A stretch of 64,000 nucleotides of DNA, from the NCBI RefSeq assembly GCF_900186865.1, contig NZ_LT906480.1:1134001-1198000 (forward strand). The letters are read 5' to 3'. Below are positions 1-64,000 of this stretch, in pieces. The position numbers and the translations under genes were made by a program. Below the pieces are notes generated by a model, which had not been told where the DNA came from, did no database searches, and saw only the letters and a program-made list of their open reading frames with translations. Origin of the DNA: Stenotrophomonas maltophilia (GTDB lineage Bacteria; Pseudomonadota; Gammaproteobacteria; Xanthomonadales; Xanthomonadaceae). The first letter of the stretch is position 1. Each line of letters starts with the position of its first letter.

Positions 1-819
1 GCGTTCGGGGCATCGCTGGCGCTGGCCGGCCTGTGGTGGCTGCTGCTGACCCCGCGCCAGGACCGCGTGTGGGCCGATGACGTGGCCCAGCGCCTGCACG
101 TGGTGTCTTTCGATGGCCGCCACGTCGTGCTGGACAACGTGCGTGATTTCACCTGGCGCAGCGAAACCGACTACGACGCCCGCTGGGTGCGCCGCGAGTA
201 CGACCTGGACCAGTTGCGCTCGGCCGATCTGGTGCTGTCGTACTGGATGGGCCCGGCCATCGCCCACACCCTGATCTCGTTTGGTTTCGAGGACGGTCGC
301 CACGTGGTGTTCTCGCTGGAGATCCGCAAGGAGCGCGGTGAATCGTTCTCGGCGCTGGGTGGCTTCTTCCGCAAGTTCGAGATGACCCTGGTAGCTTCGG
401 AGGAGACCGACATCATCCGCACCCGCACCAACGCGCGCGGCGAGGACGTCTATCTCTACCGCCTGCATGGCATGGACCGTGCGCAGCTGAAGGAGCTGTT
501 CGCAGCGTACATCGCGCAGGCACGCGAACTGGATGCCAAGCCCGGCTTCTACAACACGCTGACCAGCAACTGCACCACCATCGTCTTCGACCTGGCCCGG
601 CACATCGCACCGCGCCTGCCGCTGGATTACCGCCTGCTGCTGTCCGGTTACCTGGCCGAGTACGCGCAGGAGGTCGGCGCGCTCGCTCCAGGTGTGCCGT
701 ACGCCGAGCTGCATGACAAGGGCCGCATCACCCAGCGCGCGCTGGACCTGGGCAGCGGCGACCATTTCTCCACCGTAATCCGCCAGGGCGTGCCCGGCAC
801 CGAGCAGGACCCGCAGTAA
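1..819 (+). CDS. DUF4105 (Lnb N-terminal domain-like) protein, 5' end cut by window
   Basis: The reading frame is open to the first base of the window, so the start is missing. The first visible residues (AFGASLALAGLWWLLL) form a hydrophobic segment, presumably a membrane anchor, and the rest would be periplasmic. The body resembles the DUF4105 family; the NTLTSNCTT motif with its single Cys (roughly 160 residues after the GTG at 67) is the feature I recognise. The stop codon overlaps the ATG of the next gene by one base (TAATG), so the two are probably translated together. DUF4105 proteins are often found beside envelope lipoproteins, but their reaction is unknown to me. The GTG at 67 is unlikely to be the true start because the hydrophobic segment lies upstream of it. 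Confidence 0.75.
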   Translation, partial: AFGASLALAGLWWLLLTPRQDRVWADDVAQRLHVVSFDGRHVVLDNVRDFTWRSETDYDARWVRREYDLDQLRSADLVLSYWMGPAIAHTLISFGFEDGRHVVFSLEIRKERGESFSALGGFFRKFEMTLVASEETDIIRTRTNARGEDVYLYRLHGMDRAQLKELFAAYIAQARELDAKPGFYNTLTSNCTTIVFDLARHIAPRLPLDYRLLLSGYLAEYAQEVGALAPGVPYAELHDKGRITQRALDLGSGDHFSTVIRQGVPGTEQDPQ

Positions 820-2840
820 TGACCCGATTCCTCCCACGCCGCTGGCAGCGCCTGCTGCCGGTGTTGTTCGCTGCCTTCCTGCTGCTGGGTAGCAGCGGTT
901 GCGCGATGGTTACCGTCAAGCAGGTCAAGTCCAGCGATTCGCTGGTCAACAAGCGTGCCGACGTGCTCAACACGGGCAAGCTCAGCCCGGCCGCGCGCGA
1001 GACGCTCAGCGCGGCAGGCCTGGACGAGTCGCAGTGCGAAAAGGACTTCCTGGTCTGCCGCAGCACGCTGCTGATGACCGACGACCTCAATGTCGAGCAG
1101 CGGTTGTCGGCGCTGTCCGAACTGTGGGTGAAGGCCGCGCTGGCGATGACGCCGAAGAAGACGGCTGCCGGCGATCCGCCGATGAGCGATGCTGCATTGG
1201 ATGCCTGGCTGGAAGCGGCGCGCTATGCCTATGCCTACCTGTTCTACAGCGGCCGCTCACCGTCCGACCGTGCCTTCGAGGACCGCCAGACGCAGGTGCG
1301 CGACTATTACAACTACGCGGCCGAGAAGGCGGCAGTGGTGCTGTTCGTGCGCGCACGCGCCGCTGCGCTGGCCGGCGAGGACTACACGAAGCCGCTCACG
1401 GTCGGCAGCTGGTCGCTGGCCTCCAACTACCAGCAGCTGAACCTGAAGAGCATTCCCGCGCAGCTGGTGCCGGCCGGCACGGTCAGCTTCGTCGGCCTGC
1501 GCAGTACCTATCGCCGCGATGGCTTCGGTGCCGAGCTGGTGATGGTGATGGACCCGCCGAAGCTGGTTGCACCGGTGATCGCACCCGAGGGCCCCAAGGC
1601 CGAGGCGCCGCAGGAGGATGAGGACGACGCACGCCGTGGCCGCCGTCATCGCGATGACGATTCGGTGCCCGAGTTCAGCGAGATGTCTTCGATCAACGTC
1701 ACCGCACTGCTGCGCTTCGAGGGCAGCAACCTGGACGATGTGATGCGCACGCGCCGGGTCGAGCTGGACGCTTATTCGCCCGAAGCCACCGAGCGCATCA
1801 CCCTGCATGGCGAGCAGGTGCCGCTGGCCGGCAACTTCACCGCCGCCTATGGCCTGTGGCTGGCGCAGAGCGGTTTCGCCCGGCAATCGCTGCGCACCCT
1901 GTTCGGCATGAGCGAGGGCATCGGCGAACCGCACATCTACCTGATGCAGCCGTGGGACCCGAATCGTCGTATCATCTTCATGCTGCACGGCCTGGCCAGC
2001 AGCCCGGAAGCCTGGGTGAACCTGGCCAACGAGATCATGGGCGACCCCGAGCTGCGCCAGCAGTTCCAGGTGTGGCAGGTCTACTACCCGACCAATGCGC
2101 CGATCGCGTTGAACCGCTACGAGATCGCCAATGCATTCAACGACACGCTGAAGCACTTCGATCCCAACGGCAGCACGCGTGCATCGAAGGACATGGTCTA
2201 CATCGGCCACAGCATGGGCGGCGTGCTGGCGCGCCTGCTGGTCAGTGACTCGGGCGACGTACTGTGGAATGACCTGCTGGCCAACTACGACCTGAAGGGC
2301 GAGCGCCTGAAGCGGGTGCAGAACAAGCTGGGGCCGTTGCTGCATTTCAAGGCGCAGCCGAACGTGGAACGCGCGATCTTCATCGCCGCGCCGCACCAGG
2401 GCACCGACATTGCCGGCAACAAGGTCGGGCGCCTGATCGGTCGCTTGGTACGCCTGCCGCTGACCATCCTCGGCAAATTCGAGGATGTGTTCCTGGCACT
2501 GGCGCAGGCCGAACAGCAGGTCGATGGCACGGCCAAGCCGAAGATTCCGAACAGCATCGACAACCTCAAGGCCAGCGATCCGTTCGTGAAGGCCGCCGCA
2601 CAGCTGCCGATCGAAGCGGGCCTGAAGTACCACTCGATCATCGCCCAGCGCAAACCGGAACTGCCGGTGGACAAATCCGATGACGGGCTGGTGCCGTACT
2701 GGAGCGCGCACCTGCCGGGTGCGTTGTCGGAGAAGGTGATCATTTCCGGCCACAGCGTGCAGGAGACCCCGCAGGCGGTGCTGGAAGTGCGGCGCATCCT
2801 GCATCGGGACATCGATGATGTGGGGGCCGGTACGCGGTAA
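819..2840 (+). CDS. Alpha/beta-hydrolase lipoprotein (putative esterase/lipase)
   Basis: A 673-residue protein with a lipoprotein signal: Arg-rich start, hydrophobic stretch and lipobox LGSSGC with Cys28 as the lipidation site. The C-terminal half is an alpha/beta hydrolase: the nucleophile elbow GHSMGG places the serine near residue 465, a FMLHGLASSPE oxyanion-type strand precedes it, and a late GHS near the C-terminus may supply the His. The N-terminal half (about residues 30-370) has no domain I recognise and contains an acidic/Arg-rich linker (EDEDDARRGRRHRDDD) around residues 266-281. It is coupled to the DUF4105 gene upstream. The substrate cannot be told from sequence; an envelope esterase or phospholipase is the natural guess. 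Confidence 0.8.
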   Translation: MTRFLPRRWQRLLPVLFAAFLLLGSSGCAMVTVKQVKSSDSLVNKRADVLNTGKLSPAARETLSAAGLDESQCEKDFLVCRSTLLMTDDLNVEQRLSALSELWVKAALAMTPKKTAAGDPPMSDAALDAWLEAARYAYAYLFYSGRSPSDRAFEDRQTQVRDYYNYAAEKAAVVLFVRARAAALAGEDYTKPLTVGSWSLASNYQQLNLKSIPAQLVPAGTVSFVGLRSTYRRDGFGAELVMVMDPPKLVAPVIAPEGPKAEAPQEDEDDARRGRRHRDDDSVPEFSEMSSINVTALLRFEGSNLDDVMRTRRVELDAYSPEATERITLHGEQVPLAGNFTAAYGLWLAQSGFARQSLRTLFGMSEGIGEPHIYLMQPWDPNRRIIFMLHGLASSPEAWVNLANEIMGDPELRQQFQVWQVYYPTNAPIALNRYEIANAFNDTLKHFDPNGSTRASKDMVYIGHSMGGVLARLLVSDSGDVLWNDLLANYDLKGERLKRVQNKLGPLLHFKAQPNVERAIFIAAPHQGTDIAGNKVGRLIGRLVRLPLTILGKFEDVFLALAQAEQQVDGTAKPKIPNSIDNLKASDPFVKAAAQLPIEAGLKYHSIIAQRKPELPVDKSDDGLVPYWSAHLPGALSEKVIISGHSVQETPQAVLEVRRILHRDIDDVGAGTR

Positions 2841-2886
2841 TGCCGGTCCCTGGCCGTCATCATCTGGACATTCCAGCGTTCGTGAG

Positions 2887-2911
2887 GTTGCCGGCCAGCG
2901 GCCGGCACTAC
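2887..2911 (-). repeat. GTAG-type REP palindrome
   Basis: On the minus strand this reads GTAG followed by a GC-rich palindrome (GCCGGCCGCTGGCCGGC). The same unit recurs at 13797, 21924, 24916 and 55226. It lies between the convergent esterase and MFS genes and could act as an mRNA 3' end structure. Confidence 0.85.
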
Positions 2912-2928
2912 CGCGATGCGCGGCGGCG

Positions 2929-4299
2929 CTACACCCGTCGCGCGATCACCGTGGCCAACAGCGCAAGGCCGAAGGTGATGGCCAGGCACAGCAGGTAGCC
3001 GGTGTGCGGGGTGCTTTCCACGAACAACGCGAACAATGCGCCGGAGACCGCCAGCGCGGTGGTCACCGACAGGGCCTCGCTCAGCTGCAGTGCCGAGGTG
3101 TTGGCACCCTGCTCCCGCGGCGCCGACAACGACAGCGTCAACACCGACAGGCTGGCGTAGATCATGCCCATGCCGAAGCCGGTCACGGCCCAGCCGAGCA
3201 GCGACACCGGCAGTGGCACTACGTTGAACAGCACGGCCAGCGTGGCGGCGATGCCGACCGTCATCATCATCGTGCCGGCGCGCAGCAGCTGCTGGCGTGA
3301 CCAGCCACGCTGCTGGTGGCCCTGCAGCCACGAGCCGGCGAACCAGCCCAGCGCACCGAGACTGAGTACGGCACCGGCCCAGCTGGGCGAAAGGCCACGT
3401 TCGCGCTGCAGCAGCAGTGGCAGGTAGGCCTCGCAGGCGAAGAAGGCAGCTGCCGCGATGCCACGCAGCGCGATTACGCTGGGCAGGCCACGGCGCAGGA
3501 TCAGTGTTCCGGGCGGAAGCAGTCGATGTACGCAGAACAGCAGCGCCAGCACCGCCACACCGATGCAGAGCAGGGCAGGCAGGCCCGGTTGCTGACCGCC
3601 GAAGTACAGCAGCAACGCGGCCAGCGAGGCGCCGCTGGCCCAGCGCACCACCTTGCCGCGTCCATCGTCGGCGGTGCTGGGGGGACTGGGCTGCATGCGT
3701 GCCAGCGCGGGGCGCAGCAGCAGGCCTGCCGGAACCGCCAGCAATGGCACCGCCAGGAACACCCAGCGCCAGCCCAGGTGCTGCACGATCAGGCCGCTCA
3801 ACGCCGGGCCGACCATCGAAGGCACCACCCAGCCGGCCGAGAAGGCGGCGAACACCTTCGGCCGCAGGTGCTCCGGGTAGCTGCGGCCGACCATCACGTA
3901 CAGCGAGACCGAGATCGCACCCGCACCCAGGCCCTGCAGCAGGCGTCCCGCCACCAGCATGCCCATGCGCACGGCAAAGCCAGCCAGCAACAGGCCCAGC
4001 ACGAAGCAGGCCAATCCGTACCAGAGCGGCCGTGCCGGACCACGGTGATCGGCCCAGCGCCCGGCCAGGGTCATGCCGATCACGCTGGTGGCCAGGGTAC
4101 CGCCGAAGGCCAGTGCGTACAGGCGCAGGCCATCCAGCGCCTCGGCCACGGTGGGCATCGCGGCCGCAACGGCCAATGCCTCGAAGGCGTGCAGCGCGAC
4201 CAGCGCGACCATGCCGAGGGTGGTGGCGCGATAGCGTGCGGACAGGATCGAGGTGTCAGCCGGCAGGTGGGCGGCGGCGGGCGAGAGGGTCGGGGGCAT
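2929..4299 (-). CDS. mfsA: Major facilitator superfamily efflux pump, SoxR-controlled (MfsA-like)
   Basis: A 456-residue polytopic inner-membrane protein with many hydrophobic helices and the MFS loop 2-3 signature LAGRWADHRGPARPLWYG. I start it at the ATG at 4299 (MPPTLSPAAAH) rather than the in-frame one at 4350, because 4350 falls inside the SoxR operator/promoter. It is divergent from soxR and the shared intergenic region carries one perfect SoxR box inside a promoter with a 19-bp spacer, reading toward this gene. From memory, a SoxR-regulated MFS gene called mfsA, linked to paraquat resistance, has been described in S. maltophilia and fits this arrangement. Probable role: export of redox-cycling compounds. 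Confidence 0.85.
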   Translation of the reverse strand: MPPTLSPAAAHLPADTSILSARYRATTLGMVALVALHAFEALAVAAAMPTVAEALDGLRLYALAFGGTLATSVIGMTLAGRWADHRGPARPLWYGLACFVLGLLLAGFAVRMGMLVAGRLLQGLGAGAISVSLYVMVGRSYPEHLRPKVFAAFSAGWVVPSMVGPALSGLIVQHLGWRWVFLAVPLLAVPAGLLLRPALARMQPSPPSTADDGRGKVVRWASGASLAALLLYFGGQQPGLPALLCIGVAVLALLFCVHRLLPPGTLILRRGLPSVIALRGIAAAAFFACEAYLPLLLQRERGLSPSWAGAVLSLGALGWFAGSWLQGHQQRGWSRQQLLRAGTMMMTVGIAATLAVLFNVVPLPVSLLGWAVTGFGMGMIYASLSVLTLSLSAPREQGANTSALQLSEALSVTTALAVSGALFALFVESTPHTGYLLCLAITFGLALLATVIARRV

Positions 4300-4345
4300 A
4301 CGGTTCAGATGCGGGCCGCGCTTGTCAACTGGCGGCGAAGATAGC

Positions 4346-4376
4346 AGCATGACACCTCAACAGCAGTTGAGGTCAA
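4346..4376 (-). promoter_or_regulatory. mfsA promoter with SoxR operator (18-bp box at 4355-4372)
   Basis: CCTCAACAGCAGTTGAGG is the classic SoxR dyad (CCTCAA-N6-TTGAGG). On the minus strand it lies between a -35 TTGACC (4371-4376) and a candidate -10 CATGCT (4346-4351) separated by exactly 19 bp, the over-long spacer that oxidised SoxR corrects by distorting DNA. The box ends 7 bp before the soxR ATG, so SoxR binding probably also represses its own gene. Confidence 0.9.
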
Positions 4377-4379
4377 GCA

Positions 4380-4814
4380 ATGGTGTCCCAGGAACTGAGC
4401 GTGGGCGAAGTCGCCCAGCGCAGTGGCGTGGCGGTTTCGGCGCTGCACTTCTACGAGCGCAAGGGGTTGATCAGCAGCCTGCGCACTTCGGGTAACCAGC
4501 GCCGCTATAGCCGCGACGTGCTGCGCCGGCTGGCGGTGATCCGCGTCGCGCAGCGCGTGGGCATGCCGCTGGAAGCGGTCGGCCGTGCCTTCGAAAGCCT
4601 GCCCGAGGGGCGCGCACCGACCAAGGCCGACTGGGCCAGGCTGTCCGCGCGCTGGCGCACCGAGCTGGAAGAACGCATCCACATGCTGCAACTGCTGCGC
4701 GATGAGCTCACCGGCTGCATCGGCTGCGGCTGCCTGTCGCTGCAGCGCTGCCGCCTGGCCAACCCGGGGGATGTGCTTGGCGAACGCGGCGACGGCCCGA
4801 TGCGCTGGGAATGA
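4380..4814 (+). CDS. soxR: Redox-sensitive transcriptional activator SoxR
   Basis: A 144-residue MerR-family regulator. The N-terminal helix-turn-helix ([25 protein letters not shown], about residues 6-30, written here in parts: [11 protein letters not shown], then [14 protein letters not shown]) is followed by a dimerisation helix and the [2Fe-2S] cluster segment [12 protein letters not shown] (residues about 118-129), with all four cysteines in the E. coli spacing. It ends in [10 protein letters not shown] as in other SoxR proteins. It is oxidised by superoxide-generating or redox-cycling agents and then activates transcription. No soxS is visible; the direct target appears to be the divergent MFS pump. 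Confidence 0.97.
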
Positions 4815-4821
4815 CCCGCGA

Positions 4822-4886
4822 AAAGGGGACGGAGGGGATTATGTCGTTTGTGCATTGTCGACTTGATCCCCTCCGTGCCTTTTTTC
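4822..4886. terminator. Inverted repeat between convergent genes, probable bidirectional terminator
   Basis: An A-run followed by GGGGACGGAGGGGATTA is mirrored about 20 bases later by GATCCCCTCCGTGCCTTTTTT. The structure lies between the 3' ends of soxR and the SDR gene and has a T-run on the plus strand and an A-run at its left edge, which suits termination in both directions. A related copy occurs at 53910, so it is also a dispersed repeat. Confidence 0.7.
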
Positions 4887-5489
4887 TTACCAGACCGTGA
4901 TCGTCTCGCCGCTCTGGATGCCTTCCACTGCACGCTGGAAGGCCAGCGCCGCGCGCTGCGCGCTCACCGCTTCAAAGCCCGGGAAGTAGGGTCCGTAGGC
5001 CGCCATCGATTCGATCAGCACGTTCGGGCTGACCACGTTGATGCGCAGGCCACGCGGCAGCAGTTCCAACGCGGCGGCACGCACGAAGCCTTCCAGCGCG
5101 GCATTCACCGAGGTGGCGTTGACGCCGTCACGGATCGGCTGTGCACTGACGATGCCGCTGGTCAGGGTGATCGAGCCGCCGGCGTTGAGATGGTGCTGCG
5201 CCGCCAGGGCCAGCCGCACCTGGCCCAGCAGCTTGTCCTGCAGGCCGAGGTTGAACTGCGCCGGCGCCATGTCCTGCAGTGGACCGAAGTGCAGCTTGCC
5301 GGCGGTGGAAATCACCGCATCAACCGGGCCGGTACGCGAGAACAGTTCGGCGACGCTGGTGTCGTCGGTCAGGTCCACGCGCAGTTCGCCGCTGCTGCGG
5401 CCGGCGGCGAGAATCTGATGCTGTTGGCCGAGCTGGCGGGCGACTGCCTGGCCGAGGGTGCCGCTGGCACCAACGAGAAGGATCTTCAT
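4887..5489 (-). CDS. Short-chain dehydrogenase/reductase lacking the usual Tyr-x-x-x-Lys
   Basis: A 200-residue SDR-fold protein. The nucleotide-binding loop GASGTLGQAV is at residues 7-16 and the NxG-type strand (VISTAGKL) is present. In the position of the catalytic YSASK motif the sequence reads NATSVNAALEGF, so both the Tyr and the Lys are absent. This matches the small Lin1944-like SDR branch, which has the same substitution; those proteins may bind cofactor without classical catalysis. It is transcribed divergently from a LysR-type gene, which is probably its regulator. Substrate unknown. Confidence 0.85.
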   Translation of the reverse strand: MKILLVGASGTLGQAVARQLGQQHQILAAGRSSGELRVDLTDDTSVAELFSRTGPVDAVISTAGKLHFGPLQDMAPAQFNLGLQDKLLGQVRLALAAQHHLNAGGSITLTSGIVSAQPIRDGVNATSVNAALEGFVRAAALELLPRGLRINVVSPNVLIESMAAYGPYFPGFEAVSAQRAALAFQRAVEGIQSGETITVW

Positions 5490-5587
5490 GGCCGTTCCTT
5501 GCGTGAGGGAGTAAGCGCAGTCTGCGCCGTCACAGCGGGGTTAGGTAAGCGGCGTATGCTTTGCAGATTCCTAACTCTGGATTAGCA

Positions 5588-6463
5588 ATGGATACCCTTC
5601 GCTGCATGCAGGCTTTCGTCGCGGTAGCCGAGTGCGGCAGCTTTGCAGGGGCCGCTGAACAGTTGCAGGTCTCGGCGGTGATGGTCGGCAAGTACATCCA
5701 GCAGCTGGAGGCGCACCTGGGCACCTCGTTGCTGCAACGGAACACCCGCCGCCAGCGCCTGACCGAAGCCGGCAGCGCCTACCTGGCCGGGTGCCGGCAG
5801 GTGCTGGAGCAGGTGCAGCAGGCCGAGGCCGACGTGGCCGGCCTGCAGGTGCAACCGCGCGGGCTGCTGCGGGTCAGCGCACCCACCACCTGGGGCAGCT
5901 GCGTGCTGGCGCCACAACTGGCCGGCCTGCTGCGCGCGCAGCCGCAGCTGAACGTCGAACTGGATCTGAGCAACCGCCGTGTGGATCTGATCGAGGACGG
6001 CTTCGACGTGGCGATCCGGGTCGGGCCGCTGCCGTCGCAGGAGGTGGTGGCGCGGCCGCTGCCACCGTATGCGATGAGCCTGTGCGCGGCGCCGTCCTAC
6101 CTGCGCCGACGCGGCACGCCGCGTACGCCCGCCGATCTGGAAGGGCATGACTGCCTGAGCCATCTGGCCTGGCGCGGTGGCCACGGCTGGCAGCTGGCCA
6201 ACGGTGAACAGGTGGACTGGGAAGCGCGCCTGACCTGCAATGATGGTGTTGCACTGCGCGAAGCCGCGGTGGCCGGGGCCGGGCTGGTGCTGCAGCCGAC
6301 CGCACTGCTGGCCGGGGAGATTGCAGCCGGGCGGTTGAAGCCGCTGCTGCGCGACTACCTGCCCGAACCGCGGCCGATGCACCTGATCTACCTGCCCGAC
6401 CGCAGGCCGCGCCCGCGGTTGCAGTGCTTCGTCGATTTCGTCATGACGATGTTGGGGCAATGA
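5588..6463 (+). CDS. LysR-family transcriptional regulator
   Basis: A 291-residue LTTR with an N-terminal winged HTH (MDTLRCMQAFVAVAECGSF) and a C-terminal PBP2-type effector domain of the CrgA-like group (RRVDLIEDGFDVAIRVG, residues about 130-150). I chose the ATG at 5588 over the in-frame ATG at 5561 because it gives the canonical LTTR N-terminus. The divergent SDR gene 98 bp away is the likely target. The effector is not predictable. Confidence 0.9.
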   Translation: MDTLRCMQAFVAVAECGSFAGAAEQLQVSAVMVGKYIQQLEAHLGTSLLQRNTRRQRLTEAGSAYLAGCRQVLEQVQQAEADVAGLQVQPRGLLRVSAPTTWGSCVLAPQLAGLLRAQPQLNVELDLSNRRVDLIEDGFDVAIRVGPLPSQEVVARPLPPYAMSLCAAPSYLRRRGTPRTPADLEGHDCLSHLAWRGGHGWQLANGEQVDWEARLTCNDGVALREAAVAGAGLVLQPTALLAGEIAAGRLKPLLRDYLPEPRPMHLIYLPDRRPRPRLQCFVDFVMTMLGQ

Positions 6464-6465
6464 GC

Positions 6466-6637
6466 ATCCACGCCATGCGTGGATGATGGTGGGTGCCGAC
6501 GGTTGGTCGGCACACATCGGGGTCAATCATTCACCGCAGACAGCAGAGCACCGTGCATTCCAGCGGCGACAGGTATCAATAGATCCACGCCATGCGTGGA
6601 TGCTGGTAGGTGCCGACCGTTGGTCGGCACACATCGG
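6466..6637. repeat. REP cluster: two GTAG/GTGG palindromes with ATCCACGC hairpins
   Basis: Two copies of a composite unit occupy this intergenic stretch: an ATCCACGCCATGCGTGGAT palindrome followed by GGTGCCGACCGTTGGTCGGCAC. The second copy carries the GTAG head at 6606-6609. The same GCCGACC...GGTCGGC palindrome builds the arrays on either side of the RAYT gene at 18.3 and 19.1 kb. Confidence 0.85.
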
Positions 6638-6639
6638 GA

Positions 6640-7461
6640 TCAATCATTCGCCGCAGACAGTTCCTGCCCACGCACCTGCGCAGCGCGCAGTGCCGTATCC
6701 ACCAGGGCCTCGAAGCCACCGGCCTGGAAGCTCTCGATCGCGGCCTGGGTGGTGCCGTTGGGCGAGGTCACGCGGCGGCGCAGTTCCGCCGGGCTTTCAC
6801 CAGCCTCATCCAGCATGCGCGAGGCGCCCAGCAGAGTCTGCACCACCAGCGTGCGCGCGGCGTCGGCCGGCAGGCCCTGGGCAATACCCGCCGCTTCCAT
6901 CGCTTCGGCCAGCAGGAACACATAGGCCGGGCCGCTGCCGGAAACAGCAGTCACTGAATCCATCAGCCCCTCGCTGTCGATCCACACCGTGCGCCCGGCA
7001 CTGGCCAGCACCTGCTCGGCCCGCGCGTGCTGCTGCGTGTCCACCGACGGTGTGGCGAACAGGCCGGTCACACCTGCGCCGAGCAGGGCAGGAGTGTTCG
7101 GCATCGCGCGCACCACTGCCAGGTCGCCCCCCAGCCAACGCTGCAGCTGCGCACTGGTGATGCCGGCGGCAATCGACACCACCAGCGGTCGGCTCGCCTG
7201 TGCCAGCGCCTGCAGTGACTGGCAGACCTCGCGCAGCACCTGCGGCTTCACCGCCAGCAGCCAGGTGTCACCCTGCGCGGCGGCATCGCTCGCGTTGTCA
7301 TGCACCTGCACGCCGAAGTCGGCGGCCAGCGCCTGGCGCAGTTCGGCCACCGGTTCGGCGACGTGGATGTGCGCGGCCGGCACGCCCTGGCGGATCAGGC
7401 CGGCGATCAGGCTGCGCGCCATGTTGCCGCCGCCGATGAAGGTGATGGAATCAGCTGCCAT
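6640..7461 (-). CDS. proC: Pyrroline-5-carboxylate reductase
   Basis: A 273-residue protein, the normal ProC length. The N-terminal Rossmann motif FIGGGNMARSLIAGL (residues 8-22) binds NAD(P)H, the strand LLAVKPQVL follows, and the C-terminal signature region (SVTAVSGSGPAYVFLLAEAM, about residues 160-179) matches the dimerisation/substrate domain. It reduces 1-pyrroline-5-carboxylate to proline, the last step of proline synthesis, in the cytoplasm. It lies 18 bp downstream of yggS, a pairing seen in many bacteria. Confidence 0.97.
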   Translation of the reverse strand: MAADSITFIGGGNMARSLIAGLIRQGVPAAHIHVAEPVAELRQALAADFGVQVHDNASDAAAQGDTWLLAVKPQVLREVCQSLQALAQASRPLVVSIAAGITSAQLQRWLGGDLAVVRAMPNTPALLGAGVTGLFATPSVDTQQHARAEQVLASAGRTVWIDSEGLMDSVTAVSGSGPAYVFLLAEAMEAAGIAQGLPADAARTLVVQTLLGASRMLDEAGESPAELRRRVTSPNGTTQAAIESFQAGGFEALVDTALRAAQVRGQELSAAND

Positions 7462-7479
7462 GGAAATCTCCTTGAAATA

Positions 7480-8157
7480 TCAGGCCGGGCGCGGGCGCGC
7501 GCCGAACAGGGCGGTGCCGATGCGCACCAGGGTGGCGCCCTCGGCGATGGCTTCGGCGTAGTCGCTGCTCATGCCCATCGACAGCGTGTCGATCTGCGCG
7601 TGCTGGGCAGCCAGCAACTGGAAAAGTGTGCGCATGCGCACGAATGCATCCCGACGGCGCTCGGCTTCGGGCCATGGCGCGGGAATCGCCATCAGTCCGC
7701 GCAGGCGCAGGGTGGGTTCGGCGGCAATCGCTGCGGCCAGTGCATCCACTTCTTCCGGCGCACAGCCGTGCTTGCTGGATTCGCCGTCGATGTTGACCTG
7801 GATCAGCACGTTCAGCGGGCCTCGCGCGGCCGGGCGATGGCGTGCCAGCGCGGTCACCAGCTTGGGGCGGTCCACGCTCTGCACCCAGTCGAAATGGCTG
7901 GCCACGGCCTCGGCCTTGTTCGACTGCAGGTGGCCGATCAGGTGCCATTCCAGCGCCAGATGCTGCAGCGCCTGCATCTTGGCCAGTGCCTCCTGCACGT
8001 AGTTCTCGCCGAAGGCGTGCTGGCCCTGCGCGGCCAGCGCGGCCACGGCCTCGGCCGGCTGGGTCTTGGACACCGCCAGCAGGCGTGGGTCGGGCCTGCC
8101 AGCGGCCTCGGCGGCGGCATGCAGGTTGCTCAGGATCTGGGGCAGGGGAGTGGCCAC
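7480..8157 (-). CDS. yggS: YggS-family PLP-binding protein (PLP homeostasis protein)
   Basis: A 225-residue single-domain alanine-racemase-like barrel protein. The PLP lysine lies in LLAVSKTQP (near residue 30), and HLIGHLQSNKA and the late phosphate-binding segment (LSMGMSSDYAEAIAEGATLVR, residues about 194-214, key residues SMGMSxD) match the YggS/PROSC family. The family maintains pyridoxal phosphate balance and has no established racemase activity. It heads the yggS-proC operon and is divergent from pilT, the order also found in pseudomonads. Confidence 0.95.
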   Translation of the reverse strand: MATPLPQILSNLHAAAEAAGRPDPRLLAVSKTQPAEAVAALAAQGQHAFGENYVQEALAKMQALQHLALEWHLIGHLQSNKAEAVASHFDWVQSVDRPKLVTALARHRPAARGPLNVLIQVNIDGESSKHGCAPEEVDALAAAIAAEPTLRLRGLMAIPAPWPEAERRRDAFVRMRTLFQLLAAQHAQIDTLSMGMSSDYAEAIAEGATLVRIGTALFGARPRPA

Positions 8158-8244
8158 GTAACGCGTTCCGTTGAATCAGGAGGCTATACTGCCGCCCGGG
8201 GAAAGATCCTTCCAGTCGAAGCCGTTATTGGGGAGTAGCCGCTC

Positions 8245-9282
8245 ATGGATATCGCCGAACTGCTGGCGTTTTCCGTAAAGAACAAAGCGTCCGACCTGCA
8301 CCTGTCCGCAGGCCTGCCGCCGATGATCCGCGTCGACGGCGACGTTCGCCGGATCAACATCCCAGCCCTGGACCACAAGCAGGTCCATGCGCTGGTGTAC
8401 GACATCATGTCCGACAAGCAGCGCCGCGATTACGAGGAATTCCTCGAAGTGGACTTCTCCTTCGAGATTCCATCGCTGGCGCGCTTCCGAGTGAACGCGT
8501 TCAACCAGAACCGCGGTGCCGGTGCGGTGTTCCGTACCATTCCGTCCGAGGTGCTCACCCTCGAGGACCTGGCCTGCCCGCCGCTGTTCCGCGAAGTGAT
8601 CCAGCAGCCGCAGGGCCTGATCCTGGTGACCGGCCCGACCGGTTCGGGCAAGTCGACCACGCTGGCGGCGATGATCGACTACATCAACAAGAACGAATAC
8701 GGCCACATCCTCACCGTCGAGGATCCGATCGAATTCGTGCATACCTCGCAGAAGTGCCTGATCAACCAGCGCGAAGTGCACCGCGACACGCATGGCTTCA
8801 ATGAAGCACTGCGCTCGGCGCTGCGTGAGGACCCGGACATCATCCTGGTGGGCGAACTTCGTGACCTGGAAACCATCCGCCTGGCACTGACCGCGGCGGA
8901 AACCGGCCACCTGGTGTTCGGCACCCTGCATACCAGTTCGGCGGCCAAGACCATCGACCGCATCATCGACGTGTTCCCGGCCGGCGAAAAGCCGATGGTG
9001 CGCTCGATGCTGTCCGAGTCGTTGCGCGCGGTCATTTCGCAGGCGCTGCTGAAGAAGGTTGGCGGCGGCCGTACCGCAGCGTGGGAAATCATGGTCGGCA
9101 CCCCGGCCATCCGCAACCTGATCCGCGAGGACAAGGTGGCGCAGATGTACTCGGCCATCCAGACTGGCCAGCAATACGGCATGATGACACTGGACCAGCA
9201 CCTGCAGGACCTGGTCAAGCGCAGCCTGATCACCCGAAACCAGGCCCGTGAGTACGCCAAGGACAAGCGCCTGTTCGAGTAA
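8245..9282 (+). CDS. pilT: Type IV pilus retraction ATPase PilT
   Basis: A 345-residue secretion ATPase, the usual PilT size. It begins MDIAELLAFSVKNKASDLHLS, has the Walker A motif GPTGSGKSTT near residue 135, the Asp box and Walker B (DPDIILVGELRD) near residue 200, and the His box (TGHLVFGTLHTSSA). It powers pilus disassembly for twitching motility and DNA uptake at the inner-membrane pilus base. pilU follows 100 bp later on the same strand. A -10-like TATACT at 8185-8190 is a possible promoter element, with no good -35. Confidence 0.98.
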   Translation: MDIAELLAFSVKNKASDLHLSAGLPPMIRVDGDVRRINIPALDHKQVHALVYDIMSDKQRRDYEEFLEVDFSFEIPSLARFRVNAFNQNRGAGAVFRTIPSEVLTLEDLACPPLFREVIQQPQGLILVTGPTGSGKSTTLAAMIDYINKNEYGHILTVEDPIEFVHTSQKCLINQREVHRDTHGFNEALRSALREDPDIILVGELRDLETIRLALTAAETGHLVFGTLHTSSAAKTIDRIIDVFPAGEKPMVRSMLSESLRAVISQALLKKVGGGRTAAWEIMVGTPAIRNLIREDKVAQMYSAIQTGQQYGMMTLDQHLQDLVKRSLITRNQAREYAKDKRLFE

Positions 9283-9382
9283 GGCGGGGCAGTAACGGGG
9301 CAGCGTGCGCCAGTGCGCTGCTGTTCCCGTGTTGTTTCCTCCACCGACCGTTACCTGGTAAACCGCTTTCCGGGAGCCTGCC

Positions 9383-10525
9383 GTGAACACCACCGCGACC
9401 ACCATCGATTTCACTTCGTTCCTCAAGCTGATGGCGCACCAGCGCGCCTCGGACCTGTTCATCACTGCGGGCATGCCGCCGGCGATGAAGGTCAACGGCA
9501 AGATCTCGCCGATCACGCAGACCCCGCTCACGCCGCAGCAGAGCCGCGACCTGGTCCTCAACGTGATGACCCCGGCGCAGCGCGAGGAATTCGAGAAGAC
9601 CCACGAGTGCAACTTCGCCATCGGCCTGTCCGGTGTCGGCCGCTTCCGCGTCAGCTGCTTCTACCAGCGCAACCAGGTCGGCATGGTGCTGCGTCGCATC
9701 GAGACGCGCATTCCGACGGTGGAAGAACTGAGCCTGCCGCCGATCATCAAGACGCTGGCGATGACCAAGCGCGGCATCATCCTGTTCGTCGGTGCCACCG
9801 GTACCGGTAAATCGACCTCGCTGGCGGCGATGATCGGTTACCGCAACCAGAACTCGACCGGCCACATCATCACCATCGAAGATCCGATCGAGTTCGTGCA
9901 CAAGCACGAAGGCTGCATCATCACCCAGCGTGAGGTCGGCATCGATACCGACAGCTGGGAAGCCGCGTTGAAGAACACCCTGCGCCAGGCGCCGGACGTG
10001 ATCATGATCGGTGAGGTGCGTACCCGCGAAGGCATGGACCACGCCATCGCGTTCGCCGAGACCGGTCACCTGGTGCTGTGCACCCTGCATGCCAACAACG
10101 CCAACCAGGCGATGGACCGCATCGTCAACTTCTTCCCGGAAGACCGCCGCAACCAGCTGCTGATGGACCTGTCGCTGAACCTCAAGGGCGTGGTCGCGCA
10201 GCAGCTGGTGCCGTCGCCCGATGGCCGCTCGCGAAAGGTCGCCATGGAGATCCTGCTCGGCACGCCGCTGGTTCAGGACTACATCCGCGACGGCGAGATC
10301 CACAAGCTGAAGGAAGTGATGAAGGACTCGGTCCAGCTGGGCATGAAGACCTTCGACCAGAGCCTGTTCGAGCTGTACCAGGCCGGCGAGATCAGCTACG
10401 AGGACGCGCTGCGTTACGCCGATTCGCAGAACGAAGTGCGCCTGCGCATCAAGCTCAGCCAGGGCGGCGACGCACGCACGCTGTCACAGGGCCTGGATGG
10501 CGTGGAGATCTCCGAGATCCGGTGA
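9383..10525 (+). CDS. pilU: PilT-dependent retraction ATPase PilU
   Basis: A 380-residue paralogue of PilT with Walker A GATGTGKSTS near residue 140, Walker B region DVIMIGEVR and the His box TGHLVLCTLHANNA. Compared with PilT it has a longer C-terminus (about 35 extra residues), as is normal for PilU. The family acts as an accessory retraction motor that needs PilT. It is probably co-transcribed with pilT. A pair of inverted REPs follows the stop codon. Confidence 0.97.
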   Translation: MNTTATTIDFTSFLKLMAHQRASDLFITAGMPPAMKVNGKISPITQTPLTPQQSRDLVLNVMTPAQREEFEKTHECNFAIGLSGVGRFRVSCFYQRNQVGMVLRRIETRIPTVEELSLPPIIKTLAMTKRGIILFVGATGTGKSTSLAAMIGYRNQNSTGHIITIEDPIEFVHKHEGCIITQREVGIDTDSWEAALKNTLRQAPDVIMIGEVRTREGMDHAIAFAETGHLVLCTLHANNANQAMDRIVNFFPEDRRNQLLMDLSLNLKGVVAQQLVPSPDGRSRKVAMEILLGTPLVQDYIRDGEIHKLKEVMKDSVQLGMKTFDQSLFELYQAGEISYEDALRYADSQNEVRLRIKLSQGGDARTLSQGLDGVEISEIR

Positions 10526-10536
10526 CCTGCAGATCT

Positions 10537-10622
10537 GTAGAGTCGACTGTCAGTCGACTCTCGCGCGCAGCGCGGGATTTTCCCGGCCGGTGAAAGAGCA
10601 GTCGACTAACAGTCGACTCTAC
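10537..10622. repeat. Two GTAG REPs in opposite orientation (BIME-like pair)
   Basis: GTAGAGTCGACTGTCAGTCG starts at 10537 and a near-identical copy reads from 10622 on the minus strand, separated by about 35 bp that includes its own GCGCGCAGCGCG palindrome. The two units can form separate hairpins or one long cruciform. Position directly after pilU suggests mRNA 3' end protection or termination. Confidence 0.85.
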
Positions 10623-10657
10623 CGGGCGCGTTGGCGATTGATGAATTCCAGTCATGA

Positions 10658-11716
<1,059 letters not shown>

Positions 11717-11734
11717 TCACCGGGTGCGGACCGA

Positions 11735-11760
11735 GGTGGGTGCGGACCGTTGGTCCGCAC
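11735..11760 (+). repeat. REP palindrome between convergent genes
   Basis: GGTGGGTGCGGACCGTTGGTCCGCAC has the same layout as the GCCGACC...GGTCGGC REPs but with a compensated stem (GCGGACC/GGTCCGC). It separates the aldo/keto reductase and LysR gene ends. Confidence 0.75.
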
Positions 11761-11763
11761 ACC

Positions 11764-12663
11764 TCATCCAGCCATCGGCCCGCGCAGCGCATCCAGCACC
11801 GTGCGCATCGCCACGGTGACGTGGCGGCGCGACGGGTAGTACGCGTAGTAGCCATCGAAGTGCGGGCACCAGTCGTCCAGCACCGACTGCAGGCGGCCAT
11901 CGTCCAGCATCGGCTGCACCTGGTCTTCCGGCAGCCAGGCCAGTCCGCTGCCGGCCAGCGCAGCGGCGCGGGTCATGCCCATGGTGTTGAAGGTCCACTG
12001 GCCGCTCACGCGCACGCTCAGTTCGTTGCCGTCCTGGCCGAAATCCCACGGCATCAGCCCGCCATGCGTGGGCAGGCGCAGGGTCACGCAGTTGTGGTCT
12101 GCCAGCTCGTCCGGATGGCGTGGGACCACGTGCTGGCGGAAGTAGCTGGGTGCACCGACCACGCGCATGCGCAGCGGCGGGCTGATCGGCACGGCGACCA
12201 TGTCGCGGGCCAGGCGTTCGCCGAGGCGGATGCCGATGTCGTAGCGCTCGGCCACGATGTCGGCCAGCCCGTAGTCGGCGGTCAGTTCCACCTTGAGGTC
12301 CGGATACTGCTGCAGCAGCGGCGCCAGCCGTGGCCACGCGATGTACTCGGCGGCATGGCCGGTGGCATTGATGCGGATGGTGCCGGCCGGGCGTTCACGG
12401 TATTCGGCCAGCGCGGCCAGTCCGTCCTCGATCTCGGCCAGGCGCGGGCCCAGGGTGTCGAGCAGGCGGGCACCGGCTTCGGTGGTGGACACGCTGCGGG
12501 TGGTGCGGGTCAGCAGGCGCACGCCCAGGCGCTGTTCCAGGCCGCGCATGGCATGGCTGAGCGCGGACTGGGACACGCCCAGCTGGGCGGCGGCCTTGGT
12601 GAAGCTGCCCTCGCGGGCAACGTGGACGAAGGCCTGCAGGTCGTTGAGGTTTTCGCGGGGCAT
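11764..12663 (-). CDS. LysR-family transcriptional regulator
   Basis: A 299-residue LTTR. I start it at the ATG at 12663 (MPRENLNDLQAFVHVAREGSF), which gives the canonical HTH N-terminus; the frame stays open upstream but only as an overlap with the next gene's region. HTH about residues 5-65, effector domain of the CrgA-like type from about residue 90. It is divergent from the DUF4287 gene (93 bp) and convergent with the aldo/keto reductase; its target is not clear. Confidence 0.9.
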   Translation of the reverse strand: MPRENLNDLQAFVHVAREGSFTKAAAQLGVSQSALSHAMRGLEQRLGVRLLTRTTRSVSTTEAGARLLDTLGPRLAEIEDGLAALAEYRERPAGTIRINATGHAAEYIAWPRLAPLLQQYPDLKVELTADYGLADIVAERYDIGIRLGERLARDMVAVPISPPLRMRVVGAPSYFRQHVVPRHPDELADHNCVTLRLPTHGGLMPWDFGQDGNELSVRVSGQWTFNTMGMTRAAALAGSGLAWLPEDQVQPMLDDGRLQSVLDDWCPHFDGYYAYYPSRRHVTVAMRTVLDALRGPMAG

Positions 12664-12756
12664 GACGGGATGATACGGCTCCCGGATTGAACGGACCTGT
12701 CGATTTCCGGCTCCCCTGTTCGTCGTACCGGTACATCCAACGCAAGGAGCTTCCGC

Positions 12757-12966
12757 ATGAGCACTGAAAAGCCCAAGGGCCCGGCCTCGTACTTCCCCTC
12801 CATCGAGAAGACCTACGGGCAGCCGGTAGCGCACTGGTTCGGGCTGCTGGCCGGGAAGAAGGGCCTGAAACACATGGAACTGGTCAGCTTCCTGAAAAGT
12901 GAGCATGGGCTGGGCCATGGCCATGCCAACGCGCTGGTGGCGCACCATCTGGCCGGCAAGGGCTGA
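12757..12966 (+). CDS. DUF4287 small protein
   Basis: A 69-residue protein (MSTEKPKGPASYFPSIEKTY...) that looks like a stand-alone DUF4287 domain, a short helical family with a conserved SIEKTYG and the C-terminal GHGHANALVAHHL. In other bacteria this domain is often joined to a DUF5655 domain; here it is alone. It has a reasonable ribosome-binding site (AAGGAG at 12742-12747). Function unknown. Confidence 0.8.
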   Translation: MSTEKPKGPASYFPSIEKTYGQPVAHWFGLLAGKKGLKHMELVSFLKSEHGLGHGHANALVAHHLAGKG

Positions 12967-13076
12967 GCAGCGGCGGGCCGGAGATCGGGCGGGGCGCATT
13001 CAGCTGAACGATTTCATCTGCAACTGTCATGCAGATCGTGTCTAATACCGCTCCCCACCTGCTGTTCCCCACCCGT

Positions 13077-13784
13077 ATGTCCCTTCCCTCCCATGGCCCC
13101 GCGCCGTGCGACGACGCTGACGGCCACCTGGTCACCGCCGGTCCGCTGACCCCGCCGCCCGACAGCGCCGGCACCACCGCCGACGAAAAAGCGCTGCGCC
13201 ACTCGATCGCCGAGGACGTGCAGGGCATGGTGCTGGCCACGATGGTGGCCTCGCTGGGCCTGGCCATCTTCGCCAAGGGCGGGCTGATGATCGGCGGCAT
13301 GGCGGGCATGGCGTTCCTGCTGCACTACTCGATGGGCTGGAACTTCGGCCTGGTGTTCGTGCTGGTCAACCTGCCGTTCTACTGGGTGGCGCTGCGGCGC
13401 ATGGGCTGGGAATTCACCCTGAAGACCTTCGCCGCGGTCACCGCCTGTGGCGTGCTGACCGACCTGCTGCCGCGCTGGATCGACTTCTCGCACATCAACC
13501 CGCTGTATTCGGCGATCGTCGGTGGCGCGTTGTCCGGCCTGGGCATCCTGTTCTTCATCCGCCATCGTGCCAGTCTCGGCGGCATCGGCATCCTGGCGGT
13601 GTACCTGCAGCGCACCCGCGGCTGGAGCGCGGGCAAGGTGCAGATGTCCTACGACGCCTGCTTGATGGTGGCCGCGTTCTTCGTGTTGTCGCCGTCGAAG
13701 GTGCTGTACTCGGCCATCGGCGCGGTGGTGCTCAGCCTGGTGCTGATGTTCAACCACCGCCCCGGCCGCTACATGGGCGTGTGA
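13077..13784 (+). CDS. YitT-family integral membrane protein
   Basis: A 235-residue protein with a hydrophilic N-terminal 45 residues followed by about five to six hydrophobic helices (from VLATMVASLGLAIFAKGGL onward). The GGMAGMAFLLHYSMGWNFGL segment and the overall pattern match the N-terminal membrane domain of the YitT/DUF161 family, without its C-terminal DUF2179 domain. I use the ATG at 13077; an in-frame ATG at 13029 would add 16 unremarkable residues. Transport substrate unknown. Confidence 0.8.
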   Translation: MSLPSHGPAPCDDADGHLVTAGPLTPPPDSAGTTADEKALRHSIAEDVQGMVLATMVASLGLAIFAKGGLMIGGMAGMAFLLHYSMGWNFGLVFVLVNLPFYWVALRRMGWEFTLKTFAAVTACGVLTDLLPRWIDFSHINPLYSAIVGGALSGLGILFFIRHRASLGGIGILAVYLQRTRGWSAGKVQMSYDACLMVAAFFVLSPSKVLYSAIGAVVLSLVLMFNHRPGRYMGV

Positions 13785-13796
13785 CCGTTCAACGGG

Positions 13797-13820
13797 GTTG
13801 CCGGCCAGCGGCCGGCACTA
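13797..13820 (-). repeat. REP palindrome
   Basis: GTTGCCGGCCAGCGGCCGGC plus CACTA is a copy of the unit at 2887, with the GTAG head altered to ATAG (minus strand). It lies between the convergent YitT-like and tag genes. Confidence 0.75.
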
Positions 13821-13867
13821 TCGGAACCCACGCGTGATGACGCCGGGCCATGCCCGGCGGATATCCA

Positions 13868-14413
13868 TCAGCGGGCGGCGGCCTGCAACCACGGCGGCGA
13901 CAGCGTCAGCAGCCGCGCATGCACCGGGCAGTCCTCGGCATGCGCACCGGGCAGGTAGCCCAGGCTCATCAGGAACTCGCCGGTGATCTCGCCGCCGGTG
14001 AAGCGGAAGGTCTTCTTGAACAGCTTCACCCAGTCAGCCTTGCTGCGCGGGTGGTGCGCATCCAGCCACGACGCGAAGCTGCCGTGGCTGGCCCGCAGCT
14101 GCTGGATCACCTGCGCGTTGTGGATGGCCGCCAGCACCTTCAGCCGGTTGCGGATGATGCCTGCGTCCGACAGCAGGCGCTCGATGTCCTGCTCGGCGTA
14201 TGCAGCCACGCGGTCCACATCGAAGCCGTCATAGGCCGTGCGGAAGCCCTCGCGCTTCTTCAGTATCGTTTCCCAGCTCAGGCCGGCCTGATTGATTTCC
14301 AGCACCAGCCGCTCGAACAGCTCGCGCTCGTCACGCTGCGGGAAGCCGTACTCGTTGGCGTGGTAGTAGTCGTGCACCGGATGGCCCGGGGCGATGAGGC
14401 AGTAGCCGCTCAT
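13868..14413 (-). CDS. tag: DNA-3-methyladenine glycosylase I
   Basis: A 181-residue protein of the Tag family. The zinc-knot residues are visible: Cys5 and the early His in HDYYHANEYGFP, and His/Cys in GAHAEDCPVH at the C-terminus. The core motif FERLVLEINQAGLSWETIL (residues about 33-51) and RNRLKVLAAIHNA carry the base-binding site. It excises 3-methyladenine from alkylated DNA. Its ATG overlaps the stop of the DUF4153 gene upstream (ATGA), so both are probably on one mRNA. Confidence 0.95.
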   Translation of the reverse strand: MSGYCLIAPGHPVHDYYHANEYGFPQRDERELFERLVLEINQAGLSWETILKKREGFRTAYDGFDVDRVAAYAEQDIERLLSDAGIIRNRLKVLAAIHNAQVIQQLRASHGSFASWLDAHHPRSKADWVKLFKKTFRFTGGEITGEFLMSLGYLPGAHAEDCPVHARLLTLSPPWLQAAAR

Positions 14414-16197
14414 GGGGAAGGCTCGTTGGATTCGGATTCGGGATCGATGGCCAGCGCAGGGTGCCCGCCGATGGACAGCATCGGCCAGCGCGGTGGCACG
14501 AGCGTGAGTTTGCCGTCACGCAGGGCCTGGTTGATCGCCTCGGCCTGGCCGCTGACGGTGCCGAACAGCGAACCGGCCCGGCGCCAGTGGGCATCCCTGC
14601 CACGTGCGTACAGCACGCAGTCCGGCCCACGGTGGGTGTACAGCTCGCACAGCAGCACTTCGCCGGTGCCATCGCCGTCCAGGTCGCGATGCACGATCAG
14701 GCAGTCGCGCTCGCTCTGGGCGCAGGATTCGCCATCGATCGCGCGCGTGGCCAGTGCCTGCCACCAATCGTCCGGTGGCGAGCTGGATCCCTTGGCCAGC
14801 TTCAATGCGCGCTGCAGGGCGACGACGTCCTGCGGCCCCTTGTCGAGGCGGTGGCCGTCATCCCAGCGCGAGGTACGTGCCAGCGCGGCAGCGATCACCT
14901 GTGGCGCGTTGGCATCGGCGGTGATGGCTGGATCACGCTGCAGCTCGCGCAGCGCCCGCACGCCGCGGTGGCCAAGATCGAAGCGCAGCACGTTGACGTC
15001 ACTGCTGGTGATCGCGGGCGGTTCCGCACGCAGGCGCGCCAGCTGGCTGGACAGGGTCAGCCGCACCGGGTCCAGCAGCGGCGAGTTGCCCAGCAATGCC
15101 AGTGCCAGCACCGCCCAGCACATCCAGCGGTTGACCGGCTCCAGCATCTGCAACCAGCGGCGTTGCCGGCGCAGCACCGCCAGCGCGTAGCCCACGGCAT
15201 AGCCGGCCACGGCCACTGCGACGAGTACCGCCCAGAACCGGTCCACGGTCCAGCCGTACTGCACCACGCGCAGCCCCAGTGCGTACAGCGCCAGTGCGGC
15301 GTAGACCGGCAGCGCCAGCAGGCTGGCTTCAACCAGCCGGCGCAGCAGCAGCGGGTAGGGGGCGCTGTCTTCCCCCTGCTGGTAGACCGCATTGGTGAAC
15401 GTCACCAGCAGCAGCGACAGCACCAGCAGCAGGCCGGCGGCCGAGCGGGTCTTCCACAACGGTTCCAGCCCGGTAAGCGGCAGGCTCAGCACGAACAATA
15501 CGGCGATGAACGAGAGCAGCGGCAACAGCCCACGGCAGATCGCGAACAGCACCTGGCGGGTGATCTGGATGGCGCGGTGCTGGGTGCGCCCGATCAGTAC
15601 GCCGAACCCGGCCAGGCTGCCGGTGGCCAGTGCGATGAACGCGTCCTGCCGGAACAGGTCGCGGAAGACGGTCACGTCGAGCAGCTGGAACAGCGCCGAC
15701 CACAGCCACAACAGCAGCCAGGTCAGCCCGGTGAACAGTGCCGCCAGGGCCAGGGTCAAACCATTCTGCCAGGCGCGCTCGAACAGCTCGGGGTAACTGG
15801 CACGCCAGTGCCCGTGCTGCAGCTGGAACTGCCACCAGGGCAGGACCACGAACACCGCAACGGCCATGCCCAGGGTCAACGGAAGCTGCAACGCGCCCGA
15901 TTCCAGTGCGGTCTCGCCAGTGAGGTTCCAGCCGATCCAGGCGGCCAGCGCCAGCACCACCGTCGAGCCGAGCACGGCCTGCAGCCACAGGCGGCGCTGG
16001 CCCAGCTCCACCAGGCTCAGCGCCACCGCGCTGGGAATGGCCAGCACCCAGGCGTACCAGCAGTAGCGCCAGCCGATATCGCGGAACGGCCACGCGTCGG
16101 ACAGTTCCTGCGCGGCATACAGCATCAGGCCCTGCAGCAGGGCAAGCAGGACGATGGCGCTGCGTGCCGGCAGGGTCAAAGGCGTTGAAGACTGCAT
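14410..16197 (-). CDS. DUF4153 polytopic membrane protein
   Basis: A 595-residue protein with about ten hydrophobic helices spread over residues 10-400 (for example IVLLALLQGLMLYAA, WLLLWLWSALFQLLDV) and a soluble C-terminal 200 residues. The membrane part resembles DUF4153. I start at the ATG at 16197 (MQSSTPLTLPARSA) instead of the in-frame start at 16290, which would overlap the yqgE promoter and start. The C-terminal portion contains a DGDGTGEVLLCE element that looks like a calcium-type loop or beta strand. Function unknown; it is coupled to tag. Confidence 0.75.
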   Translation of the reverse strand: MQSSTPLTLPARSAIVLLALLQGLMLYAAQELSDAWPFRDIGWRYCWYAWVLAIPSAVALSLVELGQRRLWLQAVLGSTVVLALAAWIGWNLTGETALESGALQLPLTLGMAVAVFVVLPWWQFQLQHGHWRASYPELFERAWQNGLTLALAALFTGLTWLLLWLWSALFQLLDVTVFRDLFRQDAFIALATGSLAGFGVLIGRTQHRAIQITRQVLFAICRGLLPLLSFIAVLFVLSLPLTGLEPLWKTRSAAGLLLVLSLLLVTFTNAVYQQGEDSAPYPLLLRRLVEASLLALPVYAALALYALGLRVVQYGWTVDRFWAVLVAVAVAGYAVGYALAVLRRQRRWLQMLEPVNRWMCWAVLALALLGNSPLLDPVRLTLSSQLARLRAEPPAITSSDVNVLRFDLGHRGVRALRELQRDPAITADANAPQVIAAALARTSRWDDGHRLDKGPQDVVALQRALKLAKGSSSPPDDWWQALATRAIDGESCAQSERDCLIVHRDLDGDGTGEVLLCELYTHRGPDCVLYARGRDAHWRRAGSLFGTVSGQAEAINQALRDGKLTLVPPRWPMLSIGGHPALAIDPESESNEPSP

Positions 16198-16288
16198 CGA
16201 TGACCTTCCATGGCAAAGCACCATCCTAGCCCATCGCAGTTCGACGCCATCGCGCGACCATCCCGCCCCCAGCAGGTAGAATAGGACC

Positions 16289-16855
16289 ATGCCTGTAACG
16301 CCGACCTCCCTTGCCGATCACCTGCTCGTCGCGCTGCCGTCGCTGCTCGACGCGACCTTCGCCCGCAGCGTCGCGCTGATCTGCCAGCACGACGAGAACG
16401 GGGCGATGGGCGTGCTGGTCAACCAGCCTTCCGAGTACACGCTGGGTGAAGTGCTTGCACAGATGGACATCACCACCGGTGATGGCGACCTGCAGGCGCG
16501 CATGGTGCTCAACGGCGGCCCGGTGCATCCCGAGCGCGGCTTCGTCATCCATGACGACGCGCGGGCGTGGGATTCCAGCCTGACCGTGGGCGACGGCCTG
16601 TACCTGACCACCTCGCGCGACATCCTCGAAGCGATGGCGCGCGGCGAAGGCCCGGCCAATGCCGTGGTCACCCTCGGCTGTGCCGGTTGGGGCGCAGGGC
16701 AGCTGGAAAGCGAGCTGTCCGAGAACAGCTGGCTGACCGTGCCGGCCGATGCCGAGCTGGTGTTCCAGCTGCCGCTGGAGCAGCGCTGGCAGGGTGCGGC
16801 CTCGCGCATCGGCGTGGACCTGTTCCGGCTGACCGACTACAGCGGCCATGTCTGA
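16289..16855 (+). CDS. yqgE: YqgE/AlgH family protein
   Basis: A 188-residue single-domain protein ([21 protein letters not shown] at the N-terminus, key residues PSLxDxxFx[22 protein letters not shown] next), the normal YqgE length. The family is conserved beside the ruvX/yqgF gene in many proteobacteria. In Pseudomonas it was named AlgH, but a direct role is unproven. It overlaps ruvX by 8 bp, so the pair is translationally coupled and continues into pyrB. Confidence 0.95.
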
Positions 16856-17342
16856 GCCCATCACGCCCGCGCCGGATTCTGCTGCCCCGGCGATCCGTCG
16901 TGATGGCACCGTTCTGGGTTTCGATGTCGGCTCGCGACGGATCGGCGTGGCCATCGGCAGTGCCTTCGCCGCGCATGCGCGCGCGGTGGCCGTGGTCGAT
17001 GTGCACGGCAACGGCCCGGACTGGACCGCGATCGAACGCCTGCTCAAGGAATGGAAGCCCGACGGCCTGGTGGTCGGCGACCCGCTGACCCTGGACGGCC
17101 AGGACCAGCCCAACCGCAAGCGCGCGCAGGGCTTCGCCCGCCAGCTGCGGGAGCGCTTCAAGCTGCCGGTGGTGATGATCGACGAGCGTTCCAGCTCGGT
17201 CGAGGCCGCACGCCGCTTCGCCGTCGAGCGCGCCGAAGGGCGCAAGCGCCGCCGTGATGCGGCTGCCCTCGATGCCGTCGCTGCAGCGGTGATCATCGAT
17301 CGCTGGCTGTCGTCGCCGGACGACGCCACCCCCATTCCCTGA
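16848..17342 (+). CDS. ruvX: Putative Holliday junction resolvase RuvX (YqgF)
   Basis: A 164-residue RNase H-fold nuclease. The first acidic motif is [14 protein letters not shown] (Asp near residue 26), the second [10 protein letters not shown], the third [14 protein letters not shown], and the final Asp lies in [13 protein letters not shown]. The N-terminus has about 20 residues more than the E. coli protein. The family processes RNA or branched DNA; in E. coli YqgF it is essential and acts in 16S rRNA 5' maturation. It lies between yqgE and pyrB. Confidence 0.95.
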
Positions 17343-17357
17343 CTGCCCGACACCGCC

Positions 17358-18308
17358 ATGACCGCCCAGCAAATCGATGCCTCCGGACGCCTGCGCCACC
17401 TGCTGACCCTGGAGGGCCTGCCGCGCGAAACGCTGCTGCAGCTGCTCGACCGCGCAGGGCAGATCCGCGATGCCGCAGTCGGCCGCGTCGGCAACAAGCG
17501 CCACGTGCTGGCCGGTTCGGCGGTGTGCACGCTGTTCTTCGAACCGTCCACGCGCACCCGCAGTTCGTTCCAGCTGGCCGCGCAGCGGCTGGGGGCGGAC
17601 GTGCTGAATTTCGACGCCTCGACCTCCTCTACCCGCAAGGGTGAGACCGCCTGCGACACGCTTCGCAACCTGGAAGCGATGGGCGTGCGCGGCTTCGTGG
17701 TGCGCCACCCCGATGACGGCGCCGTGGCCGCACTGGCCGATGCGGCAGGCGAGGGCACCGCGCTGATCAATGCCGGTGACGGCCGCAGTTCGCACCCGAC
17801 CCAGGGCCTGCTGGACATGCTGACCCTGCGCCAGGCCAAGGGCCCGGATTTCTCGAAGCTGAAAGTCGTGATCGTCGGCGACGTGAAGCACTCGCGCGTG
17901 GCCCGCACGGACCTGCATGCGCTGCGCACGCTGGGCGTGGGCGAGATCCGCGTGTGTGGCCCGCAGTCGCTGCTGCCGGACGACGAGACCCTGAAGGGCT
18001 GCGTGGTCGGCGATGATTTCGACGCGATGCTGGAAGGCGTCGATGCGCTGATGATGCTGCGCCTGCAGCGCGAGCGCATGGAAGAAGGCCTGGTACCGTC
18101 GCTGGAGCAGTACCACGCGCAGTACGGCCTGACCAGCGAACGCCTGGCGCGCGCGGGCAAGGATGCCGCGGTGCTGCACCCGGGCCCGATCAACCGCGGC
18201 GTGGAAGTGACCGACGAGGTGGCCGACGGCCCGCAGTCGTGGGTGCTGCGCCAGGTCGCCAACGGCGTCGCCGTGCGCATGGCCGTGCTGGAAACCCTGC
18301 TGGGCTGA
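17358..18308 (+). CDS. pyrB: Aspartate carbamoyltransferase, catalytic chain
   Basis: A 316-residue ATCase. The carbamoyl-phosphate loop FFEPSTRTRSSFQLAA is at residues about 56-71, HPTQGLLDM at about 150, and the closing HPGPINRGVE loop at about 276. It condenses carbamoyl phosphate and aspartate in pyrimidine synthesis. It is 15 bp after ruvX and completes the yqgE-ruvX-pyrB operon. No pyrI or inactive pyrC homologue follows; palindromic tandem repeats do. Confidence 0.97.
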   Translation: MTAQQIDASGRLRHLLTLEGLPRETLLQLLDRAGQIRDAAVGRVGNKRHVLAGSAVCTLFFEPSTRTRSSFQLAAQRLGADVLNFDASTSSTRKGETACDTLRNLEAMGVRGFVVRHPDDGAVAALADAAGEGTALINAGDGRSSHPTQGLLDMLTLRQAKGPDFSKLKVVIVGDVKHSRVARTDLHALRTLGVGEIRVCGPQSLLPDDETLKGCVVGDDFDAMLEGVDALMMLRLQRERMEEGLVPSLEQYHAQYGLTSERLARAGKDAAVLHPGPINRGVEVTDEVADGPQSWVLRQVANGVAVRMAVLETLLG

Positions 18309-18316
18309 CCTGCCCT

Positions 18317-18492
18317 GGTGGGTGCCGACCGTTGGTCGGCACGGTTGATCTGTCCTCATCCGATCCGGTGGGTGCCGACCGTTGGTCGGCACGGTTGATC
18401 TGTCCTTATCCGATCCGGTGGGTGCCGACCGTTGGTCGGCACGGTTGATCTGTCCTTATCCGATCCGGTGGGTGCCGACCGTTGGTCGGCAC
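18317..18492 (+). repeat. Tandem array of 50-bp units, each with a REP palindrome
   Basis: Four units start at 18317, 18367, 18417 and 18467 with an exact 50-bp period; the last is truncated after the palindrome. Each contains GGTGGGTGCCGACCGTTGGT followed by CGGCAC and a constant linker. They run from the pyrB stop toward the RAYT gene. The units are near-identical throughout, including the linker, which indicates recent tandem duplication. From 18493 to the RAYT start at 18606 I see no further structure. Confidence 0.95.
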
Positions 18493-18605
18493 TGAACCGT
18501 CAGTGCGGTGAAGTGCGGGCCTAGCCATTGAATGGTTCCGGGCCTACCTGTACTGACGTGATTGCCCGATAGAACCGGAGTAGCGGCAGGCGCACGCTTG
18601 GGCCC

Positions 18606-19097
18606 ATGAGCCGCGCACGCCTACGCCTTGGCCGCCATTCCCGGATCGGACAATCCTACATCCTGACCACCGTCATCCAGGAGCGTCGACGCTACTTCGA
18701 TGATGCCACTGCGGCACAGGAGGTGATGGATGTGTTCCGTCGCATTGATGCTGAGGGCCTGACGCACTCACTTGCCTATGTGGTCATGCCGGACCACATC
18801 CATTGGCTTGTGGAGATCCGTGCGTTCTCGCTGGACTACATCATGCAACGCTTCAAATCGAGCAGTGCATTGCGGATCAACCGCATGCTGGGTAGGACAG
18901 GACCATTCTGGCAATCGAGCTATCACGATCACGCCATTCGTTCTGAAGAATCACTGTTTCGCCATGCGATGTACATCGTCGCCAACCCGGTCAGGGCGAA
19001 CTTGGCGAGCTGCGTGGGAGAGTATCCGTATGCCTGGTGCCGATGGGAGATCGATGAGAGGTACCAGGCAATGGATTACCCCGAAGCGGAGAGGTAG
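18606..19097 (+). CDS. REP-associated tyrosine transposase (RAYT)
   Basis: A 163-residue Y1-transposase (IS200/IS605-related) protein. The metal-binding HxH motif is MPDHIHWLVE (His64 and His66), and the catalytic tyrosine is most likely Tyr106 in SSYHDHAIRSEESL. These are the marks of RAYT proteins, thought to spread or maintain REP palindromes as single-copy domesticated genes. The flanks support this: tandem REPs on one side, and on the other a second array in inverted orientation. The TAG stop codon lies inside the GTAG head (19094-19097) of the first downstream repeat. The gene appears intact. Confidence 0.95.
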   Translation: MSRARLRLGRHSRIGQSYILTTVIQERRRYFDDATAAQEVMDVFRRIDAEGLTHSLAYVVMPDHIHWLVEIRAFSLDYIMQRFKSSSALRINRMLGRTGPFWQSSYHDHAIRSEESLFRHAMYIVANPVRANLASCVGEYPYAWCRWEIDERYQAMDYPEAER

Positions 19098-19221
19098 TGC
19101 CGACCAACGGTCGGCACCCACCCATACCCAAGCCGACCAACGGTCGGCACCCACCCATACCCAAGCCGACCAACGGTCGGCACCCACCAATACCCAAGCC
19201 GACCAACGGTAGGCATCCACC
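19094..19221. repeat. Tandem array of 33-bp REP units downstream of RAYT
   Basis: Copies start at 19100, 19133, 19166 and 19199, each with CCGACCAACGGTCGGCACCC and a short linker (ACCCATACCCAAG). The palindrome is the reverse complement of that in the upstream array, so the RAYT is bracketed by inverted arrays. The last copy carries a point change (GGTAGGCAT), and the first begins with GTAG. Confidence 0.95.
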
Positions 19222-19250
19222 AACAGGTGTTTCCCAGCAGAAGCTGTGGT

Positions 19251-20048
19251 TCAGCGCTTCTGCGCGAACAGCCATTCCCACATTGCCGGGTCGGCGTAGG
19301 TGGCGTCCCAGGCATTGTGGTTGCCTTCCGGGTATTCGGTGTAGCGCACGTCGCGTGCGGCGGCGCGCTGGAATGCGGCATGCAGTCTGCGGTCGTCGTC
19401 CGGCGGCACCACGTCATCCAGTGCGCCGTGGAAGATCCAGATCGGCGTGTGCTGCAGGCGCTGGGCAATCACCGCGTACGGGTCCGCTTCGTGCGCGACC
19501 TGCTCGACGAACAGGGTCGGGCGTACCGCACGCGGGGCGAGCACCGCGCCGCACACGGGGACGATCGCGGCAAAGCGGCGTGGGTCATCCAATGCGATGT
19601 TCCAGCTGCCATAGCCGCCCATCGACATGCCGGTCAGGTATTGCCGCGCCGGGTCGGCGCCGAATTCGGCGATCGTCGCGTCCAGCGCGGCCACTGCCGC
19701 ACGGTTGTTGCGGCCGCTCCATTCCTCGTGGCCCGGCACCTGCGGGAACACCACCAGGGCGGGGAAATCGGGATGCGCGCGCAGGTAAGGCCCCAGCCCG
19801 GCGTGGGTCTGCTTGACGCCATCGGCGCCGCGCTCGCCCGAGCCGTGCAGGAACAGGATGACCGGAAGGTGGGTGGGAGCGGCGGCCTGCACGCCGGCCG
19901 GAATGAACACCTGGTAGTAAGCCGTTTGCCCGTCCACCTTCACCGCACGTGCTTCGAAGCGGCCACGCGCGCTGTCCGGCAGCGAAGTGCAACCGCTCAT
20001 CATCAGAAGGGCCAGCAGTGGCAGCCAGCGCGACAGCAAACGGACCAT
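19251..20048 (-). CDS. Lipoprotein alpha/beta hydrolase (dienelactone hydrolase/phospholipase-like)
   Basis: A 265-residue protein with a lipoprotein signal (MVRLLSRWLPLLALLMMSGC, Cys20). The hydrolase fold shows VILFLHGSGERG (oxyanion region), the nucleophile GMSMGGYGSW with Ser near residue 145, the Asp in HGALDDVVPP and a late His in EGNHNAW. This layout matches predicted peptidase/esterase proteins annotated as PHB depolymerase- or phospholipase-like. I start at the ATG at 20048; the frame is open further upstream but only as a shadow of the neighbouring gene. Substrate unknown. Confidence 0.87.
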   Translation of the reverse strand: MVRLLSRWLPLLALLMMSGCTSLPDSARGRFEARAVKVDGQTAYYQVFIPAGVQAAAPTHLPVILFLHGSGERGADGVKQTHAGLGPYLRAHPDFPALVVFPQVPGHEEWSGRNNRAAVAALDATIAEFGADPARQYLTGMSMGGYGSWNIALDDPRRFAAIVPVCGAVLAPRAVRPTLFVEQVAHEADPYAVIAQRLQHTPIWIFHGALDDVVPPDDDRRLHAAFQRAAARDVRYTEYPEGNHNAWDATYADPAMWEWLFAQKR

Positions 20049-20118
20049 GGGATTTTCCGAAGCGGCGAGATCGCCTGCATCGTAGTCCGCCGACGTCGGC
20101 CCGGCATCGTGCGCCGCG

Positions 20119-20385
20119 TCACTGCGGGCGCGGGAAGCTGGCGATGATCTCCAACTGCTCCTGTGCCTCGGCATTGCCTTCGGCGGCGGCGGCCTGCACC
20201 TGCGCAATGTCCGGGTGCAGGACCACCAGCAGTGGGTTTTCGCAGACCGGGCAGTCGTACTCGGTGGCGTCCTCGTCCAGTTCCATTTCCATGGCGCGCG
20301 AGCTGCCCTTCCATTCACAGGCCGGGCAGGTGTGCTGCTGGTCGCGCCAGCCGGGCTGGAAGTAGTTTTCGATTGTCGTTGCCAT
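20119..20385 (-). CDS. CPXCG-motif cysteine-rich (zinc ribbon) protein
   Basis: An 88-residue protein with two CPxC knuckles, CPACEW at residues 20-25 and CPVCEN at 45-50, which should bind one zinc ion, then an Ala/Glu-rich helix to the end. It matches the small CPXCG family found in proteobacteria. It lies 62 bp downstream of mgtE on the same strand and may share its transcript. Function unknown. Confidence 0.85.
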   Translation of the reverse strand: MATTIENYFQPGWRDQQHTCPACEWKGSSRAMEMELDEDATEYDCPVCENPLLVVLHPDIAQVQAAAAEGNAEAQEQLEIIASFPRPQ

Positions 20386-20447
20386 GGGGGGATCCAGTTG
20401 GGATCGGGTCAGAGCGCCGCGCAGCGGGGATCCGACCGTCGAGATGG

Positions 20448-21809
20448 TCAGTGCAGCAGCACCAGGGTGGCCAGGCCGAGGAAGGTGAAGAAGCCCATCG
20501 AATCGGTCACGGCGGTCAGGAAGATGCCGCTGGCCAGCGCCGGGTCGAAGCCGAAGCGCTTCAACGTCAACGGCACCAGCACGCCGGCCAACGCAGCAAA
20601 CAACAGGTTGCAGGTCAACGCGATGGCGATCACTGCCGACAACCCGGGCGAGTGGAACCAGGCGAGCACGATCAGGCCCAGCACCGAACCCAGCATCACG
20701 CCGTTCAACAGCGCGACCCGAACTTCCTTCCACAGCAGGGTGCGGGCGTTGGAGGCGCCCACCTGGCCCAGCGCCAGGCCGCGCACCATCAGTGCCAGCA
20801 CCTGGGTACCGGCGTTGCCGCCGAGGCCGGCGACGATCGGCATCAGCACCGCCAGCGCCACCAGTTTGTCGATGGTGCCTTCGAAGTGGCCGACCACGCT
20901 GGAGGCCAGGAAGGCCGTGCACAGGTTCACCGACAGCCACATCAGGCGGCGGCGCATCGCGCGCCAGACCGGGCTGAACAGATCTTCGTCCTCGTCCAGA
21001 CCGGCGGCGCCCAGCGCCTGGTGCTCGGCCTGGCCGCGGATGATGTCGACCACGTCATCGATGGTGATGCGACCGATCAGGATGTTGTTGTCATCCACCA
21101 CTGGCGCGGAGATCCAGTCATGGTCGGAGAACTGGCGGGCGACTTCCTGGTCGCTCTCGCCGACGTCGATGGCTGGCTGCTCGTCGTCGATCAGGCGATT
21201 GATCGGGGTGGTGTCCTCGTGGGTCACCAGTGCCGCCAGCGACACGCGGCCGAGGTACTGATGGCGGCGGCTGACCACGAACAGGTGGTCGGTGTGGTCG
21301 GGCAGTTCACCGCGCAGGCGCAGGTAGCGCAGCACGACGTCGACATTGACGTCGGCGCGCACGGTCACCACGTCCGGATTCATCAGGCGACCGGCGCTGT
21401 CCTCGGGATAGGACAGGACCTGTTCCAGGCGCTCGCGGTTCTCGCGGTCCATCGACTTGAGGACTTCGTCGATGACCGTGTCCGGCAGGTCTTCGACCAG
21501 GTCGGCCAGATCGTCGATGTCCAGGTCTTCGACCGCGGCGATGATCTCGTCCGGGTCCATGTCCGCGAGCAGGCTTTCGCGCACGTCGTCGCCGACGTGG
21601 ACCAGCACCTCGCCGTCGTCTTCCGGATCAACCAGTCCCCACACCACCTCGCGCTTGCCCGGCGGCAACGATTCGAGCAGGTTGCCGATCTCGGCCGGGG
21701 CCAGGGTGTTGACCAGGCGACGCACCGGGCCCAGCCGGCCGCTGTCCAGTGCATCGGACAGCATCCGCAGTTGGCGCGCAGTCTTGTCGTGGCGTACAGC
21801 TTCAGCCAT
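20448..21809 (-). CDS. mgtE: Magnesium transporter MgtE
   Basis: A 453-residue protein with the complete MgtE architecture: N-terminal superhelical MgtE_N domain (about 30-130), two CBS domains (about 135-255) that sense cytosolic Mg2+, and a membrane domain with five helices (from about 285), including the pore segment GGNAGTQVLALMVRGLALG. It conducts Mg2+ (and Co2+) into the cell. It is the gene downstream of the EIIA-ptsH-ptsI operon, an order shared with xanthomonads. I see no obvious Mg riboswitch in the short leader. Confidence 0.97.
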   Translation of the reverse strand: MAEAVRHDKTARQLRMLSDALDSGRLGPVRRLVNTLAPAEIGNLLESLPPGKREVVWGLVDPEDDGEVLVHVGDDVRESLLADMDPDEIIAAVEDLDIDDLADLVEDLPDTVIDEVLKSMDRENRERLEQVLSYPEDSAGRLMNPDVVTVRADVNVDVVLRYLRLRGELPDHTDHLFVVSRRHQYLGRVSLAALVTHEDTTPINRLIDDEQPAIDVGESDQEVARQFSDHDWISAPVVDDNNILIGRITIDDVVDIIRGQAEHQALGAAGLDEDEDLFSPVWRAMRRRLMWLSVNLCTAFLASSVVGHFEGTIDKLVALAVLMPIVAGLGGNAGTQVLALMVRGLALGQVGASNARTLLWKEVRVALLNGVMLGSVLGLIVLAWFHSPGLSAVIAIALTCNLLFAALAGVLVPLTLKRFGFDPALASGIFLTAVTDSMGFFTFLGLATLVLLH

Positions 21810-21923
21810 CGCAGCTCCCGCGGGGATAAGAAAAGCCGCGATCCCGGCAAGGATGCGGCAACAGGGGTGTTCAGCGCGTCATTATCGCAAGGCGATGTTT
21901 CAACGCATAGCCGCCGGGTGGCG

Positions 21924-21948
21924 GTAGTGCCGGCCGCTGGCCGGCAAC
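21924..21948 (+). repeat. GTAG-type REP palindrome
   Basis: GTAGTGCCGGCCGCTGGCCG plus GCAAC, a textbook copy of the genus REP. It sits between mgtE and ptsI. Confidence 0.92.
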
Positions 21949-21968
21949 CTCTTGGCCTTCAACGAGAC

Positions 21969-22009
21969 GGGGTCAGATCCCTTTTCCCGCGAAAAAGGGA
22001 TCTGACCCC
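21969..22009. repeat. GGGGTCAGATCCC perfect inverted repeat
   Basis: GGGGTCAGATCCCTTTT is mirrored after a six-base loop by AAAAGGGATCTGACCCC, giving a 17-bp stem. It belongs to a second palindrome family with copies at 34645, 34694, 50391 and 63946. As the first structure past the ptsI stop it is a possible transcription end. Confidence 0.92.
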
Positions 22010-22037
22010 AGGCGTGCATGCCCGGCGAGCCGGGGTA

Positions 22038-23807
22038 TCAGGCCGTTTCGGCCACCAGTGCCAGCCAGCGTTCGATCGCGCGGCGGTCGCGCGCGGCCAG
22101 CAGCTTCGGTGCGCGCGCGCGCAGCATGGCCAGGTCGGCCTCGCGGACCGCGCGGCGTACTTCCAGCAGCGTGCCCGGGTGCAGGCTGAACTCGGTCAGG
22201 CCCAGTGCCAGCAGCAGTGGGGTCATCCGCGCATCGCCGGCCATCTCGCCACAGACCGCCACCGGGATGCGGTGGCGCGCGCCGGTCTCGATCACCATCT
22301 GCAGCAGCCGCAGCACCGCCGGGTGCAACGGCGAATACAGCTCGCCCAGTGCTTCATTGTTGCGGTCGGCCGCCAGCAGGTACTGCACCAGGTCGTTGGT
22401 GCCGATCGACAGGAAATCGACCAGGTCGATGAAGCTCTCCAGCGCCAGCGCCGCAGCAGGGACTTCGATCATCGCGCCCAGTGGCACGTGGTCGGACACC
22501 ATGTGGCCTTCGCCGCGCAGCTGTTCGGTCAGCTTGAGCATGCGGCGGCGCACTGCCAGTAGTTCCTCCCGGGTGCTGACCATCGGCACCAGCACCCGCA
22601 GCTTGCCGTAGGCCGAGGCGCGCAGGATCGCGCGCAGCTGGGTGTCGGCTACCTTCGGCCGTGCCAGCGACAGGCGTACGCCGCGAAGGCCGAGCGCCGG
22701 GTTTTCTTCGTTGCTCAGGGTCAGGCCGGTGCGGTCGGCCTTGTCCGCGCCCAGATCGAGGGTGCGGATGGTCACCGGTCGCCCGCTCATGCCCAGTGCC
22801 GCATCGCGGTAGGTCTGGAACTGTTCTTCTTCATCCGGCAGCTCGTTGCGCTGCAGGAACAGGAATTCGGTGCGGTACAGGCCCAGGCCGTGGGCGCCCA
22901 GCGCATGCGCCTGGGTCACGTCCTCCAGCGACTCGGCATTGGCCAGCAGGGCAATGTCGACCTGGTCGCGGGTGCGGCTGGGCTTGCTGCGCAGGCGGCC
23001 GAGCTCGCGCTGTTCGCGCGCGTGTTCCTTCAGTCGTGCGCGGTAGTCGCGCAGATTGTCGGCCTGTGGATTGGCGGTGATGCTGCCGTCGGCGCCGTCG
23101 ATGATCAGCACGTCGCCATCGGCGATGCGGCTGAGCAGCTGCGGCACGTTGACGATCAAGGGCAGGTGCAGGCTGCGCGCAAGGATCGCGCTGTGCGAGA
23201 GCGCGCTGCCGGCGGCGGTGACGATGCCGACCACGCCTTGCGCCTGCAGCTGTGCCAGTTCGGAGGGCGCGATGTTGTCGCAGACCAGGATCTCGCCGGC
23301 CAGGCCTTTCACCGCTGGCGGGCGTTCGGGCTGCAGGAAGGCATGGATGCGGCCGATCACATGGTCGAGGTCGTCCATGCGGCTCTTCAGGTAAGCATCG
23401 TCCATGCCGTCGAAGACCTTGGCCAGGCGGTCGCGCTGCAGGCGCAACGCATAGCCGGCGCTGTACGGTCCGCTGCGGATCAGTTCGTCCAGCCCATACA
23501 GCAGCTCGGGATCGTCCAGCAGCAGCGCATGCAGGTCGAGGAACTCACCCACTTCCTGGTTCAGCGCTCCATGCAGGCGCTGGCGCAGCTCGTGCATCTC
23601 CGAGCGCGCGGCGTCCACCGCGCGATGCAGGCACGCCAGCTCGGCCTCGACCTGGTGGGCGGCAACGCGCTGCTCGGCCACTTCCAGTGCATGCGGCAGG
23701 CGAACGCGGGCGCGGCCCATTGCCGTGCCGCGGGCGGCACCATGCCCGGCCAGCAGCAGTACCGGCCGCTGGCCGGAAGGGGGTTGGCCGGCGCGTGCGC
23801 GTGGCAC
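22038..23807 (-). CDS. ptsI: Phosphoenolpyruvate-protein phosphotransferase (PTS enzyme I)
   Basis: A 589-residue EI. Domains in order: N-terminal PEP-utilising region, phosphohistidine domain with the active His in SALSHSAILARSL (about residue 205), and the C-terminal PEP-binding barrel (TIRTLDLGADK, FLSIGTNDLVQYLLAADR, VCGEMAGD). It takes phosphate from PEP and passes it to HPr. The start is a GTG two bases after the HPr stop. The first 20 residues, before LLAGHGAARGTAMG where EI homology begins, are encoded across a REP-like palindrome (23751-23778), so the exact start is uncertain. No EIIBC permease is encoded in this window. Confidence 0.95.
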   Translation of the reverse strand: MPRARAGQPPSGQRPVLLLAGHGAARGTAMGRARVRLPHALEVAEQRVAAHQVEAELACLHRAVDAARSEMHELRQRLHGALNQEVGEFLDLHALLLDDPELLYGLDELIRSGPYSAGYALRLQRDRLAKVFDGMDDAYLKSRMDDLDHVIGRIHAFLQPERPPAVKGLAGEILVCDNIAPSELAQLQAQGVVGIVTAAGSALSHSAILARSLHLPLIVNVPQLLSRIADGDVLIIDGADGSITANPQADNLRDYRARLKEHAREQRELGRLRSKPSRTRDQVDIALLANAESLEDVTQAHALGAHGLGLYRTEFLFLQRNELPDEEEQFQTYRDAALGMSGRPVTIRTLDLGADKADRTGLTLSNEENPALGLRGVRLSLARPKVADTQLRAILRASAYGKLRVLVPMVSTREELLAVRRRMLKLTEQLRGEGHMVSDHVPLGAMIEVPAAALALESFIDLVDFLSIGTNDLVQYLLAADRNNEALGELYSPLHPAVLRLLQMVIETGARHRIPVAVCGEMAGDARMTPLLLALGLTEFSLHPGTLLEVRRAVREADLAMLRARAPKLLAARDRRAIERWLALVAETA

Positions 23808-23809
23808 GC

Positions 23810-24079
23810 TCAGCTGTCCTCGTCGAAACGGCGTTCGAACAGGCCGACCACCGCCTCCATCGCGGCGGCTTCGTCCTCGCCATTGATCCGCACGGTGACC
23901 GGGGTGCCCTGGCCGGCGGCCAGCAGCATCACGCCCATGATGCTCTTGGCGTTGATCTCACGGCCTTTGGCGGCCATGGTCACGTTGCAGCGGAACGGCG
24001 CCAGGGTCTGCACCAGCTTGGCGGTGGCCCGGGCATGCAGGCCCAGGCGGTTGCTCACGGTGAGTTCTCGTTCAAGCAT
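23810..24079 (-). CDS. ptsH: Phosphocarrier protein HPr
   Basis: An 89-residue HPr with both regulatory sites: His15 in LGLHARAT, phosphorylated by EI, and Ser46 in NAKSIMGVM, the substrate of HPr kinase. The Ser46 context and the presence of hprK 2 kb upstream indicate that ATP-dependent control of HPr works in this organism. The gene overlaps the EIIA stop and is followed directly by ptsI. Confidence 0.97.
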   Translation of the reverse strand: MLERELTVSNRLGLHARATAKLVQTLAPFRCNVTMAAKGREINAKSIMGVMLLAAGQGTPVTVRINGEDEAAAMEAVVGLFERRFDEDS

Positions 24080-24464
24080 CGTCGACTATCGCTCCATTAC
24101 GGGTACCCGCCGCGGCTGTGGCGGGCAGTTGATCCAGTCCCTGTTCCGGATAATTCATCACCCGCAGCAACATCGGCAGGCTCAGCGCCGACACCCGGCG
24201 AACCGGGGTCCCCAGCCGGGCCAGCTGCCCGGCAAGATTGGCGGGGCTGGCGCCGTACAGGTCGGTCAGGATCAGCACACCATCACCCCCGTCAACCCGC
24301 CGCAGGGCGGCCGAGGCGAGCGGGAGCAGGGCGTCCAGGTCTGCGTCGAACGGTACTTCGAAAGCTTCGGTTTTCAGCGGCAACTGCCGCAGGAGCCGGG
24401 TCGCCACGTCAAGCAGGGCGGTCCCGACCCCGGGATGTGTTACGAGGAGAATGCCACAGGTCAT
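24072..24464 (-). CDS. PTS EIIA component, mannose family
   Basis: A 130-residue EIIA-Man-type protein. The phosphorylatable His10 is in the N-terminal strand ILLVTHPGVGTALL, and the LTDLYGASPANLAGQLA segment (about residues 66-82) is typical of the fold. There are no partner EIIB, IIC or IID genes, so it probably has a regulatory role, as reported for similar xanthomonad clusters. First gene of EIIA-ptsH-ptsI, with an 8-bp overlap into ptsH. Confidence 0.93.
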   Translation of the reverse strand: MTCGILLVTHPGVGTALLDVATRLLRQLPLKTEAFEVPFDADLDALLPLASAALRRVDGGDGVLILTDLYGASPANLAGQLARLGTPVRRVSALSLPMLLRVMNYPEQGLDQLPATAAAGTRNGAIVDDA

Positions 24465-24686
24465 TACTGCACGTTAACAGGTCAAGGTGAATTGGCGATA
24501 GCAGCAGGAGAGGGGCACTGTGTCCCGTATTCAGCGTTGCTCCCAGGGGAGGCCTTTTCCGTTGAGAAAGAGATCCGACTCCATCCGTTTTTCGATGCCT
24601 GACAGCGATTCATCCACGCATGGCGTGGATCCATCGTGTCGACCAGGGTCGACACCCCCCAACAGCGGCAGAAATCTGTCAGAGGT

Positions 24687-24864
24687 GGGGCGGTGTGGGT
24701 CTGCAGGACCGTTGGCGCCATGGATGGCGCCATCGAGCCCCCAGGGGTGAGGGCGCTTTGCTTGCGAAGCACTGCTTCGCAAGCGCCCGAACGCCCAGCC
24801 GCCAGCGGCTGGGCCGGACCGCGGAGCGGGGTTCACGGCGTGTCCTGCAGACCCACACCGCCCC
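24687..24864 (-). repeat. Large hairpin element, copy C (23-bp perfect arms)
   Basis: The left arm 24687-24709 (GGGGCGGTGTGGGTCTGCAG plus GAC) is exactly complementary to 24842-24864. Inside are the core TTGGCGCCATGGATGGCGCC (24712-24731) followed by ATCGAG, shared with the element at 43198, and two nested hairpins: CGCTTGCGAAGCAG and its partner near 24750-24790, and GCCCAGCCGC with GCGGCTGGGC at 24793-24814. Confidence 0.9.
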
Positions 24865-24915
24865 GCCATCCCACGAAATCCCGCTTCTGCTGTTGCTTCT
24901 GCTGTTGCTGTTGCT

Positions 24916-24940
24916 GTTGCCGGCCAGCGGCCGGCACTAC
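24916..24940 (-). repeat. GTAG-type REP palindrome
   Basis: GTTGCCGGCCAGCGGCCGGC plus CACTAC, the same unit as at 2887 in the same orientation, immediately after the CTGTTG run. Confidence 0.9.
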
Positions 24941-24975
24941 CGGCGGGTGCCGGGCGCAGCCCGGCCGCCCCCCCC

Positions 24976-25860
24976 TCAATCCTGTTCGCGGTGGTACGTC
25001 GCCACGTCTTCCCAGCCCATCTCGCGGGCATGCCGGGCCAGACGCTCGGCCAGGAACACCGAGCGGTGCTTGCCGCCGGTGCAGCCGAACGCCACGGTCA
25101 CATAGCTGCGGGTGCCATCACTCAGCTTCGGCAGCCAGGTATCGAGGAAGTCCATCAGCTGGGCCAGGTAGCGCTGCACGTCCGGCTGCGCTTCCAGGTA
25201 GTCGCGTACACCCGGTTCGCGACCGCTGAGCGCGCGCAGGTCCGGGTCCCAGTGCGGATTGGGCAGCACCCGCGCATCGAACACGAAGTCCGCCTCGGCC
25301 GGCACGCCGCGCTTGTAGGCGAACGATTCGAACAGCAGCGACAGGCCGGTGGCATGGTCCATCGTGAACTCGGTGATGATCCGCCGCCGCAGCTGATGCA
25401 CGTTGAGGCTGCTGGTGTCGATCACCGCATCAGCCTCGCGGCGCAGCGGTGCGGTCAACTCGCGTTCGCGGGCGATGGCTTCAGGCAGCGACAGGCCCAG
25501 CTGGCTCAGCGGATGGCGGCGGCGGGTGTCGGCGTAGCGCTTGAGCAGCGTCTCGTCGCTGGCTTCGAAGAACAGCACCTTCACGTCCACGCCGGCGTCG
25601 GCCGCCAGCTGCCGCCAGTCGCCCAGCTGGCTCAGGTCGGCCTGGCCGCGAACGTCGATGCCTACGGCCAGACGCCGTGGTGCGCTGCCGTCGTGGTTGG
25701 CCAGCAGGCTGCGCACGAAGTCGGGCAGCAGATTGATCGGCAGGTTGTCCGAGCAGTAGTAATCCTGGTCCTCGAAGGTCTTCAGGGCGACGGATTTACC
25801 CGAGCCGGACAGGCCACTGACGATGATCAGGGTCGGGGCGGAGGGGGTGACGGTGCTCAT
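24976..25860 (-). CDS. rapZ: RNase adapter protein RapZ
   Basis: A 294-residue P-loop protein with Walker A GLSGSGKS (residues about 16-23), a Walker B-like GIDVRG segment, and the RapZ C-terminal domain motif [17 protein letters not shown]. In E. coli RapZ binds the small RNA GlmZ and guides RNase E, controlling glucosamine-6-phosphate synthase and so envelope precursor supply. It also senses glucosamine-6-phosphate. It closes the rpoN-hpf-ptsN-hprK-rapZ cluster as in E. coli, with hprK inserted before it. Confidence 0.97.
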
Positions 25861-25887
25861 GGACAGGCTCTTCGAAGGGCAGGGAAA

Positions 25888-26838
25888 TCAGGGTGTTCGC
25901 CGTTCCAGCAGGTTGCTGTGGCGGGCGATGAACATGGCTGCCGGGTCGATGCCCTTGGTGCGCAGGATGTGCAGGCGGGTGGCCGCCTCGGTCAGCACGG
26001 CCAGGTTGCGGCCGGGCATCACCGGCAGGGTGATCAGCGGTACGTCCAGGTCCAGCACATGGCGAGTGCCCGAATCGCCGGTCAGGCGCTCGTAGCCATG
26101 CGGGGTGGGTTCGGTCATCGGCTTGGTCAAGTGGACGATCAGCCGAAGGTACTTGTTCTTCTTTACAGCCGTGTCGCCGAACATCTCGCGCACGTTCAAC
26201 ACGCCCAGGCCGCGCACCTCCAGCAGGTCCTGCAGCAGCTCCGGGCAGGTGCCATCGAGTACATCGGGCGCGATCTGGGTGAATTCGGGGGCATCGTCGG
26301 CCACCAGGCGATGGCCACGGCTGAGCAGTTCCAGCGCCAGTTCGCTCTTGCCGGATCCCGCTTCGCCGGTGATCAGCACGCCGATGGAGTAGATCTCCAT
26401 GAACACGCCGTGCAGGATCACCCGCGGCGCCAGCGTACGCGCCAGGTGGTAGGACAGGTGGTTGAGCAGTTCGTGGCCGCGCTTCGGCGACAGCCACAGC
26501 GGCGTGCCGGATTCGTCTGCGGCAGCGCGCAGGTCTTCCGGGCAGGCCTGGTTGCGGGTCAGCACCAGCGCCAGCGGGTGCGACTGCATGATCTTTTCGA
26601 TGGTCTCCCAGCGCTGGCGCGGTTCCAGCGCATCCAGCCAGGACAGTTCCTCGGTGCCCAGGATCTGCACCTTGTTGGGGTAGATCGCATTGAGATAGCC
26701 GGCCAGCGACGGACGCCGCGAGACCGTGTTGCCGGCCTCCAGCTCGCGCTTCTCGCCGGACTTGCCGGCAGCCCAGCGCAGCCCCAGCCGCTCGCGCTGC
26801 TGTTCGAACAGTTCACGGGCGGTGATGCTGGTATTCAT
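25888..26838 (-). CDS. hprK: HPr kinase/phosphorylase
   Basis: A 316-residue bifunctional enzyme with Walker [15 protein letters not shown] at about residues 155-168, the signature [14 protein letters not shown] at about 205, and the K3-loop region typical of HprK. I start at the ATG at 26838 ([14 protein letters not shown]), which overlaps the ptsN stop by 4 bp. The enzyme phosphorylates HPr at Ser46 with ATP and reverses this with phosphate, linking energy state to PTS control. Its presence with rpoN and ptsN is common in xanthomonads and absent from E. coli. Confidence 0.97.
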
Positions 26839-27287
26839 GCGGCACTCGCAGGTGGGGTCATGTCCAGCGCCTCGCGCAGCGCCCGGGCATCGCCCGCCTC
26901 GCGTAGGGCCTGGCGGATGTCCGGCGCCGAGAACAGCTCGGCCAGCTCGGACAGCAGCATCAGGTGCTGGTGGGTGTAGTGGGCGGGGACGGCCATCGCG
27001 AACACCAGGTCCACCGGCTCCTCGCCACCGAAATCGACCGGGGTGGCCAACCGCAGCAGGGCGCCGCGGGGGCGGTCCAGGGTCGGCGCGCGGCCGTGGG
27101 GAATGGCGATGCCGTGGCCGATGGCGGTGCTGCCCAGCGCTTCGCGCTGGCACAGGTTCAGATAGATCTGTTCGGCGTTGGCCTGGCGGCAGGCCAGCAA
27201 CCCGGCGGCGGCCTGCAGGACGCTGTCACGGTCGGTGGCCGTGCAGAGCTGGGTCTGCACGGCCGCCAGGAGGTCAGTCAGGGGCAT
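26835..27287 (-). CDS. ptsN: Nitrogen-related PTS EIIA (PtsN)
   Basis: A 150-residue EIIA-Ntr (PTS_EIIA type 2) with the phosphorylated His64 in [13 protein letters not shown]. It is a regulatory phosphoprotein that in other bacteria controls K+ uptake and sigma-54-related functions. It lies between hpf and hprK with a 4-bp overlap to the latter. I see no ptsO (NPr) or ptsP in the window, so the phosphate donor may be the HPr encoded nearby. Confidence 0.95.
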
Positions 27288-27308
27288 GTCTGCGGGGAAC
27301 GGTGGCGA

Positions 27309-27626
27309 TCAGCCACCATTGTCGCCCACCGGCAGCGGTGCGTGCTGCTGTTTTTTCTCCTTGTGCTTGATCACCAGACGGTCAAGCTTGTCCGCAAGCA
27401 GGTCGATCGCGGCATACATGGTCTGGGCATTGGCCTCGGCGTGCAGGGTCTGGCCGGGAATGTTGAGGCTGGCGTCGACGTGGTGTTCGGTCTTCTGCAG
27501 CTTGAGGGTCACCCGCGCTTCGCAGTGCTGGTCGAAGTGCTTTCCGATCCGGGCCAGCTTCTCCTCAACATAGGACTGCAGGGCCGGGGTGACTTCGACA
27601 TCTTTGCCAAACGTTTCGATGCGCAT
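27309..27626 (-). CDS. hpf: Ribosome hibernation-promoting factor (HPF/RaiA, short form)
   Basis: A 105-residue sigma-54 modulation protein-family member (MRIETFGKDVEVTPALQSYV start; KLARIGKHFDQHCEARVTL core). It lacks the C-terminal dimerisation domain of long HPF, so it is the short gammaproteobacterial form. It binds the 30S decoding site in stationary phase. It lies 58 bp downstream of rpoN, the conserved position. Confidence 0.95.
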   Translation of the reverse strand: MRIETFGKDVEVTPALQSYVEEKLARIGKHFDQHCEARVTLKLQKTEHHVDASLNIPGQTLHAEANAQTMYAAIDLLADKLDRLVIKHKEKKQQHAPLPVGDNGG

Positions 27627-27684
27627 CGGGTTTCTCCTGTGTTCGGATGTGCCAATGAACCTCTCCGCCGGGCGCGGCGGCGCG

Positions 27685-29106
27685 TCAAGCGATTCTGACC
27701 CTTTCGTGCGAGGCGGAAATGTTCATGGCTTCACGATACTTCGCCACGGTGCGTCGCGCTACTGGAATTCCCGACGATTTGAGCAGGTCAGCCAGCTTGG
27801 CGTCAGAAAGCGGCTTGCGCGGGTTCTCGTCGTCGATCAGGCGCCGGATCATCGCCTGGATGGCGGTGCTGGACGCCTCGCCACCGCTCTCGGTATCGAT
27901 GCCCGAGGCGAAGAAGGCGCGCAGCGGCAGGGTGCCTCGCGGGGTACGCACGTGCTTGCGGGCGATCGCGCGCGAGACCGTGGATTCGTGCAGGCCGAGC
28001 TCGGCGGCGATCTCGCGCAGGGTCAGTGGACGCAGCGCCTGCTCGCCGAATTCGAGGAAGCCGGCCTGCTGCAGGATCAGGCTGCGCACGACGCGCAGCA
28101 GGGTGTCACCACGCTGCTGCAGCCCTTTCAGCAGCCAGCGCGCTTCCTGCAGCTGGGCACGCAGGTAGCCGGCATCGGCGTCGCCACAACGTCGGATCAG
28201 CTGTTCGTAGCCGCGGTGGATCACCACCTTCGGCCCGGCATGCGCGGCCAGCGCTGCGCGCCATACGCCGTTCTGCCGCCACACCACCACATCCGGCACC
28301 ACATAGGTGTCCTGCGACAGCGGCGCGATCTGCGTGCCCGGGCGCGGGTCCAGCGAACGCAGCAGCGCCACGGCAGTCTCGACCTCGTCCAGCGGCAGCT
28401 TCAACTCATGGGCGAGCCCGGTTACGCCGCTGCGCGGCAAACGTTCCAGGGGTCCTGCGGCAATCTGTCGCGCCAGCAGCAGGCCGGGCGTGTCGCCGGC
28501 CAGCACATCCAGCTGCAGCAGCAGGCATTCGCCCAGCGTGCGTGCAGCCACACCCACCGGATCGAAGCGCTGGATGCGATGCAGCACGGCGAGGATCTCG
28601 TCCTCGTCGGCGTGGATCGCCGGCAACAGGGTTTCAGCGATGGTGGCCAGCGGCTCGCGCAGGTAACCATCGTCGTCCAGTGCATCGATCAGCGCGGCAC
28701 CGATGCTGCGATCACGCGAGGACAGATGCGACAGATGCAACTGCCACAGCAGATGGTCGGCCAGTGTTTCGGTTTCGGCTACGCGCTCGGCAGCGCTGCC
28801 GTTGTCGTCGTCATCATCGAAGCTGCCACCGCTGCCGGTCGTCGTCCAGTCCAGTTCGGTCGGCGCCCAGTCGTCGCCCTCATCGCTGCGCTCTGCAGGC
28901 GCTTCGTTGTCGTTGCCATCGCTGCCTTCATTGGCGGCGCTGCTGTCGTTGCTGTCGGCCCAGTCCAGCAGTGGGTTGCTTTCCACTGCCTGCGCGATCT
29001 CCAGCTCCAGTTCGGTGGCCGACATCTGCAGCAGCTTGATCGCCTGCTGCAACTGGGGCGTGAGCACCAGTTGCTGTCCCAACGATGTCTGCAGCCGAGT
29101 CTTCAT
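27685..29106 (-). CDS. rpoN: RNA polymerase sigma-54 factor
   Basis: A 473-residue sigma-54: Gln/Leu-rich region I at the N-terminus (QQLVLTPQLQQAIKLLQMS), an acidic Ser/Asp/Asn-rich region II (about residues 50-110), the core-binding region III, an HTH (LREIAAELGLHESTVSRAI) and the RpoN box ARRTVAKYRE near the C-terminus. It directs transcription of enhancer-dependent promoters, typically nitrogen, pili and flagellar genes. It is located between lptB and hpf as in E. coli. Confidence 0.97.
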   Translation of the reverse strand: MKTRLQTSLGQQLVLTPQLQQAIKLLQMSATELELEIAQAVESNPLLDWADSNDSSAANEGSDGNDNEAPAERSDEGDDWAPTELDWTTTGSGGSFDDDDDNGSAAERVAETETLADHLLWQLHLSHLSSRDRSIGAALIDALDDDGYLREPLATIAETLLPAIHADEDEILAVLHRIQRFDPVGVAARTLGECLLLQLDVLAGDTPGLLLARQIAAGPLERLPRSGVTGLAHELKLPLDEVETAVALLRSLDPRPGTQIAPLSQDTYVVPDVVVWRQNGVWRAALAAHAGPKVVIHRGYEQLIRRCGDADAGYLRAQLQEARWLLKGLQQRGDTLLRVVRSLILQQAGFLEFGEQALRPLTLREIAAELGLHESTVSRAIARKHVRTPRGTLPLRAFFASGIDTESGGEASSTAIQAMIRRLIDDENPRKPLSDAKLADLLKSSGIPVARRTVAKYREAMNISASHERVRIA

Positions 29107-29145
29107 GCCTGTGCCGAAAGGAAGGAAAGGGACCCGGCGACTGCT

Positions 29146-29865
29146 TCACAGCTTGAAGGAATCCCCGAGGTAGACGCGACGTACATCGGCGTTGTCCAGG
29201 ATCGCCTCCGGCGAACCCTGGGCCAGCACGCTGCCCTCGGCGAGGATATACGCGCGGTCGCAGATACCCAAGGTCTCGCGCACGTTGTGGTCGGTGATCA
29301 GCACGCCGATGCCACGCTGCTTGAGGTGGGTGACGATGCGCTGGATCTCGCCGACCGAAATCGGGTCGACACCGGCGAACGGTTCGTCGAGCAGGATCAG
29401 GCGCGGTTGTGCGGCCAGTGCGCGGGCGATCTCGCAGCGGCGGCGTTCGCCACCGGACAGGCTGGCGCCGAGCTGGTCGGCGACATGGCCCAGCTGCAGT
29501 TCGTCGAGCAGGCCGTTCAATTCGCGCTCGCGGCCGGCCGAGTCCAGGTCCTCGCGCAGTTCCAGCACCAGGCGGATGTTGTCGGCCACGGTAAGCTTGC
29601 GGAACACCGACGGTTCCTGCGGCAGGTAGCCCACCCCCTGCTTGGCGCGGGTGTACATCGGGTCGCCGGTGATGTCCTTGCCGTCGAGCACGATGCTGCC
29701 GGCATCGGCGGCCACCAGACCGACGATCATGTAGAAACAGGTGGTCTTGCCGGCACCGTTGGGGCCGAGCAGGCCGACCACTTCACCCGCATCGAGGGTC
29801 AGCCCGAAGTCCTTGACCACTTCGCGCTGCTTGTACTTTTTGCGCAGGCCCTTGGCGACGAGCAT
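29146..29865 (-). CDS. lptB: LPS export ABC transporter ATPase LptB
   Basis: A 239-residue ABC ATPase with Walker [12 protein letters not shown], signature [15 protein letters not shown], Walker [14 protein letters not shown] and the switch His in ITDHNV. As LptB it drives extraction of LPS from the inner membrane with LptFG (not in the window). Its start ATG overlaps the lptA stop by one base. Confidence 0.97.
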
Positions 29866-30416
29866 TACTTCCTGCTCCCGGCCGGCTGTGCCGGCGTGGT
29901 GGCCTTGGGCTGTGCCGCAGGCGCGGCCGGGGTCTTGTTCTTCGGCGGGATGACGGTACGCACGCGGCTGCCGTCACCACCGGAGTTCATCTCGCCGGTG
30001 CGGGTGTTGTAGACCATGCGCTGGCCGGCATTGGTGCCGCGCGCGCTGGTGACCTTGTAGTTGCCGGTCAGGGTGATGATCTCGGTCTTGATGTCGTAGT
30101 CGATGCGATCAGCCAGCGCATCCATCCAGGTGCCGTCATCAAGCTGCTGCTTCATCTTGGCCTGCTTGCCGGTGAACACCACGCGCACGGCCTCGCCGTC
30201 CTTGAGGTAGATCTCGGCCTCGGACGAACGCAGGTCCAGCGTGCCCTGGGTGATGATCACGCCCTGCGACAGTACGGTCTTGCCGTCGCCGGTGAGCATG
30301 CCGGACTGGGCGCCGGAATCGATGTGCATGTCTTCGTTGCGGTCGGTGGACTTGGCGAAGGCGGCGCTGGGGACAAGAAGACCGAGCGCGAGTACGGCGG
30401 CAAAGGGAATCTTCAT
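29865..30416 (-). CDS. lptA: LPS transport periplasmic protein LptA
   Basis: A 183-residue protein with a cleavable signal peptide ([21 protein letters not shown]) and an OstA/LptA beta-jellyroll domain ([25 protein letters not shown] region, key residues [14 protein letters not shown]). It forms the periplasmic bridge for LPS. The tail from about residue 150 is Pro/Ala-rich and probably disordered. It sits between lptC and lptB. Confidence 0.95.
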
Positions 30417-30519
30417 CGGGGTCCGTTCTACCGGTGGGGGCCTGCCGGGCGGGCCGGGGGCGGAGGGTGGGGCTGCCGGCCCTGCGCCTGTCCGGAGACG
30501 TCGCGGGCTGGCGGCGGAA

Positions 30520-31095
30520 TCAGCGTTTGGGCGTGTAACGGCCCTTGGACTGGCTGAGGAAATGATACGTGTTGTTCTTCGAATCCACTTCGAAGCCGAC
30601 GCCGGACTGTTCCATGCCCGGGCGGGTCATGGTCACCAGGGCGTCGGTACGGGCGCGGTTCTCCTTCGGGAACACATCCAGGTGGTCGGTGCGGAAGGTG
30701 GTCGGCACCACGCCCGGGCCCGCCGGGCTGTCGCCGGCAACCTTGCCGCGCAGCTTCATCTCGTCGCCCTTGGCGCTGAGCCAGCCGGTCTCGGCACGTA
30801 GCGTCCAGTGCTTGCCATCCTTGTCCGGCATCTCGAACAGCGGGGTGGCGATGTTGATGGTCTGGTCGCCGCGCTGGCGCTCCAGCCGCGGTGCGCGCAG
30901 GGTGGTCGATTCCTTGCCGTGCTCATCCAGGGCAACGATCTGGAAGTCATGCAGGATGTAATCCACGCCGATTTCCTGGCCTCCCGTGGCTGGACCCTTG
31001 TCGCGGTTGCGCAGCGCCGCCCAGCTGCTCAGCAGGGCGGCCAGCAGCAGGCTGATGCCGAGCACGGTGCGCCAGTTCAAGGTGGGCAGGTTCAT
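30520..31095 (-). CDS. lptC: LPS export protein LptC
   Basis: A 191-residue bitopic protein: one transmembrane helix (VLGISLLLAALLSSWAAL, residues about 9-26) and a periplasmic LptC beta-jellyroll (DYILHDFQIVALDEHGKEST onward). I start at the ATG at 31095, which overlaps the kdsC stop (31092) by 4 bp; the longer open frame upstream is a kdsC shadow. It receives LPS from LptB2FG and hands it to LptA. Confidence 0.95.
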   Translation of the reverse strand: MNLPTLNWRTVLGISLLLAALLSSWAALRNRDKGPATGGQEIGVDYILHDFQIVALDEHGKESTTLRAPRLERQRGDQTINIATPLFEMPDKDGKHWTLRAETGWLSAKGDEMKLRGKVAGDSPAGPGVVPTTFRTDHLDVFPKENRARTDALVTMTRPGMEQSGVGFEVDSKNNTYHFLSQSKGRYTPKR

Positions 31096-31640
31096 GCGCC
31101 AAACCTCGCCAGCACCGCATCCGCGCGGCCCTGGGCGGCCAGCAGGATGTCGCACAGCTCGCGCGCGGCGCCACGGCCACCCTCGGCGCGGGTCTGCCAA
31201 TGCACGCGTTCGGCGATCCACGGATGGGCATTGGCCGGGGCCACCGCCAGGCCGACCGCACCCAGCGGCGCCAGATCGGGCAGGTCATCGCCCATGAACG
31301 CCACCTGTTCCAGGCCGATCCCGTGCTGCGCGCACAGCGCCTGCACGCTGGCCAGCTTGTCGCCCACGGCGATCTGGGTATCGATGCCGAGGTCGGCGCC
31401 GCGCTTGAGCGCGGACTGGCTGTTGCGCGCGGTGATCAGCACGGGGTGGATACCGTGCTGCTGCAGCAGTTTCAGGCCCAGGCCATCCTGCACGAAGTAC
31501 GCCTTGCTCTCGTTGCCGTCCTTGTCGTAGTACAGCCGACCGTCGGTGAGGGTGCCGTCCACGTCGAAGCAGGCCAGGCGGATCTGGGCCGCAGCGGCAT
31601 GCAGGTGGGCGGGGAAGGCGGGCAGGGGGGACCAGGGCAT
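31092..31640 (-). CDS. kdsC: 3-deoxy-D-manno-octulosonate 8-phosphate phosphatase
   Basis: A 182-residue HAD-superfamily phosphatase of the KdsC type: nucleophile motif CFDVDGTLTDG at about residues 24-34, LITARNSQSA for motif II, and GDDLPDL for the metal site. It dephosphorylates Kdo-8-phosphate to Kdo for LPS inner core. It sits between kdsD and lptC as in E. coli. Confidence 0.96.
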   Translation of the reverse strand: MPWSPLPAFPAHLHAAAAQIRLACFDVDGTLTDGRLYYDKDGNESKAYFVQDGLGLKLLQQHGIHPVLITARNSQSALKRGADLGIDTQIAVGDKLASVQALCAQHGIGLEQVAFMGDDLPDLAPLGAVGLAVAPANAHPWIAERVHWQTRAEGGRGAARELCDILLAAQGRADAVLARFGA

Positions 31641-31706
31641 CAGGGTGGAAGGCTCGTTATGGGCAGGTGCGGCGTTACAGACTGAATGGGGTCTACGGAC
31701 TGTCGG

Positions 31707-32708
31707 TTAAACCACCCGGGCCCGCAACAGGTCATGAATGTTCAGCGCGCCAACCGCGCGGCCCTGGTCATCAACCACGATCAGGCCGGTGATCTTGTGG
31801 GTCTCCATCAGGCGGGCGGCCTCGACCGCCAGCTGGTCGGCGCCGATGGTGCGCGGGTTGCGGGTCATCACGTCGGCGATCTTCGCGGTGCGCACGTCCA
31901 GCGCGCTGTCCAGCGCACGGCGCAGGTCGCCGTCGGTGAACAGCCCGATCAGCACGCCGTCGGCGTCAACCACGGCGGTCATGCCCAGCCGCTTGCGGCT
32001 CATTTCCACCAGCGCCTCGCTGAGGCTGGCGTCGGCGCCCACGCTGGGCAGGTCGTCGCCGGTGTGCATGACGTCGGTGATGTGCAGCAGCAGGCGACGG
32101 CCGAGGCTGCCGGCCGGGTGCGAGCGGGCGAAGTCATCGGCGGTGAAGCCACGTGCATCGAGCAGGGCCACGGCCAGTGCATCGCCCATCGCCAGCGAGG
32201 CGGTGGTGCTGGAAGTGGGTGCCAGCGCCAGCGGGCAGGCCTCGGCCGGCACGCTCACGTCCAGATGGATGTCGGCGGCGGCGGCCAGGCTGGACTGCGG
32301 GCGGCCGGTCATGGAGATCAGCAGGTTGCCCTGGCGCTTGAGCACCGGCAGCAGCATCAGTACCTCGTCCGATTCGCCCGAGTAGGACAGGGCCAGCACG
32401 ACGTCGTCCTCGGTGATCATGCCCAGGTCGCCGTGGCCGGCTTCACCGGGGTGCACGTAGAACGCCGGCGTGCCGGTAGAGGCCAGGGTGGCGGCGATCT
32501 TGCGCGCGATATGCCCGGACTTGCCCATGCCGGTGGCGACCACCCGCCCGCGACTGGCCAGAATCGCCTGGCAGGCCTGCTGGAAGGCCTCGCCGAGGCG
32601 GTCGGCCACGGCATCCAGGGCCTGCCGCTCGATCTCGAACACGCGGCGGCCACTGGCAACCAGGCCGGCAGGGTCGACGGAACGGGGGGGCAACAGGGAT
32701 TCGGCCAT
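31707..32708 (-). CDS. kdsD: Arabinose-5-phosphate isomerase
   Basis: A 333-residue protein with an N-terminal SIS sugar-isomerase domain (GMGKSGHIARKIAATLASTG, about residues 61-80; HPGEAGHGDLGM with the active-site His) and two C-terminal CBS domains (from about 205). It converts ribulose 5-phosphate to arabinose 5-phosphate, the first Kdo pathway step. Start at the ATG at 32708. It is divergent from the BolA gene and heads the long leftward LPS/rpoN cluster. Confidence 0.95.
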   Translation of the reverse strand: MAESLLPPRSVDPAGLVASGRRVFEIERQALDAVADRLGEAFQQACQAILASRGRVVATGMGKSGHIARKIAATLASTGTPAFYVHPGEAGHGDLGMITEDDVVLALSYSGESDEVLMLLPVLKRQGNLLISMTGRPQSSLAAAADIHLDVSVPAEACPLALAPTSSTTASLAMGDALAVALLDARGFTADDFARSHPAGSLGRRLLLHITDVMHTGDDLPSVGADASLSEALVEMSRKRLGMTAVVDADGVLIGLFTDGDLRRALDSALDVRTAKIADVMTRNPRTIGADQLAVEAARLMETHKITGLIVVDDQGRAVGALNIHDLLRARVV

Positions 32709-32762
32709 GCGGACGCCACGCAGCGGAAGTAGAATGGACCCACATTTTATTAGGAAAGCCCG

Positions 32763-32993
32763 TTGGACGCCGACACCATCCGCAATCTGATCGAAACCGG
32801 CCTGCCCGGCGCCCGCGCCGACGTGCAGGGCGACGACGGCGTGCATTTCGAAGCGACCGTGGTCTGCGAGGCCTTCGCCGGCAAGATGCCGCTGGCCCGC
32901 CACCGCATGGTGTATGCCACCCTGGGCGACCTGATGGGCGGCGCGATCCACGCGCTGGCGCTGAAAACCGTGACCCCGGCCGAAGCCGGCTGA
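32763..32993 (+). CDS. ibaG: BolA/IbaG-family protein (TTG start)
   Basis: A 76-residue BolA-fold protein (DADTIRNLIETGLPGARADV; FAGKMPLARHRMVYATLGDLM with the conserved His). It starts with TTG, supported by the AGGAAAG ribosome-binding site 5 bp upstream and by the absence of an ATG. BolA-type proteins bind monothiol glutaredoxin Fe-S clusters; IbaG in E. coli is linked to acid stress and lies next to murA, as here (21 bp). Confidence 0.92.
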   Translation: MDADTIRNLIETGLPGARADVQGDDGVHFEATVVCEAFAGKMPLARHRMVYATLGDLMGGAIHALALKTVTPAEAG

Positions 32994-34600
<1,607 letters not shown>

Positions 34601-34634
34601 GAAAAAACGCCCGCGAAAGCGGGCGTTTTCTTTT
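34601..34634 (+). terminator. Rho-independent terminator after ibaG-murA-EF-hand operon
   Basis: AACGCCCGC-GAAA-GCGGGCG followed by TTTTCTTTT: a 7-bp GC stem with a GNRA-like tetraloop and a T-run, directly after the TAA stop. Confidence 0.95.
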
Positions 34635-34644
34635 CGCGGGGCCC

Positions 34645-34737
34645 GGGGTCGGGTCCCTTTCCATCGGAAAGGGCTCCGACCCCAGCCACATAACCGGGGT
34701 CAGAGCCCATCCCCTAGGGGATGGGATCCGACCCCGG
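34645..34737. repeat. Two adjacent GGGGTC...GACCCC inverted repeats
   Basis: First unit 34645-34683: GGGGTCGGGTCCCTTTCC mirrored by GGAAAGGGCTCCGACCCC. Second unit 34694-34737: CCGGGGTCAGAGCCCATCCC mirrored by GGGATGGGATCCGACCCCGG. Both belong to the family at 21969, 50391 and 63946, with compensating changes in the stems. They lie between the murA operon terminator and the convergent DUF3108 genes. Confidence 0.9.
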
Positions 34738-34740
34738 CAC

Positions 34741-35424
34741 TCAGTTCATCGCCTTGATGGTCAGGTCCAGCGCATCGCGGCCGCTCTCACGCTGCAGCAT
34801 GCGCGCCGGCACCGGGAAGTCCGGCACGATCCAGGCGATCAGCTCCTTGTTGCCATCGGCGCGCGAGACCTTGGTGGCCTCGTAACTCTTGCCGGCCACG
34901 GTGATCGATTCCTTGCCGATCACGCGGTAGGTCATGTTCTTGATCCGGCCTTCGTCCACCATGCGATAGGTCAGCGGCTTGCCGGCGGCCAGGTCACGGG
35001 CGATCGCCAGGTTGATCAGCAGCGCGTCCATGTCGCCTGCTTTCAGCGCGATGGGGCCCGCACGGTCCGGCTTGATGTCGCCGGTCCAGGTGGCCTGGTT
35101 GCTGGTCCAGTTGTAGTTGGCCTGCACGTTGCGCTTCTTCACCAGCAGTGCCGAACGGTCCTGGCTGCTGAGCGGGCGCAGCTGGCCACGCACTTCCTCG
35201 AACACCGTGCTCTGGCTGAGGTCGGCCAGCTGGTTCTTCACCTGCAGGCTGTAGCGCCATTTGTTGCTGCCTTCGCTGGCCAGGGTCATGGTGCCGTTGG
35301 CCTGCATGCCCATGTAGCTGGCCAGGTAATCCGCCTTGAACGGTTCCAGCGCCATGGCCGGCAGGCTGGCCACGGTCAGGGCAGCGGCTGCGATCCAGGT
35401 GAGGGGGCGGGTCAGGGTATTCAT
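34741..35424 (-). CDS. DUF3108 periplasmic protein (copy 1)
   Basis: A 227-residue secreted protein with a signal peptide (PLTWIAAAALTVASLPAMALE) followed by a DUF3108 domain (PFKADYLASYMGMQANGTMTL; TYNW-like VQANYNWTSNQATWTG; DMDALLINLAIARDLAAGK). I start at the ATG at 35424; the longer open frame is a shadow of the neighbour. It is a tandem paralogue of the gene 2 bp upstream. The family is periplasmic and of unknown function. Confidence 0.9.
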   Translation of the reverse strand: MNTLTRPLTWIAAAALTVASLPAMALEPFKADYLASYMGMQANGTMTLASEGSNKWRYSLQVKNQLADLSQSTVFEEVRGQLRPLSSQDRSALLVKKRNVQANYNWTSNQATWTGDIKPDRAGPIALKAGDMDALLINLAIARDLAAGKPLTYRMVDEGRIKNMTYRVIGKESITVAGKSYEATKVSRADGNKELIAWIVPDFPVPARMLQRESGRDALDLTIKAMN

Positions 35425-35426
35425 GC

Positions 35427-36248
35427 TCAGACTCCTTGGTATTCGATCAGGCGCAGGTCGACGCGGTCTTCGCCGTCTTCGCGTTGCAGGATGCGCACCG
35501 GGGTGGGGACACCGTTGGCGATCCAGAGAATGGTTTCGTTTCTGCCACCGTTGGTCCGGTAGACCCGCAGCGCGTTGTAGGACAGGTCGCCGACCTCGAC
35601 GTTCTCGGTCTGCGGCGCGGCCTGGTAGTCGTGTTCGCGGACCTTGCCCATGTCCACGTAGCGGTAATGCATGGTGGCGCCCGGACGCGCATCGCGCATG
35701 ATGGCCAGGTTGATCAGCAGCGCGCTCTGGTCGCCGGCCCGCAGCGGGATCGGCTGCGCGCGCTCCTTCTTGACGTCGCCGGTCCATTGCGCGGTGCCGG
35801 CCTGCCAGTTGTAAGTGCCCACGGCCTTCTTGCCCAGGAACAGGCCCTTGCGCACCGTGCTCTGGCTGAGCGGTGCGTAGACGCCACTGCGCTCCTCGAA
35901 CACCGTGCTCTGCTCGATGTTCAGACCGAGCACGCTGGCAAAGCCGCGGCGGCCGACCACCTGCATGTCCACGCGCCACTGGCTGCCGCCGGTGTGGGTG
36001 ACCTGCATGCTGGCATCACCCGCTTCCTTGCCCTTGTAGAAGGCCTGGTAGTTGGCGGTGAACGGCTGCAGCGGCGGCGGCTCCCAGGCCAGTGCCGGCA
36101 ACAGCGGCACACTGGGCTCGTTCGGTGGCAGCGCAGCGGGTGTGGGCGGCGGTGAAGCCGCAGGCGGCTGCGCCTGGCCCCAGCCCACAGCGGGAAGCAC
36201 GGCAAGCGACAACAGCAGTGAAGTGGACAGCAGCGTCGTGGTCTTCAT
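35427..36248 (-). CDS. DUF3108 periplasmic protein (copy 2)
   Basis: A 273-residue protein with a signal peptide (LLSTSLLLSLAVLPAVGWGQA), a Pro/Ala-rich linker to about residue 55, and a DUF3108 domain that aligns with its neighbour (PFTANYQAFYKGKEAG; GTYNWQAGTAQWTGDVKKER; DQSALLINLAIMRDARPG). The two genes are 2 bp apart and follow purN, so they may be read from the purM-purN transcript. Function unknown. Confidence 0.9.
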   Translation of the reverse strand: MKTTTLLSTSLLLSLAVLPAVGWGQAQPPAASPPPTPAALPPNEPSVPLLPALAWEPPPLQPFTANYQAFYKGKEAGDASMQVTHTGGSQWRVDMQVVGRRGFASVLGLNIEQSTVFEERSGVYAPLSQSTVRKGLFLGKKAVGTYNWQAGTAQWTGDVKKERAQPIPLRAGDQSALLINLAIMRDARPGATMHYRYVDMGKVREHDYQAAPQTENVEVGDLSYNALRVYRTNGGRNETILWIANGVPTPVRILQREDGEDRVDLRLIEYQGV

Positions 36249-36315
36249 GGAGGACAGGAACCGCAGGAGGGGGCAGGATGCCAGCCCCGCAGTCAGCGGG
36301 GCGTGTGCAAGAGCG

Positions 36316-36975
36316 TTACCGGTTCAGGTTTCCGGCGGAATCTAGGGCCAAGGGGCTAAACAGGGGGTGACCGTCCAGCCAGGGCTGACCCTCCCGTTCA
36401 GCCAGGCGGCCCTCGCGCAGCAGCTGCAGTGTGGCGATCAGCAGCGGATGCTCCACCGCAAGCACGCGTGCGGCCAGCGCCTGCGCGTCATCGCCGGGCC
36501 GCACCGGCACGCGGGCCTGCGCCAGGACCGCGCCGGCATCCAGTTCGGGGACCACCAGGTGCACGCTGGCGCCATGCTCGGCGTCACCGGCCTGCAGCGC
36601 CCGCGCGTGGGTGTCCAGGCCCTTGTGCAGCGGCAGCAGCGACGGGTGGATGTTGACCAGGCGGCCATCGAAACGCTGCACGAAGGCCGGACCAAGGATG
36701 CGCATGTAGCCGGCACAGACGATCCAGTCCGGCTGTACCGCGGCAAGCGCATCGCCGAGCGCCTGCTCGTAGCTGGCGCGGTCGCTGAATTCCTTCGGTG
36801 CATGCGCCCAGCGCAGGCCGGCATCGACACGCAGCAGGGCCTCTGCGGCGGGGCGGTCGGAGAACACGCCGACCACCTCGGCCGGCAGGCGGCCGCTGCC
36901 GATCGCGTCGAGGATGGCCTGCAGGTTGCTGCCGCGGCCCGAGGCGAGCACAGCGATGCGGGTTGGGGCGGTCAT
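36316..36975 (-). CDS. purN: Phosphoribosylglycinamide formyltransferase (PurN)
   Basis: A 219-residue formyltransferase with IAVLASGRGSNLQAILDAI at the N-terminus (phosphate site), the catalytic Asn/His/Asp set in GRLVNIHPSLLP and DAGAVLAQARVPV. It transfers formyl from 10-formyl-THF to GAR in purine synthesis. Start at the ATG at 36975, overlapping the DUF2238 stop by 4 bp. purM lies 1.6 kb upstream, separated by three membrane-protein genes. Confidence 0.96.
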   Translation of the reverse strand: MTAPTRIAVLASGRGSNLQAILDAIGSGRLPAEVVGVFSDRPAAEALLRVDAGLRWAHAPKEFSDRASYEQALGDALAAVQPDWIVCAGYMRILGPAFVQRFDGRLVNIHPSLLPLHKGLDTHARALQAGDAEHGASVHLVVPELDAGAVLAQARVPVRPGDDAQALAARVLAVEHPLLIATLQLLREGRLAEREGQPWLDGHPLFSPLALDSAGNLNR

Positions 36976-37634
36976 TGCAGGGAACTCCGGCGGATCAGAG
37001 GCCAGGTCAGCAGGCTGCCGACGGTCGCCATCAGCATGTCGGCATGCGCATCCCACATGTCACCCTGCTGGCCGTTGTAGGCTTCGGCGGCATCCGGCGA
37101 CAGCGCCAGCGCGATGGCCCATTCGAACCATTCGTAGACCAGGCTGGCACACATCACCGTCATCACCGCCAGGGTGAAGGCCTGGCCCAGGCGCAGCGCC
37201 GGCCACGCATGACGGGCCAGCTGCAGCAGTGCGGGGGTGAAGCAGACGCCGAACAGGAAGTGGATGAGGCGGTCGAAATGGTTGCGCTGCCAGCCTAAGG
37301 CCGCATTCGGCGACCAGCCGGTCAGCATCTGCGCCCAGGCGTCGTAGGGCACGTTGGAATACAGCCAGCGCGCCGCCACGCAGTGCAGGGCGATGAAGCC
37401 GCAGATGGCGATGAAGGCGCCGTTGCCCAGCCAGCCGCCGCGGCGGTCGACCCACAGCAGCGCGGCCAGACCGACCACGGTCAGCGTGCTGTGCAGGGCC
37501 TGCTCGATGGGCCACAGCGGGTGGATCCAGCTGATCGCGAAGACCGCCAGTACGGCAGCGAAAGCCCACTTCTTCGGGACCGGGAAGCGGCGGGTGGTGG
37601 GCGAATCAGACGTCGGGAGGGCAGGCGCGGACAT
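36972..37634 (-). CDS. DUF2238 (YjdF-like) membrane protein
   Basis: A 220-residue protein with about five to six hydrophobic helices. The FDRLIHFLFGVCFTPALLQL segment with its paired charged residues and the QQGDMWDAHADMLMATVGSLL motif near the C-terminus match DUF2238. Function unknown. It is coupled to purN by overlap. Confidence 0.87.
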   Translation of the reverse strand: MSAPALPTSDSPTTRRFPVPKKWAFAAVLAVFAISWIHPLWPIEQALHSTLTVVGLAALLWVDRRGGWLGNGAFIAICGFIALHCVAARWLYSNVPYDAWAQMLTGWSPNAALGWQRNHFDRLIHFLFGVCFTPALLQLARHAWPALRLGQAFTLAVMTVMCASLVYEWFEWAIALALSPDAAEAYNGQQGDMWDAHADMLMATVGSLLTWPLIRRSSLQ

Positions 37635-37675
37635 GGGAAATCGATCAGATGAGGACGGGGCGTCTGCCGGCAGGT

Positions 37676-38098
37676 TCAGGCACTGAGGTGATCACCGCGG
37701 TCGAACAGCGCAGCCATCTCCGGCTTGGACAGGAACACCCAGGCATAGGCGGCCAACGCCATGCCCAGTGGTCCAGCCAGCACGCCCAGCCACGCCGCGC
37801 GCTGGCACCAGGCCAGCCCGGTGCGATGTGACAGCTGGCGCGCGGTGTGCAGCTGCACGAACCCCAGCACGGCGGCCAGCACGGCGATGGACGCATAGAC
37901 CGTGGTCAGCATCCAGGCATCCTCCAACCCGCGCGACTGGGCCACCCAGCCGCTGAGGCCGAGGAGCGCCACTGCGGCGACCCAGTGGAAACCGGCCAGG
38001 GCGTAGAACAGCACTCTCAGTGTCTGCAGATGGCTGGTCAGCTGCAGCTGTGCCAGGGTCTGATGCGGCAGCGGCGGTGGATTGCCGGAGGCGGTCAT
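37676..38098 (-). CDS. Small membrane protein, no family recognised
   Basis: A 140-residue protein with three to four hydrophobic helices (FYALAGFHWVAAVALLGLSG, TVYASIAVLAAVLGFVQL, AAWLGVLAGPLGMALAAYAW). Its ATG overlaps the stop of the gene upstream by 4 bp. The pattern resembles its upstream neighbour loosely, which hints at a small paired complex, but I cannot name a family. Confidence 0.8.
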   Translation of the reverse strand: MTASGNPPPLPHQTLAQLQLTSHLQTLRVLFYALAGFHWVAAVALLGLSGWVAQSRGLEDAWMLTTVYASIAVLAAVLGFVQLHTARQLSHRTGLAWCQRAAWLGVLAGPLGMALAAYAWVFLSKPEMAALFDRGDHLSA

Positions 38099-38583
38099 GC
38101 GGTCGCGGCGGGAAGGTCGAAGGCGGCCTTGACCTGCGGGCGCAGCAGGGTGATCAGGCTGAACACCCCCAGCACCGTGCCGACCGGCGTGAACAGGCAG
38201 GCCAGGCCAGCCGCGATCAGGCACAGCAGATGGCGACGGCGGCGGGACAGGCAGCGGCCGGCATAGGCCACGAACGCGCCCAGCGTGATGCCACCGAACA
38301 CGACGACGCAGCCGAGAACGGTGAACACCCAGCCCATCAGGCGCTGTTCCTCCAGCGAGGAGGGCTCGCCGCCGGACTTCATCGGCAGGCTGCCGGTCAA
38401 CGCGGCGATGCCGATCACGATGTGCAGGATGAAGATCAGCGAGAACAGCACGATCAGGCCACCGACCACGTAGTGTGCGATGGCCAGCATGCGCAGGTGG
38501 TCGGCATCCTGCGCGCTGAACGGCGGTACCGTCGCCAGCGGCGGCGGCACGGGGGCGGGCGACAAAGGGGGCGTTGCGTCCAT
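38095..38583 (-). CDS. Small membrane protein, DUF4870-like pattern
   Basis: A 162-residue protein: Pro-rich N-terminus (residues 1-30) and then three to four helices (IAHYVVGGLIVLFSLIFILHIVIGI; MGWVFTVLGCVVVFGG; LLCLIAAGLACLFTP, parts given). Start at the ATG at 38583, 23 bp after purM. The last portion (PVGTVLGVFSLITLLRPQVKAAF) is typical of short membrane proteins found in many proteobacteria; I cannot assign a function. Confidence 0.78.
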   Translation of the reverse strand: MDATPPLSPAPVPPPLATVPPFSAQDADHLRMLAIAHYVVGGLIVLFSLIFILHIVIGIAALTGSLPMKSGGEPSSLEEQRLMGWVFTVLGCVVVFGGITLGAFVAYAGRCLSRRRRHLLCLIAAGLACLFTPVGTVLGVFSLITLLRPQVKAAFDLPAATA

Positions 38584-38606
38584 GCGGGGCTCCTGGGTTG
38601 CCGGCG

Positions 38607-39665
38607 TCAGCCGATGTGGACGCGTTCGGCGCCTTCGGCGGTGACCACCTGGCCGATGGTCCAGTGCTCCAGGCCCTGCGCCTTGACTGCATCGGAAACG
38701 GCAGCCACCTGGTCCGCTGCGACGATCAGCACGAAGCCGATGCCGCAGTTGAAGGTGCGCCACATCTCGCTGTCGGCCACCGCGCCTTCCTTCTGCAGCC
38801 ACTGGAACACCGGCGGCAGGGTCCATGACGACGCCTGGATGTCCAGGCCGAGGCCGTCGGGCACTACGCGGATGATGTTCTCGGTCAGGCCGCCGCCGGT
38901 GATGTGGGCCATGCCATGGATGGCCTCGCCGTGCGACTTCAGCAGCGACAGGATCGGCTTCACATAGAGGCGGGTCGGTGCCATCAGCGCATCGACCAGC
39001 TTCACGCCGCCTTCCAGCTCCAGATCGGCCGGGCGACCGGCGCGGTCGTAGATGCGGCGCACCAGCGAGTAGCCGTTGGAGTGCGGGCCGGAGGAGGCGA
39101 TGCCGATCAGCACGTCGCCGGCGGCCACGCTGGCGCCGTCCTTCAGCTCGCTCTTCTCCACCGCGGCGACCGTGAAGCCGGCCAGGTCGTATTCGCCGGG
39201 GGCGTACATGTCGGGCATTTCAGCGGTTTCGCCGCCGATCAGCGCACAGCCGGCCTCGGTGCAGCCGTTGGCGATGCCGCCCACGACCGCTGCGGCGGTG
39301 TCGATGTCCAGCTTGCCGGTGGCGAAGTAGTCCAGGAAGAACAGCGGTTCGGCGCCCTGCACCAGCACGTCGTTCACGCACATGGCGACCAGGTCGATGC
39401 CGATCGTATCGTGGCGGTTCAGCTGGTGGGCCAGCTTCAGCTTGGTGCCCACGCCGTCGGTACCCGACACCAGCACCGGCTCGCGGTACTTGTTGGACAG
39501 GTCGAACAGGGCACCGAAGCCACCCAGGCCGCCCATCACTTCCGGGCGGAAGCTGCGCTTGACCAGGGGCTTGATCCGCTCGACCAGCGCATTGCCGGCG
39601 TCGATGTCGACCCCTGCGTCACGGTAGGTGAGGGGGGAGGGGGCGGAAGACGGGGTGTTGGTCAC
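38607..39665 (-). CDS. purM: Phosphoribosylformylglycinamidine cyclo-ligase (PurM)
   Basis: A 352-residue AIR synthetase: [14 protein letters not shown] start, [14 protein letters not shown] nucleotide loop, [23 protein letters not shown] and [11 protein letters not shown]. It closes the imidazole ring in purine synthesis. The start is GTG at 39665, chosen because homologues begin just before this motif and no ATG is available upstream without entering the promoter. First gene of a leftward operon that ends with purN. Divergent from the DUF2066 gene. Confidence 0.96.
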
Positions 39666-39776
39666 GGGCGTCGGCGCTGGCAGGGGTTGAACGGGCGATT
39701 TTAACAGGCCGCATTGGCGCAAAGGCCGTATTCGGGCAACAATTCCCCCGGATACGTCGAGCCAATGGATGTCCTG

Positions 39777-40904
39777 ATGCGCCGCAGCCTGATTCTGACC
39801 CTGCTCCTTGCGCTGAGCCTGCCGGTGGCCACGATGGCCCAGAGCGGCCTTCGCACCGAGGGTGATGTCGCCACCGCCAGTGGCGCGTACGAGGCCGAAG
39901 TGCCCGTCAACAGCCAAGCCGAGGCCGATCGCAACGGCGCCCTGGCCCGCGCCCTGAGCGTGGTACTGGGCAAGCTGTCCGGCGACCGCAGCGTGATGTC
40001 CCGCCCCGGCGTGGTGCAGGCGCTGCGCAACGCCAAGGACTACGTGGCCAGCTACGACTACAAGCAGGACCAGAGCGTGGGCGCCAGTGGCGCCCCCAGC
40101 TTCCGTACCCTGCTGGTGGCCCGCTTCCGCGAGGATGATGTCGACTCGCTGGTGTCGGCGCTGGGCCTGCCGCTGTGGCCGCAGCCGCGACCGAAGCCGG
40201 TGCTGTGGCTGGCTGTCGACGATGGCAGTGGCCCGCGCCTGGTCAGCGTGCAGCAGGCCAACGCCGCCCGGCCGTTGCTGAACCGCGCCATCGAGCGCGG
40301 CTACAAGCTGGGCCTGCCCAGTGGTGGCGCCGCCGAACAGGCGCTGGCGGGTGCGATCTGGCGCCAGGACAGTGCCGCCGTGGCCCGTGCCTCCTCGCGC
40401 TACTCGCCGCCGATGCAGCTGATCGGCAAGTTGTACCGCGCCAATGGCGGCTGGCAGGCGGACTGGGTGTTCGTCGACAACGGCCGTGAACTGAACAAGT
40501 GGACCAGCAAGGACGCCAACGCCATGCGCGCGATGGCGGCCGGTGCCGACGGCGCCGCCGATGCGCTGGTCAAACGCTATGCCAAGGCCGGCGCCGCCGT
40601 CGGTCAGGCCGGGACCTACCGTGTGGTGGTCACCGGCATCAACAGCGCCGACGACTACCTGCGTCTGGCCGCCGGCCTGCGCGAGGTGCCGGTGGTGCGC
40701 AATGTCACCCCCCTGCATGCCTCGGCTGGCCAGCTGGAGCTGAACCTGGAGATGACCACCGGCCTGGCCGGCTTCAACCGCATGCTGGGCGACAACGGCG
40801 TGCTGGCGCCGAGCGCTCCGCTGCCGGCCCTGCCCGCTCCGATCGACGACACCACCGGTACCCCGGTGGCCGCCCCGGTCAGCAACGAGTACCGCCTGCG
40901 ATGA
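39777..40904 (+). CDS. DUF2066 periplasmic protein
   Basis: A 375-residue secreted protein: signal peptide [20 protein letters not shown] plus AQ, then a DUF2066 domain ([34 protein letters not shown]). I use the ATG at 39777, preceded by GGAT; the ATG at 39765 is also possible. Its neighbours purM (divergent), the AI-2E-type permease and hda form an arrangement conserved in pseudomonads and xanthomonads. Function unknown. Confidence 0.87.
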
Positions 40905-42070
40905 CTCTGACCCCGGAAGCGGAAATCGCGCAGTTCCTGCGCCGCCTGAAATACATCCTGTTCGCCGGCCTGATCGGCTGGGTGGTGTGGCTGCTGGCGC
41001 CGATCCTGACCCCGTTCGTGCTGGCGCTGGCGCTGGCCTGGCTGGGTGACCCGCTGGTGGACCGCATCGAGGCCACCGGCCGCTCGCGCATGACCGGCGT
41101 AGTGCTGGTGTTTGCGGCGATGGTGCTGGTGATCGTGGCGCTGCTGCTGGTGCTGGTACCGATGATCGAGCGCCAGATCACCACCCTGATCGCGGTTGCC
41201 CCGCAGGCACAGGCGTGGCTGATGGAGAAGGGGATTCCCTGGTTCGAGCAGAAGACCGGCCTGGAAGTGATGCAGTGGCTGGACCCGGACCGCCTGATCG
41301 AATGGGTGCGCAGCCACTGGCAGCAGGCCGGCGGCTTCGCCACCACGTTCATGGGCTACGTCTCGCGCTCCGGCTTCGCGATGGTGACCTGGGTGGTCAA
41401 CATCCTGTTGCTGCCGATCCTGGCGTTCTACTTCCTGCGTGATTGGGACAAGCTGGTCGAGCGCGTGGCGTCGGTGATTCCGCGCAACCACATTGGCACC
41501 ATCAGCGCGTTGGCGCGTGAGTCCAACGAGGTGCTGGGTGCGTTCATCCGCGGCCAGTTCCTGGTGATGCTGGCACTGGGCGTGATCTATGCCGGCGGCC
41601 TGTCGCTGGTCGGTCTCAAGCTGGGCCTGCTGATCGGCCTGATTGCCGGTCTGATCAGTTTCATCCCGTACCTGGGCGCGACCACCGGCGTGCTGATGGC
41701 GGTGATCGCCGCGCTGGTGCAGGCACAGGGCTTCGACCTGAAGCTGCTGATCCTGGTCGGCGTGGTGTTCACCGTGGGCCAGCTGCTGGAGAGCTACGTA
41801 CTGACCCCGCGCATCGTCGGCGACAAGATCGGCCTGCACCCGGTGGCGGTGATCTTCGCGGTGATGGCCGGCGGCCAGCTGTTCGGCTTCCTCGGCATGC
41901 TGCTGGCGCTGCCGGTGGCGGCGGTGACCAACGTGCTGCTGCGCTACGCGCACCAGCGTTACCGCCAGAGCGAGCTGTACGTGGGCGAGAAGCCGGCAAT
42001 CGTGCTTGACGGCGTGGTCGATGCGCCCCATATCATCGTTCCGAACGAAAAAGGCCCCGACCTGAAGTGA
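40901..42070 (+). CDS. AI-2E family transporter (PerM-like permease)
   Basis: A 389-residue polytopic protein of the AI-2E transporter/PerM family: two helices near the N-terminus, a soluble segment (about residues 95-160), then five to six helices including [20 protein letters not shown] and the [18 protein letters not shown] motif. Members export solutes or act as Na+/H+ antiporters; autoinducer transport should not be assumed. It overlaps both neighbours (ATGA junctions). Confidence 0.92.
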
Positions 42071-42777
42071 TGGGTGTGCCGCAACTGCCGCTGGCCCTGC
42101 ATTACCCGCGGGACCAGCGCCTGGAGACCTTCATCGGCGCGCCGGATGGCGCGCTGGCGCAGCTGCGCGCGATCGCGGTGGGTGCCAGCCACGATTGGGT
42201 CTACCTGGAAGGTGCGGCGGGCACGGGCAAGACCCACCAGGCGCTGGCGATGTGTTCCAGCGCCGAGCAGGCAGGGCGCCTGCCGACCTATGTGCCGCTG
42301 GCCAGTGCGGCCGGCCGCGTGCGTGCGGCGCTGGATGGGCTGGAAGCGCGCGAGCTGGTGGCGCTGGACGGCCTGGACGAGGTTGCCGGCAACCGCGACG
42401 ACGAGATCGCGCTGTTCGATTTCCACAACCGCGCGCGCGCTGCAGGCGTGACCGTGCTGTACACGGCGCAGAAGGCGCCGGAAGCGCTGGGCCTGGTGCT
42501 GCCGGACCTGCGTTCACGGCTGGGCCAGTGCGTGCGCGTGCTGCTGCAGCCGCTGGATGAGGAGGGGCGGGCAGCGGTGCTGCGCGAGCGCGCGCTGCGG
42601 CGTGGGCTGGCGATCGACGAGGCGGCCATCGAGTGGCTGCTATCGCACACCGGGCGCGAGCTGGGTGGGTTGATCACGCTGCTGGACTGGCTGGACCGCG
42701 AGTCGCTGGCGGCGAAGCGGCGGATCACCGTGCCGTTCCTGCGCCAGGTGCTGGAAGAAGGCCGGCCCCGCTACTGA
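42070..42777 (+). CDS. hda: DnaA regulatory inactivator Hda
   Basis: A 235-residue AAA+ protein related to DnaA domain III: N-terminal clamp-binding peptide PQLPLAL, Walker A EGAAGTGKTHQA, Walker B LVALDGLDE, sensor region QKAPEALGLVLPDLRSRLG. With the DNA sliding clamp it promotes ATP hydrolysis by DnaA to prevent re-initiation. The ATG at 42070 overlaps the permease stop; a GTG one codon earlier is an alternative. Confidence 0.94.
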   Translation: MGVPQLPLALHYPRDQRLETFIGAPDGALAQLRAIAVGASHDWVYLEGAAGTGKTHQALAMCSSAEQAGRLPTYVPLASAAGRVRAALDGLEARELVALDGLDEVAGNRDDEIALFDFHNRARAAGVTVLYTAQKAPEALGLVLPDLRSRLGQCVRVLLQPLDEEGRAAVLRERALRRGLAIDEAAIEWLLSHTGRELGGLITLLDWLDRESLAAKRRITVPFLRQVLEEGRPRY

Positions 42778-42858
42778 GGGTGGGGTTTGTTTGCAGGGCT
42801 GCGCCCTGCACCCGCCGAATCAACGTCAACGTCAAAAGCTGGCCATCTCCGTGGGATG

Positions 42859-42957
42859 GCGGGGTGGGTCCGGTTGCGGGGGACGCTGCAAGTACGTCCC
42901 TGTAGCTCGGTCGCCGCATCCATGCGGCTCACGCCCCCGCAACCGGATCCACCCCGC
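42859..42957 (+). repeat. Large hairpin element, copy A (24-bp arms)
   Basis: Left arm 42859-42882 (GCGGGGTGGGTCCGGTTGCG plus GGGG) pairs with 42934-42957 with one G-T pair only. The loop carries GACGCTGCAAGTACGTCCCT (42882-42901) and an inner hairpin GCCGCATCCATGCGGC. The same loop sequence is found, inverted, in copy B, while the arms are unrelated. Confidence 0.92.
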
Positions 42958-43177
42958 CTTCGACAGGTTCCCGCGATCTGCCGGGACTGCGCACTGCACT
43001 GCTGACTGCTGACTGCTGACTGCTGTTGGTGGGTGTCGACCTTGGTCGACACGTGTCTTGCTTGTGGTGGGTGACGACCGTTGGTCGTCACCAGAGCAAG
43101 CGCAGCGAAGCGACCCGCTTTTGCTTTTCTTTCTTTCTTCCGTGGCTGGACGCCCACGGAAACTGTCAGAGGCTGGT

Positions 43178-43267
43178 CGGGTGGGCCATGCAGGGGCGTT
43201 GGCGCCATGGATGGCGCCATCGAGCTTACAGGGACGTACTTGCAGCGTCCCCTGCATGGCCCACCCG
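43178..43267 (-). repeat. Large hairpin element, copy B (19-bp perfect arms)
   Basis: Arms 43178-43196 (CGGGTGGGCCATGCAGGGG) and 43249-43267 are exact complements. Read on the minus strand the interior is GACGCTGCAAGTACGTCCCT, then TGTAAGCTCG and the core GGCGCCATCCATGGCGCC, matching copy A's loop and copy C's core. Confidence 0.92.
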
Positions 43268-43313
43268 CCCGCCCAAGCACGGCTTTTGATCTGAGCGACC
43301 AGCCACGAGGGGC

Positions 43314-44024
43314 TCAGCCGTTCGCCGCCAACTCAGCATCCAGCGCACGCAGGCGATCCACGGTGCCGACATCGGTCCAGCGCCCGCGATGGTGCTGCCC
43401 GGTCATCAATCCCTGCGCCATGAAATGCTTCTGCAACGGCACCACCGAGAACTTCGGCGGCAGCCGCTCGCTGCCCGGCGCCTCGCCGATCACCGTGCGC
43501 CAGTCGGCCACGATCGAAGGACGGTACACGCCGATGCCGGCATAGGTCAGGCACGGTCCTTCGCGATCGTGGTGCAGCACCCCCTGCGTATCGAGGCGGT
43601 AGTCACCGTGCGGGTGCTGAACCGGATTGTCGACCAGCACCAGGTGCGCCTGGCCCTGCGGCTCGCGCGGCAGCGTGGCGAAATCGAAATCGGTCCAGAT
43701 GTCGCCGTTCACCACCAGGAACGGGGCATCGCCCAGCACCGGCAGGGCGTTGAGGATGCCGCCGCCGGTCTCCAGCGGGGTCGCTCCTTCGTACAGGAAA
43801 TGCAGGTGCAGGCCCCATTGGCTGCCATCGCCCAGCGTCGCCGGGAACTGTTCGGCCAGCCATGCGGTGTTGACCACCACCTCGCGCACGCCGAGTGCGG
43901 CCAGGCGTTCCAGGTGCCAGACGATCAACGGCTTGCCAGCTACTTCCAGCAGCGGCTTGGGCGTGTGCAGGGTCAGCGGGCGCATGCGCTCGCCGAGGCC
44001 GGCGGCAAAGACCAGCGCCTTCAT
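43314..44024 (-). CDS. murU: N-acetylmuramate alpha-1-phosphate uridylyltransferase MurU
   Basis: A 236-residue nucleotidyltransferase: FAAGLGERMRPLTLHTPKPLL with the nucleotide-binding Lys, and the metal-binding Asp in VVNGDIWTDFD. Length and pairing with an AmgK-type kinase indicate MurU, which makes UDP-MurNAc from recycled MurNAc-1-phosphate and so bypasses the fosfomycin-sensitive MurA step. A mannose-1-phosphate guanylyltransferase is the alternative name in automatic annotation. Overlaps amgK by 4 bp. Confidence 0.9.
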   Translation of the reverse strand: MKALVFAAGLGERMRPLTLHTPKPLLEVAGKPLIVWHLERLAALGVREVVVNTAWLAEQFPATLGDGSQWGLHLHFLYEGATPLETGGGILNALPVLGDAPFLVVNGDIWTDFDFATLPREPQGQAHLVLVDNPVQHPHGDYRLDTQGVLHHDREGPCLTYAGIGVYRPSIVADWRTVIGEAPGSERLPPKFSVVPLQKHFMAQGLMTGQHHRGRWTDVGTVDRLRALDAELAANG

Positions 44025-45046
44025 CGGGCCACGCGCATCGGTGCACCCAGCTCGGCCAGCGCCGGCTTGATGCGCTCGTCCAGCAGCTGCTGCAGCGGTG
44101 CCAGTTCCCGATAGCGCGGCAGCACTTCATCCAGATAGGTGATGAAGCGCGGTGCGTCGTCGAGGTAATGGCCCTTGTTGTCGCGGTAACGCAGCCGGCA
44201 GAACAGGCCCAGGATCTTCACGTGGCGCTGGATGCCCATCCAGTCGGCATCGCGCAGGAAGGTGGCGCGGTCGGGCACCGGCAGGCCGGCGTCGCGGGCG
44301 CGCTCGTGATACTGCGCCAGCCATTCGTCCACGCGTTGCAGTGGCCAGCTCAGGAAGGCGTCCTTGAACAGGCTCACCGCATCGTAGGCGATCGGGCCGC
44401 GCACCAGGTCCTGGAAATCCAGCACTGCGGGACCATTTTCGACCGGCATCAGATTGCGCGGCATGTAGTCGCGGTGGGTCATCAGCTGGGCCTGGCCCAG
44501 CGCGTTGTCCATCAAGCGGCGGTGTACCAGCTGCAGCCCTTCGATCTCGCCGCAGTCCAGCTCCAGGTTCAGATGGCGCTGCAGGAACCATTCGTCGAAC
44601 AGGCCGGCATCGCGCTGCAGCAGTGCTTCGCCGAACTGGCCGAAGTCGGTCGGCACCGGGATCGCCTGCAGACGCAGCAGCTGTTCGATCGAACGGCCGA
44701 ACCAGTCGTCAGCGTTGCGCTCATCGAGGATCCTGGCCAGGGTCGGGCCACCGAGATCTTCCAGCAGCAGGAAACCGGCATCCAGATCCTGCGCGAGCAG
44801 GGCCGGCACACGCAGGCCGTGGTCGTGCAGCAGGCCGCGCATGCGCAGCCACGGCCGCGGATCTTCCAGTCCCGGCGGTGCATCCATCACGATGTGGCTG
44901 CCACCGGTGCTGGTGGTACGCCAGTAGCTGCGCATGCCGGCATCGACCGAGGCGCGTTCGACCACCGCGCTGGCATCATCGAGCTGGGTACGGGCCCACT
45001 GCAGGCGCTGCGCGCTGCGCTGGGGATCGGAGGCGGGTTCGGTCAT
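44021..45046 (-). CDS. amgK: N-acetylmuramate/N-acetylglucosamine kinase AmgK
   Basis: A 341-residue aminoglycoside phosphotransferase-fold kinase. The catalytic loop is LMTHRDYMPRNLM with the Asp after HR, and the metal Asp is in AVLDFQDLVRGPIAYD. Paired with murU, it phosphorylates the anomeric hydroxyl of MurNAc or GlcNAc in cell wall recycling. I start at the ATG at 45046 (MTEPASDPQRSAQ); the frame is open upstream but with unlikely composition. Confidence 0.9.
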   Translation of the reverse strand: MTEPASDPQRSAQRLQWARTQLDDASAVVERASVDAGMRSYWRTTSTGGSHIVMDAPPGLEDPRPWLRMRGLLHDHGLRVPALLAQDLDAGFLLLEDLGGPTLARILDERNADDWFGRSIEQLLRLQAIPVPTDFGQFGEALLQRDAGLFDEWFLQRHLNLELDCGEIEGLQLVHRRLMDNALGQAQLMTHRDYMPRNLMPVENGPAVLDFQDLVRGPIAYDAVSLFKDAFLSWPLQRVDEWLAQYHERARDAGLPVPDRATFLRDADWMGIQRHVKILGLFCRLRYRDNKGHYLDDAPRFITYLDEVLPRYRELAPLQQLLDERIKPALAELGAPMRVAR

Positions 45047-45110
45047 GCAGGCATATCCGGGCGCGCCGGGCGCGCCAACGTCGGGAACAGGAAGGGAAGG
45101 AGGGACGGGG

Positions 45111-45380
45111 TCAGCGACGGCCGCTGAACAGGCGCAGCACGGCCAGCACGGCCACCGCACCCACTACCGCACCGAGGAAACCGGCCGGCTCACCGGGGGC
45201 GTACCAGCCCATGTACTGGCCGAACCAGCCGGCCACCAGGGCGCCAAGGATGCCCAGCACGATGGTCAGCAGGCAGCCCATGCGGTTGTTGCCGGGCATG
45301 AAGAAACGCCCGAGCAGGCCGACGAAGAAGCCGACCAGGATGATGTAGAGCCAGCTGCTGCTGCCGAACAGACCATTCAT
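45111..45380 (-). CDS. GlsB/YeaQ/YmgE-family stress membrane protein
   Basis: An 89-residue protein with three hydrophobic helices (WLYIILVGFFVGLLGRFFMPG; MGCLLTIVLGILGALVAGW; FLGAVVGAVAVLAVLRLF) and the loop GxxGxxxG spacing of this family. ATG at 45380; an in-frame TTG at 45398 is less likely. Members are induced by general stress but their activity is unknown. Confidence 0.9.
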   Translation of the reverse strand: MNGLFGSSSWLYIILVGFFVGLLGRFFMPGNNRMGCLLTIVLGILGALVAGWFGQYMGWYAPGEPAGFLGAVVGAVAVLAVLRLFSGRR

Positions 45381-45448
45381 GCGCGCGATTTCCGCCAAGG
45401 GTGGACGCAGCCTAGCAAGGCCAGGCTGCGTCCGTCACGGGTGCCGGA

Positions 45449-46960
45449 TCAGCAGCAGCCGTGGTCGCCGTGGCGGGTGCCGCTGTCGGCAGCCACCGGC
45501 GAACCGCTGGTCTCGCCGCGCAGGCTGGCCGCGTAGTGCTCGCTGATCACCTTGGACACGCAGGCGGTGACCTTCTTGCCCATCGGGATGTGCAGGAACT
45601 CGTTCGGGCCGTGCGCATTGGAGTGCGGGCCGAGCACACCGGTGATCATGAACTGCGCGCCCGGGAACTTCTCGCCCAGCATGCCCATGAACGGGATCGA
45701 GCCGCCTTCGCCCATGTACATCGCCGGCTTGCCGAAGAAGGCCTGGCTGGCGTCGTCGATGGCCTGGGTCAGCCACGGCGCCATGGCCGGGGCGTTCCAG
45801 CCGGTGGAGGCCTTTTCCAGGTCCAGGGTGACCTGCGCGCCGTTCGGCGGGTCGCGCAGCAGCGCTTCCTTCAGCAGCTCGCCGCAGGTCTTGCCATCGG
45901 CCGTCGGCGGCAGGCGCAGCGACAGCTTCACCGAGGTCTGCGGGCGCAGCACGTTGCCGGCCGATTCCAGCGGCGGCATGCCACCGACGCCGGTGACCGA
46001 CAGCGCCGGGCGCCAGGTTCGGTTGAGCACCAGCTCGGTCAGGTCCTCGTTCATCGGACGCAGGCCGTCGACCATCGGGAACTTCTCGAAGATCTCGGTA
46101 CCCACCACTTCGGCGGCGCGCTTGGCCTGTTCCAGGCGTTCGGCCGGGATCTCGACGTTCATGCCGTCGATCAGGATGCGGCCGGTCTCCTGGTCTTCGA
46201 TGCGCGAAAGGATCTGGCGCAGCAGGCGGAAGCTGGACGGGATCACGCCGGAGGCATCGCCGGAATGCACGCCTTCGTTGAGCACCTTCACGGTGAAATT
46301 GCCGCCGGTCAGGCCGCGCAGCGAGGTGGTGCACCACAACTGGTCGTAGTTGGCGCAGCCCGAATCCAGGCAGACCACCAGCGACGGCTTGCCGATGCGG
46401 TCGGCAAGGTGGTCGACGTAGGCTGGCAGGTCGTAGCTGCCCGACTCTTCACAGGCTTCGATCAGCACCACGCAGCGCGCGTGCGGCAGGCCCTGGGCCT
46501 GCAACGCCAGCACGGCGGCCAGCGAGCCGAAGATGGCGTAGCCGTCATCGGCGCCGCCGCGGCCATACAGCCTGTCGCCGCGCAGGACCGGAGTCCACGG
46601 GCCGAGGTCGTCGTCCCATCCAGTCATTTCCGGCTGCTTGTCCAGGTGGCCGTAGAGCAGGATGGTGTCGTCGCCGGTCTCCGCGCCGGTGGCCGGAATT
46701 TCCAGGAAGATCAGCGGGGTACGGCCTTCCAGGCGCACCACTTCGACCTTCAGGCCGGGCAGCTGCTGGGCCCTGGCCCAGTTCTCCATCAGCGTGACCG
46801 CCTGTTCCATGTAGCCGTTCTGCACCCAATTGGCGTCGAACATCGGCGACTTGTTGGGAATGCGGATGTAGTCGACCAACTGCGGGACGATCTCGCTGTC
46901 CCACTTGTCATTGACGAATTGGCCGAGCTTGGCGCTGTCCATCTGAAACTCCGGTTGCAT
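45449..46960 (-). CDS. M20-family metallopeptidase (dipeptidase)
   Basis: A 503-residue M20 peptidase. The di-metal ligands are visible: His105 and catalytic Asp107 in LLYGHLDKQPE, bridging Asp in GRGGADDG (about 138), the Glu pair in IEACEESGS (171-172), Asp in VCLDSGC and a late His in GPHSNAHGPNE. The lid/dimerisation domain lies at about 225-400. Such enzymes hydrolyse dipeptides in the cytoplasm. The C-terminal HGDHGCC tail is unusual and might bind metal. Divergent from the comEA-like gene. Confidence 0.93.
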   Translation of the reverse strand: MQPEFQMDSAKLGQFVNDKWDSEIVPQLVDYIRIPNKSPMFDANWVQNGYMEQAVTLMENWARAQQLPGLKVEVVRLEGRTPLIFLEIPATGAETGDDTILLYGHLDKQPEMTGWDDDLGPWTPVLRGDRLYGRGGADDGYAIFGSLAAVLALQAQGLPHARCVVLIEACEESGSYDLPAYVDHLADRIGKPSLVVCLDSGCANYDQLWCTTSLRGLTGGNFTVKVLNEGVHSGDASGVIPSSFRLLRQILSRIEDQETGRILIDGMNVEIPAERLEQAKRAAEVVGTEIFEKFPMVDGLRPMNEDLTELVLNRTWRPALSVTGVGGMPPLESAGNVLRPQTSVKLSLRLPPTADGKTCGELLKEALLRDPPNGAQVTLDLEKASTGWNAPAMAPWLTQAIDDASQAFFGKPAMYMGEGGSIPFMGMLGEKFPGAQFMITGVLGPHSNAHGPNEFLHIPMGKKVTACVSKVISEHYAASLRGETSGSPVAADSGTRHGDHGCC

Positions 46961-46994
46961 GGGCTGATCCGGCCATTCTACGCCTGTGCCACGG

Positions 46995-47061
46995 GTAGGG
47001 TTTTTCCTACATCACGTCGGGTATTTGGCTGGCTTACGGAAATCCGGGAAACCGATAGGCT
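46995..47061 (+). promoter_or_regulatory. Putative promoter and operator of the comEA-like gene
   Basis: CTTACG (47033-47038) and TAGGCT (47056-47061) are separated by 17 bp and could be the -35 and -10. About 30 bp upstream lies the inverted repeat GTAGG-GTTTTT-CCTAC (46995-47010), a candidate operator. Its layout (5-6-5) resembles sites of NarL/LuxR-type response regulators, but no binding protein can be named from sequence. Confidence 0.45.
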
Positions 47062-47141
47062 GTGTGCATGTGGTGACGGACACTGTTTCTGCCGACGGGA
47101 TTGCCGGTCGGGGCGGCCAGAATCACAAGGAGATACACGTT

Positions 47142-47468
47142 GTGCCTTGGTTTGTCGTGTTGAGGGCACTGGTGCTGGTCATGGGGATCGCTGGGGCGCA
47201 TGCCGCCGAACCGATCGACATCAACCGCGCCGATGCCCAGGCGCTGCAGCAGGGATTGACGATGGTCGGAGCCGCCAAGGCCGAGGCGATCGTTGAGCAC
47301 CGGCGCAGACACGGCCCGTTTCATCGCGTCGAGGACCTGACGCAGGTGAAGGGGATAGGGAAAGCAATCGTCGAACGGAATCGACAGCGGATCACCGTAG
47401 GCAACAGGTTGTTGCCGGCGGATCCGGTACCCGGATCGGTACCGGTGCGAACCGTACCGAGGCGCTGA
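47142..47468 (+). CDS. ComEA-like helix-hairpin-helix protein (GTG start)
   Basis: A 108-residue secreted protein: signal peptide MPWFVVLRALVLVMGIAGAH plus A, then a tandem HhH DNA-binding domain (IDINRADAQALQQGLTMVG; FHRVEDLTQVKGIGKAIVERN, motif VKGIGKAI). The GTG at 47142 is fixed by AAGGAG 9 bp upstream; the open frame before it lacks a ribosome-binding site. ComEA binds incoming DNA in the periplasm in natural transformation, which fits with pilT/pilU in the same window. The small-RNA candidate follows immediately and may share its transcript. Confidence 0.88.
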   Translation: MPWFVVLRALVLVMGIAGAHAAEPIDINRADAQALQQGLTMVGAAKAEAIVEHRRRHGPFHRVEDLTQVKGIGKAIVERNRQRITVGNRLLPADPVPGSVPVRTVPRR

Positions 47469-47469
47469 C

Positions 47470-47740
47470 AGCAGGAATCGTCGGAACCGGCAGGAAGCTG
47501 GTTCAGCGGTCACGGACAGGACGGCCGTGACCACCGACCGCCGCAGGACGCGGCACCAATCACCAGGATGGTGGCATCACAGACCTGTGGAAGGGGCTGA
47601 GATACAAGCAGGACAGACGCGGCCGCGTGCAGGATGCAACGCTACCCCCACAGCGCAGGATGCGAGGGGGCGGCAGCAGGCCGACAAGGACGTAACGATT
47701 GCCCGGTACGACACATGGCTGTGTCGCCGGGCAGTTTCAT
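47470..47740 (+). ncRNA. Candidate CsrB/RsmZ-type sRNA that titrates CsrA/RsmA
   Basis: About 230 bases after the comEA-like stop contain twelve GGA triplets, nine of them AGGA. Six AGGA motifs occupy the loops of predicted hairpins: AACCGGC/GCTGGTT around 47492; GGTCACGG/CCGTGACC around 47518 (loop ACAGGA); CCGC/GCGG around 47545; CACC/GGTG around 47565; GCGTGC/GC-A-ACGC around 47631; CCCCC...CGC/GCG...GGGGG around 47657. A further ACAAGGACGT at 47685-47694 matches the CsrA consensus. The region ends in the strong hairpin TGCCCGG-TA-CGACACA/TGTGTCG-CCGGGCA (47700-47733) and a T-rich stretch. Hairpin loops with GGA plus a terminator are the hallmark of Csr/Rsm RNAs. The 5' end may be its own start or a cut in the comEA mRNA 3' UTR. 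Confidence 0.75.
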
Positions 47741-47745
47741 TTCCG
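47700..47745 (+). terminator. Intrinsic terminator of the sRNA candidate
   Basis: Two stacked 7-bp stems (TGCCCGG/CCGGGCA and CGACACA/TGTGTCG, two-base bulge, loop TGGC) followed by GTTTCATTTCC. The T-tract is broken but the stem is very stable. Confidence 0.8.
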
Positions 47746-47820
47746 GCGCCTGGTTTTGCCGCGGCCACCACGGGCCGATGGTGTACGGTGGCCGCACCGC
47801 ATGGAAAGGACCCCCGCTGG

Positions 47821-48906
47821 ATGCTCGCGCTCCGCCCCACCACCCTGATGCTCGCCCTTGCACTGGCCCTGCCGCTGCTGGCCCATGCCGCTGCGCCGAC
47901 AGCGGCTGCCAAGCCCACGGCTGCCGCAGCCAGCAGCGCTGAAGTGCGCGGGCCGACCGACCTCAAGCCGGGCGAATACCTCTGGCATCCGGAAATCTCG
48001 CCGACCGGCCCGATCGTGCTGGTGGTCAGCCTCGATGAGCAGCGCGCCTACGTCTACCGCAACGGCATTGCCATCGGCCTGACCACGATCAGCTCGGGCA
48101 AGGCCGGGCACGAGACGCCGACCGGCGTGTTCACCATCCTGCAGAAGGACAAGGACCACAGGTCCAACCTCTACAACAGCGCGCCGATGCCGTACATGCA
48201 GCGGCTGACCTGGGACGGCATCGCCCTGCATGGCGGCAGCCTGCCCGGGCATCCCGCCTCGCACGGCTGCGTGCGCCTGCCGCAGGCCTTCGCGCAGAAG
48301 CTGTTCAGCGAAACCCAGCGCGGCGATACCGTGGTCGTGGCCGATGCCAAGAGCTCACCGATGACCCTGGCCTATCCGTCGGTGCTGGCGCCGGTGAACG
48401 CGCGCGGCCAGGCCCTGCCGGAGGCCGAGGGCGGAGCCCCGGCACAGGCCTGGTGGGACGACAGCGCGGCGCCGGCCGGGCAGGTCGGCATCCTGGTCAG
48501 CCTGCACGACCAGCGCCTGTACGTGCTGCGCGATGGCGTGATGATCGGCGAGTCGCCGCTGAAGGCTGACGCCCTGCCGGCGTTCCAGGGCACCACGCTG
48601 TTCGTGATGGGGCAGGGTTACAGCGACACCCCCAGCCCGCTGGACGTGAACCAGCGCCTGCACCAGTGGACGGCCTACCCGTTGCTGGGCCAGGACCGTG
48701 CCCAGGCCACGCCGGACCTGCTGGCCACGCCCTCGCTGCCGATGGCGCTGCCGCCCGATTTCGCCCGCCAGCTGTACCAGGTGCTGGTGCCGGGCACGAC
48801 CCTGCTGGTGACCTCGCTGCCAGCGGTCCGCCCAAGCCCGGCTGAATCCGGAATGCAGCCGGTCTTGGAATCCGAGCCGCCAGGGTCCACCCTCAAGGGC
48901 AACTGA
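47821..48906 (+). CDS. YkuD-family L,D-transpeptidase
   Basis: A 361-residue secreted protein. The signal peptide is LALALALPLLAHA, followed by an Ala-rich linker and a YkuD domain (about residues 65-190) with the active-site motif ALHGGSLPGHPASHGCVRLP (His about 137, Cys150). The C-terminal half (from about 230) holds a second, degenerate YkuD-like start (GQVGILVSLHDQRLYVLRDG) with no HxxxSHGC motif. Family members make 3-3 crosslinks or attach proteins to peptidoglycan. I start at the ATG at 47821 (GAAAGG upstream); the frame is open back through the sRNA region, which I do not consider coding. Confidence 0.9.
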   Translation: MLALRPTTLMLALALALPLLAHAAAPTAAAKPTAAAASSAEVRGPTDLKPGEYLWHPEISPTGPIVLVVSLDEQRAYVYRNGIAIGLTTISSGKAGHETPTGVFTILQKDKDHRSNLYNSAPMPYMQRLTWDGIALHGGSLPGHPASHGCVRLPQAFAQKLFSETQRGDTVVVADAKSSPMTLAYPSVLAPVNARGQALPEAEGGAPAQAWWDDSAAPAGQVGILVSLHDQRLYVLRDGVMIGESPLKADALPAFQGTTLFVMGQGYSDTPSPLDVNQRLHQWTAYPLLGQDRAQATPDLLATPSLPMALPPDFARQLYQVLVPGTTLLVTSLPAVRPSPAESGMQPVLESEPPGSTLKGN

Positions 48907-48923
48907 GTGCCCTCGTTGTGCCC

Positions 48924-49649
48924 ATGACTGCATCCCGCCTGTGCCGGCTGGCCGCGTTCGGCCTGCTGGCGACCTCGGCCAGCGCCCCAGCGCTGGCACA
49001 GACGCCCGCCCTTGCCACCAGCGCCGATGATCTGGCTGCCCTGCTGTCGCGCAGTGCACCCAAGGCCGACCGCCACGTGTTGCAGCTGGCGGCGCACGCC
49101 ATGCGCTGTGCGCTGCAGCGGCCGGAACTGGGCATCAATGGTGATCGCCTCAGCGTGATCGACTATTCGCGCCCGTCCACCGAGCCGCGCCTGTGGGTGT
49201 TCGACCTGGCCCACCAGCGCCTGCTGTTCGAGGAATGGGTGGCGCATGGCCGCAACAGTGGCGAGAACCGCACCGAGCACTTCTCCAACCGCGATGGCAG
49301 TTTCATGTCCAGCCTCGGCGCGTTCACCGCGCAGGAGACCTACATGGGTGGCAATGGATATTCGCTGCGCCTGGCCGGGCTGGAACCGGGCTTCAACGAC
49401 CGCGCGCGTGACCGAGCCATCGTCATCCATGGTGCGCCATACGTGAACCCGGCTGCCGCGCAGCTGCAGGGGCGGCTGGGCCGCAGCCTGGGTTGCCCGG
49501 CGGTGCGCCTGTCGGTGGCCAGGCCGCTGATCGATGCGTTGCGTGGCGGCACGATGGTGTTTGCTTACTACCCCGACCAGGATTGGCTGAAGCACTCGCA
49601 GCTGTTGGCCGGCGGGTGCGGTGGCCAGGGCACGCTCGCCACGCGGTGA
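48924..49649 (+). CDS. Murein L,D-transpeptidase catalytic domain family (YkuD_2-like)
   Basis: A 241-residue secreted protein with a signal peptide ending AAFGLLATSASAPALAQ and the YkuD_2-type motifs: VFDLAHQRLLFEEWVAHGRNSG, the His in VIHGAPYV and the putative nucleophile in RSLGCPAVRL. This family is related to, but distinct from, the neighbouring YkuD gene 17 bp upstream, so two peptidoglycan-modifying candidates form one operon. Confidence 0.88.
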   Translation: MTASRLCRLAAFGLLATSASAPALAQTPALATSADDLAALLSRSAPKADRHVLQLAAHAMRCALQRPELGINGDRLSVIDYSRPSTEPRLWVFDLAHQRLLFEEWVAHGRNSGENRTEHFSNRDGSFMSSLGAFTAQETYMGGNGYSLRLAGLEPGFNDRARDRAIVIHGAPYVNPAAAQLQGRLGRSLGCPAVRLSVARPLIDALRGGTMVFAYYPDQDWLKHSQLLAGGCGGQGTLATR

Positions 49650-49683
49650 TGCACGACGGCGCGCGGCATGATGCAATGCGCCG

Positions 49684-50292
49684 ATGAACATCGACTCCCT
49701 GCTGCACACTCCGAGCCAGGTGATCTCCAGCCTGGACTACCGCCGCGAACGTTGGCGCAACGGCCTGGGCTGGACCCGCGAGATCCTGCGCCTGCCCGCG
49801 CAGGGGGATGACTGGGCGCTGCGCCTGTCGGTGGCCGAAATCGAACAGGATGCCGCGTTCTCTGCCTTCCCCGGCGTGGAGCGTGAACTGGTGTTGCTGC
49901 AGGGCAATGGCGTGCGCCTGCGCTTCGACGATGGACGCGTGGCGGAAGTGCTGCCGCCACACGGACGAGTGCGGTTTGCTGGTGAGGAGACACTGCACGG
50001 GGAACTGGTCGATGGCACCACCCACGACTTCAACCTGATGTGGAAGCGCGAGCTGCTGCAGGCCGAACTGCTGCACCGGCCGCTGGTGGGCGCGATGTTC
50101 TTCTTCTGCGAACCGGGCGTGGCCTGGGCGCTGCATCTGCTGGCCGGTCAGGCGGAGTTTGGTGCCGACAGCGGGCTGCCGGCGCTGCAGGCGGGCGATA
50201 CCGCATGGTTGGCGGCCGGCGAACGTCAGCGGCACGCGTTGCAGGGCGGTGGCGAGTTGCTGGCGATACGGGTCAGTGCAGCAGCGGGATGA
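49684..50292 (+). CDS. HutD-family protein
   Basis: A 202-residue cupin-like protein (RRERWRNGLGWTREILRLPA; DWALRLSVAEIEQDAAFSAFPGVEREL, key residues WRLSVAxIxxDxxFSxFPGxxR) that matches HutD, usually found with histidine utilisation genes. No hut genes are visible here. HutD may bind formylglutamate as a governor of the pathway; that role is not shown for an orphan copy. Confidence 0.88.
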   Translation: MNIDSLLHTPSQVISSLDYRRERWRNGLGWTREILRLPAQGDDWALRLSVAEIEQDAAFSAFPGVERELVLLQGNGVRLRFDDGRVAEVLPPHGRVRFAGEETLHGELVDGTTHDFNLMWKRELLQAELLHRPLVGAMFFFCEPGVAWALHLLAGQAEFGADSGLPALQAGDTAWLAAGERQRHALQGGGELLAIRVSAAAG

Positions 50293-50313
50293 TTCCTGGG
50301 CGCCGGTGGGCGC

Positions 50314-50429
50314 CATCCACGCATGGCGTGGATCTACAGCTGTGCGGTTGTCACCATGCCTGGGCACGCCGTCATGGTGCGGCTGTGGTTGGGGTCAGAG
50401 CCCTTTCCTGCGGAAAGGGATCCGACCCC
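50314..50429. repeat. ATCCACGC palindrome and GGGGTCAGAGCCC inverted repeat
   Basis: ATCCACGCATGGCGTGGAT (50314-50332) is the hairpin also seen at 6.5, 24.6 and 55.3 kb. GGGGTCAGAGCCCTTTCC mirrored by GGAAAGGGATCCGACCCC (50391-50429) is a further copy of the family at 21969. They lie between convergent HutD and flavoreductase genes. Confidence 0.88.
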
Positions 50430-50439
50430 GATGGTTCGT

Positions 50440-52044
50440 TCAATACACATCGCGCCGGTAACGACCGGCCAGCAACAGCGCTTCCTTGCCCGCAGTACCC
50501 AACACCTGCTCGATCACCGCATCCACCGCCGGGGCCATGCCCTGCAGGCTGCCGCAGACCAGGATCGTCGTGCCTTCATCCACCCACTGCCGCAGCGTTG
50601 CCGCTTCGGCCAGCAGCCGGTCCTGCACATAGCGATGCGCGCCGCCATCTCGGCTGAACACCGCATCCAGCCGCGCCAACGTGCCGTCGGCCAGCATCGC
50701 CTGCAGTTCTTCACCGAAGTGGAAGTCGTGCGCGGCGGTACGCTCACCGAACAGCAGCCAGGTGCGGCGCGCGCCACTCCGGGCACGTTCGTGCAGATGC
50801 GCGCGCAGGCCGGCGATGCCGGTGCCGTTGCCGATCAGCAGCAGCGGCACATCGGCGGGCACGCCATGGAAATTGTCGTTGCGGCGCAGACGCAGCTGCA
50901 CCGGTTCGTCGATGGCCGCGTGGTCGCACAGCCAGCCACTGCCGATGCCCGGTGTTCCATCGGCGCGCAGTTGGCGGCGCAGCAGCAGCTCCACCGCACC
51001 GTCGGCCATCACCGAGGCGATCGAGTACTCGCGATGCGGCAGCGGCTGCAGGGTCGCCAGCAATGCAGGCAGATCACCCGGGGGAACCAATGAGGGCAGG
51101 TGCGAGCGCGCGACGCGTGCCAGCAACGTCTGTCCGTCATCCAGCACGATGTCCGCGTCAAAGCGTTGTGTGTCCAGCCAGGCACGCACGGTGTGCGATG
51201 GGTGCTGTGGGCCGATCTCGGCGATGTCACCGGCCTGCCATTGCGCATCTGCATCGGCTGGGGGCTGCAGGCGCAACCAATACACGGGGCCGCCGGGGCT
51301 GCCGGGGTTCAGATGCTCGCGCTGCAGCAGCGTCCACGGCTGGTACTCGGCCGGACTCCAGTCGGGCAGTTCGCTGGCGTTACCGCCGAGTTGTCCCAGC
51401 AACTGCTGCCAATGGCGCAGCGCCGCCGGATCGGCGTTGTCGACTTCGATTGCATCGAACAGTGGATGCGCGCCGTGCTGGCGCAGCCATTGGTCGAGCT
51501 GGTGACCGAATCCGCAGAAGTGGCCATAGCTGCGGTCGCCCAGTGCGAGCACGCCGTAGTGCAGATGCTGCAGCGAGGGCGGCGTGGCCATCACCCCGCG
51601 CAGGAAAGGCAGCGCGTGGTCGGGCGGATCACCTTCGCCGGTGGTGCTGGCGATGAACAGCGCGCGCCGGCTGCCAGCCAGCAACACGGCGTCGACCTCA
51701 TGCAGTCCGCGCACGCGCGCTGGCACGCCGGCACCGCGCAGGGCCTCGGCGCTGCGTTCGGCCAGTTCGCGGGCAATGCCGGTCTGGCTGGACCAGGCCA
51801 GCAGGATGGGCGCGGTGTCTCCGCTTGCGGCATCGTCGCGCGGGCGCCCACGCCACCACAGTGCAACGCAGGCCAGCGCATACAGCGCCGTGGCGAGCAC
51901 CGCGATCTGAGACTGCCGCGCCGGTGGCGCACCCTGCCACCAGGCCTCACCGAGGTGCAGGCGCAGCAGCGCCCAGCCGATCAGCGCCAGCAGAAGCAGG
52001 ACCATCGCGTTGCCGAGCCACGCGCGCGACGGCCGGGTACTCAT
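50440..52044 (-). CDS. Membrane-anchored sulfite reductase-like flavoprotein (NADPH flavoreductase)
   Basis: A 534-residue diflavin reductase. Two transmembrane helices near the N-terminus (AMVLLLLALIGWALLRL about 13-29; IAVLATALYALACVALWW about 47-64), then a flavodoxin-like FMN domain (ILLAWSSQTGIARELAERSAE; ASTTGEGDPPDHALPFL) at about 80-215, and a CysJ-type FAD/NADPH module (REYSIAS; LLLIGNGTGIAGLRAHL; RRDVY terminus). It can bring electrons from cytosolic NADPH to the membrane. Last gene of the PepSY/DUF2271/DUF4198/apbE unit, overlapping apbE by 4 bp; the context suggests reduction of iron chelates. Confidence 0.9.
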   Translation of the reverse strand: MSTRPSRAWLGNAMVLLLLALIGWALLRLHLGEAWWQGAPPARQSQIAVLATALYALACVALWWRGRPRDDAASGDTAPILLAWSSQTGIARELAERSAEALRGAGVPARVRGLHEVDAVLLAGSRRALFIASTTGEGDPPDHALPFLRGVMATPPSLQHLHYGVLALGDRSYGHFCGFGHQLDQWLRQHGAHPLFDAIEVDNADPAALRHWQQLLGQLGGNASELPDWSPAEYQPWTLLQREHLNPGSPGGPVYWLRLQPPADADAQWQAGDIAEIGPQHPSHTVRAWLDTQRFDADIVLDDGQTLLARVARSHLPSLVPPGDLPALLATLQPLPHREYSIASVMADGAVELLLRRQLRADGTPGIGSGWLCDHAAIDEPVQLRLRRNDNFHGVPADVPLLLIGNGTGIAGLRAHLHERARSGARRTWLLFGERTAAHDFHFGEELQAMLADGTLARLDAVFSRDGGAHRYVQDRLLAEAATLRQWVDEGTTILVCGSLQGMAPAVDAVIEQVLGTAGKEALLLAGRYRRDVY

Positions 52045-53012
52045 GGGCTCTGCTCGTCGAGCAGGCGCTGGAAGGCGCTGCTGAGGAATTCCTGCGGGCC
52101 GTCTGCTGCACGCTGCAGGTAGCGTGCAGCCAGGCCTTCGCGCTCGGCCAGCGCCATGCCCTGTTCGCGGCCCAGCACGGTCAGTGCGGTGGCCCAGGCA
52201 TCGGCGTGCATGGCGTCGTCGGCCACCACGGTGACTGCCGCGGCAACCTGGCGCACCGGTCTGCCCGAACGCGGGTCCAGGCTGTGACTGTAGGCCTCGC
52301 CATCGACCTGGTACTGGTGCCAGCGATCGCCGGAGGTGGCCACCGCCTTGCCCTCCAGCGCCAGCACCCGCGGCGGGGTATTGGTGTGCGCATCTTCTTC
52401 CGGCGCGGACTCCACCAGCACGCGCCACGGCTGGCTGTCCGGTTTGCGGCCGTAGCCGGCCAGTTCGCCGCCGACTTCGACCAGCGCGGCAGTGATGCCC
52501 TGTGTGCGCAGCCACGCAGCGACATGGTCGACGCCAAAGCCCTTGGCGATCGCGGAGAGATCCAGTTCCAGCCCACCCGGTTGCAGCAGCGCATCGTCCT
52601 GCCACTGCAGGCGCTGCCAACCGCAGCGATCGCGCGTGGCCTGCAGGGTAGCGTCGTCGGGCTGGCGGCGTTCACCGGCATGGGCACCGAAGCCCCACAG
52701 GGCAACCAGCGGACCGAGGGTGGGATCGAAGGCGCCGCCACTGGCGGAAGCGATGGCCTGTGCGCAGGCCAGAACGTGGCGGGTCTCGGCCGGCAGCACG
52801 CACCATTGGCCCGCGTCGGCGCGGTTGTAGCGGCTCAGGTCCGAACCGGGCTCCCAGGTACTCATCTGCGCGACCACTTCGTCCAGCCGCGCCTGGATGC
52901 CGGCGTGCAGCGGGTGCAGGTCGCGCTGGCGCGGCGCGACCAGCGACACGCTCCAGGTGGTGCCCATGGTGGTGCCGCCGAGGCGGGCGATGTCGAGCAG
53001 GGAATCGGTCAT
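52041..53012 (-). CDS. apbE: FAD:protein FMN transferase (ApbE family)
   Basis: A 323-residue ApbE-fold protein: TTMGTTWSVSL start, the FAD site LDLSAIAKGFGVDHVAAWL with Lys, VEVGGELAGYG, and the Mg/Thr region ADDAMHADAWATAL. The family attaches FMN covalently to Ser/Thr of target proteins. No signal peptide or lipobox is visible at the ATG at 53012 or in frame above it, which is odd for an enzyme whose likely target (the adjacent DUF2271 protein) is secreted. It lies between the DUF4198 and flavoreductase genes. Confidence 0.93.
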   Translation of the reverse strand: MTDSLLDIARLGGTTMGTTWSVSLVAPRQRDLHPLHAGIQARLDEVVAQMSTWEPGSDLSRYNRADAGQWCVLPAETRHVLACAQAIASASGGAFDPTLGPLVALWGFGAHAGERRQPDDATLQATRDRCGWQRLQWQDDALLQPGGLELDLSAIAKGFGVDHVAAWLRTQGITAALVEVGGELAGYGRKPDSQPWRVLVESAPEEDAHTNTPPRVLALEGKAVATSGDRWHQYQVDGEAYSHSLDPRSGRPVRQVAAAVTVVADDAMHADAWATALTVLGREQGMALAEREGLAARYLQRAADGPQEFLSSAFQRLLDEQSP

Positions 53013-53065
53013 GGTGATGCGTTGCGGGTGCGATGCCGGGCTGCCCGGCATCGCGGTCCGCGTCA

Positions 53066-53869
53066 TTACTGCGGCAGCACTTCCAGCGTGGCGACGTAGC
53101 TCAGGCGGCGCTTGGCGGCCTGCTTCACCGACGTCTTGTTGTCCTCGGTGCCGGTTTCCAGCCAGTACATGCCGGCTTCCGGCCAGGTCACCTTGATCTC
53201 GCCCTTGGCATCGCTGGTGACCTTCAGCTCGTCCTGTGCGTTGCGGTAGCGGGTGGCACCACGCACGATCTCGAATTCCAGGCCGGCCGCCGGCTTGCCA
53301 TCGACGAGCACGCGGAAGGTGGCTTCCTCGCCGGCGAACAGATCGTTCGGGTGGCCGACGGCGACCAGCTCGATGCCACGGTTGGTCGGCTTCAGCGCGG
53401 TATCGTTTGGCGCGCCGTTGGTGACGAAGGTCTCCACGCGGCCGACCGACTGGCTCACTTCCAGCTTCTTCGCGTCCTTCGGCAGTTCGCCGAAGGTGGC
53501 AACGCTGCCGCGCCAGCGCTTGCGCTCGCCGTTCTGCTCGTAGGTGGCGAACAGGCCATCGTTGACCGACGCGATGCGGTAGGTGCCCGGCTGCTTCAGT
53601 TCGATGTCGAACACGCTGCGGTACTTGCCGGTCGACGCGTTCTGCGGCTGCACGGTGCTGCCGTCCGGTGCGGTGATCACCAGCGATTCCAGGCGCAGCG
53701 GCACGTGGTTGAAGTAGAACAGGTCGTTGGAGACCGCACCGTCGACGGTGATCCACGGCGCGTTGCCGGCGATCACGGTCTGCGAGGGCAGCAGCCAGGC
53801 CTTGTGGGCCAGGGCGGAGAAGGGAAGGGCAGCGGCCAGGGCGGCGGCGAGGACGAGCGTGCGCTTCAT
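53066..53869 (-). CDS. DUF4198 periplasmic protein
   Basis: A 267-residue secreted protein with signal peptide [20 protein letters not shown] plus A, the mature N-terminus starting HKAWLLPS as usual for DUF4198, and two beta-sandwich-like halves, the second (from about 160) resembling a CNA-B/peptidase-regulatory domain. The N-terminal HKAWLLP His may bind metal. DUF4198 proteins often lie beside TonB receptors and are thought to handle metals. Start at the ATG at 53869. Confidence 0.87.
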
Positions 53870-53909
53870 GCGGAAGACTCCAGTGGATGCGGGGTAATGC
53901 GACAAGGGC

Positions 53910-53945
53910 GAGGGGATTACGACTTAATCCCCTCCGTCCCCTTTT
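53910..53945. repeat. GGGGATTA inverted repeat within the iron gene unit
   Basis: GAGGGGATTA-CGAC-TTAATCCCCTC, then CGTCCCCTTTT on the plus strand. It is a partial copy of the element at 4822. On the coding (minus) strand no T-run follows, so it need not end transcription between the DUF2271 and DUF4198 genes; attenuation is possible. Confidence 0.75.
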
Positions 53946-54463
53946 CAGGGTTTGACGGCGAGGGTGACCTGGCCCAGTTCGGTGGCGCCCTGCGCCTTGC
54001 CGTTCTGCGCGGCGGTGGCCGGCCAGGTGAAGGGGATCTTCAGCAGTTCGCGGCCGCCGACTTCGCGCACCGCTTCCACTACCAGGGTGTAGTTGCCCGG
54101 GGCCAGCTGCTTCAGTGCCGGCTGCCTGTCGTTGAACGACAGCGCGTGCTTGCCGACCGGGCGGGTCGGACCGGTCACGCCATCCACCGGCACCTGCAGG
54201 GTGCGGCCGCTCTTGCGCCACCACTGGCGCAGGTCGGGCAGCCACTTGGTGCCGTGGCCTTCGCTGTTGCTGGTCTGCTGGTACCAGACCGAGAGGTTGG
54301 CCGCGACCTTCTGGTCGGCGCCTTCCAGCCACACGGCCACATACGGGCGGTGGTATTCGGCCACGTTGAGCTTGGGCACTTCGACGTTGATGTTGAGGGT
54401 GGTGGCATAGGCCGGCGAGGTGGCCAGCAGGCCGCTGAGGGCGATGGTCAGGGTGACGCGCAT
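53945..54463 (-). CDS. DUF2271 periplasmic protein with predicted FMN attachment site
   Basis: A 172-residue secreted protein (signal peptide MRVTLTIALSGLLATSPAYA). The DUF2271 body contains VEVPKLNVAEYHRPYVAVW and, at residues 94-100, DGVTGPT followed by RPVGKH. This resembles the D-x-[ST]-G-[AP]-T signal that ApbE flavinylates in NqrC/RnfG and DUF2271 proteins, so Thr100 is the predicted site of covalent FMN. With apbE, PepSY and a flavoreductase alongside, it is a likely periplasmic electron carrier. The assignment of the flavinylation site is inference from motif. Confidence 0.85.
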   Translation of the reverse strand: MRVTLTIALSGLLATSPAYATTLNINVEVPKLNVAEYHRPYVAVWLEGADQKVAANLSVWYQQTSNSEGHGTKWLPDLRQWWRKSGRTLQVPVDGVTGPTRPVGKHALSFNDRQPALKQLAPGNYTLVVEAVREVGGRELLKIPFTWPATAAQNGKAQGATELGQVTLAVKP

Positions 54464-54489
54464 GGGGCGGCTCCGGAAACGGGGAAAAG

Positions 54490-55128
54490 TCAGTGGATCA
54501 GCAACAGGGCGATCAGCAGCGGGATCATCAGGCCGAGGCCGACCAGCGGCCAGGTCATGCGCCGCTGCCGCGCATGCAGGTGCAGCAGGAACAGGCCGGT
54601 GATGCAGAACACCAGGCAGGCCACGGCGAACAGGTCCAGGAACCAGCCCCACGCCGGGCCCGCGTTGCGGCCCTTGTGCAGGTCGTTGAGGTAGGACACC
54701 GCGCCGCGCGAGGTCGATTCGTATTCCACCGCGCCGGTCTCGCGATCGATGCTCAGCCAGGCGTCGCCGCCGGGGCGCGGCAGCGACAGGTAGATCTCTT
54801 CGGGCGACCACTCGGCCGGTCGCCCGCCGATGGCGATGCCCAGCTGTGTGTCCAGCCATTGCCGGGCAGGGCGCGGAATCGGTGCGTTGCCGTCTTCGCG
54901 CGTGCCGAGCTGTCCAAGCAGCGCGGCCGGCAGTTCCAGATGCTGGTTCTGTACCTCGGGCTTGGCCTCGATCTTCGCGGCATGGTTGAGGGTCAGGCCG
55001 GTCACCGCGAACAGCAGCATGCCGATCAGGCACACCGCCGAGCTGATCCAGTGCCACTGGTGCAGCGTCCGCAGCCAGAAGCCGCGGTTCTGTTGCTGCT
55101 GCACGGTGGAAGAGGCAGGACGGCTCAC
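54490..55128 (-). CDS. PepSY-associated transmembrane protein
   Basis: A 212-residue protein with an N-terminal helix preceded by LHQWHW (residues about 22-45), a periplasmic PepSY domain (about 50-150), the signature [20 protein letters not shown], a helix ([17 protein letters not shown]) and a final helix at the C-terminus. Conserved His residues near the helices suggest haem or electron transfer, as in the FoxB/FpvG-like ferric-chelate reductases. First gene of the unit behind the Fur-like site at 55165. Confidence 0.88.
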
Positions 55129-55164
55129 GGCAGGGTTCGAGGCGGACGGGGACTGCCCATTACA

Positions 55165-55195
55165 TCATTGATGAGAATAGCTCGCAATTGCGTGT
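55165..55195 (-). promoter_or_regulatory. Fur-box-like site upstream of the PepSY unit
   Basis: On the minus strand AATTGCGAGCTATTCTCATC (starting near 55189) resembles the GCGAAT-n-ATTCTCAT form of the Fur box. It lies about 40 bp before the PepSY start and is the weakest of the three sites in this region. Confidence 0.5.
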
Positions 55196-55225
55196 CGTTC
55201 TGTATCCCTGGAGCAGGTCTGGCGG

Positions 55226-55345
55226 GTTGCCGGCCAGCGGCCGGCGCTACCGATCGGTAGATCCACGCCATGCGCGGATGAAGCGGTGCCGACCAAGGTC
55301 GGCACCCACCAGGGCAGGGCAATGCCGGCCAGTGGCCGGCACTGC
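55226..55345. repeat. REP cluster between the receptor and PepSY genes
   Basis: Contains GTTGCCGGCCAGCGGCCGGC plus GCTAC (55226-55250), a GTAGATCCACGCCATGCGCG hairpin near 55257, GGTGCCGACCAAGGTCGGCA near 55287, and ATGCCGGCCAGTGGCCGGCA near 55322. Four different REP stems adjoin each other downstream of the TonB receptor gene. Confidence 0.85.
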
Positions 55346-55358
55346 CGGTGCGCGGCGA

Positions 55359-57779
55359 TCAGAACTTCGCGTTCAACGAAATCCAGTAGCTGCGGCGCTG
55401 GTCCTTGGTCGCGTAGTCATCCACGCAGCTGAACTCGCTGGGATTGAGCAGCAGGCACGACTGTGAAACGAAGTCCTTGTCGAACAGGTTGTTCACCCGT
55501 GCGTTGACCGTCAGCCACGGCGTGGCCTTCCAGCTGCCCCCCAGGTGGAAGATCGTGTAGTCCTCGTAATAGCGCACGTGGCGGGTGCCGGCACTGTCGA
55601 TGAGGGTGTCGCGATAGCGGTCGTAGCGGCCTTCGCCGATCAGCGACAGGCTGATCGCTTCGTTGATCTGCCAGTTGAGGCTGGCGTTGGCCATGTGCTT
55701 TGCCGGCGTGGTACCTGAGATCGGGCGTCCCTTGTCGGGGCCGCTGGTCTGCTCGCTCCTGGTCCAGGTGTAGTTGCCGCGCAGCTGCAGGGTGTCGAGC
55801 AGGTCGACATGACCGGCCAGTTCTGCACCGCGGGTCTCGGCCTTGTCGATGTTCACGCTCTGGGTGAAGGTGCTGTAGCCCAGTGCTGCCCAGCCTGGGC
55901 CGATGTCCACGCAGTAGCCGCTGCCGGCGCGGGCCACTTCGCAGTTCGGGAACGTGCCGCCGCTGGCGATCTTGTCTTCGAACGTGTTGAAGAAGCCGGT
56001 GACGTTGAAGCCCCAGCGCTGGCCTTCGTAGTAGGCGGCCAGCTCGTAGTTGGTGCTGGTTTCAGGCTTGAGGTTCGGGGAACCGACCAGAGGCAGCACG
56101 CCCTGGCCACCAAAGCCGGTGATGCCCGGGAACAACTGGTCCGGTCGCGGGGTCTTGTAGCCGGTGCTGACGCCACCCTTGAAGGTCCACGCATCGCTGG
56201 CGTTCCACACCAGGTAGCCACGCGGACTGACGTGGCTGCCGAACACGTTGTGGTCGTCGTAGCGCAGGCCGAAGGTAGCGGTGAGGGTATCGTTCAGCGC
56301 CCAGTTGTCCTCGGCGAACAGCGCCCACATGCGGTGCTTCTGCCTGGTGTTGCTGCGATAACCGGCGCCATCCATGCCGAACACGCCGTCGATCATGTCG
56401 GTGTCGTTGTACTGGCCGCCGACGGTCAGCTTGTGCGCGCCGAAGTCGAGGTCGAGCATCGTGTCGAGCACGTAGCCTTCCAGTTCCATGGTGCGCAGCG
56501 GACGCGGCAGGAACGCCTGCAGGCGCGCCATCTCGCTCGGGTTGAGCGCGGCCAGGGCATTGCCACGGCCGGCCGCACAGTTGTTGGCGGCGCCGGTGCG
56601 GCGGCAGACGTCATTCCACAGCGTCTGCAGGTTGGCGCGCTCGTCCAGGGTCAGTGGCAGCGAACGACCCAGGTTGCTGCTCTTGCTGTGGGTCAGTGAG
56701 GTCTGCCAGGTGCCGAAGCTGTAGCGGCCCTGGTGGGTCAGCGACAGCTGATCGCGCTCGTAGCGCTGGTAGGCGGTGTAGCCGACGCGCGGCTGCACCA
56801 CGCGGCGGGTGACGGTGCCGCTGCCGTTCGGGTTGGGGATGACCGCATTGCCGACGCGCCACAGGCTGGCCAGGCTGTCCAGCGTGCCGGTCTGGCCTTC
56901 GCTGTTGTCGTACTTCTGCCGCGATACGTCGTAGTCCAGCCACAGTTCGTGGTCATCGTTGACCCGGAAGTCCAGGCGCACGCCGGTATTCCAGTTGGTG
57001 TTGGCCACCGACTTGCCACCGCCGCCGAAGCCGATGCTGCGCTCCCACAGGCTGCCGTCGGGCAGGGTCAGTGCGTCCCACTCCGGATTGGAGGCCTTGG
57101 CGTCGTAGTAGCTGCCGCGCACCGCCAGGCTGAGGCGGTCCTTCAGCAGCGGGCCGCTGAGGTACAGGTCGGTGGTGCGCGCATCACCGAACTGGTCATC
57201 CTGCTGCACGGTGAAGCCCTGGGTCACGGCGCCGTGCCAGCTGTCCTGGTTGCGTCGGGTGATGATGTTGATGACGCCACCCATCGCGTCTGAGCCATAC
57301 AGCGTGGACATCGGGCCGCGCACGACTTCGATGCGCTCGATCGCGTCCAGCGGCGGCAGGTAGGCGAACTGGCCGCCACCGAAATTGTTCGGGTACAGCT
57401 GGCCGACATTGCTCTGGCGGCGGCCGTCGATCAGCACCAGGGTGTATTCGGACGGCAGGCCGCGCATGGAGATGGTGGCGCGGCCGTTCTTGTCGGTGGC
57501 CTCCAGGCCGACGTCGATGCCTTCGACGTCGCGCAGCGCGTCGACCAGGTTGGTGTAGGGGCGCTTGCTGAGTTCTTCGCGGCTGACCACGCTGATGCTG
57601 GCCGGTGCATCGATCACCTTCTGCTCGAAGCCGGAGGCGGTGACCACCACCTTGTTCAGCGTCTGTGGCGCGCCGGTAGCGTCACCGTGGGCGAAGGCAG
57701 GGGCGGTCATGGCTGCCAGCACGGCGCTGGTCAGCAGGGTACGGGACAGGGACGAACGGACACGATGGCGCTGGGCCAT
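55359..57779 (-). CDS. TonB-dependent receptor (siderophore/haem-type)
   Basis: An 806-residue outer-membrane receptor. Signal peptide (LSRTLLTSAVLAAMTAPAFA), TonB box-like region (LNKVVVTASG), plug domain (about 55-165, with ATISMRGLPSEYTLVLIDGR and RIEVVRGPMSTLYGSDAMGG) and a 22-strand-type barrel ending in an aromatic Phe (SLNAKF). The plug resembles FepA/CirA/BfrA-type receptors for catecholate siderophores. I start at the ATG at 57779. A Fur-like site and a small protein gene lie upstream. The ligand is not predictable with confidence. Confidence 0.92.
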   Translation of the reverse strand: MAQRHRVRSSLSRTLLTSAVLAAMTAPAFAHGDATGAPQTLNKVVVTASGFEQKVIDAPASISVVSREELSKRPYTNLVDALRDVEGIDVGLEATDKNGRATISMRGLPSEYTLVLIDGRRQSNVGQLYPNNFGGGQFAYLPPLDAIERIEVVRGPMSTLYGSDAMGGVINIITRRNQDSWHGAVTQGFTVQQDDQFGDARTTDLYLSGPLLKDRLSLAVRGSYYDAKASNPEWDALTLPDGSLWERSIGFGGGGKSVANTNWNTGVRLDFRVNDDHELWLDYDVSRQKYDNSEGQTGTLDSLASLWRVGNAVIPNPNGSGTVTRRVVQPRVGYTAYQRYERDQLSLTHQGRYSFGTWQTSLTHSKSSNLGRSLPLTLDERANLQTLWNDVCRRTGAANNCAAGRGNALAALNPSEMARLQAFLPRPLRTMELEGYVLDTMLDLDFGAHKLTVGGQYNDTDMIDGVFGMDGAGYRSNTRQKHRMWALFAEDNWALNDTLTATFGLRYDDHNVFGSHVSPRGYLVWNASDAWTFKGGVSTGYKTPRPDQLFPGITGFGGQGVLPLVGSPNLKPETSTNYELAAYYEGQRWGFNVTGFFNTFEDKIASGGTFPNCEVARAGSGYCVDIGPGWAALGYSTFTQSVNIDKAETRGAELAGHVDLLDTLQLRGNYTWTRSEQTSGPDKGRPISGTTPAKHMANASLNWQINEAISLSLIGEGRYDRYRDTLIDSAGTRHVRYYEDYTIFHLGGSWKATPWLTVNARVNNLFDKDFVSQSCLLLNPSEFSCVDDYATKDQRRSYWISLNAKF

Positions 57780-57925
57780 GGCAGTAACCTCGAAGGTTGC
57801 AGGGTGGTGCGATGCCAGGCGCGAACGGCGCGGCATGCACGGGGAGGCCCGGTCAGGGGCGGCAGGGATGAAGCAGGCAGCGGCGCGCGGGCGCGACCTC
57901 GCAGGCGGTCACGCGGGGCCGTGAA

Positions 57926-58327
57926 TCAGGCGAGCGGCGGCGCCTGGCCGCGTTGCTGGCGGCGCCCGGGCGCATCGGCCCAGGGCGTGTCCGGAGCAGC
58001 CAGCGGCCAGTCCGGGCGCACGCCGGGCATGGCCGGCGTGGCGGGTACGAGTTCAAGCTCGGTGCGCAGCCATTGGCTGGCCAGCAGCAACGGCGGGCGT
58101 GCCTTCTCGGCTGATTTCACCGGAGCGGCAGCACAGCGGCGCAGCTTGGCCGGTGCCTCTTCCTGCAAGGCGCCTTCGCCGCCGCGCTCTTCCAGCGGCA
58201 TCTGCACGGCCATTCCGGCCTGGCCGAGTGGCAGCAGCGGCAGGGTGCCCAGCAGCAGGGCCAGCATCGCCACCCACGCCAGCAGGCTGGCCAGCGCAGG
58301 ACGCTGGCCACGCATGGCGGTGCCCAT
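57926..58327 (-). CDS. Hypothetical small secreted/membrane protein before TonB receptor
   Basis: A 133-residue protein (from the ATG at 58327; ATGs at 58369 and 58315 are alternatives) with one hydrophobic segment (ALASLLAWVAMLALLLGTLPLL) and a Pro/Ala-rich tail with a single Cys. No family recognised. It lies between the Fur-like site at 58445 and the TonB receptor gene. A protein of like size and layout holds the same position before the next receptor (62426-62830). Confidence 0.65.
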   Translation of the reverse strand: MGTAMRGQRPALASLLAWVAMLALLLGTLPLLPLGQAGMAVQMPLEERGGEGALQEEAPAKLRRCAAAPVKSAEKARPPLLLASQWLRTELELVPATPAMPGVRPDWPLAAPDTPWADAPGRRQQRGQAPPLA

Positions 58328-58430
58328 CTTGCGATGGATGAGTGGACGAGGGCGAAGCGGGCGCAGCAAGCAGGGGTCCCCAGGGGTCTGCCGGCAGCGG
58401 CCGGCATCAACGGGGCGTGATTGTAATGAG

Positions 58431-58463
58431 AGCTGTTAGCCGTTGCAAATGAGAATGATTGCC
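58431..58463 (-). promoter_or_regulatory. Fur box upstream of the small protein-TonB receptor unit
   Basis: The minus strand reads GGCAATCATTCTCATTTGC (58445-58463), 13 of 19 matches to the E. coli Fur consensus by my count, with a further CTCATTAC half-site just downstream. It lies about 110 bp before the predicted start at 58327. Iron-replete Fur should repress the receptor unit. Confidence 0.75.
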
Positions 58464-58491
58464 AAAATGTCGCGGGCCAGCCGGACGGGGC

Positions 58492-59169
58492 TCAGACCTC
58501 GCTCCAGCGCCGCAGCAGGTTGTGGTACACGCCGGTCAGCTGCAGCACCGCCTCGGCGTCGCCGCCGGTCTGCCGCAGGCGCTCGATCGAGCCGTCCATT
58601 TCCCATAGCAGGCGGCGCTGCACATCGTCGCGGACCATGCTCTGCACCCAGAAGAACGAGGCCACGCGCGCGCCGGCGGTGACGGGGCGCACCTGGTGCA
58701 GGCTGCTGGACGGATACACGATCAGGTCGCCGGCCGGCAGCTTCACTTCGTGCTCGCCGTAGGTGTCGCTGATGATCAGTTCGCCGCCCTCGTACTCGTC
58801 CGGCGCCGACAGGAACAGGGTGCAGGAAATGTCCGAACGCAGCTGTTCGCCGTTGGCCAGGTTCATCACCGCGCCATCAACATGGAAGCCATAGGTGCCG
58901 CCACCGCTGTAGCGGTTGAAGCGCGGCGGCAGGTATTTCAGCGGCAGCGCGGCGCTGAAGAACAGCGGGTGCCGGGCCAGCGCGACGAGGATGATCTCGC
59001 CCAGTTCGCGGCGCAGCGGTGAGGCCTCGGGCAGCTGCTGGTTGTGCTTGGCCTGCGCGCCCAGATGGCCGACGGTTTCGCGGCCATCGGTCCAGTCGGC
59101 GGCATCCAGTCGGCGGCGAAAGTCGGCCACCTGGTCGGCGCTGAGAATGTCGGGGATGTGCAGCAGCAT
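58492..59169 (-). CDS. piuC: PiuC/YbiX-family Fe(II)/2-oxoglutarate-dependent hydroxylase
   Basis: A 225-residue dioxygenase. The iron ligands appear as [10 protein letters not shown] (HxD) and the distal His in [15 protein letters not shown] with the 2-oxoglutarate Arg. The N-terminus [18 protein letters not shown] is typical. PiuC genes accompany PiuA-type siderophore receptors; the substrate is unknown and may be a siderophore or receptor-linked compound. It is the last gene of the receptor-Sel1-piuC unit. Confidence 0.95.
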
Positions 59170-59179
59170 GCGGGACTCC

Positions 59180-59899
59180 TCAGAGGGACGGCGGCGCGAC
59201 CAGGGCGCGGACCTGTGGATGCGGCGACGCGGCCAGTTCGGGCACGATGTGCGCCATGAACGCCGGGCTGCCGTGGGCCAGTGCGAGCCGCAGCCAGTGC
59301 ACGGCCTGCTCGACCTGGCCGGCCTGCAGCAGGATCGAGGCGTAGTTCGCCTGGCCGCGGAAATCACCGGCTTCGGCCGCGCGCTGGTACCAGGCCAGCG
59401 CTGCCTGCGGATCGGGTGCGGTATCCAGCCCGTCTTCGAGGTGGCGGGCCAGCAGGTTCATCGATTTGGCATGGCCCAGGTGTGCGGCACGGGTGTACAG
59501 GGACAGTGCCTGTGCGCGGTCCTGGGTCACGCCGCGGCCGGTGGCCAGCAGGTTGGCCAGGTTGTACAGGCCCCAGTCCAGCCCGGTGTCGGCCGCGCGC
59601 CGGTACCACACCGCGGCCAGCACCGGGTCGGGGGCGGTGCCCTGGCCCAGTTCGTGGCAGCGGCCCAGCATGTTCATCGCCATCGGCGCGCCGTTGTTGG
59701 CGGCGGTTTCGTACCAGAGCCGCGCCGCCGAGGCGTCCTGTGTGGTGCCTTTGCCTTCCATGTGCATCTGCGCGAGCAGCAGTTGTGCCTCGACCTGCCC
59801 GGCCTGCGCGGCGTCGCGCACGCGTGCGAAGGCAGCCTGCGGATCGTGCTGCAGCAGCGCGGCAAGAGCGTCGCTGTCGATGGGGGTACGGGTTGCCAT
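59180..59899 (-). CDS. Sel1-like repeat (TPR) protein
   Basis: A 239-residue protein composed of about five Sel1-like repeats from residue 25 to 205 (for example [21 protein letters not shown] and [21 protein letters not shown], given in part as A-A-x-W-Y-xx-A-A), without a signal peptide. Genes of this type are often found between fiu/piuA and ybiX/piuC. Its function is unknown; a protein-protein interaction role is likely. Confidence 0.9.
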
Positions 59900-59967
59900 G
59901 GGGTGAGTATCGCCGGAAACAAAAACGGCGGCAGGAGAGCCTGCCGCCGTGGTGGAGCGCAGTTACA

Positions 59968-62274
59968 TCAGAACTTCACGTTCAGTGCCAGGGTGGCCGA
60001 GCGACCCGGGGCGATGCTCGCGTAGTGCGAGGCATAGGCCTTGGTGAAGTAGATCTTGTCGGTCAGGTTCTGCACGTTGAGCTGCAGGCTGATGTTGTCC
60101 TGGATCGCGTAGCTGGCCATCGCGTCGAAGCGGGTGTAGCTGGCAATCCACTTAGTGTTGGCGACGTCACCGTACTGCTTGTCCGAGTAGAACGCACCGG
60201 CGCCGATGGTCAGGCCGATCGGGAAGCGGTAGGTGGTCCACAGGTTGGCGCTGTGCTTGGCGGTGTTCGGGAACTCGTTGCCGTTGTTCGGCGACGGCAC
60301 GTAGACGTTGGACGGGCAGGTGCGGCCCACCGGTGCGCCACAGACGAAACCGTTGTCCTTCAGTTCCGAGTCCAGGTAGGTGTAGCCGCCGTACAGGCTC
60401 CAGGCATCGGTCAGCTGGCCCGTGAAGCCCAGCTCGAAGCCGTTGATTTCCTTCTTGCCGGCGTTCTGGCTGGTGCCGTTGTCGATGGTCACACGTGCGT
60501 TGTTCATCACGGTGTGGAAGATCGCGGCAGTCAGGTTCAGGCGCTTGTCGAACAGGTCCCACTTGGTGCCCAGTTCGAGGTTCCTGGTGTCCTGCGGCTT
60601 GAGGTCGGCCACGGCGGCGCTCAGGCCGTCCGAACCGTCGCCACCGTCCATGCCCGGCGGGGTCGAGGAGGTGCCCCAGGACAGGTAGATGCTGCCGTTG
60701 GCGGCCGGCTTGAACACCACGCCGGCCTGGTAGTTCAGGAAGTCGTTGCTGTTGCGCACGCGGGTCGGTGCCTTGCCGGCCACCGGAGTGGTCAGGGTGG
60801 TACGGAAGTCGTCGTAGCGCAGGCCGAGGTTGATCATCCACTGCTCATTGAGCTCGATGGTGTCGAACACGTAGGCCGAGGTGGTCTTGGTGCGCTGCTC
60901 GACGTCCAGTGCCTTGTCGCTGCGATAGACGATCTGACCGGCCGCCCACGGATCGTTCGGGTTCGGATTGTTGAAGTCGGTGCAGTTGTAGCCGGTGGCC
61001 GCGCCGGACACCTGGCAGCGAGTGCTGTTGGCGCTGTTTTCAAGGGGATTGGCGGTGCCCGGCGACATCAGGTAGCTGCCACGGGTCATCTTCTCGTCGC
61101 TGTACTCCACGCCCGCGCTGTAGCTGTGCTTGAGCGCGCCGGTCTGGAACGCACCGGTCAGGCCCAGCTGGTCGGCGAAGCTCTTGACGTCGACCGCACG
61201 GGTGTTGGTGCGACGCCACAAGGTGCCGTACAGGTTGGGGTTGCCCTTGCTGTCGTCCGGCTGGGTCCACAGGTAGTCGTTGCTGGTGTTGCCCAGGCGC
61301 GCGATGTTGCGCAGCTTGTGGCCACCGAAGTCGTAGCTGGCATCCAGGGTGCTGATGTCGGCGCGGGTGCGCTGGAAATCACGGTCGACCAGGCCGTAGT
61401 AGTTGTTGCGGTCCGGCACCATCGGCCGGCCATCGCCGTTCTTGGCCACGTTCGGGCCGCTGGAGAACGGATTGCTGTAGGGGAAGCCACCCGCGTCCGG
61501 CAGGTCATCGCTCTGCATGTGGTAGTGGCTGGCGATCAGCTGCGCCGGTCCGTTCAGGCCGAACGCGATCGACGGCGCGATGCCCCAGCGGCTGACGTTG
61601 GCGGCGTCGCGGCCGGCGATGTCCGATTCGTGCTTCATCAGGTTCAGGCGGGCGGCGATGCCATCCCCCAGCACGTAGTTGGCGTCCACGGTGCCGCGCG
61701 CGTAGCTGTCGGTGCCGATGCCCATGCTGGCGCTGGTCTCGTTCTTCAGCTTCGGCGTCTTGCTCACCAGGTTCAGGCTGCCACCACCGGAGTCACGGCC
61801 GCCGTAGGCCGAGCTCGGGCCCTTGACCACTTCCACCTGCTCCAGGTCGAAGATCTCGCGGGTCTGCGAGCCGACGTCGCGCAGTCCGTCGACGAACACG
61901 TTGCTCTGCGAATCGAAGCCACGGATGAAGGGGCGGTCACCGGTCGGGTTGCCGCCTTCGCCGGCACCGAAGGTGATGCCCGGCACCATGCGCAGCGCAT
62001 CCTGCAGGTTGGTCGCACCGGTTTCGGCGATCAGCTTCTCCGACACGATCGACACCGACTTCGGGGTGTCCAGCAGCTCGGCGGTGAACTTCGGCGAGGA
62101 CGGGTTGAACCAGCTGCCGCGCACCTGCACCTTGTCCAGCTCGGTGGCGTTGCGGGAACCGGCGTCGGCGCCGTCGGCAGCCTGCGCAGCCAGCGGAGCA
62201 AAGCCCGCGGCCAGGGTGGCGGTGGCGAGCAGGGAAACGCGCGGGGCGTGCTTGCGGGACGTGATGTGGGTCAT
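59968..62274 (-). CDS. Catecholate siderophore TonB-dependent receptor (Fiu/PiuA-like)
   Basis: A 768-residue receptor: signal peptide ending AAGFAPLAAQAA, plug domain with DTPKSVSIVSEKLIAETGA, PFIRGFDSQSNVFVDGLRD and VEVVKGPSSAYGGRDSGGGS, and a 22-strand barrel ending NVKF. The plug sequence is that of the Fiu/PiuA class, which takes up monocatechol iron complexes and siderophore-conjugated beta-lactams such as cefiderocol. It is followed by Sel1-repeat and piuC genes, the usual partners. A candidate for receptor-loss resistance, by analogy. Confidence 0.93.
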   Translation of the reverse strand: MTHITSRKHAPRVSLLATATLAAGFAPLAAQAADGADAGSRNATELDKVQVRGSWFNPSSPKFTAELLDTPKSVSIVSEKLIAETGATNLQDALRMVPGITFGAGEGGNPTGDRPFIRGFDSQSNVFVDGLRDVGSQTREIFDLEQVEVVKGPSSAYGGRDSGGGSLNLVSKTPKLKNETSASMGIGTDSYARGTVDANYVLGDGIAARLNLMKHESDIAGRDAANVSRWGIAPSIAFGLNGPAQLIASHYHMQSDDLPDAGGFPYSNPFSSGPNVAKNGDGRPMVPDRNNYYGLVDRDFQRTRADISTLDASYDFGGHKLRNIARLGNTSNDYLWTQPDDSKGNPNLYGTLWRRTNTRAVDVKSFADQLGLTGAFQTGALKHSYSAGVEYSDEKMTRGSYLMSPGTANPLENSANSTRCQVSGAATGYNCTDFNNPNPNDPWAAGQIVYRSDKALDVEQRTKTTSAYVFDTIELNEQWMINLGLRYDDFRTTLTTPVAGKAPTRVRNSNDFLNYQAGVVFKPAANGSIYLSWGTSSTPPGMDGGDGSDGLSAAVADLKPQDTRNLELGTKWDLFDKRLNLTAAIFHTVMNNARVTIDNGTSQNAGKKEINGFELGFTGQLTDAWSLYGGYTYLDSELKDNGFVCGAPVGRTCPSNVYVPSPNNGNEFPNTAKHSANLWTTYRFPIGLTIGAGAFYSDKQYGDVANTKWIASYTRFDAMASYAIQDNISLQLNVQNLTDKIYFTKAYASHYASIAPGRSATLALNVKF

Positions 62275-62359
62275 GGCGGTGGGTAGTGGCTTGGATCGGG
62301 AAAGGGCGAGCGCGAGCCGGCGCAGATGGGCATGCGGCGACAGGCGGGAGGTGGGTGCT

Positions 62360-62382
62360 GTAGAGCCGAGCCAGGCTCGGCT
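62360..62382 (+). repeat. GTAG REP (AGCCGAGC...GCTCGGCT stem)
   Basis: GTAGAGCCGAGCCAGGCTCG plus GCT: GTAG head with a different stem from the other REPs. It lies between the small protein gene and the Fiu-like receptor. Confidence 0.8.
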
Positions 62383-62425
62383 GGCGGGAACGCAATCAGG
62401 CGCACGGCAACGGCCGCAGGGCGCC

Positions 62426-62830
62426 TCAGCTGGCGTGCGGTGCGGGCGGTGCGTGGCCGGGGTTCAACCGCAGCGCGGGATCATGCAACTGCCAGCGCAG
62501 GGCATCGGAGCGCCACAGCGGGATACGCGCGACCAGAGCGGCGCGTGCAGGGACCAGACCGGTGCAGGGCGAGGTGCCCTCGCCATCAAACGGAGGCTCC
62601 GGTGCTGGTGCGGCGTGCTGCGGGCATTCGTCGGCTGGCGGTTGCGGCAGCGGCATCGCCTGCAGCAGATCTTCAGCGTGTGCCTGCCAGCCATGCGCAG
62701 CCGGATCGCCGCCACGTCCTTCGTGCAAGGCCGACCAGCCCAGCAGCAACGTCAGCAGCACGGCCACGAGCAGTGGCCACCCTTGGCGGGCGAGCTGGCA
62801 CAGCGTGGCGGTGGGCGCGGGCGAAGCCAT
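62426..62830 (-). CDS. Hypothetical small secreted/membrane protein before Fiu-like receptor
   Basis: A 134-residue protein with one hydrophobic helix (WPLLVAVLLTLLLGWSAL, about residues 18-35), then a His/Pro-rich section with three cysteines (CxxH in DECPQHAAP). I do not recognise a family; the CPQH motif is typical of some DUF2946-like proteins. It is the first gene after the Fur box at 62880 and precedes the receptor. Metal handling is possible but unproven. Confidence 0.7.
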   Translation of the reverse strand: MASPAPTATLCQLARQGWPLLVAVLLTLLLGWSALHEGRGGDPAAHGWQAHAEDLLQAMPLPQPPADECPQHAAPAPEPPFDGEGTSPCTGLVPARAALVARIPLWRSDALRWQLHDPALRLNPGHAPPAPHAS

Positions 62831-62875
62831 GGCGCAGGGGCGATGTCGTTACGAAGATGTTACGTAGAATAACAT

Positions 62876-62898
62876 CAACGATAATGATTCGCATATGC
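62876..62898 (-). promoter_or_regulatory. Fur box upstream of the Fiu-like receptor unit
   Basis: The minus strand reads GCATATGCGAATCATTATCG (62898 to 62879), a strong GCGAATCATTATC-type Fur box; 13 of 19 positions match the E. coli consensus by my count. It lies about 50 bp upstream of the small protein start. Confidence 0.85.
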
Positions 62899-63030
62899 GC
62901 AATCGGGTTGCCGATCTGGATGGCCTGGAAGGGCCCTGGAGGGCCCCTCAGTGCACTCCAGTGGATCACCCCATGGGTGGATGCTCTCCCGCGAGGCGCC
63001 CTCTGGGGGCTCTCCGGGCCCAGCGCCGCC

Positions 63031-63363
63031 TCAATCCCGGTCGTCGCGGGTCCAGATCGCGTCGTGCTCGCGCTTCACCGGGAACTTGGGCACAGGGCTG
63101 TAGGCCGGGGCGCACAGGGCGCGGCCATCGCGCACGTCGAAGCGCGCGCCGTGCAGCACGCACTCCACGCTGCCTTCGGTCGTGTTGAACTCGCCCGAGG
63201 ACAGTTCGAACTCTTCATGCGTGCACTGGTCTTCCAGTGCGTACAGCTCGCCGTCGAGGTTGAATACCACGATCGGCGTGCCGGTCACTTCGTCGAACAC
63301 GCTCTTCATTTCACCCGGCAGCAGCTCGTTGCCGGCACAGACAAAGGTCCAGGCCTCACTCAC
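63031..63363 (-). CDS. Rieske [2Fe-2S] ferredoxin-like protein (GTG start)
   Basis: A 110-residue Rieske protein with CTHEEFELS (first Cys-x-His) and CVLHGARFD (second Cys-x-x-His), the four cluster ligands. The size is that of a non-haem oxygenase ferredoxin or NirD-like subunit. No oxygenase gene is near. The GTG start at 63363 overlaps the GNAT gene stop by 4 bp. Electron transfer role inferred. Confidence 0.93.
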   Translation of the reverse strand: MSEAWTFVCAGNELLPGEMKSVFDEVTGTPIVVFNLDGELYALEDQCTHEEFELSSGEFNTTEGSVECVLHGARFDVRDGRALCAPAYSPVPKFPVKREHDAIWTRDDRD

Positions 63364-63899
63364 GCGGCGGCTCCGTTCAGCGGCTTTTCCAGGATCTCGA
63401 AGCGCAGGTCGTCGCGCTTCGGGATGCCGAAGCGTTCGTCGCCATACGGGAACGGCTTCTTGATGCCGGTACGGCTGTAGCCGCGGCGCTCGTAGAAGGC
63501 GATCAGCTCGTCGCGCACGTCGATGACGGTCATCTGCATCACCGGTACGTTCCATTCGCGCGCGGCGTGTGCTTCGGCGGCATCCATCAGCTGCTTGCCG
63601 ACGCCGCCGCCCTGCTGGGCCGGATCGACCGAGAACATGCCGAAGTAGCCCTTGCCGTCGACATCGGCGACGTGGGCGCAGGCCACCAGCTGGTCCCCGC
63701 GCTCGGCCAGCAGGATGGTCGAGCGCGGGCGGTCGAGGTCGGCCTGGATGCCTTCGGCGTCGATGCGGGCGCCATCCAGCAGGTCGGCTTCGGTGGTCCA
63801 GCCGACGCGGCTGGCGTCGCCACGGTAGGCCGAGGTGACGAGGGCGATCAGGGCGGGGATGTCGGCCGGCGTGGCGGCGCGGAAGGTCAGGGTGCTCAT
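63360..63899 (-). CDS. GNAT-family N-acetyltransferase
   Basis: A 179-residue GNAT with the acetyl-CoA loop VDPAQQGGGVGKQLMDAAEA (about residues 91-110), preceded by the beta-strand GYFGMFSV and followed by MTVIDVRDELIAFYERRGY. The substrate is unknown. It is upstream of the Rieske gene with a 4-bp overlap, so they form a pair. Confidence 0.93.
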   Translation of the reverse strand: MSTLTFRAATPADIPALIALVTSAYRGDASRVGWTTEADLLDGARIDAEGIQADLDRPRSTILLAERGDQLVACAHVADVDGKGYFGMFSVDPAQQGGGVGKQLMDAAEAHAAREWNVPVMQMTVIDVRDELIAFYERRGYSRTGIKKPFPYGDERFGIPKRDDLRFEILEKPLNGAAA

Positions 63900-63945
63900 G
63901 GCCCCATTCTAGGTTGGGCGTGGGCGGGCGCAAATGGGGGGAGGG

Positions 63946-63983
63946 GGCAGATCCCTTTCGCAACGCGGAGGAGCTCTGCCCCC
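63946..63983. repeat. Degenerate GGGGGCAGATCCC inverted repeat
   Basis: GGGGGCAGATCCCTTTCG is partly mirrored by GGAGCTCTGCCCCC. It is a diverged member of the palindrome family at 21969, close to the window's right edge. Confidence 0.7.
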
Positions 63984-64000
63984 GGAGCACCGGCTATGCT

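Follow-up and report, generated by a model that had tools for sequence, protein, structure and literature searches.

RsmA-titrating RNAs and the region downstream of comEA

CsrB, in its general design, is an array of repeated GGA hairpin loops. According to papers on CsrA/RsmA in Xanthomonas, that genus has no known CsrB/rsmB homologue (PMC7286519, PMC3937308). What has been described, in Xanthomonas campestris (Xcc), is RsmU (sRX061), an RNA cut from the comEA 3'UTR that starts 25 bp past the stop codon and is found as separate short RNAs of 77 and 117 nt (PMC7694677). By the same account, RsmU binds RsmA in gel shift and co-immunoprecipitation experiments, and in Xcc without rsmA the RNA is undetectable and comEA mRNA less stable; its authors write that the RNA occurs "in no other bacteria", i.e. 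that it is confined to Xanthomonas. RsmW of Pseudomonas aeruginosa, an RsmA-binding RNA with 7 GGA from the 3'UTR of PA4570 (PMC4950607), resembles the RNA considered here in its 3'UTR origin and differs from it in its host gene.

Our window is a stretch of 64,000 nt from Stenotrophomonas maltophilia (NZ_LT906480.1, positions 1,134,001 to 1,198,000), in which an earlier note had read positions 47470-47745 as a CsrA/RsmA-titrating RNA and possible relative of RsmU, a reading that the comparisons below support at the level of sequence. The region lies directly 3' of comEA (47142-47468, plus strand), a DNA-uptake gene whose 108-aa product matches TIGR00426 (ComEA HhH region) with 78.7 bits against a cut-off of 53.1 and whose start codon is probably the GTG at 47142. 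From the comEA stop codon to the end of the terminator there are 273 nt (47469-47741) which, given that terminator, are presumably transcribed as the comEA 3'UTR. The terminator is intrinsic: a hairpin (47701-47732) runs into T-rich sequence (together 47701-47742, plus strand), and 12 of its 13 stem pairs are invariant in 31 sequences. We annotate an expanded RsmU-type RNA at 47469-47745 on the plus strand, with a provisional 5' end. Between 47470 and 47745 there are exactly 12 GGA, nine of them AGGA, as first counted; they stand at 47474, 47483, 47493, 47514, 47519, 47546, 47566, 47589, 47611, 47632, 47658 and 47688.

Many of these motifs are presented in hairpins, all on the plus strand. Hairpin 1 (47484-47504, 8 bp) carries the loop AGGAA, hairpin 2 (47508-47532, 8 bp) the loop ACAGGACGG, hairpin 3 (47540-47554, 5 bp) the loop AGGAC and hairpin 4 (47560-47574, 5 bp) the loop AGGAT. 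Hairpin 6 (47625-47642) is TGC-AGGAT-GCA with a bulged extension, and hairpin 7 (47643-47672) is CGC-AGGAT-GCG atop a CCCC/GGGG stem. The six AGGA loops with clean stems that had been described are better given as four clean and two imperfect: the loops at 47492, 47516, 47545 and 47565 are closed by perfect stems of 4 bp or longer, whereas those at 47631 and 47657 have just 3 bp beside the loop, followed by a bulge or internal loop. Further along, 5' of the terminator and outside the drawn helices, the predicted ACAAGGACGT site is indeed present (47684-47693, plus strand); we take it to be close to the CsrA consensus, and it forms part of a 3' core common to Xanthomonas.

How unusual is such an array? 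On the plus strand of the 64 kb, the ten 230-nt segments densest in AGGA all belong to the comEA 3'UTR (7-9 AGGA), while the minus-strand maximum is 4 AGGA per 230 nt. When the 228 nt 5' of the terminator are dinucleotide-shuffled, at least 12 GGA are reached in 11 of 1000 shuffles (mean 7.1) and at least four GGA in clean hairpin loops in 22 of 1000 (mean 1.1). The excess in this single sequence is therefore modest, suggestive rather than overwhelming, so that the case rests on comparative evidence.

Conservation, covariation and kinship with RsmU

A ComEA search returned a match in all 91 genomes of the genus, and we analysed 90 loci, leaving out one genome (85% complete; G036) with a weak ComEA match. 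All 90 loci keep 7-21 GGA within 300 nt past the stop codon, at ComEA identities down to 43%; in the first 140 nt they have 6-11 GGA (mean 8.3) against a TCC mean of 0.44. In a chosen set of 34 representative UTRs, no triplet is as frequent as GGA, and GGA outnumbers GAG, which has equal composition, in every one (totals 417 versus 110; the plus strand of the whole window has 815 GGA and 629 GAG). Of the 43 triplets that occur 40 times or more in these representatives, GGA also has the largest share in hairpin loops (39% versus 23% overall).

Poor conservation of the GGA loops had been named beforehand as grounds for giving up the reading; the outcome favours the reading. Among 31 aligned UTRs of the S. 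maltophilia clade, seven of the 12 GGA occupy the same columns in all 31 sequences, and the other five do so in 52-87%; GGA is retained at 0.87 against 0.76 for other triplets (p 0.03), a modest difference. On the same alignment we scored a structure drawn by hand from the window's copy. Overall, 95.6% of cells are paired (84% in hairpin 2), and 14 pairs change on both sides, a number reached in none of 500 shuffles (mean 7.9), while sliding the partner gives at most 6 such pairs. Most of the signal comes from hairpins 1 and 2, where 5 of 8 pairs each change on both sides. Hairpin 3 contributes one of its five pairs, the other four being invariant, as are the four counted pairs of hairpin 4; the outer stem of hairpin 7 shows compensatory changes. 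Three helices are invariant and hence uninformative; in the terminator just one pair shows variation. Not every pair holds: 17 of 31 sequences fail to form one pair of hairpin 2, and 13 of 27 one pair of hairpin 7. The region thus combines multiple conserved GGA in hairpin loops with covarying stems, which is what marks out CsrA-titrating RNAs.

We rejected a coding reading of the region, as the 31-UTR alignment contains single-base gaps and two of the three frames in the window have stops. The third frame, that of the open reading frame 47527-48906, is open in the window's UTR and in 31 of 48 UTRs with a script-set length of 260-285 nt, mostly near-identical copies. Taken alone, this open frame does not exclude coding, which is disfavoured because of the single-base gaps and the covariation.

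The alignment also reveals a near-invariant block, GGTGGCATCACAGACCTGTGGAAGGGGCTGAGATA (47570-47604, plus strand), which contains one GGA and which in the S. maltophilia clade is conserved above most of the surrounding hairpins. CsrA binding alone is an insufficient explanation for this conservation. One could imagine a base-pairing small RNA in which the block, standing out as it does from most hairpins across the 31 sequences, acts as the seed for an mRNA and the GGA motifs are secondary. Yet the block is, by eye, absent from Xanthomonas and from Stenotrophomonas with short UTRs, where GGA richness is nevertheless present, and the Xcc work reports that RsmU does not bind Hfq in vitro (PMC7694677). 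We regard base-pairing as the principal function as very improbable.

Whether this RNA is kin to RsmU had been raised as a question. To compare the two we used R1, a covariance model that covers the final ~118 nt and was built from 29 rows, all from Stenotrophomonas, and ran it on the window and 52 of 171 comEA loci. In the window it matches 47625-47739 on the plus strand with 121.4 bits, the window's copy being among the sequences that built it. The search over Stenotrophomonas and Xanthomonas that had been proposed as a check gave a clear outcome: R1 matches all 12 Xanthomonas comEA 3'UTRs, with E-values from 1.2e-19 to 4.3e-17 (Xcc 8004 itself is not among them). Weaker matches are found at loci of Pseudoxanthomonas, Luteimonas and Lysobacter. 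At E <= 0.01 there was no match in this run at loci of Lysobacter gilvus (L156), Silanimonas (L150) and a Lysobacteraceae MAG (L139), nor at ten loci from outside the family.

RsmU and the RNA of Stenotrophomonas thus have in common their place in the comEA 3'UTR, the strand, GGA motifs, a rho-independent terminator and the 3' core GCCGACAAGGACGTR just before it, and the same covariance model recovers both. They differ in size, RsmU itself having 117 nt (PMC7694677) and S. maltophilia-type UTRs 269-278 nt, and in the four AGGA hairpins that the Stenotrophomonas form has 5' of the modelled core. Judged by synteny, by the recovery of the Xanthomonas locus with a model made from Stenotrophomonas only, by intermediate forms in other genera and by covarying hairpins, the comEA 3'UTR RNA is a homologue of RsmU, and the question can be answered in the affirmative. 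In Rfam, the best match within 47000-47900 is CsrB (RF00018), whose gathering score of 71 bits it misses by far with 21.7; no family reaches its gathering score in the window. CsrB/RsmB likewise has GGA hairpin loops and an intrinsic terminator, but is a stand-alone gene, whereas the Stenotrophomonas RNA sits in a 3'UTR. With the CsrB gathering score missed, the RNA may work like CsrB while being filed, by homology, with RsmU.

How far does the RNA reach? Across 149 genomes of the family (six of them Stenotrophomonas), R1 matches in 50, at 52 places and in 24 of 54 genera; all 41 places with known comEA position lie 0-182 nt 3' of comEA on the same strand. Considering comEA loci of the other genera of the family, 32 of 57 (from 56 genomes) have a match at E <= 0.01 directly 3' of comEA and on its strand, a count that excludes one terminator-only and one antisense match; 25 are without an accepted match. 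Outside the family but within the order, R1 matched none of 40 comEA loci, drawn from 53 strong non-family ComEA places. GGA richness follows the same family boundary as R1: family loci average 5.5 GGA versus 1.9 TCC and other families 2.65 versus 2.60, and GGA exceeds TCC at 45 of 57 family loci versus 17 of 40 other-family loci. A universal feature of the family was considered and rejected, given that at 19 of the 57 family loci the first 140 nt contain fewer than 5 GGA.

These comparisons also bear on the notion that the array merely reflects the base composition of a G-rich strand outside coding sequence, or Shine-Dalgarno-like runs, and has no CsrA role. The shuffles described above, in which 12 GGA are occasionally reached, lend it some colour; the consistent excess of GGA over GAG, the contrast between families, and covariation together with homology to an RNA known from experiment to bind RsmA all speak against it, and we find it scarcely credible.

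In the S. maltophilia genome, R1 under stricter filters finds the comEA site only. A pattern of three CAGGA has 73 matches genome-wide versus 19 for the reversed control, four of the 73 in the comEA 3'UTR. Of the other clusters, six were inspected as candidates for a second Csr RNA, which may yet exist: two (L306, L297) fall within long same-strand open frames, one (L308) inside a long open frame on the opposite strand, and three (L281, L283, L285) near gene starts or ends. Small CAGGA clusters stand shortly before gene starts at genome positions 1133788-1133838 (L285, just before the window) and 901350-901385 (L283). Separately, a record titled Bacillus subtilis SK7B5 (L122) contains a Stenotrophomonas-like comEA locus and is probably mislabelled or contaminated.

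The RNA as found in Stenotrophomonas is considerably enlarged. Comparing UTRs, those of Xanthomonas (n=12) have 142-188 nt and 7-11 GGA, the S. maltophilia type (of the length given above) 11-14 GGA, and the S. rhizophila type 293-312 nt and 16-21 GGA, so that the UTR in the latter two clades is about twice the usual Xanthomonas length (script-set lengths are overlong for the short-UTR species at L072, L073, L076, L078, L083, L086, L089 and L090, where a later hairpin was taken). In three Pseudoxanthomonas UTRs (L136, L147, L152) and one further family genome (L183), the RsmU-type core occurs twice in tandem. The tandem cores in the three Pseudoxanthomonas loci suggest that growth of the GGA array has likely been repeated, and the spread of short forms suggests that the change ran from short to long.

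An inverted repeat upstream of comEA

About 130 bp 5' of comEA lies an inverted repeat, GTAGG-gttttt-CCTAC (46995-47010), which we treat as a candidate regulator box. Of the Stenotrophomonas loci, 88 of 90 have GTAGG-N6-CCTAC, as do all 12 from Xanthomonas and 3 of 40 from other families. The exact repeat has 2 copies in the S. maltophilia genome versus 18 for the reversed control, the second copy lying inside a long open frame that by eye is RHS-like. Away from comEA the repeat is rare in the genus: over 41 genomes it occurs at 68 places versus 395 for the control; 39 of the 68 are at comEA, which is the sole place in 22 genomes, while comEA lacks the repeat in two (G016, G085). At the surveyed family loci the repeat also goes with the UTR: if a UTR counts as GGA-rich when it has 5 or more GGA and these outnumber TCC by 3, 17 of 18 loci with the repeat have a GGA-rich UTR versus 17 of 39 without it (Fisher p 3e-4, which is not independent evidence of function because the loci are related). 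We rejected the idea that the repeat belongs to the promoter of the divergent M20 peptidase, as the peptidase stands upstream at 36 family loci without the repeat. Since the peptidase occurs without the repeat and the repeat accompanies GGA-rich UTRs, the repeat tracks the UTR better.

Could this be a GacA box? The box is TGTAAG-N6-CTTACA according to PMC4950607. The comEA repeat resembles it in being an inverted repeat with a six-base spacer and, in part of its copies, in showing TGTA-G; it differs at one symmetric position, and the outer T is absent from many copies, the window's included. Upstream of comEA the canonical TGTAAG-N6-CTTACA was not found, GTAGG-N6-CCTAC standing there instead. 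The best GacA candidate is a response regulator (gene at genome position 2000574) whose top NCBIfam model is UvrY/SirA/GacA, at 224 bits against a cut-off of 280, the next best paralogue reaching 150 bits. GacA-type control of comEA through the inverted repeat is thus a hypothesis, resting as it does on a resemblance between boxes and a regulator below the cut-off. For RsmW, only a weak GacA site ~830 bp upstream is described, and its levels go up in a gacA mutant (PMC4950607).

A probable route from comEA mRNA to RsmA titration

The S. maltophilia genome that encodes this RNA also encodes the protein that a CsrA-titrating RNA requires, in a single CsrA/RsmA locus (91.3 bits); the RsmA is intact and canonical (NF002469, 113.9 bits against a cut-off of 73). 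We think it probable that comEA mRNA ends in an enlarged RsmU orthologue and that the freed RNA titrates CsrA/RsmA. Transcription would start at the comEA promoter and stop at the terminator, after which the 3'UTR would be cut off, or survive, as an RNA of up to ~270 nt. Through its AGGA hairpins, four of them clean and two imperfect, and its ACAAGGACGT site, this RNA would be able to bind several RsmA dimers and so lower the level of free RsmA in the manner of CsrB/RsmZ, and binding would probably protect the RNA as well. That RsmU is undetectable and comEA mRNA less stable in Xcc lacking rsmA fits such protection. By analogy with Xcc, we expect processing from comEA mRNA, RsmA binding and dependence on RsmA to apply in Stenotrophomonas too; titration strong enough to matter there is something we infer only. 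The larger form would be expected to titrate more strongly than the short one.

The same rsmA result is compatible with a role in cis: RsmA, by binding the GGA array, might stabilise comEA mRNA and help process it, so that competence follows RsmA and titration is a side effect. The published report notes that loss of RsmU had no effect on the phenotypes tested in Xcc, which include virulence, HR and swarming (PMC7694677). Near the start of the gene, CACAAGGAG (47124-47132, plus strand) overlaps the comEA ribosome-binding site; as a possible CsrA site, it might keep translation of comEA down. The motif CACARGGAG is found in 17 of 18 aligned Stenotrophomonas comEA leaders, the remaining one reading CACACGGAG. 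If stability of the mRNA were all, however, deletion of the 3'UTR in Xcc should have done more than reduce comEA mRNA slightly (PMC7694677), the 16-21 GGA of the S. rhizophila-like clade seem more than a stability tag needs, and RsmU would hardly be found as separate short RNAs. We judge a chiefly cis-acting element, with titration as a by-product, unlikely and favour titration by the freed RNA.

Two further results from Xcc qualify what titration is likely to achieve. Overexpression of RsmU mimics the rsmA mutant in part, not its whole phenotype (PMC7694677). A link to virulence, which the earlier note had envisaged, is not borne out by loss of the RNA in Xcc, effects there being reported for overexpression only. 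Moreover, a mutant in which four predicted motifs were changed from GGA to AAU retained RsmA binding and activity (PMC7694677). Counted from nt 26, the 12 Xanthomonas orthologues (e.g. L164; Xcc 8004 is not among them) have 5-8 GGA, whereas four motifs were mutated, so that binding and activity in that mutant may be due to GGA sites left intact. This offers a possible account of an odd published result.

Our results show that RsmU-type RNAs extend beyond Xanthomonas to many genera of its family, and that the opportunistic human pathogen Stenotrophomonas has a much larger form, for which we provide exact RNA coordinates and a candidate upstream control box. We did not find this RNA of Stenotrophomonas in the open-licence PMC literature on RsmU/Csr RNAs and on Stenotrophomonas small RNAs; the transcript may already be among the 60 small-RNA candidates listed for S. 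maltophilia (Roscetto 2012, cited in PMC4485184). A more far-reaching idea, which we offer tentatively and with more doubt than confidence, is that in many Lysobacteraceae comEA mRNA also serves as the principal Csr switch, perhaps even the sole one. In this scheme, comEA would be driven by a GacA/UvrY-type regulator via the diverged GTAGG-N6-CCTAC box, and the 3'UTR, roughly doubled in length and with more hairpins in Stenotrophomonas, would free the CsrA/RsmA regulon as DNA uptake begins. If this were true, the comEA 3'UTR would supply the missing CsrB/RsmZ counterpart of these bacteria.
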